Of a stretch of 45,285 bases of DNA, positions 1-45,285 are shown piece by piece. Source of the DNA: Thermoplasmata archaeon (GTDB lineage: Archaea; Thermoplasmatota; Thermoplasmata; Lutacidiplasmatales; UBA184); assembly GCA_021798195.1 (NCBI GenBank), contig JAJZYH010000013.1, positions 1 to 45,285 of the forward strand. The letters are read 5' to 3'. The notes under the pieces were generated by a model that had not been told where the DNA came from, ran no database searches, and saw only the letters and a list, made by a program, of their open reading frames with translations. How positions within the stretch are numbered: position 1 is the stretch's first letter; each line of letters begins with the position of its first letter. The position numbers and the translations under genes are program-made.

Positions 1-128
1 CAGAGGTAGTTCAGTTCCCTCAGTTGCCGGAGGAGTTCCCTCTCCTGGTCGGGGAACGGGTACAGGCGGAACTTGTAGGGCTGATACATCTTCGGCGGCA
101 GCGAGGAGAGCATGGGGTTATCCAACAT
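1..128 (-). CDS. tnpB: TnpB (IS200/IS605 OrfB) N-terminus, partial at left edge
   Basis: Reading leftward off the window edge, this frame begins with an extension and then MYQPYKFRLYPFPDQERELL, the characteristic start of TnpB/OrfB of the IS200/IS605 superfamily (YKFRLYP followed by a Q-rich helix and an LR-L-YL segment). TnpB is known to be an RNA-guided nuclease linked to transposon retention; only about 42 residues are visible, so no RuvC residues or zinc finger can be checked. ATG codons lie at 128, 113 and 89; the last gives the usual family start, the first is the longest. The frame is open to base 1. A perfect hairpin lies just upstream (141-160), as expected for an element end. Family assignment rests on a short match and is moderately sure. 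Confidence 0.62.
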   Translation of the reverse strand, partial: MLDNPMLSSLPPKMYQPYKFRLYPFPDQERELLRQLRELNYL

Positions 129-140
129 AAGGCTCGCTAA

Positions 141-160
141 CCCAGGATTTCAATCCTGGG
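141..160. repeat. Perfect 9-bp hairpin, probable IS200/IS605-type left-end structure
   Basis: CCCAGGATT and AATCCTGGG form a perfect 9-bp inverted repeat around a 2-base TC spacer. It sits 13 bases upstream of the longest tnpB start and at the edge of the neighbouring truncated membrane-protein frame. Single-strand transposons of the IS200/IS605 group carry such subterminal hairpins, recognised by the Y1 transposase. The assignment as an element end is inference from position and form. Confidence 0.5.
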
Positions 161-161
161 C

Positions 162-503
162 TTGCGCTCGCCGCCGCTTTGTCAGTGGGGGCTCACCAAG
201 GACCCTCTCGAGACCTTCCTGCTGTACCTCTCCTTCGCAGGTGCATCCTTCTTCGCATTCCCCGCGACCCTCGCGGTGGACTGGTTCCTGGAGCACCCCG
301 GCCCCCGGTGGACCCCGTTCCGCATGGGGGCCAAGGCCAAGGAAGGCTCCGCGGCCGGGGGAAAGATTCCGGGCGGAGGGAAGCTCCCTCCATCCTTCTG
401 GGCCCTCACCATCTGGTTCCCCATCTTCGCCTTTCTGGCGATGATCGCGGCCTGGCTCTACTTCGGAGGCATCCTTCCGGGCCATCTCACCAGTCCGCCC
501 TGA
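162..503 (+). pseudogene. Small two-TM membrane protein, probably 5'-truncated by the tnpB element
   Basis: The frame codes for up to 113 residues with strong G/C third-position bias. Two hydrophobic stretches are evident, around residues 19-43 (LLYLSFAGASFFAFPATLAV) and 82-105 (FWALTIWFPIFAFLAMIAAW), joined by a basic, glycine-rich loop. The only in-frame start near the beginning is a TTG at 162, next to the transposon-like hairpin, and a TAA closes the frame at 138-140. The first residues (RSPPLCQW) do not resemble a normal N-terminus. The simplest reading is that the original start was lost when the element inserted. The family is not recognised; it could still be an intact short gene. Confidence 0.45.
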
Positions 504-851
504 GGGTCCCGCAAGGGAAGGGGGGTACCTCTGGGGATCCCGCTCCGGAATCCCCCACGCGTGCGGACGCCTGCCGGCGCCTTGTGGCCCCTGGGCCACG
601 GGCGTCAAGGGGAGGACCGTCGGGGGGCCATCCGTCAACCGGGGTCCTCTCAGGAAGTTGATGGTCGCGGGCTCGTAGGGGATCCGCCGTGACGGGTACC
701 CTCGAAGCTTCCCTGCGGATGCGCCGCGCGGCCGCACGAGGCCCAGCGCGGAAACCTGCCGGGTGCCCTCGCCGGATCCCGATCCTCCCCGGTGATCCCC
801 CCCCAGAGAGGGGTCCTCACCCGCTCTCACCGCGACGCCGAAGGCCGGGAC
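504..851. other. Intergenic stretch without a supported gene
   Basis: No frame here shows family resemblance or convincing codon use; the long minus frame across it has shadow-type composition. A perfect 7-bp hairpin GTGGCCC-CT-GGGCCAC lies at 584-599 but is not followed by a T-run. Confidence 0.5.
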
Positions 852-874
852 CGTTGGCGCCAACGTATGTATAC
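852..874 (+). promoter_or_regulatory. Palindrome abutting a TATA box before the KaiC-like gene
   Basis: CGTTGGCGCCAACG (852-865) is a perfect 14-bp palindrome followed at once by TATGTATAC (866-874), a good archaeal TATA box. Start of transcription would be near 897, leaving a leader of about 30 bases before the ATG at 927. The palindrome occupies the BRE position, where a bound repressor would block TFB. That role is inferred. Confidence 0.45.
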
Positions 875-926
875 GGGATGGACGCATGGGTTCCTTTGAC
901 GAGCGCACGGAACGAGGCCACCCGGG

Positions 927-2375
927 ATGAGCAGCGCCATCATGCTACCGCACGAATTGCAATCGCTCCTGGGGCTGCGCCGCCCTCAATCGATCCTCAT
1001 CCGGGGAGCTCCGGGGTCCGGTAAGACCACTCTCGCCCTGGCCCTTTTGGAGGGATTCTCAGGCCGGAGGTTCTTCGCCACCTTTCGGGTCTCCAAGGAC
1101 GATCTCTACGAGCAGTTCCCCTGGCTGGGGAGCTCCGACGGGAACTCTGTGGGCGTGATGGACCTCGCTACGGAGGGGGGGACCACGGATGGGACGGCCC
1201 GGAGCTCCCCGGACGGCCCGTCCCCCCCGGGGGAGCCCCCGCTTCCCGGCCCCCTGCGCGAGATCTGGGCGACCAGTTCCCCCCAACGTCCGACCATCCT
1301 CGCCATCGATTCGTGGGAGGCTTTCGTCGAGGCAAATTCCGTCCCGGGGGAGCGTTCTGCTTCCGACGCTACCTTGAGGGGCCGCGCGATCCTTTCGCGC
1401 CTGACCCACGGACCCGCCACAACGGTTCTCATCTCGGAGCACGAGGGACCCACCCCCCTCGATTATCTCGTGAACTCCGTCCTGGACCTGCGGACCGAAT
1501 CGTTCGATGACCGGGCGGAGCGCTGGCTCTACCTGACCAAGATCCGCGGGGTCCGCATCCTGAACCGGGGATACCCCTTCACGCTGGAAGGGTCCCGCTT
1601 CACCTGCGTCACCCCGGTCCATGCGGAACTCCGCGCCCGTCTCCCGCGGGGGGAACCCGCGCCGGATCCGCAGCCGGGCCATCTGTGGCCGGGGTCCGCG
1701 CAGTTCGCCGCGCACTTCGGGGAGCTCCCCCTGAACCGGATCATGATCTGGGAAGCGGACGAGGGGGTTCCCCTGGAGACCATCCGCTTGCTCTTCGCTC
1801 CCATCGTCTTCCAGGTGGTCCGGGACGGAGGGAGGATCTTCCATCTCCTTCCGTTCGGGTTGCCCCCGGACGACGTGTGGAGCTTCTACAGTTCGGTGGT
1901 TCCCATCGAGGAGTTCGCCCGGCAGGTACGCATCCAGACCTCGGTCTATCCCCGCCCGGACTCCGGGGTGCCCGAGTCCGTCATCGCGCCGATGCGGAAC
2001 GCCTCGGGCGCCGCCGGGCCGCGCAACCCTGCGGCGCACCGCTTCATCCGAGAAGGGGGGAAGCCCGGCGCCCCCAACCTGATGGTCATCTGGACGGCCG
2101 GGCTGCACCCTCAGGAGCCCGGCGACCCCCCTCCGTACACCCCCGACAACCTTCCCGCCATCGCCACCGCGTACTTCGGGGCCGCCCCGGTCCACGAGAT
2201 CTTCATCGGGAGCCCCGGGGATCCGTTCCTCGGGAGCCTCCGGCCCATGGCCGCCATCCGGATCCGTCTCAGGGCACGACGGGGCCGGGTCTTCCTCTAC
2301 GGAGAGAGCCCCATGACGCCCCCTCTCCTCCTCGTGGTGGAGGGGGACGGCTACCGTCTCCTCCCCATGGTCTGA
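927..2375 (+). CDS. KaiC/GvpD-like RecA-superfamily ATPase
   Basis: A 482-residue protein with an N-terminal P-loop ATPase domain: Walker A GAPGSGKTT at residues 27-35 and a Walker B strand PTILAID ending at D128, followed by SWEAF, typical of the archaeal KaiC/GvpD branch of RecA-like ATPases. A low-complexity Pro/Gly segment (about 90-110) interrupts the domain. The C-terminal half (about 260-482) resembles the non-catalytic second half of GvpD-like proteins and has no P-loop. Such proteins act in signalling or regulation; the target is not evident here. An in-frame TGA at 897-899 fixes the start at 927 or the ATG at 939. No neighbour reveals its role; DUF835 proteins, often found in the same genomes, lie downstream at 7139. 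Confidence 0.75.
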   Translation: MSSAIMLPHELQSLLGLRRPQSILIRGAPGSGKTTLALALLEGFSGRRFFATFRVSKDDLYEQFPWLGSSDGNSVGVMDLATEGGTTDGTARSSPDGPSPPGEPPLPGPLREIWATSSPQRPTILAIDSWEAFVEANSVPGERSASDATLRGRAILSRLTHGPATTVLISEHEGPTPLDYLVNSVLDLRTESFDDRAERWLYLTKIRGVRILNRGYPFTLEGSRFTCVTPVHAELRARLPRGEPAPDPQPGHLWPGSAQFAAHFGELPLNRIMIWEADEGVPLETIRLLFAPIVFQVVRDGGRIFHLLPFGLPPDDVWSFYSSVVPIEEFARQVRIQTSVYPRPDSGVPESVIAPMRNASGAAGPRNPAAHRFIREGGKPGAPNLMVIWTAGLHPQEPGDPPPYTPDNLPAIATAYFGAAPVHEIFIGSPGDPFLGSLRPMAAIRIRLRARRGRVFLYGESPMTPPLLLVVEGDGYRLLPMV

Positions 2376-2415
2376 CGGCGATCCCCGAGGTCTTCCTCCC
2401 CTGCCTCGGGCGGAA

Positions 2416-2423
2416 GGTTATAG
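2416..2423 (+). promoter_or_regulatory. TATA box for the epimerase at 2448
   Basis: GGTTATAG lies about 28 bases before the GTG start at 2448, which predicts a leaderless transcript beginning at or next to the start codon. Confidence 0.5.
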
Positions 2424-2447
2424 GGCGACTCGTGTTCGGGGCCGTCC

Positions 2448-3413
2448 GTGGCCGTCGTCGGAGTGACCGGGGCTTCCGGTTTCCTCGGTGGAGCCCTGGT
2501 CCCGTCGCTGGCGAGGGAAGGCTTCGACCTTCGCCTGGTGGACGACTTCTCGGGCCCCATCCAGGTGGTCCATCCGTCCCATCCGGTGACGCGCTGCGAT
2601 TTCCGCTCCCCCCAGGCGGAGAAGATCCTCTCCGACGCTGACGTGGTGCTCCATCTGGCCGCCGTTTCCGGGGTGGTCCCCTGCGCCGAGGATCCCCGCG
2701 GGAGCCGGGCGGTGAACGTCGAGGGGACCCGGGGCCTCTTGGAACGCCTCCGGGACCGGAGGATCCCCCTCGCCTTCGCCAGCAGCTTCGCGGTGGTGGG
2801 GGTCCCGGAGCGCCTGCCCATCACGGAGGAGACGCCCCCGGCGCCCACCCATGCCTATGCCGAGCAGAAGGCCGAGGGGGAGGCGCTGGTCCACGCCCTC
2901 CTCTCGGGAACGGCGGGAGGGGCCATCCTGCGGATGAGCAACCTCTACGGGAAGTACACGCTGGGCTCGCGGGTCATCGCCAAGGGGAACGTCCTGAACC
3001 TCTTCGCGCGGCAGGCATGGGAGGGCTCCCTGCGGGTGAACGCTCCGGGGACGCAACGACGCGACTTCATTCACCTGGAGGACGTGGTGGCCCACTGGGT
3101 GTCGGCGACGCGCTACCTCCGGGACGGCCGGGCGCGGGGGGGCGTCGCCACCTTCAACGTCGCGAGCGGGGAGACCGCAAGCATCCTGGAACTGGCCGAA
3201 CGGGTCCGGGCGGCGTGGGCAAAGCTCCATCCGGAGCAAGCCCCCCTGCGCATCGAGATCGTTCCCAACCCCCGGGGCTCCATCGAACTCCTGCAACCGG
3301 AGTTCTCAGTGGACCGCCGGAGGACGGAGAAGGAACTGGGGGTCCGCTGCCGGCATGACCTCTCGACGTCGCTGGAGGAGATCCTCCAAGGCTCGGGCCC
3401 CTCCGGACCATAG
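2448..3413 (+). CDS. NAD-dependent epimerase/dehydratase (extended SDR)
   Basis: A 321-residue Rossmann protein. The NAD site GASGFLG is at residues 8-14 after a VAVVGVT strand. The catalytic pair is YAEQK with Y137 and K141, preceded by an SSF serine region. RRDFIHLEDVV and FNVASGE in the second half are typical of UDP-glucose 4-epimerase and related sugar-nucleotide enzymes. The substrate cannot be read from sequence. The GTG start is supported by the TATA box at 2416-2423. It probably supplies sugar nucleotides to surface glycan or lipid glycosylation, in line with glycosyltransferases elsewhere in the window. A second member of the family lies at 38969. Confidence 0.85.
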   Translation: MAVVGVTGASGFLGGALVPSLAREGFDLRLVDDFSGPIQVVHPSHPVTRCDFRSPQAEKILSDADVVLHLAAVSGVVPCAEDPRGSRAVNVEGTRGLLERLRDRRIPLAFASSFAVVGVPERLPITEETPPAPTHAYAEQKAEGEALVHALLSGTAGGAILRMSNLYGKYTLGSRVIAKGNVLNLFARQAWEGSLRVNAPGTQRRDFIHLEDVVAHWVSATRYLRDGRARGGVATFNVASGETASILELAERVRAAWAKLHPEQAPLRIEIVPNPRGSIELLQPEFSVDRRRTEKELGVRCRHDLSTSLEEILQGSGPSGP

Positions 3414-3433
3414 AGTCCGGCCGGCGCAAGAAA

Positions 3434-3447
3434 GGACTTATTTGGGA
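3434..3447 (+). promoter_or_regulatory. BRE/TATA for tRNA-Ala
   Basis: GGACTTATTTGGGA lies about 25-35 bases before the tRNA start at 3471, the spacing of an archaeal TATA element with a purine-rich BRE in front. Confidence 0.4.
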
Positions 3448-3470
3448 CCGTGGTTCCGCCGCTCGGGGTC

Positions 3471-3575
3471 GGGCTGGTAGATCAGTTGGAAGATCGCTAC
3501 CTTGGCAAGGTAGAGGCCGCGAGTTCAAAAGGTCCCGAGGCCACCCCTCGGGACCCGGATCTCTCGCCCAGTCCA
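3471..3575 (+). tRNA. tRNA-Ala(GGC) with a T-loop intron
   Basis: Acceptor stem GGGCTGG/CCAGTCC (3471-3477 / 3568-3574) carries the G3-U70 pair that identifies alanine tRNAs, with discriminator A3575 and no encoded CCA. D arm GATC/GATC is at 3480-3495. Anticodon arm CTACC-TTGGCAA-GGTAG (3497-3513) has anticodon GGC at 3504-3506. The T stem GCGAG/CTCGC (3519-3523 / 3563-3567) encloses 39 bases instead of 7; removal of 32 bases (3530-3561) restores the consensus T-loop TTCAAAT. The mature tRNA would be 73 bases. A simple cloverleaf search may miss this gene or call it degenerate. Confidence 0.9.
3530..3561 (+). other. Intron of tRNA-Ala, T-loop position 59/60
   Basis: Thirty-two bases folding as a 10-bp perfect stem GGTCCCGAGG/CCTCGGGACC (3531-3540 / 3546-3555) with loop CCACC. 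With the T stem it forms a bulge-helix-bulge: helix TTCA/CGGA (3524-3527 / 3556-3559, one A-C mismatch), bulges AAA (3528-3530) and TCT (3560-3562). Cuts between the second and third bulge bases give exactly this intron and T-loop TTCAAAT. Confidence 0.8.
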
Positions 3576-3680
3576 CTCCCCCGGGGGAAGGACCTCCATG
3601 AGGGGGGGGACCCCTCGGGGCGTTCCCAGGGGGGGACCCGTGAGATTGTCGAACTACCCCTTCGACAGAATGGAACATGT

Positions 3681-3688
3681 CTTATAGG
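3681..3688 (+). promoter_or_regulatory. TATA box for the COG1709-like regulator
   Basis: CTTATAGG about 25 bases before the GTG at 3710 predicts a leaderless transcript; it probably serves the whole regulator-HMGS-thiolase-DUF35 run. Confidence 0.5.
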
Positions 3689-3709
3689 TCGAAGTGACTC
3701 GCGAGGCGC

Positions 3710-4387
3710 GTGCCTCTGGAGCTCAAGGAGAAGATCGCGGGCGAAGTGGTCCTCTCGCCCCACCCGGGAAGGACCCTCCGGAAGTGGCGCGAGGATTTCG
3801 GGATCTCCCAGCGCGAGCTGGCCCGGTCCCTGGCCACGGTGCCGTCGGTGATCTCCGACTACGAATCGGAGCGCCGGACCAGTCCGGGAGCGGGATTCAT
3901 CCGGCGCTACGTCGACGCCCTCCTCAACGTGGACAAGCAGAACGGGGGGAAGGTCTCGCAGCGCCTCGGGTTCCGCCCTCCTTCGGAGGGGATCCTGGGG
4001 ATGCGCGAGTTCGCCATCACGGTGCCCTTGCGCGCCCTCGCCGAGGCGCTGGAGGCGACCCCGGTGAGCCACGTGGACATCCACCGGGACCTCCACGGAT
4101 ACACCCTTCTCGACGCTCCCCGGGCCATCCTTTCCCTGAGCGCCCAGGAGTTCGTGCAGGTCTACGGGTGGACCACGCAGAGGGCCCTCATCTTCTCCGG
4201 CGTGCACTTCGGGCGATCCCCCATGATCGCCATCCGGGCCCACCCTCTCAAGCCCGCGGCCGTGGTCTACGCGGCCGCCCCCCGGGTGGACCCGCTCGCC
4301 ATCCGCCTCTCCGAGGTGGAGAACATCCCCCTGCTCACGTCCCCCCTGGGGGCAAAGGAAGTCCTGGAACGGCTCGAAGATCTGTAA
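3710..4387 (+). CDS. XRE-type HTH transcriptional regulator, COG1709-like
   Basis: A 225-residue protein with an N-terminal Cro/CI-type helix-turn-helix (about residues 20-70; [20 protein letters not shown] then DYESERR) and a C-terminal domain of about 130 residues rich in short hydrophobic strands, as in the archaeal COG1709 group of predicted regulators. It ends 19 bases before HMG-CoA synthase and is read in the same direction, so it may control the mevalonate-entry genes and itself; that is inference from context. The GTG start follows a TATA box at leaderless distance. The C-terminal domain may sense a CoA ester or isoprenoid, but no ligand-binding motif is recognisable. Confidence 0.75.
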
Positions 4388-4406
4388 GAGAGAACGGAGG
4401 AAGCGC

Positions 4407-5477
4407 ATGGAGAATGGGAACAGCGTGGGGATCGTGAGCTACGGGGCGTACGTGCCACAGTACCGGATCGCTCCCGGGGAGATCGGCCGGGTGTGGGGAG
4501 CCGATGGGGAGGCCATGGGGAAGAGCCTCTTCGTCCTGCGCAAATCGGTCCCCGCCCCCGACGAGGACACCATCACCATCTCCACCGAGGCGCTGCGAGT
4601 GGCTCTCGCCCGGGGACGGATCGATCCCCAGGACATCGGGGCCATCTACGTGGGGAGCGAGAGCCACCCGTACGCGGTGAAGCCCACCGCCACGGTGGTG
4701 GCCCAGGCCGTGGGGGCCACGCCCTACCTCACCGCGGCCGACTTCGAGTTCGCCTGCAAGGCGGGGACGGCGGCCATCCAGACGTGCATGGGGCTCGTGG
4801 CGAGCGGCATGATCCGGTACGGGGTGGCCATCGGCTCCGACACCTCCCAGGGGGCCCCCGGCGATGCCCTGGAGTACTCCGCGAGCGCCGGTGGGGCCGC
4901 GTTCGTCATCGGCCGGGAAGGTATGATCGCCCGGATCAACACCACCCAGAGCTACACCACGGACACCCCCGACTTCTGGCGGCGGGAAGGCCAGCGCTAC
5001 CCCAGTCATTCGGGACGGTTCACCGGGGAGCCCGCCTTCTTCCGCCATGTGGGCGAGTGCGCCCGGAAGATCATGGAGCGGTGCAGCACGCAGCCCGCGG
5101 ACTACACCCATGTGGTCTTCCATCAGCCCAACGGGAAGTTCCCCACCCGGATGGGAAAGGCGCTGGGTTTCTCCGACGAGCAGATGCGGTGGGGGCTCGT
5201 CACCCCCTACATCGGGAACACCTACTCCGGTGCGGCGCTCATCGGCCTCGCCAACGTGCTGGACCATGCCCGGCCCGGGGACCGGGTCCTCGTGGTGGGC
5301 TACGGCAGCGGGGCCGGTTCCGATGCATTCGACCTCACGGTCACCGACGGGATCTCGAGCTACGACCGCTCCACGGGGACCCCGGTCCAGGAGTTCCTGG
5401 AGGGAGGCGTCCCCCTCAACTACTCCGTGTACGCGAAGTTCCGGGGGAAGATCCATCTCGGGGGGTCCTCCGCATGA
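4407..5477 (+). CDS. Hydroxymethylglutaryl-CoA synthase (archaeal)
   Basis: A 356-residue thiolase-fold enzyme that condenses acetoacetyl-CoA with acetyl-CoA to HMG-CoA, the committed precursor of mevalonate and archaeal isoprenoid lipids. The catalytic triad is in place: E85 ([13 protein letters not shown]), nucleophile C117 ([11 protein letters not shown]) and H239 (VVFHQPNGK). Length and spacing match archaeal HMGS. A Shine-Dalgarno GGAGG precedes the ATG. Its stop overlaps the start of the thiolase-fold gene by ATGA, so the two are translationally coupled. In methanogens HMGS, thiolase and a DUF35 protein form a complex that channels the acetoacetyl-CoA intermediate, and the same three genes stand together here. 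Confidence 0.93.
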
Positions 5478-6643
5478 GGGATGTGGCCATCCTGGGCGTG
5501 GGCCAGACGAAGTTCGGGGAGCTCTGGGACCGCTCCTTCCGGGAGATCGGCATCGAGGCGGGACTCGCCGCCCTGGAAGGGGCCCGGCTCAGCTCCCACG
5601 ACCTCTCGGCGCTCTACCTGGGCAACATGGCCAGCGGGGCGTTCATCGACCAGGAGCACATCGCCCCCCTCATCCTGGACTACGCGGGGCTGGGGAACCA
5701 CCATCTCCCGGCGATCCGGGTGGAGGCCGGGGGCGCCTCGGGGGCCGTGGCCCTCCACCAGGCCTACCTCGCCGTGGCGAGCGGGCACCACGATTTCGTC
5801 GTCGTCGGCGGTGCCGAGAAGATGACCGACGTCCCGGACGCCCTGGGGCAGGCCATCACCTCTGCGGCGGCGGACCAGGAATGGGAGACGGTCTTCGGGG
5901 CCACCCTCCCGGCGCTCTGGGCCCTCGTGGCGCGCCGGCACATGCACGATCACGGGACCCACCGGGAGGATTTCGCGCGGCTCAGCGTGCTGGCCCATGA
6001 GCATGGGAGCCACAACCCGCTCGCCCACTACCGGAACAAGATCTCCCTCGATGCGGTCCTGGGGGCCGGCATGGTGGCGGAGCCCCTGGGGATGCTGGAC
6101 TGCGCCCCCTCCTCCGACGGAGCCGCAGCCCTGGTGCTGGGCCCCCTGGAGCTCGCACGTCGCTACACGGACACCCCCATCCGGATCGCCGCCAGCGAGA
6201 TGGCCTGCGATTCCATGGCCGTCCAGCACCGGCGCGATGTCACCACCGTGGACGCCACGGTGATGGCCGCCCAGCGGGCCTTCCGGCGCGCCGGCCGGGC
6301 ACCGGGGGAGATCCCTCTGGCCGAGGTCCATGACTCCTATTCCATCAGCGGGCTCATCGCCCTGGAGGATCTGGGGTTCTATCCCAAGGGAGCCGCCGCC
6401 AAGGCCCTCCGGGAAGGGGTGGGCGCGGTGGGGAGCCGGCTCGCGGTGAACACCTCGGGGGGCCTCAAGGCCCAGGGGCAGCCCTTCGGGGCCGTGGGGG
6501 TGGCGCAGGTGGCGGAGGTCGTCCGCCAGCTCCGCGGGGAGGCCACCGGCCGGCAGGTCTCCGGCCCGGAGCGCGGGCTCACCCACAGCCTGGGGGGCAC
6601 GGGAGCCACGGCGGTGGTGCACATCCTGGAGCGCGTGAACTAG
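5474..6643 (+). CDS. Thiolase-fold (SCP-x-like) subunit of the HMGS cluster, catalytic residues replaced
   Basis: A 389-residue protein with full thiolase architecture, coupled to HMG-CoA synthase by an ATGA overlap and followed by the DUF35 gene. The fold and the flanking motifs are those of archaeal acetoacetyl-CoA thiolase, but active-site residues differ. The nucleophile segment, usually VEAACASG, reads VEAGGASG with Gly87 (GGC, 5732-5734). The HDC motif reads HDS (286-288). The GHP motif reads GQP with Gln336. With nucleophile Cys and GHP His both gone it should not catalyse Claisen condensation by the known mechanism. It may act as a structural partner holding HMGS and DUF35 together, with the thiolase at 34763 supplying acetoacetyl-CoA. 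Function is inferred; the residue changes are seen directly. Confidence 0.85.
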
Positions 6644-6656
6644 AGGAGGAACGAAG

Positions 6657-7142
6657 ATGGGAACGGTGGCACGATTCTGGCGCGAGACACCACGACGGTA
6701 CAACCTGGGGGGGAACCGGTGCGCCCATTGCGGGAGCGTCTACTTTCCCCCGCGGTCGGTCTGCCCCACCTGCGAGACGCACCGCAGGTCGCTGGGCCAT
6801 CTCGAGCCCTTCCAGCTCTCGGGGGACGGAACGATCTTCTCCTACACGGTGGTCCACGATGCGGCGGAAGGGTTCGAGATGCAGGTCCCGTACGTCCTCG
6901 CCCTCGTGAAGACCGTGGAGGGGCCCCTCCTCACGGGGCAGGTGGTGGACGTGGACCCCCGGGAGGTCCGCATCGGGATGAAGGTGCGCGCCGTGTTCCG
7001 GAAGCTCCGGGCCGAGGGGGCGGCCGGGGTCATCCACTACGGGTACAAATTCGCCCGGGTCCCCGAGGAGGGCCGACCGGCCGCCGGCGCTCCGGCCCGG
7101 GCGGCCGTGCCCTCCCGACCGGACGCCCCGGCTGTGGTGTGA
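6657..7142 (+). CDS. DUF35 OB-fold protein with rubredoxin-like zinc ribbon
   Basis: A 161-residue protein. The N-terminal zinc ribbon has CAHC at residues 22-25 and CPTC at 36-39, and is followed by an OB-fold (about 50-135) with GTIFSYTVVHDA and VPYVLALV strands. DUF35 proteins bridge HMG-CoA synthase and thiolase in archaea and hold the shared CoA-binding pocket. A strong Shine-Dalgarno (GAGGAGG) precedes the ATG. The last 25 residues are Ala/Pro-rich. The next gene starts on GTG overlapping the stop. Together with the two upstream genes it forms the HMG-CoA module; here it may tether HMGS to the inactive thiolase-fold subunit. Confidence 0.9.
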   Translation: MGTVARFWRETPRRYNLGGNRCAHCGSVYFPPRSVCPTCETHRRSLGHLEPFQLSGDGTIFSYTVVHDAAEGFEMQVPYVLALVKTVEGPLLTGQVVDVDPREVRIGMKVRAVFRKLRAEGAAGVIHYGYKFARVPEEGRPAAGAPARAAVPSRPDAPAVV

Positions 7143-7987
7143 CCGACTCTCCCGACCGCCCCGCGGGAGAGGGGCCCCCCCGGGCCGGGACCCCCCCGGG
7201 AGGGACCGCTCCCGACCGCGGGGAGACTCCACCCGAGGATCCCTTCCGGACCCCGTCGCCTTCCGCCGAGGATTCCGCGAGCGCGTACGCCCGAGGTTAC
7301 GGGGACGGCGTCCGGGGGGCCCTCCGGGAAGTGATCTCCCTCGCCGCGCGGGGGCACACCGCGAGCGAGATCCGGCTCCTGGCACAGACGCGGCTCTCGA
7401 AGCTGGGGGACGAGGTCGCCCTGCGTCGGAAGAGCCTCCTCGCCCCTCCCCAGAGGGTCCCCCTCGAGTCCCTGGTGCGCCCGCGCCTGCGGGGGGAAGG
7501 GCCCAATCCCCAGCATCCCCCGGCCGCACCGGGGTCCAGTTATCTCTTCCTCGAGGTCACCCCCCGCGAGGCCCGGACGTTCCTGAAGGACCTCCTGGGT
7601 CGGGGCGTGCGGGGCCTCGCCCTCACCCGGATCCCGCAGGACCTGCGCCCGGTGGCGCCTCCGCCGGCCCTGGCGATCCTCCATCTGGGAGGGGGCGGGG
7701 CCCCGGAGGAGGGGGTGGAGGCGGTCCAGTCGGACCCCAACTACCTCACGAGCCACGTGGCCAACTTCTGGGACTCGGCGGACGGGCCCGGGGTGGTGCA
7801 CTTCGAGGCGTTCGAGTACATGCAGTCCGAGACGAGCTTCGAGAAGGCCCTCAAGTTCGTGCACTGGCTGGTGGGGTCCGCCCAGTCCAACAAGGGCTAT
7901 CTTGTGGTCACGCTGGACCCGGGGAGCCTCGAGGGCCGCCAACTGAGCGTATTGAAGAAGGACTTCAACCATACGGTGTCCGGCTGA
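7139..7987 (+). CDS. DUF835 domain protein
   Basis: A 282-residue protein. Residues 1-50 are Pro/Gly-rich and look disordered. Residues about 50-105 form a predicted helical region (YARGYGDGVRGALREVISLA and on). The C-terminal 140 residues match DUF835 by pattern: a YLFLEV strand, LTRIPQDLR, the HFEAFEYM stretch with F-KALKFVHWL, and LVVTLDPGSL near the end. DUF835 is common in Euryarchaeota, often in signalling proteins with KaiC-like or sensor domains; no biochemical role is established. The GTG start overlaps the stop of the DUF35 gene, so it may be carried on the HMG-CoA transcript without sharing its function. Confidence 0.72.
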   Translation: MTDSPDRPAGEGPPRAGTPPGGTAPDRGETPPEDPFRTPSPSAEDSASAYARGYGDGVRGALREVISLAARGHTASEIRLLAQTRLSKLGDEVALRRKSLLAPPQRVPLESLVRPRLRGEGPNPQHPPAAPGSSYLFLEVTPREARTFLKDLLGRGVRGLALTRIPQDLRPVAPPPALAILHLGGGGAPEEGVEAVQSDPNYLTSHVANFWDSADGPGVVHFEAFEYMQSETSFEKALKFVHWLVGSAQSNKGYLVVTLDPGSLEGRQLSVLKKDFNHTVSG

Positions 7988-8002
7988 AGGGGCCGACGTT
8001 CC

Positions 8003-9238
8003 ATGCGGATCGCGTTCTTCACCGACAGCTTCCTGCCCACGCACGATGGGGTCGCCCAGGTCACGGCCAGCCTGGCGCATGCGCTGGCCCAGCTGGGCCA
8101 CACCGTGACCATCTTCACCGCGCATCGGCCGGGGCTCCCGAGGTACGAACGGCTTCCCGACGGGACCGAGGTGGTCCGCTCCCTGTCGATCCCCGTCCCG
8201 CATTACGGCCAGTACCGGTGGGCGATCCTTCCCCTCTGGACCGCCCTGGGGCGGAGGTTCGGCCGCACCTTTGACCTGGTGCACATCCACACCCCGGGTG
8301 TCGTGGGGGCCTCGGGCTTCCTCGCCGCGCGTCACTGGAAGGTCCCCCTCCTGGGCACCTTCCACACCAACGTGAAGGAGATGCGGGCGAGCTTCCCGGA
8401 CGATCCGCTCACCGGGATATTCTTCCGGCTCGCCTGGTGGTTCAACGCGGGGCTCTACTGGCGCTGCGACCGGACCACCGTGCCCACCCCGGCCGCCCTT
8501 GCGGCTCTGGAAGAGGGCTCCCGGAAGCCGTACCGGGCGCCCATCGAGCTCGTCCCCAACGGCATCGAGGTGGAGCGCTTCCACCCCGGGATCCAGGAAC
8601 CCGACTGGCGCCGGCGCACCGACGCGGGGGACGCCCCCCTCGTGACCTTCCTGGGCCGCCTCACCCAGGACAAGGGGGTCCACCGGTTCCTGGACGCCCT
8701 GTCGAGCCTCCCCGGGTCCCTCCGGTTCCGGGGCGTGGTGGCGGGGACCGGGATCGAGGATGAGAACGTGCGCCGGCGCATCGACACGGATCCCCTCTTG
8801 CGGGGACGGGTCGTGTTCGTGGGCCCCGTCTCGGAGGAAGAGAAACCGGCCCTCCTCTCCCAGAGCCGCGTCTTCGTCCTGCCCTCGGTGGCGGACACCT
8901 CCTCGGTGGCCACCCTGGAGGCCATGGCCTCCGGCGCCGCCTGCGTGGTGACCACCCGCGGGGGGCCCCGGGCGCTGGCCCAGAACGGGGCCACGGCCCT
9001 CATGGCCGATCCAGAGAACGTGCCGGAGATCTCGGCCCGGATCCGGGAGCTCCTCGAGGATCCCTCGCGGGCGGAGCTCCTCTCCCGACGGGCCGTGCGG
9101 TACGTCCGGGAAAGCTGCTCCATCCAGGCCACCGCGCGCATGTTCCTCAATCTCTACCTTAATCTGCTGGAAGAACGTTCTTCCCTCCGCCGTGTCCAGA
9201 GCGCCTACCGGCTCCCCGCCTCCGCCCCCCCTCGCTGA
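8003..9238 (+). CDS. GT4-family glycosyltransferase
   Basis: A 411-residue GT-B fold glycosyltransferase. The N-terminal half begins MRIAFFTDSFLPTHDGVAQV, with VHIHTPG and GTFHTN in the acceptor domain as in GT4 enzymes that add sugars to lipids. The C-terminal nucleotide-sugar domain has VPNGIEVERFHPG, FLGRLTQDKGV and VLPSVADTSSVATLEAMASG, including the E-x7-E-like region. It resembles mannosyl- or glucosyl-transferases acting on phosphoinositol or diacylglycerol-type acceptors; in an archaeon the acceptor could be an ether lipid. ATG follows the DUF835 stop by 15 bases. The end overlaps the next frame by 47 bases. Confidence 0.87.
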   Translation: MRIAFFTDSFLPTHDGVAQVTASLAHALAQLGHTVTIFTAHRPGLPRYERLPDGTEVVRSLSIPVPHYGQYRWAILPLWTALGRRFGRTFDLVHIHTPGVVGASGFLAARHWKVPLLGTFHTNVKEMRASFPDDPLTGIFFRLAWWFNAGLYWRCDRTTVPTPAALAALEEGSRKPYRAPIELVPNGIEVERFHPGIQEPDWRRRTDAGDAPLVTFLGRLTQDKGVHRFLDALSSLPGSLRFRGVVAGTGIEDENVRRRIDTDPLLRGRVVFVGPVSEEEKPALLSQSRVFVLPSVADTSSVATLEAMASGAACVVTTRGGPRALAQNGATALMADPENVPEISARIRELLEDPSRAELLSRRAVRYVRESCSIQATARMFLNLYLNLLEERSSLRRVQSAYRLPASAPPR

Positions 9239-10460
9239 GTTCGAGACCCTGGGCCGGTTCGCGCCCCCGCGCGTCCACGACGGCTTTTCCCAGACGAACC
9301 TGCGCCGGAGGCTTGCCGAATACACCCTGCGGTCCGTGTCCCCGGCCGCGCACGTCGTCCTGCGGCTGGACGGCGCGGAGCAGCCCTCGTGGGTTCCCCT
9401 CTTCCTCGGGGCGCGCCCTCCGCGGAAGATCGGACTGGGCTTCCACCGGCATACGGGGAGCCCCGAGACCTGGGAGTTCGTCCCCCCTCCTTCAGCCCTC
9501 GCCTTCACCCCCGGGGGTTCCGGCGTGATCATGACCCTGGACTTCGACCCCACCTCCCTGGACCCCTGGAGGCACGCCGACCGGGGCGTCCAGGAGACCT
9601 GCCTCGTCCGGATCTCCCTCCGGGAATGCTACGTGCCCCGGTCCATACGGCAGGAGCAGGGCGCCCGGTCCGAGACGCTCCCCACCGCCGCGCCGGGGGA
9701 GCTGTTCACCCCCGGAGGGTTCGTCGAGTTCGTCCGGACCACCGGGATCGTCCCATTCCAGGTGGCCCTCCTCGCCTACACGTCCGAGACGCGGTACCGC
9801 TATGAGATCGACCTGGTCCACAACGTCCTCCTCAAGGATCCCCGGGCGGGGAAGATGCCGTTGAGCTCGTTCGAGCCACGTCCCGTGCGGCTCCTCCATG
9901 GGCTGGACCGGACCGTGGCGCGCGGGGACCTTCCCCTGCTCCCCCGACGGATCCTGGAGACGCTCTTCGAATCGCAGGGCCTCAACGTGGTGGAGGCGGC
10001 GACGATCTTCGGGGTCTCCCCGGATCTCGCCGAGGGATCGCTACGGACCCTGGTGGCGCGGGGGTATGCGACGTGGGATCCCGGGGGTGAGACCTATCGC
10101 GCCCTCCCCTTCGCCGTCCTCAGCGAGGAGGAGGCGCGACAGCAGATGGCGGAGGAGGTCCATGCCGGTGGGCCAGAGACGCAAGCTCCGGAAGGCGGCT
10201 CACCCCCGGCCCCGGCACCGGATGAAGGTCCCCCGCTGGCGACCCCCTCCCCCCCCGCGGCCCCGTCGCCCCTCCGGCCCGAGGGGGAGGAGGGGGGGGC
10301 TCCCGGGCCGGTGGGAACCGGAGAGCCTCCCGCTTCCAACTGCCCCCTCTGCGGGGGTCTCCTCCCGGACCCCGATTCCCTCCGCCTGATCTGCCCCTCG
10401 TGCGAGAGGAAGGTGGGTACACCGGCGGAAGGAGGCCGGGAATCCCCCGAGGATCCGTAG
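9192..10460 (+). CDS. Orphan protein with winged-helix region and C-terminal zinc ribbon
   Basis: A 422-residue frame with good codon bias that I do not recognise as a whole. Residues about 15-250 form an alpha/beta region with several beta-rich stretches (AHVVLRLDGAEQPSWVPLFL, VIMTLDFDP). Residues about 245-310 look like a winged helix (RRILETLFESQGLNVVEAAT, then FGVSPDLAEGSLRTLVARGY). A Pro/Gly-rich linker of about 60 residues follows. The tail holds a four-Cys ribbon, CPLC and CPSC. Start choice is uncertain: GTG 9192 overlaps the glycosyltransferase by 47 bases and has no clear ribosome site. It could be a DNA-binding regulator or a scaffold; no function is claimed. Confidence 0.6.
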   Translation: MSRAPTGSPPPPPLAEFETLGRFAPPRVHDGFSQTNLRRRLAEYTLRSVSPAAHVVLRLDGAEQPSWVPLFLGARPPRKIGLGFHRHTGSPETWEFVPPPSALAFTPGGSGVIMTLDFDPTSLDPWRHADRGVQETCLVRISLRECYVPRSIRQEQGARSETLPTAAPGELFTPGGFVEFVRTTGIVPFQVALLAYTSETRYRYEIDLVHNVLLKDPRAGKMPLSSFEPRPVRLLHGLDRTVARGDLPLLPRRILETLFESQGLNVVEAATIFGVSPDLAEGSLRTLVARGYATWDPGGETYRALPFAVLSEEEARQQMAEEVHAGGPETQAPEGGSPPAPAPDEGPPLATPSPPAAPSPLRPEGEEGGAPGPVGTGEPPASNCPLCGGLLPDPDSLRLICPSCERKVGTPAEGGRESPEDP

Positions 10461-10471
10461 GGAACGCCTAG

Positions 10472-10578
10472 CGGGCCTGTGGGGAGATCCGGCCCGCCGG
10501 GGGCTTCCCGGAGGACCTTCGAACCCCAGTATGCTGGCTTAGAAGGCCAGTGCATGATCCGAGCTATGCTACAGGCCC
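10472..10578 (-). tRNA. tRNA-Arg(TCT) with a T-loop intron
   Basis: Read on the minus strand: acceptor stem GGGCCTG/CAGGCCC (10578-10572 / 10479-10473) with discriminator G at 10472 and no encoded CCA. D arm GCAT/ATGC encloses a 10-base loop. Anticodon arm CTGGC-CTTCTAA-GCCAG has anticodon TCT. Variable region is CATAC. T stem TGGGG/CCCCA encloses a 39-base loop; removal of 32 bases (10486-10517) leaves TTCGAAT. The mature tRNA would be 75 bases. It lies just after the orphan gene ending at 10460, which is on the other strand, so the two converge. Confidence 0.9.
10486..10517 (-). other. Intron of tRNA-Arg, T-loop position 59/60
   Basis: Thirty-two bases beginning GGTCC and ending GGATC. The precursor forms a textbook bulge-helix-bulge: T stem TGGGG/CCCCA, 4-bp helix TTCG/CGGA, bulges AAG and TCT, then outer intron helix GTCC/GGGC and an inner CCGGG/CCCGG hairpin. 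Cuts between second and third bulge bases give this intron exactly. Length, ends and site match the intron of tRNA-Ala at 3530. Confidence 0.82.
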
Positions 10579-10878
10579 GCGGAGGATGGAGTCCACCCCG
10601 CGCGGAAGAATGTTTCGACCGGTGGTTCCCCGACTCCCGGATGCGATCCGTGGGGACTTCCCTGGTCCATCGATCCATCGGGGATCCCTCTCGAACCGTC
10701 TTCCCATCCCGTGTCCGCACCCCACGATGCGGCTCCTCACGTTCCGGGAGAGCGACGCTTCGGTACAGGCTCGGGAGCCATCGTCCCGCCCCACGTCTTG
10801 AAAAGATCGGGGAGGACGGGAAGAACCCTCCCTCCCCATGGCGCCCGTCGGTGGGCGTCGTTCCAAGGGAAGCCCGTC
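10579..10878. other. Intergenic stretch without a supported gene
   Basis: About 300 bases upstream of tRNA-Arg. Frames in it have atypical composition and no family resemblance. No clear tRNA promoter was found; GAAACATTC on the minus strand near 10608-10616 is a weak candidate. Confidence 0.4.
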
Positions 10879-10920
10879 TCAAGGCTTCTTCTTGGACTTA
10901 CACCCGCACGTGTCGCACAT
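10879..10920 (-). CDS. Candidate 13-residue CxxCxC metal-binding microprotein
   Basis: The minus strand encodes MCDTCGCKSKKKP and stops. The ATG at 10920 has a GGAGG ribosome site at 10926-10930 with 5-base spacing, and a TATA-like CTTATGAC at 10953-10960 that would start transcription close to 10930. The peptide has a CxxCxC cluster plus a basic KSKKKP tail. The cluster resembles the short metal-binding N-terminus seen in some HypB proteins, but nothing else of HypB is present. It stands alone in a 470-base intergenic region. Evidence for expression is indirect: promoter, ribosome site and cysteine density. A chance frame of this length is possible. Confidence 0.4.
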   Translation of the reverse strand: MCDTCGCKSKKKP

Positions 10921-11048
10921 GCAAGCCTCCGGGGGCTGCCATGCTCCCACGCGTCATAAGCATTCCCGTTTGAATGCTCGGCCCTACCGGTTCGGGAGCC
11001 CGAGGGGAGGAAGCACTCGGATCGCCCGTGGCAAGGAGTCGCCGGATC

Positions 11049-11693
11049 TCAGGCCCTCGACCGGGAGGGGGGGCCGGGGGGGATGGCCGAGGCCACGAGG
11101 TGGGCCAGCCGGAGAGGTTCCGGATAGGAGCCCCGGACGAGGCTCTTCCGGAGCAGCGCGAAGGCGTCCCTCCGAAGGATGCCTTCCATCGCCACCCAGA
11201 GGGGGTTGGGCTGCACGGGGAATGGGAGGAGGCGGTGCTCCGTGAGGAGCCGTGCCCGGGACGGTAGGGCGGGGAGGTGGCGGGCCAGAGCCCTTTCCAT
11301 GGCCTCGAAATCCGGGAACCGGCGGGTCACCGTGATGACGGGTAGCCCGGTCTCGCGGTGGAGCGCAGATAGGTCCACGAGGTTGAACCCCCCCATGGAG
11401 ATGCCCCCCAGGAGGATGGCCGAGGTCGCCTCCCGGTGGGACGATCCCAATACCATCCGGACCAGGACCTCCGTGGCGTCGGTGCCGTCCACGGTCACCT
11501 CGGAGCGCAGCACCCCTTCCACGTAGCCCGGTACGGAGACCACGAGCCCCACCACGGGAACGGTGGCGTCCCGGAACGTGAACGGAGCGTCGTCGAACGC
11601 GTACACCCGGGGATGGGGTTTGGACGGGACCGGGCCCTTGGGCCCCCGGGGAAGGTGCCGCGACGTCCTGGCCCCCACCTCTACCACCGGCAT
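11049..11693 (-). CDS. DUF99 (UPF0215) family protein
   Basis: A 214-residue archaeal protein of the DUF99 family, recognisable by YAFDDAPF near the N-terminus, VVGLVVSVPGYVEGV, the VDGTDATEVLVRM motif, LLGGISMGGFNLVDLSALH and LPVITVTRRFPD. Structures and weak similarity suggest an endonuclease V-like fold for the family, but activity is not established. ATG at 11693 is taken as start; a TTG at 11705 would add four residues and overlap the palindrome at 11703-11718. It is divergent from the zinc-ribbon membrane protein at 11726, with only 32 bases between the start codons. Confidence 0.82.
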   Translation of the reverse strand: MPVVEVGARTSRHLPRGPKGPVPSKPHPRVYAFDDAPFTFRDATVPVVGLVVSVPGYVEGVLRSEVTVDGTDATEVLVRMVLGSSHREATSAILLGGISMGGFNLVDLSALHRETGLPVITVTRRFPDFEAMERALARHLPALPSRARLLTEHRLLPFPVQPNPLWVAMEGILRRDAFALLRKSLVRGSYPEPLRLAHLVASAIPPGPPSRSRA

Positions 11694-11702
11694 GGGAACC
11701 CT

Positions 11703-11718
11703 CAAGGATTAATCCCTG
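11703..11718. promoter_or_regulatory. Inverted repeat between divergent genes, possible operator
   Basis: CAAGGATTAATCCCTG: the core GGATTAATCC (11706-11715) is a perfect palindrome and the flanks extend symmetry to 7 of 8 positions per half. It is midway between the starts at 11693 and 11726 and is the only AT-rich patch there. It is too close to either start to be a normal TATA box for a leaderless transcript, so an operator shared by both genes is more likely. Confidence 0.4.
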
Positions 11719-11725
11719 GCATGGG

Positions 11726-12700
11726 ATGGACCTTCCGTTGAACCACTCCCCCTACCTCCCCCTTCGTTGTCCGTCGTGCGGGCTGGAGCATTGGGCCTTC
11801 GTGGGACCCTGGCCTTCCCGGACCTCCTGGAGCCATTGCCCCCGGTGCGGCGCCTTCATCCCCGCGGTGGTCCCCGGGAATCTCCCTCCGTTGTTCTCGT
11901 GGGAGGTGCACCCCGGCCTCTACCCGGTGCCGCGATGGCCCCGACGTCCCTCGGCCCGGCTCCGGAAGGCCCTCGCGCGGGCGCTCATCCTGGCCGGTAG
12001 CCTCCTCCTCGTGGCGGCGGGCGCGTTCGGGTGGGTGGGAGGGGCTTCGGCCACGGCCCCGCCGCAGGCTGTGGGAGGCGTGGTGCTGGGGTTCAACGCG
12101 AGCCAGGCCCGTTGGGTCCCCATGGCGTCCGCCGTCGTCGCCTTGACGGGGGCCACGACCGGTCCCAATGTGACCGATACCAATGCCCTGGGCCGGTTCC
12201 TCTTCCATGGGGTCTCGGGAGGCGTCCACGACGTGGAGGCGTCGGCTCCCGGGTACCAGGAGGAGATCCTGGCGGTGTTCCTCTCCCAGGGGTACGACAG
12301 CCCGTCGGGCAACATGACCAGCCTTTCCCTTCAGCTCGTCCCCGGGCCGGCCAACCAGAGCCGGGTCATCTCCTACATCCAGTACCCGGATCTCGAGACC
12401 TACCTGGCCTTCGTCTTCTCGGCCACCGTCCTCGAGGGGATGGCCGGAGCGCTCGCCGTGGGGGGCGGGATCGCCCTCTGGCGGCGACGCTCTCCGGCCC
12501 GGAGCGTCGTGGCGGCCAGCGCCGCCACCCTCTCGCCGTTCCTCATGGCGATCGCCGGCTTCGGGACCCTCTTCCTCACGGTCCTGCCGGAGACCATGTT
12601 CCTGGTGGGCGGCGCGGGCCTCCTGGGGGCGGTGACCGTGGTGATCCTCCTGTGGGCGCTCCGGCCCCTGGGGCGCGAGGAGATCCCCGCGGTGCCATGA
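11726..12700 (+). CDS. Zinc-ribbon, carboxypeptidase-regulatory-like domain membrane protein
   Basis: A 324-residue protein of unknown function. The N-terminus has two CxxC pairs, CPSC and CPRC, forming a zinc ribbon (about residues 14-40). A first membrane segment follows (about 80-105; ALILAGSLLLVAAGAFGWVG). Residues about 115-215 resemble an extracellular beta-sandwich of the carboxypeptidase-regulatory type (VVALTGATTG, TNALGRFLFHGVSGGVHDVE, APGYQEE). Three further membrane segments end the protein (about 225-320). Zinc ribbon inside and sandwich outside suits an envelope protein. It is divergent from DUF99 and convergent with DUF2203. Confidence 0.6.
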   Translation: MDLPLNHSPYLPLRCPSCGLEHWAFVGPWPSRTSWSHCPRCGAFIPAVVPGNLPPLFSWEVHPGLYPVPRWPRRPSARLRKALARALILAGSLLLVAAGAFGWVGGASATAPPQAVGGVVLGFNASQARWVPMASAVVALTGATTGPNVTDTNALGRFLFHGVSGGVHDVEASAPGYQEEILAVFLSQGYDSPSGNMTSLSLQLVPGPANQSRVISYIQYPDLETYLAFVFSATVLEGMAGALAVGGGIALWRRRSPARSVVAASAATLSPFLMAIAGFGTLFLTVLPETMFLVGGAGLLGAVTVVILLWALRPLGREEIPAVP

Positions 12701-12702
12701 AC

Positions 12703-13200
12703 TCACCCTTCCGGATTGGTGGAGGAAGGGGGCGAAGGGCCCTTCCGGGCCCTCTTGGATGACCCGGCTCGTCGTTCCCCCTCTCCCGAAGTGAGGGGAC
12801 GCCGCCCGCGGTATCCCCCCTGGAGGGTATGCCAGGCCACGATGCGATCCTCCCCCGAGTGCCAGCAGAGGTAGACGAGCTCCCCATCCCGCACCGAGTA
12901 GAAGTCCACGAGGCCGGACTCGAGGTCCTTCACCTCGATGCCCCGGGAGGCGAGGGAAACGATCTCCGCCTTCACCTCGCCGAGGAGCCGCTCCTCTTCC
13001 GCCATGAGCCGGGTCCGCCGGGCGGCGTCGGCATGATCCTGCGCGAGGAACTCCGACCCCCAGAAATCCGCGAGCCGCTTGAGTTCCCCGGCGATCTCCC
13101 CCGCCTGCGCGAGCTTCTCCCGTAACCCGGCAAGGATCCCCCGGAGCGACGGGATCTCCTCCTGGGCCTCCTCCACCTGCCAGACCTTTCCGGGAGACAT
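12703..13200 (-). CDS. DUF2203 family protein
   Basis: A 165-residue protein with a helical, probably coiled N-terminal half (EIPSLRGILAGLREKLAQAG and on) and a conserved C-terminal core typical of DUF2203: IEVKDLESGLVDFYSVRDG, LVYLCWHSGED and IVAWHTLQGGYRGRRPL. The family is small, cytosolic and of unknown role, found in bacteria and archaea. ATG 13200 is preferred over 13227 because a TATA-like CTCATACC near 13236-13246 puts the transcript start near 13216. The last 25 residues are basic and proline-rich. It ends 3 bases from the convergent membrane-protein gene. Confidence 0.78.
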   Translation of the reverse strand: MSPGKVWQVEEAQEEIPSLRGILAGLREKLAQAGEIAGELKRLADFWGSEFLAQDHADAARRTRLMAEEERLLGEVKAEIVSLASRGIEVKDLESGLVDFYSVRDGELVYLCWHSGEDRIVAWHTLQGGYRGRRPLTSGEGERRAGSSKRARKGPSPPSSTNPEG

Positions 13201-13600
13201 CTGTGCCCCCTTCTCCGGTGCCCCCATGGTGATCACCCGATGGAGGTATGAGGCAGCGCGGGCACATATCGATGGACCATCGAAACCGGCGGAGGCAAGG
13301 GAACGGCACACCGCGGGGCCTTCGACCTACCGGAAGGGTGGCCCGGGGGATCGGGACGCCCCCCGGTTCCTCGGATACCCGGGGTTGAGGGAGGGGCCGG
13401 ACCGACCTTCTTCCGCGTCCGGCGAGATCCCCGATGCCTCACCGTCCATTCCGGGATGGGGCCGGATCCCCACGGCTCCGGAGGGATCCTGGGTCCCCCC
13501 CGGCCCCGAATGGGCCGGAGCGGGTCAGGACCTGGCGCCGTTGGCTTCCCGAGAGCGAAATGAAAGAATCCCGGGAATGATCCCCCGGGCCGGGTTCCCA
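13201..13600. other. Intergenic stretch without a supported gene
   Basis: Apart from the DUF2203 promoter region near 13236-13246 this stretch shows no family-like frame, tRNA fold or clear repeat; it is GC-rich with short purine/pyrimidine runs. Confidence 0.5.
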
Positions 13601-14911
13601 TCACTCGTCCGTGGGCAGGGCGCCCGACGGGTCCGACGATTCCAGCCGCACCCGCCGGACCGGCCAGCCCTGCTGGCGGAGGGCCTCGAGGACCCCCCGA
13701 CCCTGGGAGGGTCCACGGACCTCGAGCTCCAGCTCCACGGCCGCCTGTCCGGGCGGCAGGGCGGCGGACTCCCGGTCGTGCCGGACGGACCGTACGTTGG
13801 CCTCGGCCTGGGCCACCGCGCCCAGGAACCGCGCCAGGGCGCCCGGACGATCGTCGAGCGGGGCCCAGAGCCGGAGGATGCGCCCCTCCCGGGCCAGGCC
13901 GCCCCAGAGGATCCGGTCCAGGAGGAACGGATCGATGTTCCCCCCGCTGACCACGGCCACCACGGGACCCTTCCGGGAGAGTTCGGGATGCGCCAGGAGG
14001 GCCGCCACGGGAGCCGCCCCGGCCCCCTCGGTGACCAGGTGGGCACGCTCCAGGAGGAACTGGACGCCGCTCGCGAGTTCCTCCTCCGAGACCTCCACGG
14101 CCTGGTCCACCGTCCGTCGGAGGATCTGGAACGGGAGGTCCCCCACGCGGCGCGTGGCGAGGCCGTCGGCGAAGGTTTCCACCGAGGGGCGCTCCACCAC
14201 GCGCCCTTCCCGCAGAGAAGTCCGCAGCGTCCCGGATCCGCGGGGCTGGACCGCCACGATCCGGGCCCCGGGGCAGCGGGCGCGGATCACCGTGGCGATG
14301 CCGGCGAGGAGGCCCCCGCCGCCGACCCCCGCGATCACGGTGCCCACCCGGGGAAGGTGGTCCAGGATCTCCAGCGCCACGGTGCCCTGACCGGCGATCA
14401 CCTCGGGGTCGTCGAAGGGGTGGATGAGCGTGAGCCCCTCCTCCCGGACCCTGCGCTGGGCTTCCTCGAAGGCCTCCTGATAATCCGCCCCGTGGAGGAC
14501 CACCCGGGCCCCCAGGGATTCCGTGGCAGAGACCTTGGCGGGGGACGCACGCCGGGGCATGACGATGGTGGCGGGGATCCCCCGGGCCCGGGCCGCGTAG
14601 GCCACTCCCTGCGCGTGGTTTCCCGCGCTGGCGGCCACCACCCCGCGGGAAGCCTCCTCCGGCGAGAGGTGGGCGATCTTGTTGAGCGCCCCGCGGAGCT
14701 TGAAGGAACCGGTCCGTTGCAGGGACTCGAGCTTGAGATAGACGGTTCCCCCGCGCGGGGAGAGGCCCAAAGGGGCCTCGACGAGGGGGGTCTCGCATGC
14801 CACGTCCCGCACGGTCTCCCGTGCCTGCTCCACCTGCGGCAACGAGACGGAAGGGGACCCGGGACGCTTCCCGATCCCCCGGCGTCCCGCTCCCGTCACG
14901 GGAGGAGCCAT
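13601..14911 (-). CDS. ilvA: Threonine ammonia-lyase (threonine dehydratase) with ACT domain
   Basis: A 436-residue PLP enzyme converting threonine to 2-oxobutyrate, the first step of isoleucine synthesis or of threonine breakdown. The PLP lysine is K71 in GSFKLRGA; ASAGNHAQGVAYAA and the phosphate-binding GVGGGGLLAG loop are present, with VVSGGNID late in the catalytic domain. The C-terminal 85 residues (LWAPLDDRPGALARFLGAVA and on) form one ACT domain, pointing to allosteric control. The ATG at 14911 gives the longest form; a TATA-like GTTAATTC at 14921-14928 is 26 bases from GTG 14899, which would suit a leaderless start four codons later. 2-Oxobutyrate also feeds propionyl-CoA, handled by the methylmalonyl-CoA genes at 42712-44147. 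Confidence 0.9.
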   Translation of the reverse strand: MAPPVTGAGRRGIGKRPGSPSVSLPQVEQARETVRDVACETPLVEAPLGLSPRGGTVYLKLESLQRTGSFKLRGALNKIAHLSPEEASRGVVAASAGNHAQGVAYAARARGIPATIVMPRRASPAKVSATESLGARVVLHGADYQEAFEEAQRRVREEGLTLIHPFDDPEVIAGQGTVALEILDHLPRVGTVIAGVGGGGLLAGIATVIRARCPGARIVAVQPRGSGTLRTSLREGRVVERPSVETFADGLATRRVGDLPFQILRRTVDQAVEVSEEELASGVQFLLERAHLVTEGAGAAPVAALLAHPELSRKGPVVAVVSGGNIDPFLLDRILWGGLAREGRILRLWAPLDDRPGALARFLGAVAQAEANVRSVRHDRESAALPPGQAAVELELEVRGPSQGRGVLEALRQQGWPVRRVRLESSDPSGALPTDE

Positions 14912-14920
14912 GCCTTCCCA

Positions 14921-14928
14921 GAATTAAC
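14921..14928 (-). promoter_or_regulatory. TATA-like box for threonine ammonia-lyase
   Basis: GTTAATTC on the minus strand, 26 bases before GTG 14899 but only 14 from ATG 14911; it argues for the shorter, leaderless form. Confidence 0.35.
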
Positions 14929-14991
14929 GCTTGGCTCCAGGGACAGGGGCTCTCCCCGGGGTCGGCTCCGGCGCCGGGATCCCCTTCCTTC

Positions 14992-15005
14992 GAACGCGCG
15001 CGTTC
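14992..15005. repeat. Perfect 14-bp palindrome upstream of the ribosomal operon
   Basis: GAACGCGCGCGTTC is a perfect palindrome between the threonine ammonia-lyase promoter and the L3 promoter, about 60 bases upstream of the L3 TATA box. It could be a protein-binding site; alternating GC also makes it a candidate for unusual helix form. Role unknown. Confidence 0.35.
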
Positions 15006-15061
15006 AGAAAATGGCGACCGCCCGGCGTTCTCGGAGGCAAAGAAGCCCCCGCGCCGGCGCA

Positions 15062-15072
15062 GGCTTATATAC
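15062..15072 (+). promoter_or_regulatory. TATA box of the S10/spc ribosomal operon
   Basis: GGCTTATATAC is a strong archaeal TATA element. It predicts transcription from about 15090, giving a leader of about 30 bases that contains GGAGG (15101-15105) ahead of the L3 ATG at 15123. Confidence 0.65.
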
Positions 15073-15122
15073 ACCTGCCTTTTGGCCGAGCCTCACCGAA
15101 GGAGGCAGCCCTCTCATCGTCC

Positions 15123-16124
15123 ATGGTTCGTCATCGTCCCCGGCGCGGATCCCTGGGCTATTGGCCCCGGAAAAGGGCTCCGCGACCCGTTCCCCGGATC
15201 GCCACGTGGCCCCACGGGCCTTCCCGCCCGCACCTGGAGGGGTTCGCGGGGTACAAGGTGGGCATGACCCACGCCTTCCTCGTGGATTTCCGGAAGCGAT
15301 CCACCACGGCGAGCCAGGAGGTGTCGGTCCCCATCACGGTCCTGGAGACCCCACCTCTCAAGGTCGTGGCGGTCCGGCTCTACCATTCCACCCCCTACGG
15401 GCGCCGGGTGAGCGGGGAGATCTGGGCGGACGAGGTTCCCCCGCAGCTGGCGCGTCGTCGGCCCCTCCCCAAGTCCCCCCCCACCGAGGAGGCGAAGGCG
15501 GCATTCGCCCGGGCTCCCGGTGAGGAGGTGTTCGTGCTGGTGGAGACGCAACCCCATCTCGTGAGCGGTGTCCCCACCAAGACTCCGGACCTCTTCGAGG
15601 TCCGTGTGAGTGGCGAGGATTTCGACGAACGGCGGACGTGGGCCCGGGACCTCCTGGGGAAGGAGGTCAGCTTCGAGGATTTCGCCCGGGAGGGCGAGAT
15701 GGTGGATGTGGTGGCGGTGACCAAGGGGAAGGGTTTCCAGGGCCACATCAAGCGCTTCGGTGTGAAGCTCCAGCCCCGGAAGAACTCCAAGCATCGCCGC
15801 ATGATCGGGACGCTGGGTCCCCACAACCCGAGCTACGTGAGCTACCGGATCCCCCAGGCGGGCCAGATGGGCTACCACCGGCGGACGGAGTACAACAAGC
15901 GTCTCCTGCGGGTGGTGAAGGACCCCCGGACCGAGCCCATCCAGCCCGCGGGCGGGTTCCTCCATTACGGGGAGATCCGCAACGGATATGCGATCCTCCA
16001 CGGGAGCGTGCCCGGTCCGGCCCGCCGGCTGGTGCGCCTCCGCCTTCCCATCCGGTTCCACGGAGTGGCCCAGGAGAAGGTGGACATCCGGTACCGCTCG
16101 GTGGCGAGCAAGCAAGGAGGTTGA
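15123..16124 (+). CDS. rpl3: Large-subunit ribosomal protein uL3
   Basis: A 333-residue archaeal uL3, first gene of the S10/spc block. It begins MVRHRPRRGSLGYWPRKRA, as archaeal and eukaryotic L3 proteins do, and carries VVAVTKGKGFQGHIKRFGV and RMIGTLGPHNPSYV in the central extension that reaches the peptidyl-transferase centre. uL3 is an early assembly protein binding both ends of 23S rRNA. The frame is open upstream, but the ATG at 15123 agrees with the family N-terminus and the TATA box at 15062. S10 itself is not in front of it. Confidence 0.96.
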   Translation: MVRHRPRRGSLGYWPRKRAPRPVPRIATWPHGPSRPHLEGFAGYKVGMTHAFLVDFRKRSTTASQEVSVPITVLETPPLKVVAVRLYHSTPYGRRVSGEIWADEVPPQLARRRPLPKSPPTEEAKAAFARAPGEEVFVLVETQPHLVSGVPTKTPDLFEVRVSGEDFDERRTWARDLLGKEVSFEDFAREGEMVDVVAVTKGKGFQGHIKRFGVKLQPRKNSKHRRMIGTLGPHNPSYVSYRIPQAGQMGYHRRTEYNKRLLRVVKDPRTEPIQPAGGFLHYGEIRNGYAILHGSVPGPARRLVRLRLPIRFHGVAQEKVDIRYRSVASKQGG

Positions 16125-16130
16125 GTCCCC

Positions 16131-17033
16131 GTGGCGTCCACCCCTCCTACCACCGGCGCATCGGCACCCCCCCGGTCCACCTCCCGCCCCGCCCACCGTG
16201 AACCGGGGCACCACCGGGTCCATGTGCTGGGCCTGGACGGGACGCCGGGGGAAGCCCTTTCCCTCCCTCCCATCTTCTCGGCCCCCTACCGGCCGGACCT
16301 GATCCAGCGGGCGGTGGTGGCCGCCCAGGCGAACCGGCGCCAGCCGTATGGCCCCAGCCGGAAGGCGGGCATGCGCCACTCGGTCCGGTGGTCCGGGAAG
16401 GGTCACGGGGTGGCACGGACCCCCCGGCTCAGAAACTCCAACCGGGGCGCGCAGGCGCCCAACACCGTGGGGGGGCGCGAGGCGCACCCGCCGCGGCCCG
16501 ACGCGATCTACCGGAAGAAGGTGAACGTCAAGGAACGGCGGCGGGCGCTGGCCTCGGCCTTGGCGGCCACGCGGGAGGCGCGGTTCGCCCTGGAACGGGG
16601 ACACGAGGTCCCCGCTCATCTCCGGCTCCCGGTGGTCTTCGAGGACCCCCTCGAGGAGGTGGAGACCGCCTCCCGGGCCCGGGAGGTATTGGACACGGTG
16701 GGCCTCTGGCCCGACGTGGTCCGTGCCGCGGAGGGGATCCACATCCGTGCGGGGCGAGGGAAGATGCGGGGCCGGGTCCGGCGGCACCCCAAGAGCCTCC
16801 TCGTCGTGGTGAGCACCCCCGGGAAGGCCCGCGGGTTCCGGAACTTCCCCGGCGTCGACGTGGTCCCGGTGGATTCCCTGGGCACCGAACATCTCGCGCC
16901 CGGGGGCCAGGCGGGCCGGCTCACCCTCTACACGCCGTCGGCCTTGAAGCGCATCGAGTCGATCCTGGGCAAGGAGTCCTCCCTGCCGGGCGTCCCGGCG
17001 CGCCACGAAGCCGCCCGGGGAGGTGCCCCATGA
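16131..17033 (+). CDS. rpl4: Large-subunit ribosomal protein uL4
   Basis: A 300-residue archaeal uL4, longer than the usual 250-260 because of a Pro/Ser/Thr-rich N-terminal extension of about 25 residues and an Ala-rich C-terminal tail. RRQPYGPSRKAGMRHSVRWS and RAGRGKMRGRVRRHPKSLLV are the rRNA-binding loop and its continuation into the exit tunnel. The start is a GTG six bases after uL3, with GGAGG at 16116-16120. The stop overlaps the ATG of uL23. Confidence 0.95.
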   Translation: MASTPPTTGASAPPRSTSRPAHREPGHHRVHVLGLDGTPGEALSLPPIFSAPYRPDLIQRAVVAAQANRRQPYGPSRKAGMRHSVRWSGKGHGVARTPRLRNSNRGAQAPNTVGGREAHPPRPDAIYRKKVNVKERRRALASALAATREARFALERGHEVPAHLRLPVVFEDPLEEVETASRAREVLDTVGLWPDVVRAAEGIHIRAGRGKMRGRVRRHPKSLLVVVSTPGKARGFRNFPGVDVVPVDSLGTEHLAPGGQAGRLTLYTPSALKRIESILGKESSLPGVPARHEAARGGAP

Positions 17034-17299
17034 GCGAGGTCATCGAGAAGCACCGGGTCCTCTTCCACGCCTACGTCACCGAGAAGGCCATGGACGGGAT
17101 GGAGCGGCAGAACAAGCTCCAGTTCATGGTGGACCGCCGGGCCACGCGGGCCGACATCAAGCGGGCCGTGGAGGAGCTCTACCAGGCCAAGGTGGTCAAG
17201 GTGAACACGAAGATCGTCCGGAACGGGAAGGTGGCCACCGTCCGCTTCCACAAGGAGTTCTCCGCGGAGGACATCGGCTCCCGGGCGGGGGTGTTCTGA
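17030..17299 (+). CDS. rpl23: Large-subunit ribosomal protein uL23
   Basis: An 89-residue uL23, which sits at the tunnel exit and forms the docking site for SRP and the SecY channel. YVTEKAMDGMERQNKLQFMV and ATRADIKRAVEELYQAKVVK are diagnostic, as is the basic strand VNTKIVRNGKVATVRF. Start ATG overlaps the uL4 stop (ATGA) and its stop overlaps the uL2 start (TGATG), so three genes are coupled. Confidence 0.95.
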   Translation: MSEVIEKHRVLFHAYVTEKAMDGMERQNKLQFMVDRRATRADIKRAVEELYQAKVVKVNTKIVRNGKVATVRFHKEFSAEDIGSRAGVF

Positions 17300-18015
17300 T
17301 GGGAAAGCGCATCATCTCCCGCCGGCGGGGGGCCGGCACGGGCCCCTACGTTTCTCCCAGTCACCGGCACCACGGGGCCGTGCGCTTGCCGGAAGCCGTG
17401 CTCACCGGGGAAGGCCGCATCGTGGAGCTGGAGCATGCCCCCGGCCGGAGCTCGCCCGTGGCCCTCGTGGAGATGCCGGGAGGGACCACGCTGCGCCTCG
17501 TGGCTCCCTCCGGGGCGGCCACGGGGGACCGACTTTCGGTGGGGACGGGTGGACAATTGGCCCGGGGGTCGATCCTCCCCCTGGGGGAGATCCCGGACGG
17601 GACCCTCGTCTGCAACATCGAGGTCCAGCCCAACGATGGGGGAAAGCTCGTCCGGGCGGCCGGGACCTCGGCCCTCGTGGTGGCGCATCAGGGTCCCACG
17701 GTGACGCTGGAGCTCCCCAGCGGGAGCTTCAAGGAGTTCCGGGGGAACTGCCGGGCCCAGGTGGGGCTCGTGGCGGGAGGCGGACGCGGCGAGCGCCCGT
17801 TCATCAAGGCGGGGAAGAAGGTCCAGGCGTTCCGGTCCCTGTCCAAGCCCGCGTTCAAGGTCCGTGGCGTGGCCATGAACCCCGTGAACCATCCCTTCGG
17901 GGGCGGCTCCCACCAGCACGTGGGGCGGCCCAGCAGCGTCTCCTCGGGGACCTGGCCCGGCGCCAAGGTGGGGCGGTTCGGGCCGCGGAAGAAGAAGAAG
18001 GGGCTCCGGGCCTAG
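17299..18015 (+). CDS. rpl2: Large-subunit ribosomal protein uL2
   Basis: A 238-residue archaeal uL2, needed for subunit joining and peptidyl transfer. It starts MGKRIISRRRGAGTGPYVSP and carries the universally conserved C-terminal loop HPFGGGSHQHVG, whose histidine lies close to the peptidyl-transferase centre, and the basic end RFGPRKKKKGLR. The start shares its A with the uL23 stop. Length is normal for archaea. Confidence 0.96.
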   Translation: MGKRIISRRRGAGTGPYVSPSHRHHGAVRLPEAVLTGEGRIVELEHAPGRSSPVALVEMPGGTTLRLVAPSGAATGDRLSVGTGGQLARGSILPLGEIPDGTLVCNIEVQPNDGGKLVRAAGTSALVVAHQGPTVTLELPSGSFKEFRGNCRAQVGLVAGGGRGERPFIKAGKKVQAFRSLSKPAFKVRGVAMNPVNHPFGGGSHQHVGRPSSVSSGTWPGAKVGRFGPRKKKKGLRA

Positions 18016-18034
18016 AGGGGAGGAAGGAGGATCC

Positions 18035-18466
18035 ATGGCGAAGCGAACGGCCCGCAAGAAGGGAGCGGACCTGCGCAAGAAGAAGGAATTCAGCCTCCGG
18101 GGCCGGACCCTGGCGGAGCTCCAGAAGCTTTCCACCACGGAGCTCGCGAAGCTGCTCCCCGCCCGGCAGCGGCGTTCCCTCTTGCGAGGCGTCCACAACG
18201 AGGGACAGCGCCTGGTGGAGAAGCTGGGGGAAGCCCCCGTGGGAGGCAAGGCGATCCGGACGCATTGCCGGGACGTGGTGATCCTTCCCGCCTTCGTGGG
18301 CCGCAAGGTGGCGGTCTTCTCGGGCAAGGAGTTCAAAGAGGTGGAGATCCGCCCGGAGATGATCGGGCATTACCTGGGGGAGTTCGTCCTCACCCGCCGG
18401 TTCGAGAAGCACTCGGGACCGGGCGTGGGCGCCACCCGGTCGTCGAAGTTCATGCCGTTGAAGTGA
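18035..18466 (+). CDS. rps19: Small-subunit ribosomal protein uS19
   Basis: A 143-residue archaeal uS19, part of the 30S head and the intersubunit bridges. After a lysine-rich start it carries FSLRGRTLAELQKLSTTELA, RTHCRDVVILPAFVGRKVAV and the conserved C-terminal HYLGEFVLTRRFEKHSGPGV, ending SSKFMPLK as archaeal and eukaryotic S19/S15 do. GGAGGAAGGAGG precedes the ATG after a 19-base gap from uL2. Confidence 0.96.
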   Translation: MAKRTARKKGADLRKKKEFSLRGRTLAELQKLSTTELAKLLPARQRRSLLRGVHNEGQRLVEKLGEAPVGGKAIRTHCRDVVILPAFVGRKVAVFSGKEFKEVEIRPEMIGHYLGEFVLTRRFEKHSGPGVGATRSSKFMPLK

Positions 18467-18479
18467 GAGGAGGTTTTGG

Positions 18480-18932
18480 ATGAGAGGATACACCTATGAG
18501 GTCCCCAAGGGCCGTACCGTGGCCCGGGCCCGGGGCGTGGAGCTCCACATCTCGCCCAAGAAGACCTACGAGGTGCTGAACGCCATCCGGGGGCTTCCCC
18601 TGGAGGAGGCCCGTCGCGTCCTCGAGGACGCGGTGGCCCTCAAGCGGGCCATCCCGTTCCGGCGGTACAACCAGGAGACGGCGCACCACAAGGGGACGGG
18701 CCCCGGCCGCTATCCCAAGAAGGTGGCGCGGGAGGTCCTCAAGGTGCTCGCCAACGCGGAATCCAACGCCGAATACGAGGGCATGGACACCGACGATCTC
18801 ATCCTGGCCGCGGCGAGCTGCGCCCGGGGACGGATCCTGAAGGCCATGATGCCCCGGGCCCACGGCCGGGCCACGGACTGGAACGAACAGACCACCAACG
18901 TGGAGATCGTCCTCTCCCCGAAGGAGGAGTGA
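18480..18932 (+). CDS. rpl22: Large-subunit ribosomal protein uL22
   Basis: A 150-residue archaeal uL22, which lines the narrow part of the exit tunnel. Typical segments are ARARGVELHISPKKTYEVLN, FRRYNQETAHHKGTGPGRYP in the tunnel-reaching hairpin, and RGRILKAMMPRAHGRATDWN close to the C-terminus. Start is preceded by GAGGAGG. The end abuts the uS3 gene. Confidence 0.95.
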   Translation: MRGYTYEVPKGRTVARARGVELHISPKKTYEVLNAIRGLPLEEARRVLEDAVALKRAIPFRRYNQETAHHKGTGPGRYPKKVAREVLKVLANAESNAEYEGMDTDDLILAAASCARGRILKAMMPRAHGRATDWNEQTTNVEIVLSPKEE

Positions 18933-18940
18933 AGGGGGAC

Positions 18941-19636
18941 ATGGCATCGGAACGGAAGTTCATCCAGGAAGGGGTCCGCCGGGTCCTCCTCAAGGACTAT
19001 CTCATCCAGGAATCCCAGCGGGCCGGTTTCGGCGGGCTGGACATCTCCCGGACGCCCATGGGGACCCGGGTCACGCTGGTCTGCGAACGCCCGGGCATCA
19101 TCATCGGGCGCCGGGGCGAGCTCATCAAGCAGCTCACCCAGACGCTCGCCGAGCGCTTCCACGTGGACAACCCCCAGATCGAGGTCCAGGAGGAGCGCCA
19201 ACCCAACCTCAACGCCCAGCTCATGGCGGAGAAGCTGGCGGCCACCCTGGAACGGGGCTGGCACTTCCGCCGCGCGGGGCACTCCACGGTCCGGCGGATC
19301 ATGGAGAGCGGGGCCCGAGGTTGCCAGGTGGTCCTCTCGGGGAAGCTCACCGGGGAGCGCCACCGGACGGAGCGGTTCAAGGCCGGGATGATCAAGTACT
19401 GCGGCCAGGCCTCGCTGTTCCAGATGGGCCGGGGGTTCGCCCAGGCGAAGCTCAAGCCCGGCGTCATCGGGGTCAGCGTGTGGATCATGCGGCCGGATGC
19501 CCGGATGCCCGATGAGATCCGGATCAAGGGGGCCGCGCCCCCGGTCCCCGCGCCGGCGGTGCCGCCCGTCATCCTCGAGACCCATGAGGACGAGCCCCTC
19601 CCCCCGGAGCCCCTGGTCCCGGAGAAGCTGCCATGA
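18941..19636 (+). CDS. rps3: Small-subunit ribosomal protein uS3
   Basis: A 231-residue uS3 with an N-terminal KH domain (RPGIIIGRRGELIKQLTQTL contains the GxxG loop) and the C-terminal S3 domain (RRIMESGARGCQVVLSGKLT, GVSVWIMRPDARMPDE). It forms the mRNA entry channel and has helicase-like and stress roles in other organisms. A proline-rich acidic tail of about 35 residues follows. ATG 18941 is preferred: a GTG at 18929 would be too close to GGAGGA. The stop overlaps the uL29 start (ATGA). Confidence 0.95.
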   Translation: MASERKFIQEGVRRVLLKDYLIQESQRAGFGGLDISRTPMGTRVTLVCERPGIIIGRRGELIKQLTQTLAERFHVDNPQIEVQEERQPNLNAQLMAEKLAATLERGWHFRRAGHSTVRRIMESGARGCQVVLSGKLTGERHRTERFKAGMIKYCGQASLFQMGRGFAQAKLKPGVIGVSVWIMRPDARMPDEIRIKGAAPPVPAPAVPPVILETHEDEPLPPEPLVPEKLP

Positions 19637-19863
19637 CGCTCCTCAGGACCCGGGAACTGCGCGCCCTCTCCGACGACGATCTCAAGCGGAAGGTGGCGGA
19701 TCTGGAGATGGATCTCCTGCGGGAGCGGGGCGTGGCAGCCATGGGTGGTGCGCCCACTTCCCCGGGGCGCATGCGGGCCCTCAGGACCAACGTGGCCCGG
19801 GCCCTCACCGTCCAGACGGAACGCCGGCGGGGCATCGCCCGAACCGTGCCGAAGGAGGAGTGA
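19633..19863 (+). CDS. rpl29: Large-subunit ribosomal protein uL29
   Basis: A 76-residue uL29, a small two-helix protein beside the tunnel exit that helps bind SRP. LRTRELRALSDDDLKRKVAD and the following LRERG...SPGRMRALRTNVARAL match the family. It is coupled to uS3 by ATGA. The family is usually 65-75 residues. Confidence 0.94.
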   Translation: MTLLRTRELRALSDDDLKRKVADLEMDLLRERGVAAMGGAPTSPGRMRALRTNVARALTVQTERRRGIARTVPKEE

Positions 19864-19867
19864 CACC

Positions 19868-20188
19868 GTGCTGGGAGCCGCGTCGAAACCATCCCCTGCG
19901 CGCTCGTCGGACCTCATGGAGGAGTTCATCGGCGGCGTCCTCACCGTGGTCCAGGCCCCGGGGGTCCAGGACCTGCCCCTCACCGGCCGGATCGTGGACG
20001 AGACCCTCAACATGATGTACGTGCTCCCCTCCGGCGCCCGTCGTCCCCGGGGGATCCCCAAGGCGGGGCTCGTGGGGACGCTCACCCTGGGTTCCCGGGA
20101 GATACCCTTAAGAGGGGACGACCTACGGGTGCGCCCCGAGGACCGCATCAAGCGGATGGCCCTTCGCGGCCACCGTCGCCGTCCATGA
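19868..20188 (+). CDS. rnp1: RNase P protein component 1 (Rpp29/Pop4)
   Basis: A 106-residue protein subunit of RNase P, which trims tRNA 5' ends; Rpp29 pairs with Rpp21 and supports the specificity domain of the RNA. LMEEFIGGVLTVVQAPGVQD, GRIVDETLNMMYV and the C-terminal strand VRPEDRIKRMALRGH fit archaeal Rpp29. GTG 19868 is used because GGAGGAG stands about 8 bases before it; ATG 19916 is an alternative giving 90 residues. Its place between uL29 and uS17 is standard in archaea, though SUI1, often next to it, is absent here. Confidence 0.9.
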   Translation: MLGAASKPSPARSSDLMEEFIGGVLTVVQAPGVQDLPLTGRIVDETLNMMYVLPSGARRPRGIPKAGLVGTLTLGSREIPLRGDDLRVRPEDRIKRMALRGHRRRP

Positions 20189-20664
20189 CCGCGATCCAGA
20201 ATCCCTCCGCATCGGCCCCGGCTCCGTCGGGGACCGCTCGCCGGGCCCATGGGGGGTCCCGGGCGCGGGACATCGGCCTTGATGTGCGCCTGCCCAAGGC
20301 CGGCTGCGGGGACCGGAAGTGCCCGTTCCACGGCCACCTCAAGGTCCGGGGACAGGCGCTCGAGGGGATCGTGGTCTCCACCTCCATGCAGGGCACGGTG
20401 GTGGTGAGCCGGACCCTCCTCCATTACCTGCCCAAGTTCGAGCGGTACACCAAGCGCCGGCGCCGCTACCTCGCCCATGCCCCCGAATGCCTCCACGTGG
20501 AGGTGGGGCGCCGGGTCCGCATCGCGGAGACGCGCCCCCTCGCGAAGAACGTGAGCTTCGTGGTCGTGGAGGATCTGGGCGAATCGGTCCTGGAGATCAA
20601 GGGGGAGGAGGCGGTCCCGGCCCACCCCGGGAAGCCCCCCGCATCCAAGGAGGAAGCGGCATGA
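20185..20664 (+). CDS. rps17: Small-subunit ribosomal protein uS17
   Basis: A 159-residue archaeal uS17 (S11 in eukaryotes), an OB-fold protein that organises the 30S body. [20 protein letters not shown] is a typical archaeal start of the fold, with CxxxxCPFHG. [20 protein letters not shown] and [20 protein letters not shown] complete it. The N-terminal 25 residues and the last 20 are extra and low-complexity. It overlaps its neighbours by 4 bases at both ends. Confidence 0.95.
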
Positions 20665-21059
20665 AGGGGATCGCGGGCCACCGGGGGCGGGGTCTTCCCA
20701 AGGGGGCCCGCCTGGAATGCGTGGACAACACCGGGGCGAAGGTGGTGGAGATCATCGCCGTGCGCAACTGGCACGGACATCACCGGAGGTACCCGCGGGC
20801 CGGCGTGGGAGACCTCATCATCGTGAGCGTGAAGAAGGGGACCCCCGAGATGCGCCGGCAGGTCCTGCATGCCGTGATCGTCCGGCAGAGGTCCCCCATC
20901 CACCGGAGCGACGGGCTCCGGGTCCTCTTCGAGGACAACGCCGCGGTGATCACCACCGAGACCGGGGAAGTGAAGGGGTCCCAGATCAAGGGACCCGTGG
21001 CCAAGGAGGCCGCGGAGAGGTGGCCCCGCATCGCGGCCGCCTCGTCCATCATCGTGTAG
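20661..21059 (+). CDS. rpl14: Large-subunit ribosomal protein uL14
   Basis: A 132-residue uL14, which contributes to intersubunit bridges and binds the anti-association factor eIF6/aIF6. Typical segments are [50 protein letters not shown] and [20 protein letters not shown]. The ATG overlaps the uS17 stop (ATGA). Confidence 0.96.
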
Positions 21060-21075
21060 GAGGGATCCATCGGGC

Positions 21076-21528
21076 ATGTCCACGCAGTCGCATCTGGGAC
21101 GGAAGCAACGGAAGGATCGGTTCGAGGCCGATCACCGGGAGCGGGCGCACCGCCTGGCCCTCTCCCTGTCCCGGGAGCTCCGGACCCGCTACGGCCGCCG
21201 GCGCCTCACGGTGCACAAGGGGGACACGGTGCGGATCCTGGGAGGGTCCTACGCCGGACGGGAGGAGAGGGTGGCCCGGGTGGACCGCCGGAGATTCCGG
21301 GTGATCCTGGACAACGTGACCCTCAAGAAGGCCGACGCGAAGCTCATCCAGCTTCCGCTCACCCCCGGCCACCTCATGCTCACCAAGCTCAACCTGGCGG
21401 ACCCCTGGCGCCGCCGGATCCTGCGCGTGACGACCGCCGAAGGGGAGGAGGCCGTGCCGGAGCTTCCCCCGGAGACCGACTCGGCGGCATCTCCCGCCAA
21501 GGAGGCGGAGGGGGAGGAGGGTCCATGA
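21076..21528 (+). CDS. rpl24: Large-subunit ribosomal protein uL24
   Basis: A 150-residue archaeal uL24 with the KOW domain RLTVHKGDTVRILGGSYAGR followed by NVTLKKADAKLIQLPLTPGH. It initiates 50S assembly and sits near the tunnel exit. The last 35 residues are an acidic extension (EGEEAVPELPPETDSAASPA). AGGAGGGA stands about 12 bases before the ATG. The stop overlaps the S4e start. Confidence 0.95.
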   Translation: MSTQSHLGRKQRKDRFEADHRERAHRLALSLSRELRTRYGRRRLTVHKGDTVRILGGSYAGREERVARVDRRRFRVILDNVTLKKADAKLIQLPLTPGHLMLTKLNLADPWRRRILRVTTAEGEEAVPELPPETDSAASPAKEAEGEEGP

Positions 21529-22241
21529 CGTTCCGGCTCAAGAGGCGGGCCGCCCCCCGGACGTGGCCCGTCGCCCGCAAGGGGACGAAATGGATCGCCC
21601 GGCCCGCTCCCGGGCCCCACCCCCAGGAGGAGTCCATCCCCGTCCTTCTGGTCCTCCGGGACGTCCTGGGGATCGCCCGGTCCGCCCGGGAGGTTCGCCT
21701 CCTCCTGCGGGACGGAAAGGTACGCGTGGACGGGAAGGTGGTGAAGGACCTCTCCCGGGGCCTGGGCCTCATGGATGTCTTGAGCCTCGCCCCCCCGCTG
21801 GGGAAGGACTACCGGGTGCTGAAGAACCGTCTGGGGCGCCTGGTGCTGGTGCCCATCGCCCCCACCGAGGCGGGGTTCAAGCTCGGGAGGGTCCGCTTCA
21901 AGAACGCGGTCCCGGGCGGGAAGGTGGCCCTCACGCTGCACGACGGCCGGAACATCCTCGTGGACCCCCGCAGCGAGTACCGGGTGGGGGACACCCTGCG
22001 GCTGGAGGTGCCCGCGCAGAAGGTGGCCCAGCGTCTTCCGTTGACCCCCAACGCCCTCGCCTACATCTCCGGTGGGAGCCACGTGGGCCAGCTGGCCCGG
22101 GTGGAGCGTATCGAGGTCCTGAGCTCGTCCCAGCCCAACCGGGTCCAGTTCCGGGAAGGGTTCTCCACCATCAAAGAGTACGTGTTCGTCGTGGGCACCG
22201 AGAGCCCCGTCATCCAGCTGCCGGAGGGTCTCGGGCCATGA
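21525..22241 (+). CDS. rps4e: Small-subunit ribosomal protein eS4
   Basis: A 238-residue eS4, found only in archaea and eukaryotes and therefore good evidence of archaeal origin. It has the basic N-terminus FRLKRRAAPRTWPVARKGTK, an S4-like RNA-binding region (REVRLLLRDGKVRVDGKVVK) and a C-terminal KOW segment (YISGGSHVGQLARVERIEVL). It binds the 30S body. Overlaps by ATGA with uL24 and uL5. Confidence 0.95.
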   Translation: MTFRLKRRAAPRTWPVARKGTKWIARPAPGPHPQEESIPVLLVLRDVLGIARSAREVRLLLRDGKVRVDGKVVKDLSRGLGLMDVLSLAPPLGKDYRVLKNRLGRLVLVPIAPTEAGFKLGRVRFKNAVPGGKVALTLHDGRNILVDPRSEYRVGDTLRLEVPAQKVAQRLPLTPNALAYISGGSHVGQLARVERIEVLSSSQPNRVQFREGFSTIKEYVFVVGTESPVIQLPEGLGP

Positions 22242-22792
22242 CCGAGGCCACGGTTTCCCCCGGATCCCCCTCCCCGGCGCGGGGGAATCCCATGCGGGCG
22301 CTGCGCATCCGCAAGGTCGTGGTGAACATTGGGGTGGGGGAGTCGGGCGAGCGCCGGACGAAGGCCGAGAGGGTGCTTCAGATGGTGACCCACCAGAAGC
22401 CCGTGAGCACCCGGTCCCATTCCACGAACCGGGACCTGGGGATCCGCAAGGGCCAGGAGATCGGGGCCAAGGTGACGCTCCGGGGGGACCGCGCCGAGGA
22501 ATTCCTCAAGCGGGCCCTGGGGACCCGGGAGAACCGCCTGGACCCGGACAGCGTGGACCGGATGGGAAACTTCGCGTTCGGGATCCCGGACTACACGGAC
22601 TTCCCGGGGCTCAAGTACGATCCCCAGATCGGGATCTTCGGGATGGACGTCTGTGTGGAGATCGTCCGGCCGGGGGACCGCGTCCGGCACCGCATCCGCA
22701 GCCCCAACCGCCCCGGTCGGGGGCAGCGCCCCACGGCCGAGGAGACCCGGCAATTCCTCGCGGAGCACTTCGGCGTCCAGTACCTGGAGTGA
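22238..22792 (+). CDS. rpl5: Large-subunit ribosomal protein uL5
   Basis: A 184-residue uL5, which binds 5S rRNA and contacts the P-site tRNA. After an 18-residue low-complexity start it carries IRKVVVNIGVGESGERRTKA, RDLGIRKGQEIGAKVTLRGD, NFAFGIPDYTDFPGLKYDPQ and MDVCVEIVRPGDRVRHR. The second ATG (MRALRIRKV) could be the true start; the first overlaps the eS4 stop. Confidence 0.94.
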   Translation: MTEATVSPGSPSPARGNPMRALRIRKVVVNIGVGESGERRTKAERVLQMVTHQKPVSTRSHSTNRDLGIRKGQEIGAKVTLRGDRAEEFLKRALGTRENRLDPDSVDRMGNFAFGIPDYTDFPGLKYDPQIGIFGMDVCVEIVRPGDRVRHRIRSPNRPGRGQRPTAEETRQFLAEHFGVQYLE

Positions 22793-22804
22793 GGGGAGAG
22801 GGAG

Positions 22805-22951
22805 ATGAAGCCGAAGAAGCATTTCGGACGGAAGGACGGCTGCCTGCGCTGTGGCCGGAAGCGGGGGATCGTCCGCCGCTACGGGCTCCACGTCTGCCGG
22901 CAGTGCTTCCGGGAGGTCGCCATGGACCTCGGGTTCCGGAAGTACCAGTGA
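22805..22951 (+). CDS. rps14: Small-subunit ribosomal protein uS14, zinc type
   Basis: A 48-residue uS14 too short for many gene callers. [20 protein letters not shown] is followed by the second cysteine pair in [21 protein letters not shown]13-x2-C16 and C31-x2-C34 bind zinc, and the ending GFRKY is characteristic. It belongs to the 30S head. GAGGGGAGAGGGAG before the ATG provides a ribosome site, and position between uL5 and uS8 is canonical. Confidence 0.95.
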
Positions 22952-22964
22952 GGGGAGGGGGAAG

Positions 22965-23354
22965 ATGCGGCACGATCTCTTGAACGACGCCCTGGTGACG
23001 CTCCGGCATGCGGAGGAGCACGGGAAGGAATCGGTGATCCTCTCCCCGGTGTCGCGGCTCATCGGGAACGTGTTGTCCCTCCTCAAGGAGACCGGGTACA
23101 TCGGCGAATTCACATTCCAGCCCACGGGGCAGGGAGGCGCCTACAAGGTGTCCCTGAACCGGCGGATCAATTCCTGCGGCGTGGTGAAGCCCCGTCTCGC
23201 CGTGGAGGTCCGGGAACTGGAGCGGTTCGAGGCGCGCTTCCTCCCGGCCCAGGATTTCGGGTTCCTGATCCTGAGCACCAGCCGCGGGGTCATGTCCCAC
23301 GTCAAGGCGCGGGAGCTGGGAGTGGGAGGGAAGGTCCTGGCCTATGTCTACTGA
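22965..23354 (+). CDS. rps8: Small-subunit ribosomal protein uS8
   Basis: A 129-residue uS8, a primary 16S rRNA-binding protein. MRHDLLNDALVTLRHAEEHG, VLSLLKETGYIGEFTF and the C-terminal LILSTSRGVMSHVKARELGV are diagnostic. GGAGGGG precedes the ATG. It overlaps uL6 by 11 bases. Confidence 0.95.
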   Translation: MRHDLLNDALVTLRHAEEHGKESVILSPVSRLIGNVLSLLKETGYIGEFTFQPTGQGGAYKVSLNRRINSCGVVKPRLAVEVRELERFEARFLPAQDFGFLILSTSRGVMSHVKARELGVGGKVLAYVY

Positions 23355-23907
23355 CGGGAGCGAGAGGCTCATGGCCACCGTGGACCTCCCCGAGGGGGTC
23401 CGGGTCGCGACGGACGCCGGGGGGATCATTGTGGAAGGGCCCCTGGGGAAGATCCGCCGCGCGTTCCCGGGGAGCGCCCTCGCCCTGACGGGGGAGAAGG
23501 GAAAGGTCACCCTGACCCTCCGGCTCCCCCCGCGGAAGCCCACCCGGGCCCTCCTCCTCACCTGGGCGGCGCACCTCCGGAACATGGCGGCCGGGGTGAC
23601 GCGGGGGTACGAGGCGAAGCTCAAGGCGGTGGCCGCCCACTTCCCCATGAAGGTCCAGGCGAAGGGGGATCACATCCTCATCGAGAACTTCCTGGGGGAG
23701 AAGTATCCCCGCCGGTCTTCCCTCGTCCCCGGGACCCAGGCCCAGGTGAACGGGGACGAGATCCTCCTGTCCGGCATCGACATCGAGGCGGTGGGCCAAT
23801 CCGCCGCGAACCTGGAACGGACCACCCACATCCGGGAATACGACCCCCGGGTCTTCCAGGACGGGATCTACATCACGCAGAAGCCGCACGCGAAGGGAGA
23901 GGACTGA
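23344..23907 (+). CDS. rpl6: Large-subunit ribosomal protein uL6
   Basis: A 187-residue archaeal uL6 with two similar domains; it lies near the GTPase centre. VDLPEGVRVATDAGGIIVEG and GPLGKIRRAF mark domain 1; NFLGEKYPRRSSLVPG and SGIDIEAVGQSAANLERTTH mark domain 2, ending with FQDGIYITQKPH. The start overlaps uS8; a second ATG ten codons on (MATVDLPEG) matches the usual family start equally well. Confidence 0.94.
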   Translation: MSTDGSERLMATVDLPEGVRVATDAGGIIVEGPLGKIRRAFPGSALALTGEKGKVTLTLRLPPRKPTRALLLTWAAHLRNMAAGVTRGYEAKLKAVAAHFPMKVQAKGDHILIENFLGEKYPRRSSLVPGTQAQVNGDEILLSGIDIEAVGQSAANLERTTHIREYDPRVFQDGIYITQKPHAKGED

Positions 23908-24545
23908 TGCCCGAGGAAGAGAAGGGACGGACCCGCAGGAAGGAGGACCTTCCGGAACCGGAGGAGACCCCGGAGCGGAAGGAGAAGGCGGAGCCCGCTT
24001 CCCCACCCGGACCCACCACGACGGCCGCCAAGGGCAAGGCCTCCGGGGCCGCTTCGGAGGGAGGAGCGGCCCCCTCGGAGCCGACCCAGAAGGAGAAGGA
24101 GGAGACCGAGGAGCTCCCTGCTCCCCGGCGCCCCGAACTGGATCCTGAGTCCCGGCGGCTCCTCGCGGTCCGGGGGAACGCCAACCGGCGCCGTCCCCGG
24201 TTCGTGCGGCAGCAATCCCATCGCTACCTGCGCATTGCGCGGCGGGGTTCCTGGCGGGCTCCCAAGGGGGTCCAGTCCAAGCAGCGTCGCCATTACGGGT
24301 ACCGCCCCACGGTGGTCTCCGTGGGCTTCCGCGGTCCCCGGAAGGTCCGGGGCCGCACGCCCGTGGGCTTCGTCCCGGTCCTGGTGCACACCACACGGGA
24401 CCTCGACGGGGTGGAGCCGGCGCGGGAGATCGCGGTGATTGCGGGCGGCGTGGGGACCCGGCAGCGCCTCATCCTGGAACAGGCGGCGCGCCAGAGGGGC
24501 ATCCGCGTGGCGAACCCGGTCCTCCGGGAGGAGCGGGAAGAATGA
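23907..24545 (+). CDS. rpl32e: Large-subunit ribosomal protein eL32 with long charged N-terminal extension
   Basis: A 212-residue eL32. The conserved core is confined to about residues 90-210: RRRPRFVRQQSHRYLRIARR, SWRAPKGVQSKQRRHYGYRP and VIAGGVGTRQRLILEQAARQ. Before it come about 85 residues of low-complexity Glu/Lys/Pro/Ala sequence (EEEKGRTRRKEDLPEPEETP), also seen as shorter forms in some archaea. The extension is probably disordered on the ribosome surface. Stop overlaps the eL19 start. Confidence 0.93.
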   Translation: MPEEEKGRTRRKEDLPEPEETPERKEKAEPASPPGPTTTAAKGKASGAASEGGAAPSEPTQKEKEETEELPAPRRPELDPESRRLLAVRGNANRRRPRFVRQQSHRYLRIARRGSWRAPKGVQSKQRRHYGYRPTVVSVGFRGPRKVRGRTPVGFVPVLVHTTRDLDGVEPAREIAVIAGGVGTRQRLILEQAARQRGIRVANPVLREEREE

Positions 24546-25000
24546 CGGACCTCCGCAACCAGAGGCGCATGGCGGCCGAGCTCCTGAAGTGCGGCGAGAA
24601 CCGGGTCTGGATCGACCCGTCGAGCATGGAGGAGGTGCAGGACGCGGTGACCCGCGGGGACATCCGCAGCGCCATCCACGCCGGGGTCATCCGGCGGAAG
24701 CCCGTCAAGGGCGTGAGCCGGGTCCGGGCCCGGAAGTTCGCCGAGGAGCGGCGACGGGGACGGCACTCGGGCCCCGGCTCCCGCCGGGGGAGCCCTGCCT
24801 CCCGGGTCCCCTCCAAGGAGCGCTGGATCCACCGGATCCGACCCCAGCGGGAACTCCTGGCGGAGCTCCGGGACGCGAAGAAGATCACCGCCCAGGCGTA
24901 TCGCGAGTTCTATCGGAAGGCGAAGGGGGGGATGTTCCGGAGCCGGAACCACCTCCTCATGAACCTCCGGCTGGCGGGGGCGCTCCCCGCGGAGGCCTGA
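24542..25000 (+). CDS. rpl19e: Large-subunit ribosomal protein eL19
   Basis: A 152-residue eL19, restricted to archaea and eukaryotes. NQRRMAAELLKCGENRVWID, AIHAGVIRRKPVKGVSRVRA and FYRKAKGGMFRSRNHLLMNL are typical. It is a long helical rRNA-binding protein that reaches the small subunit. Coupled to eL32 by ATGA; uL18 starts 5 bases after its stop. Confidence 0.95.
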   Translation: MTDLRNQRRMAAELLKCGENRVWIDPSSMEEVQDAVTRGDIRSAIHAGVIRRKPVKGVSRVRARKFAEERRRGRHSGPGSRRGSPASRVPSKERWIHRIRPQRELLAELRDAKKITAQAYREFYRKAKGGMFRSRNHLLMNLRLAGALPAEA

Positions 25001-25004
25001 GCCC

Positions 25005-25541
25005 ATGGCGCGGGGACCGAACTACCGGGTGCCGTTCCGGCGCCGGCGGGAGGGAAAGACCGACTACCGCGCGAGGCTGAAGCTCCTCAAGAGCGAACGG
25101 CCCCGGGCGGTGGTCCGTTTCACCAACGCGCGCGTCCTGGTGTCTCTGGAAGGGTTCGATCCCCAGGGGGACCGTGTCCTCGCCACGGCGGGGAGCCAGG
25201 AACTCGTGAAGGTGGGGTTCCCCGCCTCGAGCCTGAGCTCCACCCCGGCCGCGTACCTCACGGGATATCTCGCGGGCCTGCGCGCCGCGGCGGCGGGACA
25301 GACCGAGGCGGTGCTGGACACGGGCCTCCTCGCCCCCTCCCGGGGCGGGAGGCTCCTGGGAGCGCTCAAGGGTCTCCTCGATGGGGGCGTTTCCATTCCC
25401 CATCGGGCCGAATCGTTCCCCTCGAAGGAGCGGCTCGCGGGGGCCCATCTGAAGACGCCTCCCCCCGAGGGGCTCGAGGCCTATCGGGACCGGGTCCTGA
25501 AGACCCTCTGGGTCCGGGCGCCTCCCCGGCGGAAGGGTTGA
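25005..25541 (+). CDS. rpl18: Large-subunit ribosomal protein uL18
   Basis: A 178-residue archaeal uL18 that binds 5S rRNA. It begins MARGPNYRVPFRRRREGKTD with YRARLKLLKSERPRAVVRF, continues through AAYLTGYLAGLRAAAAGQTE and LDTGLLAPSRGGRLLGALKG, and ends in a helical tail as archaeal and eukaryotic L18/L5 do. GAGCCC before the ATG is a weak ribosome site, so translation may be coupled to eL19. Confidence 0.95.
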   Translation: MARGPNYRVPFRRRREGKTDYRARLKLLKSERPRAVVRFTNARVLVSLEGFDPQGDRVLATAGSQELVKVGFPASSLSSTPAAYLTGYLAGLRAAAAGQTEAVLDTGLLAPSRGGRLLGALKGLLDGGVSIPHRAESFPSKERLAGAHLKTPPPEGLEAYRDRVLKTLWVRAPPRRKG

Positions 25542-25547
25542 TGTTCC

Positions 25548-26327
25548 ATGATGAGTGAGCAGCGCACCCCGGGCACGGGATGGGTCCCCAAGACCGAGCT
25601 GGGGAAGAAGGTCCAATCCGGCGAGATCACCAGCATGTCGCAGGCCCTGGAGAGCGGCCTTCCGCTCCGGGAATGCGAGATCGTGGACGCCCTCCTGCCC
25701 AACCTCCATGACGAGGTCCTCGACGTGAACATGGTCCAGCGGATGACCGACTCCGGCCGCCGCTTCAAGTTCGCGGTCACGGTGGTGGTGGGGAATGGGG
25801 ACGGCTTTGCCGGGCTGGGGCGTGCCAAGGGCAAGGAAGTGGGTCCCACGATCCGGCGCGCCATCGACAAGGCGAAGCTCCACATGGTCCAGGTCTTCCG
25901 GGGATGCGGCAGCTGGGAGTGCGGCTGTTACCGGCCCCACACCCTGCCGTTCGCGGTGACGGGCCGGTGCGGGAGCGTCCAGGTGACGTTCAAGCCGGCC
26001 CCCCGGGGAGTGGGGCTCGCCGTGGGGGACGTGGCGAAGCCGGTCCTCCGGTTCGCGGGCATCGTGGACGCCTGGGGGTTCGCGGACGGCCACACCAAGA
26101 CCACGGTGAACTACGCGGCGGCCGCGTTCAACGCGCTGGAAGAGCTCGCCGCCCTCAAGGTGCCGTCCACGGACATGGACCGGCTCAAGATCGTGCGGGG
26201 CCCCACGGGCGCCTCCATCCTTCCGCCCAAGGAGCCCAACGCGGCTCCCATGGGCCGTCGCGGCCCCGGCGGAAGGGGCCGGGGCCCGTCCCGGGGGCGC
26301 GGACCGCCCCGGAGGACCGCCGCATGA
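25548..26327 (+). CDS. rps5: Small-subunit ribosomal protein uS5
   Basis: A 259-residue archaeal uS5 at the mRNA entry site. It has TGWVPKTELGKKVQSGEITS, the double-stranded RNA-binding-like part VTVVVGNGDGFAGLGRAKGK, and GCGSWECGCYRPHTLPFAVT typical of archaeal and eukaryotic S5/S2. ATG codons at 25548 and 25551 are both possible. The C-terminus is Gly/Arg/Pro-rich (RRGPGGRGRGPSRGRGPPRR), an RGG-like tail. Stop overlaps the uL30 start. Confidence 0.95.
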   Translation: MMSEQRTPGTGWVPKTELGKKVQSGEITSMSQALESGLPLRECEIVDALLPNLHDEVLDVNMVQRMTDSGRRFKFAVTVVVGNGDGFAGLGRAKGKEVGPTIRRAIDKAKLHMVQVFRGCGSWECGCYRPHTLPFAVTGRCGSVQVTFKPAPRGVGLAVGDVAKPVLRFAGIVDAWGFADGHTKTTVNYAAAAFNALEELAALKVPSTDMDRLKIVRGPTGASILPPKEPNAAPMGRRGPGGRGRGPSRGRGPPRRTAA

Positions 26328-26767
26328 CGTGGGCCGTGGTTCGGGTGCGAGGAGGGATCCATGCCCGTACCCCGGTGGTGGAGACCCTCCGGCACCTGCG
26401 TCTCACCCGACCCAACCACGCGGTGGTGGTCCGGGACGACCCGGTGGTGGCCGGGATGGTCTACGCGGTGCAGGGGTACGTCACCTGGGGGCCCGTCTCC
26501 CCGGAGACCGTGGAACTTCTGGTCCGGGCCCGGGGGAGGACCGAGGACGGGAAGCCGGTGCCCGAGGAGAGCTCCGCTGAGCTGGCCCGCGAGGTGCATG
26601 CCCGGGGGATCGGATCGGTGGAGGGTCTCAAGCCGCTCTTCCGGCTCAAGGCCCCCACGGGGGGGTGGGGATCCACCAAGAAGCCGTACACCCACGGCGG
26701 GGCCCTGGGGTTCCGTGCGGCCGGGTCCAAGTTGGACATGGACGCCCTCCTTCGCCGGATGATCTAG
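26324..26767 (+). CDS. rpl30: Large-subunit ribosomal protein uL30
   Basis: A 147-residue archaeal uL30. MTWAVVRVRGGIHARTPVVE and TLRHLRLTRPNHAVVV match the conserved N-terminal domain; the longer archaeal/eukaryotic C-terminal part has LKPLFRLKAPTGGWGSTKKP and a Gly-rich turn. Coupled to uS5 by ATGA. Confidence 0.94.
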   Translation: MTWAVVRVRGGIHARTPVVETLRHLRLTRPNHAVVVRDDPVVAGMVYAVQGYVTWGPVSPETVELLVRARGRTEDGKPVPEESSAELAREVHARGIGSVEGLKPLFRLKAPTGGWGSTKKPYTHGGALGFRAAGSKLDMDALLRRMI

Positions 26768-26782
26768 GGGAGGAAACAGAGG

Positions 26783-27277
26783 ATGCCATCCAGGACGCGC
26801 AAGTTCCGGGGGAGCCGTACCCACGGACGCGGGATCAAGGCGGGCCGGGGCGCCGGAAAGCAGGGCGGGCGCGGGAACGCGGGCCTGCACAAGTACAAGT
26901 TCAAGAGCATGCTGATCTACGCCCCGGACCACTTCGGGCGCAAGGGGTTCAAGCGGCCCCCCGAAGCCCAGCGGTTCCCGGTCGCCGTGAACGTGGGGGA
27001 GCTCGAGGGCCTTGTCCCCTTCCTGCGCGAGAGGGGGGTCCTCTGGGAGGAAGGCGGTACCTTTGTGGCGGATCTCACACGCGCCGGGGTGGAACGCCTA
27101 TTGGGCGGTGGGAGGACCTTGCACCCCTGGAAGGTCTACGTGGCGCATGCCTCCGGGCACGCCCGCGAGAAGGTGACCCTCTTGGAGGCTCCCCCGGGTC
27201 CTCCCGGGGAGTCTTCCCCGGCCCCCGCCCTTCCGGCTCCGGAGCGTCCGTCCTCCTCGCCCCGGACGAGCCCGTGA
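26783..27277 (+). CDS. rpl15: Large-subunit ribosomal protein uL15
   Basis: A 164-residue archaeal uL15. The basic N-terminus MPSRTRKFRGSRTHGRGIKA and GRGAGKQGGRGNAGLHKYKF is typical, with FGRKGFKRP next. The core ends near residue 140, and about 28 residues of Pro/Ser-rich tail follow (PGPPGESSPAPALPAPERPS), an addition not seen in most relatives. GGGGAGGAA precedes the ATG. It is the last ribosomal-protein gene before the secY promoter. Confidence 0.94.
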   Translation: MPSRTRKFRGSRTHGRGIKAGRGAGKQGGRGNAGLHKYKFKSMLIYAPDHFGRKGFKRPPEAQRFPVAVNVGELEGLVPFLRERGVLWEEGGTFVADLTRAGVERLLGGGRTLHPWKVYVAHASGHAREKVTLLEAPPGPPGESSPAPALPAPERPSSSPRTSP

Positions 27278-27306
27278 CGGATCGCCTGGGGCGGGCACGG
27301 ACCCTG

Positions 27307-27317
27307 CAATTATATAA
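27307..27317 (+). promoter_or_regulatory. TATA box of secY
   Basis: AATTATATAAC is the most AT-rich motif of the region. Transcription would start near 27339, giving secY and downstream genes a promoter separate from the ribosomal block. Confidence 0.6.
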
Positions 27318-27339
27318 CGGAGTTTCCGCCTTGCGGTCT

Positions 27340-27357
27340 GACCCCTCTGGGAGGGTC
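27340..27357 (+). promoter_or_regulatory. 5' leader hairpin enclosing the secY ribosome site
   Basis: GACCCCTC and GAGGGTC pair over 7 bp with one bulged C around a TGG loop. It starts at the predicted transcript end and locks up GGAGG (27350-27354), the only Shine-Dalgarno before the ATG at 27365. It could modulate secY translation. Confidence 0.35.
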
Positions 27358-27364
27358 ATCCCCG

Positions 27365-29128
27365 ATGGCTGACGACGAGATCCCCCGCTCCTACACGAGC
27401 GCCGCCCCGCTCCTCATCCTGGGGGCCATCATCCTCCTCGTGTACTACGAGTGGGCCCATCCCACCGTCCTGGCCATGGGGCTCACGGGGGTCCTCCTCT
27501 TCCTCACGCTGGGGCTCGCGTTCCTCCTGATCTCCTACGACGGCAACAAATCGATGCTCTACGGGTGGAAGTCGCTCACGGAGCGGCTTCCCGCCGTGAC
27601 GAAACCGTCGGGCCACGTCCACTTCCGGACGAAGCTCTTCTGGACCGTGTCGGTCCTGCTCCTTTACTTCGTCCTCACGAACATCTTCCTCTTCGGCGTG
27701 GACCAGGCCCAGACCATCGACCTCTTCGCGAGCTACCGGGCCATCCTCGCCGGGGCCCAGGGGACCCTCATGGACCTGGGCATCGGGCCCATCGTCACCG
27801 GGTCCATCATCATGCAGCTCTTCGTGGGGGCCAAGATCATCAACCTGGACCTCACCGACGACGAGGACAAGGGGATGTACCAGGGGGCCCAGAAGATCCT
27901 GGTGATCGCCATGATCCTCGTGGAGGCGATCCCCCAGGTCTTCGGCTACGTCTTCCCCTCCGCCTCCCTGGTGGCCAGCATGCACGCGTTCTCGCCCGGG
28001 AACGCGACGCTCCTCGCGGACCTCATCATCATCTCGCAGCTGGTCTTCGGAAGCTACCTCGTCTTCCTCATGGACGAGGTGGTGAGCAAATGGGGGATCG
28101 GCTCGGGGGTCTCCCTGTTCATCGCGGCGGGGGTCTCCGAGGCCATCGTGACGGGGACCATCAACTGGATCCCCTCGAACCCGGCGGCGCCCCTCAGCGT
28201 GAGCAACCCACCCGCGGGGGCCATCGTGAAGACCTACTACCTCCTCACCCACCTCACCAGTTCGCAGCTCGCCGGCGGGGGCCTCGAGCAGATCCTCCTG
28301 CACAACCCCAACCCCCTCGTGGCCCTCGCGGGGACCGCGGTGATCTTCTTCGTCGTGGCCTGGACCGAGTCCACCCGCATCGAGCTCCCCCTCTCGCACG
28401 CCGAGGCCCGGGGGGCCCGGGGCCGCTATCCGCTGCGCCTGATGTACGCCTCCAACATCCCGGTGATCCTCATGGCGGCCCTCCTCGCCAACATCTCCAT
28501 GTTCACCATCCTGCTCTGGACCAACCCCACCCTGGCCCACTTCCCGGGGATCGGGCACCAGTGGTGGATCGGGAGCTATCCCAACGCGGCGCAGGTGGCC
28601 TCCAACCAGTACACCTCCACCACGCCGCTTGCGGGAGGCGCCTGGTACGTCTCCACCCCCAACGGGCTGGAGCAGTGGCTCCTGCCGCTCATCAACCCTG
28701 CGTCGTACGGGGGCTTCCTCACCGGCCACACCCCCCTCGAGGACCTGGTGCATGTCCTGGTCTTCTTCGGCCTCATGACGGGGGGTTCGGTCCTCTTCGC
28801 CAAGTTCTGGATCCAGACCACCAACATGGGCCCGGAGGCGGTGGCGAAGCAGATCGAGTCGAGCGGCATGCAGATCCCCGGCTTCCGCCGGGACCCCCGG
28901 GTGCTCCGCCGGGTCCTGGAGCGCTACATCCCGGTGATCACCATCATCTCCGGCGCCTCGGTGGGGGCGCTCGCGTCGGGCGCCGACCTCATCGGGACCG
29001 TGGGCGATGCCTCCGGGACCGGTGTCCTCCTCACCGTGGGGATCATCATCAACCTCTACGAGGCGATGGGAAAGGAGCAGCTCATGGAGATGAACCCGCT
29101 GCTCCGGCGGTTCCTGGGAGGAGAGTAG
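27365..29128 (+). CDS. secY: Preprotein translocase subunit SecY
   Basis: A 587-residue SecY, the channel of the Sec translocon. About ten membrane helices can be seen. Conserved landmarks are the plug and helix-2 region (FASYRAILAGAQGTLMDLGI, then GPIVTGSIIMQLFVGAKII), DDEDKGMYQGAQK in the first cytosolic loop, and PEAVAKQIESSGMQIPGFRR in a late cytosolic loop. Most archaeal SecY proteins have 430-490 residues; the excess here lies in two enlarged outer loops (about residues 260-320 and 380-450, the latter rich in Asn/Thr/Gly/Trp). Its own TATA box and leader hairpin precede it. adk, which commonly follows secY in archaea, is missing. Confidence 0.95.
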   Translation: MADDEIPRSYTSAAPLLILGAIILLVYYEWAHPTVLAMGLTGVLLFLTLGLAFLLISYDGNKSMLYGWKSLTERLPAVTKPSGHVHFRTKLFWTVSVLLLYFVLTNIFLFGVDQAQTIDLFASYRAILAGAQGTLMDLGIGPIVTGSIIMQLFVGAKIINLDLTDDEDKGMYQGAQKILVIAMILVEAIPQVFGYVFPSASLVASMHAFSPGNATLLADLIIISQLVFGSYLVFLMDEVVSKWGIGSGVSLFIAAGVSEAIVTGTINWIPSNPAAPLSVSNPPAGAIVKTYYLLTHLTSSQLAGGGLEQILLHNPNPLVALAGTAVIFFVVAWTESTRIELPLSHAEARGARGRYPLRLMYASNIPVILMAALLANISMFTILLWTNPTLAHFPGIGHQWWIGSYPNAAQVASNQYTSTTPLAGGAWYVSTPNGLEQWLLPLINPASYGGFLTGHTPLEDLVHVLVFFGLMTGGSVLFAKFWIQTTNMGPEAVAKQIESSGMQIPGFRRDPRVLRRVLERYIPVITIISGASVGALASGADLIGTVGDASGTGVLLTVGIIINLYEAMGKEQLMEMNPLLRRFLGGE

Positions 29129-29132
29129 GGCC

Positions 29133-29981
29133 ATGAGCCCGGGTTCCCAGCCCCTCCCCTCGCGCGCCTCCGAGCCCCCGGAGGCCCCCGGGGAAGAGGA
29201 AGACGAGGAGACGGAAGGGACGGACGAGGGATCGGAGGAGGCCCGGTCCGGTGCGGAGGACGGGGAAGTGACCCCGGAACCCGCCGCCGTGGCCACCTCC
29301 TCGGCCCAGAGGCCCCCCGCCCCCACGTTCAAGTTCAGCACGTTCATCCTGATCTTCCTGTTCTTCCTGGGCATGTACATGCTCATCGACGCCCAGGCCC
29401 GCAACCAGATCGCCGGGCTCTTCGGGGACGTGCTGGCACCGGTCATCGGCTTCGGGGGCCACTACCTCATGCTCACCATGTTCCTCGCGGCCCTCGTGGA
29501 GATGCTGGTCACCGCCGTGGTCTACAACATCACCACCGATTGGGTGCTCATGGCGGAGGTCCAGCAGCACGCGGCCGCCATCCGACCCCACCAGATGAAG
29601 GCCATCCGGAGCGGCAAGAAGGACCGGATGGAGGCCTTGAAGCCCCACCTGGACTCGCTGCAGCGCCGCCAGAGCCGGGTGACCATCAACCAGCTCAAGG
29701 GGATGGCGGTCACCTACTTCCTTCTCATCGCCATCTACACCTGGGTGGGTCTTTTTATCGCCGCCCAGCAGCCCCACACCACGGTCATCTTCGCCGGGGC
29801 CACCATCAATCTCCTCTCCAACATGGGGCCCATCCCGGCCCCCTACTGGTTCTTCATCTTCTCCCTTTACACCCTGCCCCTGAGCCTCATCCTGCGCCGG
29901 TACTTCAAGCACTACACGCTGTCCCGACGCCAGAGCCGGCAAGGTACCCTTCCTGACGCGTCGGCCGAGGGAGCCCCGTGA
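29133..29981 (+). CDS. DUF106 membrane protein, EMC3/TMCO1/YidC-like insertase
   Basis: A 282-residue DUF106 protein. The first 65 residues are acidic and disordered (EEDEETEGTDEGSEEARSGA). Three main membrane segments follow: about 68-90 (FKFSTFILIFLFFLGMYMLI), a central one after FGGHYLMLTMFLAALVEMLV, and a C-terminal one near YWFFIFSLYTLPLSLIL, with a coiled cytosolic hairpin between (HQMKAIRSGKKDRMEALKPH). DUF106 is the archaeal branch of the Oxa1 superfamily (YidC, EMC3, TMCO1) that inserts proteins into membranes near the ribosome. Position directly after secY fits that. Confidence 0.88.
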   Translation: MSPGSQPLPSRASEPPEAPGEEEDEETEGTDEGSEEARSGAEDGEVTPEPAAVATSSAQRPPAPTFKFSTFILIFLFFLGMYMLIDAQARNQIAGLFGDVLAPVIGFGGHYLMLTMFLAALVEMLVTAVVYNITTDWVLMAEVQQHAAAIRPHQMKAIRSGKKDRMEALKPHLDSLQRRQSRVTINQLKGMAVTYFLLIAIYTWVGLFIAAQQPHTTVIFAGATINLLSNMGPIPAPYWFFIFSLYTLPLSLILRRYFKHYTLSRRQSRQGTLPDASAEGAP

Positions 29982-30529
29982 GGGCCCCCACCATCACGGT
30001 GGGGGGGCCCCCCGGGAGCGGGAAGACCACCGCCGCGAAGCGCCTCGCCGATCTCCTCCACCGGGAGTACCGGTCGGCCGGGGACGTGTTCCGTGCCGAG
30101 GCCAAGGCGCGAGGGATGGACCTCCTCACCTTCGGGACCCTGGCGGAGAACGATCCCAAGATCGACCGGGCCCTCGACGGGGCCATGGTGGCCCTCGCGG
30201 GGCCCCGAAGGCTCCTGGAAGGGCGGATCATCGGGGAGCTCCTCGCCCGCCGGAACCTCCCGGTCTACCGGATCCTCGTGACCGCGGACGAGGCCACCCG
30301 GGCCGGGCGGATCTCCCGGCGGGAGGGGATCCCGTTCGAATCGGCCCTCCCGGCCATGCGGGCCCGGGAGGCCAGCGAGCGCAAGCGCTACGGACGCTAC
30401 TACGGGATGGACCCGGACGACCTGCACTACGACCTCCGGGTGGACACCACACACCTTTCCGTGGAGGAGGTCATCCAGACGATCCTGGAAGCCCTGCCCG
30501 AGGACATCCGCGCGGAGGGCGCCACGTGA
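29978..30529 (+). CDS. cmk: Cytidylate kinase, archaeal type
   Basis: A 183-residue kinase that phosphorylates CMP/dCMP with ATP. The P-loop GPPGSGKT is at residues 10-17 of MRAPTITVGGPPGSGKTT. DVFRAEAKARGMDL, DGAMVALAGPRRLLEGRIIG and the lid region TRAGRISRREGIPFE followed by RYGRYYGMDPDDLHYDLRVD are typical of archaeal CMP kinases. The GTG start overlaps the DUF106 stop. The combination secY-DUF106-cmk-cbf5 is common in Euryarchaeota. Confidence 0.93.
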   Translation: MRAPTITVGGPPGSGKTTAAKRLADLLHREYRSAGDVFRAEAKARGMDLLTFGTLAENDPKIDRALDGAMVALAGPRRLLEGRIIGELLARRNLPVYRILVTADEATRAGRISRREGIPFESALPAMRAREASERKRYGRYYGMDPDDLHYDLRVDTTHLSVEEVIQTILEALPEDIRAEGAT

Positions 30530-31527
30530 TCTCCCGGGAAGGGTCTCCCCCACCCGACCTCTTCCCCCCGGAAGGGGGGTTCCTGGTGGTGGACAAGCCC
30601 CGGGGCCCTTCCTCCCACCAGGTGACGGCCTGGGTCCGGGACATCCTGGGGGTCTCCCGGGCGGGGCACGCTGGGACCCTGGACCCCGGGGTGAGCGGCG
30701 TCCTGGTGATCGCCGTGGGGCGCTCCCTGCGCCTCCTTCCGCTCATCCTCACCTTCCCCAAACGGTACGTGGCCCTCCTCACCTTCCATGGCCCCGTGAA
30801 GGAACGGGACCTGCGTCGCGTCTTCGAGGAGTTCCAGGGACCCATCTACCAGACGCCCCCGGTCCGCTCGGCGGTGAAGCGGGAGCGGCGGATCCGGACC
30901 ATCCACCGCCTGCGCATCCTGGAGCGGCATGGGAGGGACGTCCTGTGCGAGGTGCTCTGTGACTCTGGGACCTACGTGCGGACCCTGGCGGTGGACCTGG
31001 GGGAGGCCCTGGGGGCCGGGGCACACATGGCGGAGCTCCGCCGGACCGGCACCGGACCCTTCGACGAGTCCATGGCGGTCCCCCTCACTGCACTGGTGGA
31101 CGCCATGGTCCGGGCCCGGGAAGGGGACCCCGGGCCCGTGCGGAGCCTCCTCCACGCGCCCCGGGAGGCCTGGTCCCGCTTCCCCCAGGTCGTGGTGAAG
31201 GACAGCGCGGTGGACGCCCTCGCCCACGGGGCCGATCTCGCGGCCTCCGGGATCCTCCGCGTGACCCAGGGATTCGCCCGGGGGGCCACCGTGGTGCTGG
31301 TCACCCGGCGCGACGAGCTCGTGGGGATCGGGACGGCCCTTGTCCCCAGCGAGGATCTTCCCGCCACCCCGCATGGCTGGGTGGTGGACGCCCACCAGGT
31401 CTTCATCGAGACGGGGCGCTACCCTTCGGCCTGGGGACGGAGACGCGCCCCCTCCGGGGACACCGGAGGAGAGGGCCAAAGGCCCGACCCTAGCGAGCCG
31501 CGCCCGGGATCCGGGCCGACCGCATGA
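30526..31527 (+). CDS. cbf5: Cbf5/TruB-family tRNA and rRNA pseudouridine synthase
   Basis: A 333-residue Cbf5, which makes pseudouridine in H/ACA-guided RNPs and at tRNA U55. The catalytic aspartate is D53 in GHAGTLDPGVSGVL. FLVVDKPRGPSSHQVTAWV, YQTPPVRSAVKRERRIR and SGTYVRTLAVDLGEALGAGA follow, then a C-terminal PUA domain (FPQVVVKDSAVDALAHGADL to VGIGTALV). The last 30 residues are Arg/Pro/Gly-rich. GTG start overlaps the cmk stop. The 3' end overlaps the convergent Lrp-domain gene by 38 bases. Both intron-containing tRNAs here keep the T55 target once spliced. Confidence 0.93.
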   Translation: MISREGSPPPDLFPPEGGFLVVDKPRGPSSHQVTAWVRDILGVSRAGHAGTLDPGVSGVLVIAVGRSLRLLPLILTFPKRYVALLTFHGPVKERDLRRVFEEFQGPIYQTPPVRSAVKRERRIRTIHRLRILERHGRDVLCEVLCDSGTYVRTLAVDLGEALGAGAHMAELRRTGTGPFDESMAVPLTALVDAMVRAREGDPGPVRSLLHAPREAWSRFPQVVVKDSAVDALAHGADLAASGILRVTQGFARGATVVLVTRRDELVGIGTALVPSEDLPATPHGWVVDAHQVFIETGRYPSAWGRRRAPSGDTGGEGQRPDPSEPRPGSGPTA

Positions 31528-31762
31528 TCCCCCCGCCCACCGAGATGAGGGTCTCGGTGCTGCGGATGCCGGGGGTCCGACGGATCCGGTCCACCACCAC
31601 GTCGAGAGCCTCGCGCATGGCGGGCGCCTCCACGCGGACCAGGAGGTCGAACGGGCCCGTCACCGGCTGGACCTCCACGACCCGGGGGATCTCCTTCACG
31701 CGGCCCACCACATCGCGTAGGGTCCCTGCCTCGGTGGCGGCCAGCACGAAAAGCGTCTCCAT
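31490..31762 (-). CDS. Stand-alone Lrp/AsnC ligand-binding (RAM) domain protein
   Basis: A 90-residue protein with the alpha/beta effector domain of Lrp/AsnC regulators and no DNA-binding domain. METLFVLAATEAGTLRDVVG, EVQPVTGPFDLLVRVEAPAM and GIRSTETLISVGG follow the RAM pattern, with the PFDLLV strand and the glycine turn. Such single-domain proteins form rings that bind amino acids and may modulate full-length Lrp regulators. It converges on cbf5 with a 38-base overlap. Confidence 0.85.
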   Translation of the reverse strand: METLFVLAATEAGTLRDVVGRVKEIPRVVEVQPVTGPFDLLVRVEAPAMREALDVVVDRIRRTPGIRSTETLISVGGGIMRSARIPGAAR

Positions 31763-31972
31763 GGACGGGATTCCCGGGAGGCACGGGATGGGGACCAGCC
31801 GCTAAGAAGCCTGCGGGAAGGGGAGCTTTCAAATACCTGCTCCCGCGGGAGACCCACCCCCGCGGTCCTCTCCGGCGGAAGGGGCCCGGGAACGTACGAG
31901 GTCCCCTCGGGAACGGAGAAGACCGGACCTACGAGCCTTTTTGAGCCGTGCCCTGTTGGCTCGCGAAGGTCC

Positions 31973-33220
31973 ATGGACCTTACTTTTCGCGACACCCTCA
32001 CCCGCCGGACCCAGGTCCTCGCCGGCCGCAGGTCGGACCCCCTGGGGATGTACGTCTGTGGACCCACGGTGTACGCCCCCGCCCATGTGGGGCACGCGCG
32101 CACCTATCTCCTCTTCGACCATGTGAAGAGGTTCTTCCTCACGCAGGGGACCCGGGTCCACCACATCCAGAACGTCACCGACTTCGAGGACAAGATCACC
32201 CACCGGGCCGTGGCGCAGGGGCTTCCCTGGCGCACCTTGGCCCGCCGGGAGGAGCGCTCCTTCGCCCGGGACATGCGGGACCTGGGCATCCTTCCGGCCC
32301 GGGCCACGCCCCGCTCCAGCGACTACGTGGCCACCATGATCCGCGCGATCCGCCATCTGGAACGGCGCAGGATCGCCTACCGGAAGGGCCGAGCGGTGTA
32401 CTTCGACGCCTCGGCGGTCCCCCGTTTCCAGGACTTCGAGGTGGACGAGCTCCTGTCGGCCCACGCGGTCCCCGAGCCCGGGAACGATGCCCTCCCGGAG
32501 GCGGAGGACCCGCGGGATTTCGTCCTGTGGAAGCCCACGCGCCCCCCGTCCCCGGTCTGGACGAGCCCCTGGGGTCCGGGGATGCCGGGATGGCACCTCG
32601 AGTGCTTCGTGATGGCGAAGCATCACCTCCCGCTGCCCATGGACCTCCACGGGGGGGGCCTGGACCTCATCTTCCCCCACCACTACGCCGAGAACCTGGT
32701 CTCCCTGGCCATCCTGGGGAAGCCCTTCTCCCGGAACTTCCTCCACGAGGCGTTCGTCACCATGGGGGTCCGGAAGATGTCCAAGTCCCTGGGGAACCTG
32801 GTCCCCCTGGCCCAGGCCCTGCGGGACATCTCGCGGGGGGGGCTCCGGGCGTACCTCATGAGCCGGAACTACCAGGAGCCCCTCGAGTTCTTCTTCCCCG
32901 ACGCCTGCCGCTGGGACGAGATGTGGCGGGAGGACCAGAGGACCTTCCAGGGGCTCCTCTCCCCCCGGGACGGGACCGGATACCCCCTGGGGTCCCTCTC
33001 CGCCCGGCTCGCGGAGCTCCCCAAACTGGTGGGCCACAACCTGGGCATCCCCGAGGCCCTGGAATCGCTCCATGCCACCGCGGAGTCCATCCGGGCCTCC
33101 GGCCGGAGCGCGGTGCGGCCCGAGGACCGGCGGGAGTGCCGCCGCATCCTGCGCGCCGCGGGGGAGCTCCTGGGGATGGATCTTTTGCCCCCGCCGCCCG
33201 ACCGGCGCCGGGCCGCGTGA
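31973..33220 (+). CDS. cysS: Cysteinyl-tRNA synthetase
   Basis: A 415-residue class I synthetase charging tRNA-Cys. The HIGH box reads HVGH (residues 38-41) within MYVCGPTVYAPAHVGHARTY. KMSKS begins at K268. Zinc ligands match the E. coli set by spacing: C29, C211 (HLECF), H236 and E240; the usual FPHHENE is FPHHYAEN, which keeps a Glu four residues after the first His. The protein is about 45 residues shorter than bacterial CysRS, mostly in the C-terminal anticodon-binding helices. No clear TATA box at leaderless distance; CTTTTTGAG at 31936-31944 is the nearest AT-rich patch. Confidence 0.93.
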   Translation: MDLTFRDTLTRRTQVLAGRRSDPLGMYVCGPTVYAPAHVGHARTYLLFDHVKRFFLTQGTRVHHIQNVTDFEDKITHRAVAQGLPWRTLARREERSFARDMRDLGILPARATPRSSDYVATMIRAIRHLERRRIAYRKGRAVYFDASAVPRFQDFEVDELLSAHAVPEPGNDALPEAEDPRDFVLWKPTRPPSPVWTSPWGPGMPGWHLECFVMAKHHLPLPMDLHGGGLDLIFPHHYAENLVSLAILGKPFSRNFLHEAFVTMGVRKMSKSLGNLVPLAQALRDISRGGLRAYLMSRNYQEPLEFFFPDACRWDEMWREDQRTFQGLLSPRDGTGYPLGSLSARLAELPKLVGHNLGIPEALESLHATAESIRASGRSAVRPEDRRECRRILRAAGELLGMDLLPPPPDRRRAA

Positions 33221-33360
33221 ACCGAAGGGGAGAGCCCCGGAAGCGGGTCGGTGGGTGCCCAGTGGTCGGACTCCTCAGAGTGCGATAGGACAATCCCGGC
33301 CTCTGCCTCCGGGGGCGTCTGCGCGTGGCCCCTCCTGCACGGCGGATCCCCCCCGAACGA
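33221..33360. other. Spacer between cysS and the IS630 remnant
   Basis: No supported gene or fold; it precedes the degenerate transposase sequence. Confidence 0.4.
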
Positions 33361-33860
33361 CCCCAATTCGACAGCTGGGCCCGAGGCTCGAGGAGAAGAT
33401 CATCGATGCGGTGGGCACCGCCGCCAACCCCCCCGAGCGGAGTGTGGTCTACCGTGTCGATGAAAGGTCCCCGACCCAGGCGCTGGAGCGACCCCAGGCC
33501 CTCCTCCCGATGGCGAAGGACTGGCCTCCCGAGCGACGGACCCACGATCGTCGTCGGCACGGGACGGGGGACCTCTTTACCGCTCAGAATGTCCTCGACG
33601 GCAAGGCAATCACGGAGTCCCACGTGCAGCACCGACATCCAGAGATGTTGGCCCTCCGGAGCACACTCCACCGCCACGTCGACCCCCACTGGGCCGTCCG
33701 GGTCGTGCTCGACGACCTGAGCACCACGAGACCGAGCACGTTCCGCGGTGTTGCGACGGCACACGCGGTTCCAGCTCCACTTCGCCCCGACGGAGGCCCC
33801 GAAGAACCCGGGCTAGGTGCGGAAGATCCGCGCTCGCACTGCCGAGAGGAAAGCGATCTC
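33361..33860 (+). pseudogene. IS630-family transposase remnant
   Basis: The frame reads LEEKIIDAVGTAANPPERSV, then VDERSPTQALERPQALLPM, ERRTHDRRRHGTGDLFTAQN and VVLDDLSTTRP. These follow the IS630/Tc1-mariner DDE transposase order around the first Asp (VDEKSQIQALDR in intact members) and the second (VLDNY-TH). Identity then moves to the next frame near 33740-33760 (TRFQLHFAPTEA, normally RFHLHFTPT-ASWLN) and meets a TAG at 33815-33817. The third catalytic acid region is gone. No N-terminal HTH precedes it. It is a truncated, frameshifted relic. Confidence 0.72.
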
Positions 33861-33898
33861 CGGCGGCCGGATACCCTATCATCCGTTGGAGACGGACC
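33842..33898. repeat. Imperfect direct repeat, left copy
   Basis: Aligns without gaps to 34705-34761 (offset 863) at roughly 40 of 57 positions, including GGCCGG and ATCCGTTGGA. It overlaps the end of the IS630 remnant. The two copies bracket the toxin-antitoxin pair. Confidence 0.45.
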
Positions 33899-34003
33899 AC
33901 CAGGCTCCGTCAGCGCTCCACCTTCCCCCTTTGTTGAGGGGGTATTGCACCGAACAGGCGCCGCGACTAATCTCACGTGAGGGAGAGACGGAAGCTTTCA
34001 AGT

Positions 34004-34012
34004 ACATATTTT
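34004..34012 (+). promoter_or_regulatory. TATA box of the toxin-antitoxin operon
   Basis: ACATATTTT within a markedly AT-rich patch (33995-34025) stands about 26 bases before GTG 34034, predicting a leaderless transcript. Confidence 0.55.
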
Positions 34013-34033
34013 GTATTGTATTGTTGGTGAAGA

Positions 34034-34282
34034 GTGCTACCGTTCAATCCCGATGAAGTCCGCCTCGAGCCATCCAAGCATTTCCGGAATACCAAGATGC
34101 GAATGTGGAACTGGGACTTGCACGATGTCCGTGACGCACTGCGGGGGGCTCACCGGGTGGTCCAACGAGGTCGCTCGAAGTTGGAGGTTTGGACCCGGAA
34201 GGGGGGTTCCCGGAAGCTCGTCATCGTCTACTCTCCCGATGAGAAGATGGCCTTCATCGTCACAGGGACGGAGGGGGACTGA
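34034..34282 (+). CDS. DUF4258 protein, probable toxin of a TA pair
   Basis: An 82-residue protein. WNWDLHDVRDALRGAHRVVQ and VWTRKGGSRKLVIVYSPDEK then MAFIVTGTEGD match the DUF4258 pattern: a helix with R-W-x-V-xx-L, then a beta hairpin carrying K-x-V-I-V-Y and ending in a V-T-G strand. Members of this family resemble RelE/MqsR-type RNases and are usually followed by a YgiT-type zinc-finger antitoxin, as here. Start is the GTG at 34034 at leaderless distance from the TATA box; internal ATG codons at 34097 and 34103 would cut into the fold. Base composition is more AT-rich than flanking genes, hinting at transfer. Confidence 0.7.
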   Translation: MLPFNPDEVRLEPSKHFRNTKMRMWNWDLHDVRDALRGAHRVVQRGRSKLEVWTRKGGSRKLVIVYSPDEKMAFIVTGTEGD

Positions 34283-34285
34283 ACC

Positions 34286-34627
34286 ATGAAATGCCCAAGT
34301 TGTGGGAAGGGAGAGCTCGCAGTGGCAGACGACATTCTTTCCGAGATCGAAGGAATCACATTTGTCGAGAGGGGACACCGGTGCCAAGCCTGCGGGGAGG
34401 AATTCATCGACCAGGAAGACAGCGATCGGACAGTCAAGGTGGCCCGGAAGCTTGGCATCTGGGGAGAGCCCCTCAAGTTACAGCGCAAGCTTTCTCATAG
34501 CGGAAGGGGGTTAGTACTCCGGATACCCGAAGACCTTCGGAAGAGCATGGGGCTGAAGGGGTCGGAAACTGTCTCGCTCTCGAAGATTGGCAAGTCAAAG
34601 GTCTTGATCGAAGTGCAAACCACGTAG
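34286..34627 (+). CDS. YgiT-type zinc finger plus AbrB-like antitoxin
   Basis: A 113-residue protein. The zinc finger uses C3-x2-C6 (MKCPSCGKGEL) and C33-x2-C36 (HRCQACGEEFID), as in MqsA/YgiT antitoxins. The C-terminal part (about residues 65-113) looks like an AbrB/SpoVT swapped-hairpin DNA-binding domain: RGLVLRIPEDLRKSMGLKGS and ETVSLSKIGKSKVLIEV. MqsA proper uses an HTH domain instead, so this is a YgiT-AbrB fusion. It starts 3 bases after the DUF4258 stop. The role would be to neutralise the toxin and autoregulate the operon; that is inferred from family and order. Confidence 0.75.
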   Translation: MKCPSCGKGELAVADDILSEIEGITFVERGHRCQACGEEFIDQEDSDRTVKVARKLGIWGEPLKLQRKLSHSGRGLVLRIPEDLRKSMGLKGSETVSLSKIGKSKVLIEVQTT

Positions 34628-34704
34628 AGGAGGTCCCTATCTGCCATGGTCTTCAGCGACTCGCTTCCTTGGCCCAACCCCCTGCCCCAAAGTGTAGTTT
34701 GCGA

Positions 34705-34761
34705 GCGAGGGGACGGCGGCCTCCGTCGGCCGGTTACTATCGCATCCGTTGGAACCGGCCC
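34705..34761. repeat. Imperfect direct repeat, right copy
   Basis: Partner of 33842-33898. It lies after the antitoxin gene and ends next to the thiolase stop codon. Confidence 0.45.
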
Positions 34762-34762
34762 G

Positions 34763-35962
34763 CTACGCCGGGGGCTCCGGGGACTCCACCAGCATGGAGG
34801 TCCCGTTCCCGCCCCCCATGCATAGGGTGGCGAGCCCCCGGTGCACCTTCCTCCGGCGCATCTCGTGGACCAGGGTGACCACGATGCGGGCACCGGAGCA
34901 TCCGATGGGGTGACCCAGGGCCACCGCGCCGCCGTTCACGTTGAACCGTTCGTCCGGGATCTTGAGCTCCCGTGCCACCGCGATGGAGGCGGTGGAGAAC
35001 GCCTCGTTGTGCTCCACCAGATCGATCTCCTCGATGGAGAGCTTCGCCCGGGCCAGGTGCTCCCGGACGGTGGGGATGGGGGCCTCCATGACCCGGGAGG
35101 GGGCCACCCCGCCGGTGTGGTAGGAATGGATCCACGCGAGGGGGCCGAGGTTGAGCTCCCGCACCTTGGCCTCGCTGGCGAGCACCACCGCCGCGGCCCC
35201 GTCGGAGAGGGAGGAGGAGTTGCCGGCGGTGAGCACCCCGTCGGGCCGGAAGGAGGGCTTGAGCGCGGCCAGCTTCTCGAGGTTCGTGTCGGGTCGGGGA
35301 CCCTCGTCATGGTCCATGTCCCCCTTCCCGGTGATGGTGCCCGGGACGGGCACGATCTCGGGCTTGAAGAGCCCGCCCCGGACCGCCCGCACCGCCCGCT
35401 CATGGCTGCGCAGCGCGAACTGGTCCGCCTCCGCGCGGGTGATGCCGTAGCGCCGGGCCACGTCCTCCCCCGTCATCCCCATGTGCTCGTGATCGTAGGC
35501 GTCCAGGAGAGAGTCCTGGAGCATCGCGTCGACCAACTTCACGTCGCCGTACCGCACCCCGTCGCGCAGGTTGGGGACCAGGTACGGGGCCAGGTCCATG
35601 CTCTCCATCCCTCCGGCCAGCACGAGGTCCTGGTCCCCGGCGCGGATGCTGCTCGCGGCCATCATGATCGCCTTCATCCCCGAGCCGCAGACCTTGTTGA
35701 CGGTCACGCCCCCCCGGGTCTCGGGGATCCCCGAGCCCAGGAGGACCTGCCGGGCCGGATTCTGGCCGAGGCCGGCCTGGATGCAGCATCCGAAGATCAC
35801 CTCCTCGATCTGGGAGGGGCCCACCCGGGCCCGCTTCATGGCCTCCTGGGCCGCGATCCTCCCCAGGGTCACCGCGGGTACCCGGGAGAGGGTCCCGCGG
35901 AATTTCCCCAGGGGCGTCCGAACGGCTCCCACGATGGCGACACGCGCGGATGTGACTGGCAT
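34763..35962 (-). CDS. Acetyl-CoA C-acetyltransferase (thiolase), catalytically intact
   Basis: A 399-residue biosynthetic-type thiolase. The nucleophile is C92 in NKVCGSGMKA; the GHP histidine is in NGGAVALGHPIG; the second cysteine is in LCMGGGNG near the end. AGNSSSLSDGAAAVVLAS and EHNEAFS complete the active-site loops. It interconverts two acetyl-CoA with acetoacetyl-CoA. It is single-gene, far from the HMG-CoA cluster, but is the only thiolase in this window with a full active site, so it may feed HMGS. ATG 35962 is chosen over GTG 35974 because a TATA box at 35985-35993 is at leaderless distance. Confidence 0.93.
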   Translation of the reverse strand: MPVTSARVAIVGAVRTPLGKFRGTLSRVPAVTLGRIAAQEAMKRARVGPSQIEEVIFGCCIQAGLGQNPARQVLLGSGIPETRGGVTVNKVCGSGMKAIMMAASSIRAGDQDLVLAGGMESMDLAPYLVPNLRDGVRYGDVKLVDAMLQDSLLDAYDHEHMGMTGEDVARRYGITRAEADQFALRSHERAVRAVRGGLFKPEIVPVPGTITGKGDMDHDEGPRPDTNLEKLAALKPSFRPDGVLTAGNSSSLSDGAAAVVLASEAKVRELNLGPLAWIHSYHTGGVAPSRVMEAPIPTVREHLARAKLSIEEIDLVEHNEAFSTASIAVARELKIPDERFNVNGGAVALGHPIGCSGARIVVTLVHEMRRRKVHRGLATLCMGGGNGTSMLVESPEPPA

Positions 35963-35984
35963 GGGAGGTCCCACGCGCGGCCGG

Positions 35985-35993
35985 GAATATAAG
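35985..35993 (-). promoter_or_regulatory. TATA box of the thiolase gene
   Basis: CTTATATTC on the minus strand centred 27 bases before ATG 35962; indicates a leaderless transcript. Confidence 0.6.
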
Positions 35994-36052
35994 CCGACGG
36001 CGACGGGATCGGGCGGCGGATGCCGCCGACCGCCGGAGGGGCCCCCGACGGA

Positions 36053-36790
36053 TCAGTCCTCTTCCACCCGGGGCGCGAGGAGGAAGCGCGCATCCCCCCG
36101 CCCTCCGGCGAAGGAGAACTCCAGCTTCAGCGGATACTCGTTCCCCACGAAGATGGTGACCTCCTCGGCGCTGGAGATGGACTTCACCATGCTGGAGAAG
36201 AAGTCCAGGGGATACATGCTCTTCACCGTCTCCTTCGCCTCCAGAAGGGTCAGTTCGGACTTGGGGATCTTGAGGTCCAGGCGGTCGTTCTCCCCCTCCG
36301 AATGCATCGAGAAGAATTCCGGATCCAGGGTGAGGGTCACGTGGTCGCTGATGGACTCCGATCCCCGAATGCCCTGGCGCAGCTCGTCGGTCTTGAGGAC
36401 CACCTTGCCGGGAGGGTTCACGTTGGGGACCTTGGGATCGGTGATCCCGGCGGGATCCACCACTCCCATATGCCGGACGATCTTCCCCACGCTCACCTCG
36501 AGCTTCCCCTTTCCCCCGTCATACGCCAGGTTGAGGAGGTCCCCGGGCTTCGACAGGCGCAGGACGTCCTTGATCTTCTCCACGTCGATGCCGATCTCGG
36601 TGGAATCCCCCGTGAACTCCTCGAAGCCGGTCTTCTTGAGGTTCAGCACGAGCATGGCCACGTGGGAGGGGTCCACGGCCTTCACCTCGATCCCGTCCAC
36701 GGACACCTGGAGCTTCGTCTCGGTCACCAGCGTGCTCACCACATCCACCAGTTCCCGAAGGACCTCCATCTTGACTCGGGCCTTGAACAT
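36053..36790 (-). CDS. pcn: DNA polymerase sliding clamp (PCNA)
   Basis: A 245-residue PCNA, the ring that tethers DNA polymerases and repair enzymes. MFKARVKMEVLRELVDVVST, VDGIEVKAVDPSHVAMLVLN and IDVEKIKDVLRLSKPGDLLN are characteristic of the first domain; VVLKTDELRQGI and YPLDFFSSMVKSISSAEEVT of the second. Length is that of other archaeal PCNAs. The frame is open further upstream, but this ATG gives the family start and follows the TATA element at 36827-36836 by about 40 bases. Divergent from alaX. Confidence 0.95.
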   Translation of the reverse strand: MFKARVKMEVLRELVDVVSTLVTETKLQVSVDGIEVKAVDPSHVAMLVLNLKKTGFEEFTGDSTEIGIDVEKIKDVLRLSKPGDLLNLAYDGGKGKLEVSVGKIVRHMGVVDPAGITDPKVPNVNPPGKVVLKTDELRQGIRGSESISDHVTLTLDPEFFSMHSEGENDRLDLKIPKSELTLLEAKETVKSMYPLDFFSSMVKSISSAEEVTIFVGNEYPLKLEFSFAGGRGDARFLLAPRVEED

Positions 36791-36826
36791 CGATTCCGCC
36801 TCGCGCGGGCTCCCACACCCGGGGGG

Positions 36827-36836
36827 CATTTTAACA
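36827..36836. promoter_or_regulatory. AT-rich TATA element shared by divergent PCNA and alaX genes
   Basis: CATTTTAACA is the only AT-rich motif between starts 74 bases apart. Read leftward (TGTTAAAATG) it suits PCNA with a leader of about 14 bases; read rightward it is about 32 bases before the alaX ATG. Confidence 0.45.
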
Positions 36837-36863
36837 CTATGGTGGCCCGCGGAGCCCTCCGGG

Positions 36864-37691
36864 ATGGCCACGACCTCCCCCGGGGGCGCCAAGGCTTTCT
36901 CGCGGGGATTCCTCCCCCTTCCCGTGATCCCGGCCCCGCCCCCCGAGGAAGCCCTCCATCTCGGGTCCATCGAGGACGCGTACCGGAAGGAGTTCGACGC
37001 CACGGTGGTGGCCATCCCTCCGGGGGCGGTGGGGCTGGACCGCACCCTCTTCTACGCCGAGGGCGGAGGACAGGAATCGGATCGCGGGACCCTTGTGGGC
37101 CCCGGGGGGGCGGACTTTCGGGTGGTCCGGGTGGAACGGAGGGGGGGACGGACCCTCCACTACCTGGCCCAGAGAGGGAGCGCGCACCTCCAGCCGGGGG
37201 ACCCGGTCCACGGGATCCTGGACTGGGGGCGGAGGCACACCCACATGAGGCTCCACACCGGCCAGCATCTCCTCTCCGCGCTCCTGTTCCAGCAGTTCGG
37301 CATTCGGACCCTGCGGGCCCGCATGGCGGGGATCGAGGGCGTCCTGGAGCTTGAGTCGCCGCTCCGGGCGCCGGACGTCCTTTCCCGGCTGGAACAGGAG
37401 GCCAATGAGAGGTACTTCTCCCGGCCGGTCCCGGTGCGGGTGGCGTTCGTTTCCCCGGAGGAGTTCGCCCGTCGGCCGGGCCGGAGCAACGCGGGCCGGT
37501 TGCCCCGGGGACTCACCCAGATCCGCCTCATCCTCATCGAGGGCGTGGACGAGTGCCCGTGCGGGGGCACCCATGTCCGAAAGACCGGGGAGGTCGGGCC
37601 GGTGCGGCTCCTCGATCCGGTGGACCCCGCGCCGGGAGGATCCCGCCAGCTGAAGTTCCGGCTCCGGTCGGGCCCCTCGACGGATCAGTGA
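36864..37691 (+). CDS. alaX: Alanyl-tRNA editing protein AlaX
   Basis: A 275-residue free-standing editing domain homologous to that of AlaRS, removing Ser or Gly wrongly attached to tRNA-Ala. Zinc-site motifs are HTGQH (H131 and H135) and CGGTH (C233 and H237). FYAEGGGQESDRGTLVG near residue 60 is the beta-barrel start that marks AlaX-M/L types. The length exceeds AlaX-M (about 215-240) by an N-terminal extension of about 30 residues. The frame is open far upstream across the PCNA gene; that part is shadow. It ends 7 bases inside the convergent GNAT gene. Confidence 0.9.
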   Translation: MATTSPGGAKAFSRGFLPLPVIPAPPPEEALHLGSIEDAYRKEFDATVVAIPPGAVGLDRTLFYAEGGGQESDRGTLVGPGGADFRVVRVERRGGRTLHYLAQRGSAHLQPGDPVHGILDWGRRHTHMRLHTGQHLLSALLFQQFGIRTLRARMAGIEGVLELESPLRAPDVLSRLEQEANERYFSRPVPVRVAFVSPEEFARRPGRSNAGRLPRGLTQIRLILIEGVDECPCGGTHVRKTGEVGPVRLLDPVDPAPGGSRQLKFRLRSGPSTDQ

Positions 37692-38266
37692 CCCGGGTCC
37701 CCGGACCACTCGGAGCGGGTGCGCCCGAAGACCGCCACGTCGTGCCAGGTCCCGTGGTGGAAGAGGGCCCGTCGGAGGGTCCCTTCCCGGCGAAACCCGA
37801 GCTTCTCCAGGAGCCGCACCGAGGCAGGGTTCTCCACGTCCGTGGTGGCCCCCACCCGCTCCAGCATGCGGTGGGAGAACAGGTAGTCCACCAGGAGCTC
37901 CACCGCCTCGCTCCCCAGTCCCTGCCCCCTCTGGTCCCGGAGGGTGATGGCGTACCAGACGTCCATCGTGTCCAGCGCCCGGTAGGACGAGAAGTACCCC
38001 ACCACGCCGATGGGGACGTCCTCCGGCTTCCGGAGCATGAGAAAACGCGGCGCCAGGGAGAGATCGTCCTCGGGAGCATGGTGGAGAGCCTCCTCGAGGG
38101 CCCGGTAGCTCTCCACCTCGAACCGGTCCCACGGTGCGATGGCTTCCGGGTCGTTGAGCCATCGGAACAGAAGGGAGAGGTCGCCCGGCTCGGGCGGGCG
38201 CAGGCGGATCCGGGGTCCCTCGAGGGTCCCCCGGCGGGGGATCGGGAGATGGGCCGGATCCGCCAT
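37685..38266 (-). CDS. GNAT N-acetyltransferase, RimJ/RimL-like
   Basis: A 193-residue acetyltransferase. IRLRPPEPGDLSLLFRWLND opens the fold, IGVVGYFSSY and DVWYAITLRDQRGQGLGSEA give the acetyl-CoA-binding RGQGLG loop, and NPASVRLLEKLGFRREGTLR is the classic GNAT ending. RimJ/RimL-like enzymes acetylate N-termini of proteins, including ribosomal ones, or small amines. ATG 38266 has a strong GAGGAGG at 7-base spacing that overlaps the end of the upstream winged-helix gene, so they form one operon. Confidence 0.87.
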   Translation of the reverse strand: MADPAHLPIPRRGTLEGPRIRLRPPEPGDLSLLFRWLNDPEAIAPWDRFEVESYRALEEALHHAPEDDLSLAPRFLMLRKPEDVPIGVVGYFSSYRALDTMDVWYAITLRDQRGQGLGSEAVELLVDYLFSHRMLERVGATTDVENPASVRLLEKLGFRREGTLRRALFHHGTWHDVAVFGRTRSEWSGDPGH

Positions 38267-38267
38267 C

Positions 38268-38633
38268 TCAAACCTCCTCGCCGCAGGACTCACTGGTGAG
38301 GAGCCCGATGGCCCTCTGTCGCCCCAGGGGCGTCAGGACGTAGACCGTCTTGGGCTCGCTATAGCCCACCACGTACTGGGATCTCCGGGCGATGAGGTGG
38401 GCCGCTTCGAGGGAGACCACCACGTGCTTCAGCACCGATCCCTCGTGCTGGGCGAACGCGCGCTGAAGCCCGATCTCCGTGGTGGACTTGTCCGCCTCGA
38501 ACCGGGTCCCGTAGGCGTGGTGGGCCAAGAGATGGAGAAGGACCTGGTCTTCCAGGGGGGGCGGGACGGGCAGGGGAACCCCCGGGGGCACGGTGCCCGC
38601 ATCCTCCTCCGGAGAGACCGATCGGTCCGTCAA
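38268..38633 (-). CDS. Winged-helix protein, unknown target
   Basis: About 121 residues from TTG 38633, or 107 from GTG 38591. A proline-rich start (VPPGVPLPVPPPLE) leads to a winged-helix core: LLHLLAHHAYGTRFEADKST, TEIGLQRAF, EGSVLKHVVVSLEAAHLIAR and RSQYVVGY...TVYVLTPLGRQRA, the last being the wing and a MarR/ArsR-like C-terminal helix. It lies between the 75-residue protein and the GNAT gene; its stop is one base from the GNAT start. It probably binds DNA and may control this operon or the divergent epimerase. Confidence 0.6.
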   Translation of the reverse strand: MTDRSVSPEEDAGTVPPGVPLPVPPPLEDQVLLHLLAHHAYGTRFEADKSTTEIGLQRAFAQHEGSVLKHVVVSLEAAHLIARRSQYVVGYSEPKTVYVLTPLGRQRAIGLLTSESCGEEV

Positions 38634-38647
38634 TTCCGGAAACCCTC

Positions 38648-38872
38648 TCAGGTCACGGAACTCACTTCGTAGTTGACCTGGAGGCCCTTGAGCCGCGCAT
38701 GCATCTGGGAGATCAGCTTGAGGATCTCCGGGAGACCCACCCGGTCCGGCCACTTGTAGACAAAGTCGTTGATGCCGATGGACTCCTCGAACCCGAGTTC
38801 CCGCATCACCGCGATCACCTGCTGCGGCCCCGCACCCTCCGAACTGAAGATCACGCGCACGTACGTCCGCAT
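38648..38872 (-). CDS. Small 75-residue alpha/beta protein of unknown function
   Basis: MRTYVRVIFSSEGAGPQQVI, AVMRELGFEESIGINDFVYK and LPEILKLISQMHARLKGLQV suggest a beta-alpha-beta-alpha-beta fold of ferredoxin-like type, with no cysteine or metal motif. Family not recognised. Start 38872 fits a TATA box at 38918-38927 with a leader of about 20 bases; ATG 38914 would lie upstream of the predicted transcript start. It heads an operon with the winged-helix and GNAT genes. Confidence 0.6.
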   Translation of the reverse strand: MRTYVRVIFSSEGAGPQQVIAVMRELGFEESIGINDFVYKWPDRVGLPEILKLISQMHARLKGLQVNYEVSSVT

Positions 38873-38917
38873 TTCCAGGCCCCTTGCCCGTGAGCCTTCT
38901 ACTAGGGCACCCATGGG

Positions 38918-38927
38918 GTATATAAGT
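38918..38927. promoter_or_regulatory. Bidirectional TATA box
   Basis: GGTATATAAG contains the symmetric TATATA. Leftward it is CTTATATACC, 46-54 bases before ATG 38872; rightward it is 27-45 bases before the epimerase start candidates at 38960 and 38969. No other AT-rich element lies between the divergent genes. Confidence 0.55.
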
Positions 38928-38968
38928 CAGATGCCGTCCCCCGAGTGGCCTGCCGGCCCATGGGACCG

Positions 38969-39940
38969 ATGACAGGGATCTCCACATCCACGCCGCGCCC
39001 CCGCGCCCTGGTCACCGGTGGCGCCGGAGGCATCGGGAGCCATCTGGTCCAGGGCCTCCGGGAGCGCGGATGGACGGTCCGTGTCCTGGACAATTTCTCC
39101 AGCGGGCGCCGGGAGAACCTCCGCCGCTACGCGGGGGATCCGCGCGTGGAGGTGGTGGAGGGGAACGTGGGGGACCCCCGTGCGGTCCGGGACGCCCTCG
39201 CCGAGGTCGACTTCGTCTGGCATCTTTCGGCGAATCCCGACATCCGTCGTGGCACCCGCGAGACCGACCTCGACCTGATCCAGGGCCCCGTGGCCCTCCG
39301 CACCCTTCTGGAAGAGATGCGCGTCGCCGGGATCCGGGACGTGGCCTTCTCCTCCAGCAGCGTGGTCTACGGGAACCCCCGGGTCTTCCCCACGCCGGAG
39401 GACTACGGGCCCCTCCTGCCGGAGAGCCTCTACGGCGCGAGCAAGCTCGCCTGCGAGGGGCTCCTCTCCGCGTTCGCCCACACCTTCGGCTTCCGGACGT
39501 GGATCTTCCGCTTCGCCAACGTGGTGGGCCCCGGCGCCACGCATGGGGTGGTCTACGATTTCCTGGAGAAGCTCCGGAAGGATCCCACGCGCCTGGAGAT
39601 CCTGGGGGACGGGCGACAGAGCAAGGGCTACCTCTGGGTCACCGATTGCGTGGACGGGATGATCCTCGCCACGGAGCGGGCCCGAGATCCGGTGAACGTC
39701 TTCAACTTGGCTCCCGAGGACACCGTGAGCGTGGCCGAGATCGGCCGCATCGTGCTCAAGGAGACCGGGTCCACCGCCCGGGTGGAGTTCACCGGAGGGG
39801 CGCGGGGGTGGCCCGGGGACATCCCCCAGCAGCGCCTGGCCACGGACCGCATGAAGTCGCTGGGCTTCAGCGCGCGGTATCCCTCGGCCGAGGTCATCCG
39901 GATGACCGTCCAGGCCCTCCTCAAGGAGACCCGGGGCTGA
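38969..39940 (+). CDS. NAD-dependent nucleotide-sugar epimerase (GalE-like)
   Basis: A 323-residue extended SDR enzyme. NAD site TGGAGGIGSH spans residues 16-25; acceptor aspartate is in VLDNFSSGRREN. Catalytic pair is YGASK with Y155 and K159, preceded by FSSSSVVYG. FRFANVVGPGATHGVVYDFL and SKGYLWVTDCVDGM match UDP-glucose 4-epimerase and dTDP-glucose dehydratase relatives; C4 epimerisation is likely. GTG 38945 and ATG 38960 are alternative starts. It lies 18 bases ahead of a GT2 glycosyltransferase, so together they could make and transfer a sugar. Confidence 0.88.
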   Translation: MTGISTSTPRPRALVTGGAGGIGSHLVQGLRERGWTVRVLDNFSSGRRENLRRYAGDPRVEVVEGNVGDPRAVRDALAEVDFVWHLSANPDIRRGTRETDLDLIQGPVALRTLLEEMRVAGIRDVAFSSSSVVYGNPRVFPTPEDYGPLLPESLYGASKLACEGLLSAFAHTFGFRTWIFRFANVVGPGATHGVVYDFLEKLRKDPTRLEILGDGRQSKGYLWVTDCVDGMILATERARDPVNVFNLAPEDTVSVAEIGRIVLKETGSTARVEFTGGARGWPGDIPQQRLATDRMKSLGFSARYPSAEVIRMTVQALLKETRG

Positions 39941-39958
39941 GCCCCCGGGCAACCTCCC

Positions 39959-40999
39959 ATGGACCCTCCGGGAACGGGCGCCGCCCCCTCGGTGAGCGTC
40001 ATCGTCACCGTCCTCAATGATCCCCGCGTCCTGGCGACTCTGGAGACCCTCCGGCGGCAGACCCTTCCCCCCCTGGAGATCCTGGTGGCCGACGGGGGCT
40101 CCACCGACGGGACCTTCGAGGGTGTGGCGGCCCTCTCCCGGCAGGACCCCCGGGTGATCCCTCTGCGGGTCCCCGGGACCATCGCGGAGAGCCGGAACCA
40201 GGCGCTGGACCGGGTCCGGGGAGAGATCGTCGCCTTTCTGGATGCTGACGAGGAGGCTCCCCCGGATTGGCTCCGGGCGCTGGTCCGCCCGCTTCAGGAG
40301 CAGCCAGAGGTGGGATTCACCGGTGGACCCACCCCCGCGAAGCCCGGTACCGCCACGAGCGTCGGGGCGCGCTACTACGACGCCTACCTCCGCCGGTTCT
40401 ACGACCTCGTGGCCCGGGCCCACCCCCATGCCCTCCCCATGGGGAACAGCGCCTGGCGGACCGAGGTCTTCCGGCGCCTGGGAAAGCTCGACGTGACGCT
40501 CTACCCCCGTGCCTCCAGCGAGGATCAGGAATTCGCGGTGCGAGCGCTCAAGGCGGGCTACCGGGGCCTCTACGTTCCGGAGGCCTGGGTGCACCACGAC
40601 TTCTCCGATCTCCATCTCGGGGCGCTCCTGAGGAAGCAGTGCACCTACGCCACGGGAGGCTACGTGCTCTGGCGCCGGATCGGGACCACCTACGAGGCGA
40701 GCACCGGCCGGCTCGCGCCCTACGTGGTCCCTCCGGGCCTCTGCCTCGCGGGGGGCCTGCTCCTTCCGTTCCCCGAAGCCCGGGTCCTCGGCGACCTCCT
40801 CCTGGGCGCGGGACTCGTCTCTCTCGTCGCCCTCGCCCTGGGGCTGTGGTGGGACGGACGGCGCCACGACGGGGAATACCCCGGATGGCGCTACCGGCCA
40901 CTGGAGATCCTCCGCCGCTGGGCCACCGTCATCGGGGCCCTGCGGGGGTTCCTCCGGTTCGGTTGGAGCGGACGGCGGAACCTCCCCGGTCCCCGGTGA
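39959..40999 (+). CDS. GT2-family glycosyltransferase with C-terminal membrane segments
   Basis: A 346-residue enzyme with a GT-A fold: VSVIVTVLNDPRVLATLETL, EILVADGGSTDGT, and FLDADEEAPPDWLRAL, which carries the DxD-type metal site. GNSAWRTEVFRRLG and SSEDQEFAVRALKAGYRGLY contain the ED acid-base motif. Two hydrophobic stretches follow (about 255-295; VVPPGLCLAGGLLLPFP and LLLGAGLVSLVALALGLWW) before a basic tail. It probably transfers sugar at the inner membrane face. Operon with the epimerase. Confidence 0.87.
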   Translation: MDPPGTGAAPSVSVIVTVLNDPRVLATLETLRRQTLPPLEILVADGGSTDGTFEGVAALSRQDPRVIPLRVPGTIAESRNQALDRVRGEIVAFLDADEEAPPDWLRALVRPLQEQPEVGFTGGPTPAKPGTATSVGARYYDAYLRRFYDLVARAHPHALPMGNSAWRTEVFRRLGKLDVTLYPRASSEDQEFAVRALKAGYRGLYVPEAWVHHDFSDLHLGALLRKQCTYATGGYVLWRRIGTTYEASTGRLAPYVVPPGLCLAGGLLLPFPEARVLGDLLLGAGLVSLVALALGLWWDGRRHDGEYPGWRYRPLEILRRWATVIGALRGFLRFGWSGRRNLPGPR

Positions 41000-41073
41000 C
41001 GGAACCCGCCCCACCTCTACCCCGGGAGGGGGAACGGATTCCGGGACTCCCTCCACCGCATTCCGTTGAGAAA

Positions 41074-41081
41074 CGTTTAAG
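41074..41081 (+). promoter_or_regulatory. TATA box for the FKBP-type isomerase
   Basis: CGTTTAAG centred about 29 bases before ATG 41107; predicts a leaderless transcript. Confidence 0.5.
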
Positions 41082-41106
41082 TCCCGTCTGGCGTCGGCGC
41101 CGCCAT

Positions 41107-41919
41107 ATGGCAGACGCTCCCGTGGCCGCGGGCGAACCGGTGAAGGCGGGCGACGTGGTCCGGCTGGACTACGAACTCTGGGCGGAAGGCGCCGGGAAGA
41201 CGGAACTTGTGGACACCACCCGGAAGGAAGCCGCGGAGAAGGCCTCCTGGAACGGCCGTCCCGCCGGGGAGCTGCACCCCATGGCCCATGTCATCGGGCG
41301 GGAGTACTTCCCGGCCGCCATCGAGAAGGCCCTCGCCGCCCTCCGGGTCGGGGAGAGCCTGGACCGGGAGTTCCCGGCCGCCGAGGCCTTCGGGGAAAGG
41401 GACCCGAAGCTCATCGAGACGTTCCCCATGTCCCGGATCTCCCGCCTCCCCGAGATGCGCCGGGAGGACGCCCACCTGGACATCGGGACCATCCTCACCA
41501 TCGACGGACGGCAGGGGCGCGTGGTGACCCTCACGGCGGGACGGGTGAAGGTGGACTTCAACAACCCCCTCGCGGGCCGGAAGGTCCGGGCCCAGATCAC
41601 CATCACCGAGAAGCTCTCCCGCCCCGAGGACCTCGTCACCTCGGTCCTGGAGATGGACTACGGCCACGCCGGGGAGTTCCAGGTATCCGTGACCCCGGAC
41701 ACCGTCACCATCCGTCTCCCGGACCGCGCCAAGTTCGACGTGCAGTGGATGGCGCAGAAGAGCCGGGTCGTGGAGGACCTCCGGCAGATCGTGAAACCGG
41801 CCCGCATCCTCTTCGAGGAGGAGTTCAAGACCCCGGCCCCCAAGGCCGAGCCCGCGCCTCCATCCCAGAAGGCGGGGGAAACTCCCGCGGGGGGAACCGA
41901 ACCCCCCACGACCGGTTGA
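41107..41919 (+). CDS. FKBP-type peptidyl-prolyl isomerase (SlyD-like, long archaeal form)
   Basis: A 270-residue protein. VKAGDVVRLDYELWAEGAGK opens the FKBP domain; VIGREYFPAAIEKALAALRV, the usual G-x-LIPGFEKAL position, and DREFPAAEAFGERDPKLIET follow, with the IF chaperone insert and GRVVTLTAGRVKVDFNNPLA, the conserved D-x-NHPLAG motif of SlyD with His changed to Asn. A C-terminal domain of about 100 residues (EMDYGHAGEFQVSVTPDTVT and on) and an Ala/Pro-rich tail are as in long archaeal FKBPs. It assists folding in the cytosol. Confidence 0.87.
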   Translation: MADAPVAAGEPVKAGDVVRLDYELWAEGAGKTELVDTTRKEAAEKASWNGRPAGELHPMAHVIGREYFPAAIEKALAALRVGESLDREFPAAEAFGERDPKLIETFPMSRISRLPEMRREDAHLDIGTILTIDGRQGRVVTLTAGRVKVDFNNPLAGRKVRAQITITEKLSRPEDLVTSVLEMDYGHAGEFQVSVTPDTVTIRLPDRAKFDVQWMAQKSRVVEDLRQIVKPARILFEEEFKTPAPKAEPAPPSQKAGETPAGGTEPPTTG

Positions 41920-42607
41920 GATCCCTATCTCCACGGACGGGAACCAGGGAATCCCGATCCAACGCGGGAAGTCCCGCCTCCCGCCCCGGTCCGCGTCCGG
42001 GCTGTATCCCGTCGGGCCCAGCCCCGTGCCGCTGCAAGAGAGAGCCGCCGGTGGGTTCCGTGCCGTCCCCCTTCCCCTCGGGGAACGGCTGCTGGTAGGC
42101 ATACACGCGCAGGCCCCGATGGACCGCGAAGGGGATCCACCCCGGGATCGGATGGTAGTAGCTCACCACACGCGCCCCCGGAGGGAGTTCCTTTCCCAGC
42201 TTTTCCTTGAGCCGCCGCATGGTGGAGGGCCACAGGAACGCGAGGACCACCGAGGCGCCATGGAGGTCCACCTGGAAGAGATCGGCCCGCACCGCGCTCA
42301 GGCGATCCCGGGCCGCGCTCCTTCCGCATCGGAACCTCAGGAGGAGATAGCGGATGGGCTCGATCTCCACCGCGAGGGTCTGCGCCCCGTACACCTCGGC
42401 GGCCCGCAGGACGAGGGATCCCGTCCCGGCCCCCAGGTCCACCACACGGTCCTCCGGGCGCACCCGGGCGAACTGGAGCATCACGTCCGCCACGTCGGGA
42501 GGGGTGGGGGAGAAGCCGGCCCCCACCGCGAACGTAGCGAAGATGAAGTAGGAGACGAACCCCACGACCACGAGGGCCGCCACGATGATCCAAAGCGCGA
42601 GGTCCAC
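41825..42607 (-). CDS. Membrane-anchored SAM-dependent methyltransferase
   Basis: A 260-residue frame. Residues 3-28 form one membrane helix (LALWIIVAALVVVGFVSYFI). A class I methyltransferase fold follows with the SAM loop DLGAGTG at 57-63, acidic residue in LAVEIEP, and ADLFQVDLHGASVVLAFLWP. The fold ends near residue 175 (RVYAYQQPFPEG); the last 85 residues are Gly/Pro/Arg-rich, look non-coding and overlap the convergent FKBP gene by 95 bases, so the native stop may have been lost. GTG 42607 lies about 28 bases after a TATA-like ACTCTATGAC (42631-42640). Substrate unknown; lipid or small-molecule methylation would suit a membrane location. Confidence 0.75.
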   Translation of the reverse strand: MDLALWIIVAALVVVGFVSYFIFATFAVGAGFSPTPPDVADVMLQFARVRPEDRVVDLGAGTGSLVLRAAEVYGAQTLAVEIEPIRYLLLRFRCGRSAARDRLSAVRADLFQVDLHGASVVLAFLWPSTMRRLKEKLGKELPPGARVVSYYHPIPGWIPFAVHRGLRVYAYQQPFPEGKGDGTEPTGGSLLQRHGAGPDGIQPGRGPGREAGLPALDRDSLVPVRGDRDLNRSWGVRFPPREFPPPSGMEARARPWGPGS

Positions 42608-42711
42608 GAGGGTAGAAGGGGAGGCCCCCCGTCATAGAGTTTCTGCGGGCTCCCGTCGGAGGATAGAGCGATCCCTCCGGGCCGGGAGCCCTGGAAAGAG
42701 ATAGAGGGATC
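42608..42711. other. Spacer between methyltransferase and meaB
   Basis: It holds the methyltransferase promoter (TATA at 42631-42640, minus) and the 3' end of the meaB transcript; no gene is seen. Confidence 0.4.
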
Positions 42712-43716
42712 TCAGCGCTTCCGGAGCGACTCGTAGACCCGGTCCGCCGCGCGATACGGGTCCAGGGTCCCTTCCGCCACCTTCTGGAAGAGTCGATCCA
42801 GCGCGGGGTCCCGGTCCATGGCGTCCTCGAGTTCCCCCGCGAACCGGCCCGTCACCAGGTCCCGGAGCTCCTGCCGCAGCCGTCTCTGCCGGGCCTGTTC
42901 CCCCGGGACTCCTTCCCGAAGATAGGACTCATGGGCCTCCACCACTTCCCATAGCTCGGGGATCCCCAAGGGGATCTGGGCGGATGTCTTCACGATCCGG
43001 GGGTGCCACTTCTCTCCGGCCGGGGCGGTCCGGATGAGTTCCATGAGGTGATGGGCGGCCTCGTCGGCGCCCGGCAGATCCGCCTTGTTCACCGCGAAGA
43101 CATCGGCGATCTCGAAGAGGCCGGCCTTCATGGTCTGCACGTCGTCCCCCAGGTGAGGCACCAGCACCACCACGCGGGTGGATGCGATCTCGTGGATCTC
43201 CACGTCCACCTGGCCGCTCCCCACGGTCTCCACGAGCACCACGTCCATGCCGAAGGCCTCCAGGAGCCGGATGACCTCCCGGGTGCTCTGGCTCACGCCC
43301 CCCGAGTGCCCCCGGCTCGCCATGGACCGCAGGAAGACTCCGGTGTCCTCCGCCGGGCGCTGGATCCGGATCCGGTCCCCCAGCACCGCCCCGCCGCTGA
43401 ACGGGCTCGTGGGGTCCACCGCGATCACACCCACCTTCTTCCCCCTTCCCCGCAGATGCTGGATGAGGAGGTTCACGAGAGAGCTCTTTCCCACCCCCAG
43501 GGGCCCGGAGATCCCGATGACGGGGATCCTCCCCGTGTAGGGGTAGAGCTCCTCGAGGATGGAGCGGGTCGCGGGCTCGCGCGCCTCGACGTCGCTGATG
43601 AGGCGGGCAAGGACCCGGCGATCCCCGGCCCGGATCGCCCGGGCGGTGGGGCTCAGGCGCGCCCCGGGCCCCGATGCCTTCCGGGGACGGTTCCCCCCGG
43701 AGGGGGGCGGATTCAT
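42712..43716 (-). CDS. meaB: MeaB/ArgK GTPase, methylmalonyl-CoA mutase chaperone
   Basis: A 334-residue G3E-family GTPase that protects and reloads methylmalonyl-CoA mutase with adenosylcobalamin. P-loop GPLGVGKS at residues 71-78, switch segment [16 protein letters not shown] (usually ETVGVGQSE), [20 protein letters not shown] and the NKAD guanine motif are present. [20 protein letters not shown] is characteristic of MeaB. The ATG overlaps the stop of the B12-binding mutase subunit, so both proteins are made together. Confidence 0.94.
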
Positions 43717-44147
43717 GCCCGGGAACCTGCGATCTTTCGCGCCGTGCTCACGATGGACTCGAGCGACGTGCCGGGCCCGAAGATGGCCCGGATGCCGATC
43801 CGGCGGAGGCGTCCGGCATCCTCGTCGGGGATGATGCCTCCCGCGAAGACCCGGATCCGGTGGGCCTTCCGCTTCTTGAGGAGCGACACGACCTGGGGGA
43901 GGAGGACCATGTGGGCCCCGGAGAGGATGGAGAGGCCGATGATGTCCACATCCTCCTCCAGGGCGGCCTCCACGATGTCTTCGGGCGTCTGGCGGAGGCC
44001 CGCGTAGATCACCTCCATCCCTGCGTCCCGGAGCGCCCGGGCCACTACCTTGGCCCCCCGATCATGCCCATCGAGCCCCGGCTTCGCGATGAGGACCCGA
44101 ATGGGGCGGCGGGAACGAGGCTTCGCGACGGATTCCTGGGGGTTCAT
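43713..44147 (-). CDS. Methylmalonyl-CoA mutase, B12-binding (small/C-terminal) subunit
   Basis: A 144-residue cobalamin-binding subunit. The DGHDRG motif at residues 26-31 gives the lower cobalt ligand H28; [17 protein letters not shown] and [20 protein letters not shown] complete the Rossmann-like B12 fold. In archaea the mutase is split, and the large catalytic subunit is not in this window. With MeaB it isomerises (R)-methylmalonyl-CoA to succinyl-CoA, used in propionate, odd-chain or branched amino-acid breakdown or carbon fixation cycles. A TATA-like CCGTTTTAGG at 44168-44177 is about 25 bases before the ATG, implying a leaderless transcript. Confidence 0.93.
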
Positions 44148-44740
44148 GGGGATCTTCCTGCACAGACCCTAAAACGGACAAAAGCTTATCCTCGCCGTTG
44201 CCGGCTTGCGAAGTGCGGGAATTTCTTCCCCGCGGGGGATGAGGGGTGGGAGGAGACCTCTTTGCCTTCATGTGACCGTCGGATCGGCCTCGACCTGTCT
44301 CAGGTGGAGCCCCAGAAGCGCCTCCCGTGTGGAGCTTCCGTGGGATCGCCTTCCTCGGGCCCCGAACCTCTCCATCCCCGGGCATCATGGATCTCGTCCT
44401 TGTACCACTCGAAGGACTCCGGAATGGATCCCAACCGTCACTGGTGCCGGTCGCATCCTTGCCACCGCAGTTCGATGCTTCGGGTTGGTCTGCGGAGTGG
44501 GGACCCGGCTGCCCTCATACGTGATCCCCCGCCCCCGCAGATGGGCTGGAAAGAGGGTCTCGTAGACCTCCCTTCCCTCCCGCTTTGGAGAGGAGAAGAA
44601 TGCGTTAGCCCGGTCGGTGTGCGCCAGATATACCGGTAGACTCCATGAGTTCACGACCCTCTATGTCTGATTCTTCCAGGTTACGGGTGGGTAACGTCTT
44701 GACATTGTGGCGGTCGGGCACGCGAGTGGACTGCGTGCAG
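44148..44740. other. Intergenic stretch without a confident gene
   Basis: Apart from the mutase promoter (44168-44177) nothing is firmly supported. A minus frame at 44385-44654 (89 residues, with ANAFFSSPKREGREVYETLF) and fragments such as PESFEWYKDEIHDARGW look like pieces of former proteins. The block adjoins an ISL3 relic and may be insertion-sequence debris. Confidence 0.4.
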
Positions 44741-45072
44741 GATGCCGGACTCTTCCGAAAGATCCTCGGGGTGGAACCTCCCTCGTCTGTCGTCCTAGTT
44801 GACCGGAACGTCCGGGAGCAGCGGATCAACGTCGGGTTGGAGCACGCCGATGGGGTGACCTTCCCCGGCCCCAGTGCGGGAAGAAGCTCTCCCTCTACGA
44901 ACCCGAGGAGGAGAGGGAATGGCGCCACTTGGGCACGATGCAGCTGCCGACCAGGGTCCACGCCATGGTGCCCCGGGTGGAGTGCCACGACCATGGGGTC
45001 AAACAGGTGGACATCTCCTGGGGCGAACCCGGCAGCCGCTTCACGAAGTTATTCTACTCAGGATTGACTTGA
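44741..45072 (+). pseudogene. ISL3-family transposase N-terminal remnant, frameshifted
   Basis: In one frame LFRKILGVEPPSSVVLVDRN and GLEHADGVTFPGP, then in another frame CGKKLSLYEPEEEREWRHLG, TMQLPTRVHAMVPRVECHDH and GVKQVDISWGEPGSRFTKLF. In intact ISL3 transposases these are continuous (F-CPECGK...WRHLDTMQF...VPRVKCPEHGV...VPWAEPGSRFT). The shift is at about 44870, where one C seems lost in FPCPQCG, and the first zinc cysteine is Gly. A TGA at 45070-45072 ends it after about 110 residues, so the DDE core is missing. Confidence 0.75.
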
Positions 45073-45079
45073 GAAGTTG

Positions 45080-45285
45080 CTACTCCAGATCCGGGATCTC
45101 CTGACGGGTCAGCAATATTCGGATGGTTCGGGGTTGCCCCGGTATCCGGGCGAGCACACCGGCCGCCTCGAGACGGAGGATCATTTGGTGGGCGGAAGGA
45201 CCGTAGACTCCGAGGAACGCGGCGATCTCGTTCTCCGAGGGAGGGATGCGGTGCACCTTCGTGTAGTAGTACACATAAGCGACGA
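45080..45285 (-). CDS. LexA-type winged-helix DNA-binding protein, partial at right edge
   Basis: VYYYTKVHRIPPSENEIAAF, LGVYGPSAHQMILRLEAAGV and LARIPGQPRTIRILLTRQEI follow the LexA N-terminal DNA-binding domain pattern (PPS-x-EIA, GPSxHxMI-RLE, PGxPRxI). There is no protease domain. Similar stand-alone proteins of about 80-100 residues are frequent next to insertion sequences. GTG 45274 is an internal candidate start, but the frame stays open to the window edge (VAYVYYY), and relatives have about 15 more residues, so the gene likely begins outside. Confidence 0.7.
   Translation of the reverse strand, partial: VAYVYYYTKVHRIPPSENEIAAFLGVYGPSAHQMILRLEAAGVLARIPGQPRTIRILLTRQEIPDLE

Follow-up and report, generated by a model that had tools for sequence, protein, structure and literature searches.

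The closest described counterpart of the locus reported here is the nickel site at the N-terminus of Escherichia coli HypB, which begins MCTTCGC. According to the accessible text of PMC7055735, HypB uses Cys2, Cys5 and Cys7 together with the N-terminal amine, within the motif CXXCGC, to bind Ni(II) with a Kd in the sub-picomolar range, and this site is described there as unique to E. coli HypB. The tip also binds metal as a free peptide: in the available part of PMC6848105, the 10-mer MCTTCGCGEG alone bound copper with a Ka of 1.3 x 10^6 per M, and CTTCGCG and MCTTCGCGEG gave copper Ka values of ~10^6 per M, with no nickel or zinc isotherm in the same set-up. We analyzed a 45,285-nucleotide stretch of DNA (the window) from a Thermoplasmata archaeon, in which a 13-codon open reading frame (ORF), running from ATG to TGA on the minus strand (10879-10920), encodes MCDTCGCKSKKKP. 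A sequence-only reading of the window had likened this peptide to the HypB N-terminus, and the likeness proved to be exact at residues 1, 2, 4, 5, 6 and 7 of the E. coli peptide as excerpted from PMC6848105. M1, C2, T4, C5, G6 and C7 are identical, MCDTCGCKSKKKP differs from the seven-residue E. coli tip at position 3 only, and both motifs stand at the extreme N-terminus. The candidate ligand set of the microprotein, Cys2, Cys5, Cys7 and the N-terminus, is that of the E. coli nickel site. HypB, however, is a GTPase with hundreds of residues, whereas the microprotein consists of the motif and a lysine tail; with 13 residues and no G3E GTPase domain, it is not a member of the HypB family. Met1 before Cys2 is normally cleaved, and its cleavage would shift the N-terminal ligand of the microprotein.

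The codons of the ORF, from the ATG at 10920, are ATG TGC GAC ACG TGC GGG TGT AAG TCC AAG AAG AAG CCT TGA. A Shine-Dalgarno sequence, GGAGG, lies 5 nt before the ATG (10926-10930, minus strand), and a TATA-box-like, AT-rich CTTATGAC starts 40 nt before it (10953-10960, minus strand). The coordinates and sequence thus bear out the 13-residue CxxCxC ORF that had been called on the minus strand, with GGAGG at 5-base spacing and a TATA-like box. The motif pattern occurred once in the window versus 0.00 expected (100 shuffles, one mismatch allowed), and of the nine window ORFs that have 12-18 codons and an upstream GGAGG, only MCDTCGCKSKKKP contains three cysteines. About 50 nt past the stop codon, a GC-rich stem-loop followed by CGATCTTTTC (10810-10832, minus strand) is a weak candidate for a transcription terminator (one found, 0.4 expected in shuffles). 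The sequence-only reading had also placed the ORF alone in a region otherwise without genes. This was slightly wrong: the ORF lies in an intergenic stretch of 588 nt, and a co-directional gene encoding endonuclease dU (PF01949, Pfam 7.8e-49; 11049-11705, minus strand) ends 128 nt upstream of it. The downstream neighbor (9192-10460, plus strand) is convergent and matched no Pfam family; another genus (L098) has a homolog close to its microprotein. At 10575-10507 on the minus strand, a weak tRNA-like match scored 23.6 bits, below the gathering threshold of 29. Its anticodon arm resembles tRNA-Arg(TCT), ARAGORN reported no tRNA at this position, and the match may represent an intron-interrupted tRNA.

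Lack of conservation of the peptide in sister genomes had been named as the outcome that would count against a gene. When the 103 genomes of the archaeal family were searched with two patterns and the resulting ORFs were read, the peptide was found to be conserved. Of 61 distinct pattern matches, the 49 with at most 18 residues were taken as members and the 12 longer ones as non-members, which gives 49 distinct loci in 42 of the 103 genomes and five of the seven genera, with up to three per genome; absences include misses, because the genomes are incomplete metagenome-assembled genomes (MAGs). Two copies are present in the window's own genome (1.75 Mb, 73 contigs). A 21-base MCxTCGC pattern, applied to 61 genomes with no condition on what follows, yielded 24 matches versus none for the reversed pattern, and 22 of the 24 are ORFs of 12-15 residues with a lysine run, all within the window's own family.

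Across the 49 loci, the microprotein is 12-18 residues long, starts with ATG (41), GTG (7) or TTG (1) and ends with TAG (27), TGA (13) or TAA (9). Cys2, Cys5, Cys7 and the motif CXXCGC are present in all 49, as the search pattern demanded. Position 3 is Asp in 41 loci, Glu in four and Asn in four; Thr4 is found in 48, lysine at positions 10, 11 and 12 in 44, 45 and 46, respectively, and Pro13 in 32. The conservation of the first seven residues is partly ascertained, because the search patterns fixed them wholly or partly. Length, stop codon, Shine-Dalgarno sequence and AT-rich box lie outside these patterns, and the lysine tail lies outside the widest pattern, yet is conserved. The claim that the ORF has its own promoter and ribosome site gains statistical support from the family: GAGG occurs in the last 18 nt before the start in 44 of 49 loci, whereas a control stretch contains it in 7 of the 49, and the AT content upstream peaks at 0.84 at position -39, in flanks that are otherwise ~0.3. 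We further compared 27 pairs of loci of equal length and 62-97% upstream identity, all other pairs being dropped. Identity was 96% at codon positions 1 and 2, 80% at position 3, 69% upstream and 52% just past the stop; conservation ends at the stop codon. With its frame, start, stop and ribosome site conserved, the microprotein is identified by these sequence comparisons as a real gene, which we take to be separately transcribed and translated.

We propose that this separately expressed gene encodes a peptide that would grip one soft metal ion and buffer or carry metal inside the cell, a reading to which we assign a probability of roughly one half. The ion (Ni, Cu or Zn) would be held in the manner of HypB, by Cys2, Cys5, Cys7 and the N-terminal amine, and the lysine tail may keep the peptide soluble and dock it on an acidic partner, be it protein, nucleic acid or membrane. 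By analogy with the HypB tip, metal binding by MCDTCGCKSKKKP is likely. Nickel is a possible metal and our first guess, because nearly all of the family has nickel superoxide dismutase (NiSOD), most of it has a NiCoT-type transporter and none of it has HypB above cut-off; Cu(I) and Zn(II) are also candidates.

NiSOD was detected in 95 of the 103 family genomes and, in the portion of PMC9287336 at hand, is also stated for Lutacidiplasmatales. Its co-occurrence with the microprotein (39 of 42 genomes with it versus 56 of 61 without; Fisher p 1.0) is uninformative, the enzyme being near-universal. NicO, a NiCoT-type nickel/cobalt transporter, was found in 79 of the 103 genomes, comprising 38 of the 42 with the microprotein versus 41 of the 61 without (p 0.008). 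This association is suggestive but confounded: it lost significance when phylogenetically independent pairs were compared (median p 0.5), and the small genomes of one clade may be its source. The window's own genome lacks NicO. HypB (TIGR00073) scored above cut-off in none of the 103 family genomes, with sub-threshold matches in 28, and a hydrogenase link was set aside on this count. A copper link through HMA could not be made, HMA copper domains being present in only 3 of 103 family genomes, and photolyase, considered as an unrelated patchy control gene, was dropped (1 of 103 genomes). A more far-reaching version of the proposal, which we regard as rather doubtful, is that the 13 residues are a complete metal carrier, the HypB nickel tip as a gene of its own. 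This carrier would supply nickel enzymes, NiSOD for example, in lineages without HypB, and the MCxTCGCxxKKK module would have been put to use again in a bacterium and as the opening of small phage proteins.

In a search of 84,980 species, the strict microprotein pattern was found in 30 stretches. The named-collection genomes with the microprotein are almost all 'Thermoplasmata archaeon' MAGs, among them UBA184, which PMC9287336, in the text available, assigns to the order Lutacidiplasmatales; the window's genome probably belongs to this order, too. Outside the family, neither a search of 300 class genomes (no stop condition, two lysines required) nor one of 389 genomes from the phylum with the stop pattern TRA turned up a short in-frame microprotein; since TRA misses TAG stops, the phylum-wide search tests absence outside the family only in part. 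Three other stretches labeled 'bacterium' (two matching G024, and L083, which has the G089 locus sequence) look wrongly labeled. The one bacterial relative is in Candidatus Omnitrophica (L071), where a separate ORF encodes MCKTCGCQDKKKPKPK after AAAGGAGG. This micro-ORF and DUF3786 head an oxidative-stress run on the minus strand (918-7630) that comprises DUF3786, a thiol peroxidase-like redoxin, a PTS-type enzyme, Rrf2, ferredoxin, VIT-type, DJ-1, rubrerythrin and desulfoferrodoxin genes. DUF3786 was rejected as a partner, as a plasmid set held one remote match with no Cys micro-ORF nearby. A viral origin was also rejected: the strict pattern matched no viral contigs, and a looser one matched 39 contigs, all with longer, different proteins.

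The co-directional Omnitrophica run, with its redoxin, rubrerythrin and desulfoferrodoxin genes, is consistent with a different role, in which the CGC and CxxC cysteines would cycle between dithiol and disulfide and the peptide would be a disulfide reductase, an isomerase or a peroxide buffer, not a metal carrier. Some microprotein loci lie near hemerythrin, Rieske and NADH oxidoreductase genes, and, by eye, a 50-residue protein with an MCDTCGC start (L003) directly precedes short rubredoxin-like CxxC ORFs. However, oxidative-stress neighbors are not constant, an H+-pyrophosphatase standing beside 28 of the 49 loci, and a cysteine at residue 2 in 49 of 49 loci, although required by the pattern, suits co-ordination with the N-terminal amine more than a redox pair. 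We consider a thiol redox peptide unlikely.

The H+-pyrophosphatase gene usually lies directly upstream of the microprotein, with Mre11-like and Rad50-like genes beyond. An HTH_10 regulator gene is upstream or nearby at five loci, including the second copy in the window's genome; the microprotein stands beside an MFS transporter at four loci, downstream of HxlR at two and downstream of a proteasome-type AAA ATPase at two, and the context seen in the window is common to one other genus. Across the 49 loci, no metal-related gene is a fixed neighbor. The transcription-factor genes in these surroundings, together with lysine in at least 44 of 49 loci at each of positions 10, 11 and 12, would fit a minimal zinc knuckle with a basic tail binding RNA, DNA or protein, as a small regulator or a machine cofactor. 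Yet three cysteines without a fourth residue ligand would make a weak knuckle, and the commonest neighbor is a membrane pyrophosphatase, not a regulator; this explanation, too, strikes us as improbable. Short, Cys-rich ORFs preceded by a Shine-Dalgarno sequence can be leaders, and the Omnitrophica micro-ORF has a same-strand gene ~66 nt downstream, an arrangement expected if the peptide were a leader or attenuator regulating that gene in response to cysteine or metal. In the archaea, however, there is nothing to attenuate, because the next downstream gene is usually convergent, as in the window and at many loci of the pyrophosphatase type (an uncharacterized neighbor is present at 20 of 49 loci); apart from Omnitrophica, exceptions include nine loci with a co-directional SDR gene, and a leader is accordingly very improbable. 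An origin of the ORF by chance or within a non-coding RNA, which the region's folding better than its own shuffles (z -3.4) might favor, is effectively ruled out by the reversed-pattern controls, the shuffles, the conservation, the codon-position bias, the turnover of stop codons and the GTG and TTG starts.

To return to the gene proposed to encode a metal-binding peptide, its distribution is bimodal. Of 60 stretches downstream of the pyrophosphatase that lacked an ATG match, a GTG version was present in 3, and the other 57 contained nothing like the microprotein. The best profile score in the empty stretches was at most 2.2 versus ~29 for members, and the genes downstream were often intact. 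The microprotein is present or cleanly absent, with no decayed copies. On a pyrophosphatase tree of 82 rows, its presence, counted anywhere in the genome and not only beside the pyrophosphatase, required 13 changes; with shuffled labels the figure was 27.5, and none of 500 shuffles came as low. Because presence clusters on this tree, we read the microprotein as inherited with repeated losses, not scattered.

Longer proteins share the start of the microprotein. In other Thermoplasmatota, proteins of 50-51 residues (L003, L262-L264) begin MC[DK]TCGC and so have the same MCxTCGC start, but are 4-5 times longer and continue with other residues. All four end in MKR and two further residues, and in L003 rubredoxin-like and TusA-like ORFs follow the 50-residue protein (by eye). 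MCATCGC proteins of 47-64 residues on the 39 viral contigs (L332-L370) share MCxTCGCxxKKK, but are likewise 4-5 times longer with other residues after it; they begin MCATCGCMGKKK or similar, and the next ORF in L332 begins MCATCGCGKPKDKHG. The Thermoplasmatota and viral MCxTCGC proteins scanned matched no Pfam, NCBIfam or PHROGs family, including the three viral-contig proteins scanned against PHROGs, and one viral-contig protein had no match among 50,697 phage records. A palindrome like ATATCAnnnnTGATAT lies just upstream of Cys-rich MCxxCGC proteins of 66-77 residues (L216 in the window's own genome, C36; L224, L229, L230 and L244) and looks like a shared operator. The archaeal family of the window also contains a recurrent 51-residue protein family, MCLTCGCKMPNDRHKPGD (L013, L246, L248), whose L013 member matched nothing in Pfam or NCBIfam.

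At 13 codons, the ORF is too short for ordinary annotation and, as the sequence-only reading had pointed out, far below gene-caller limits. A literature search returned no MCDTCGC and, among the matches listed, no comparable archaeal Cys, CXXCXC or nickel-binding microprotein. The ORF could sit uncharacterized in the catalog of PMC11364881, which, by the portion of that article available, admitted ORFs from 30 bases. We file the microprotein as a new and unusually short family among metal-site microproteins, a known kind. Because this length lies below the lower limit of gene callers and of most small-protein surveys, a conserved 13-codon gene shows that protein-coding genes exist below the usual search sizes. 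Its carriers are dozens of uncultured soil and mine archaea. If it is a free HypB-tip carrier, few known conserved protein genes that stand alone would be shorter, once leaders and precursor peptides are set aside. Should it bind metal, it would be the natural counterpart of the HypB peptides that chemists already synthesize and study, and a model for the minimum size of a metal chaperone, in NiSOD archaea that lack the usual nickel-insertion GTPase.

The intergenic microproteins of Enterobacteriaceae are likewise selected, tiny ORFs that annotation missed; that survey, in the sections of PMC11188072 available, covers 15-70 codons and mainly hydrophobic products, whereas MCDTCGCKSKKKP has 13 codons and is hydrophilic. 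The Haloferax zinc-finger micro-proteins (<70 residues, two C(P)XCG motifs) are, like the microprotein, archaeal, very small and based on cysteines for metal binding. As described in the available parts of PMC10716476 and PMC6562870, and compared by description only, they are longer and carry two CxxC knuckles; they have four ligands in two pairs, where MCDTCGCKSKKKP has three cysteines only.
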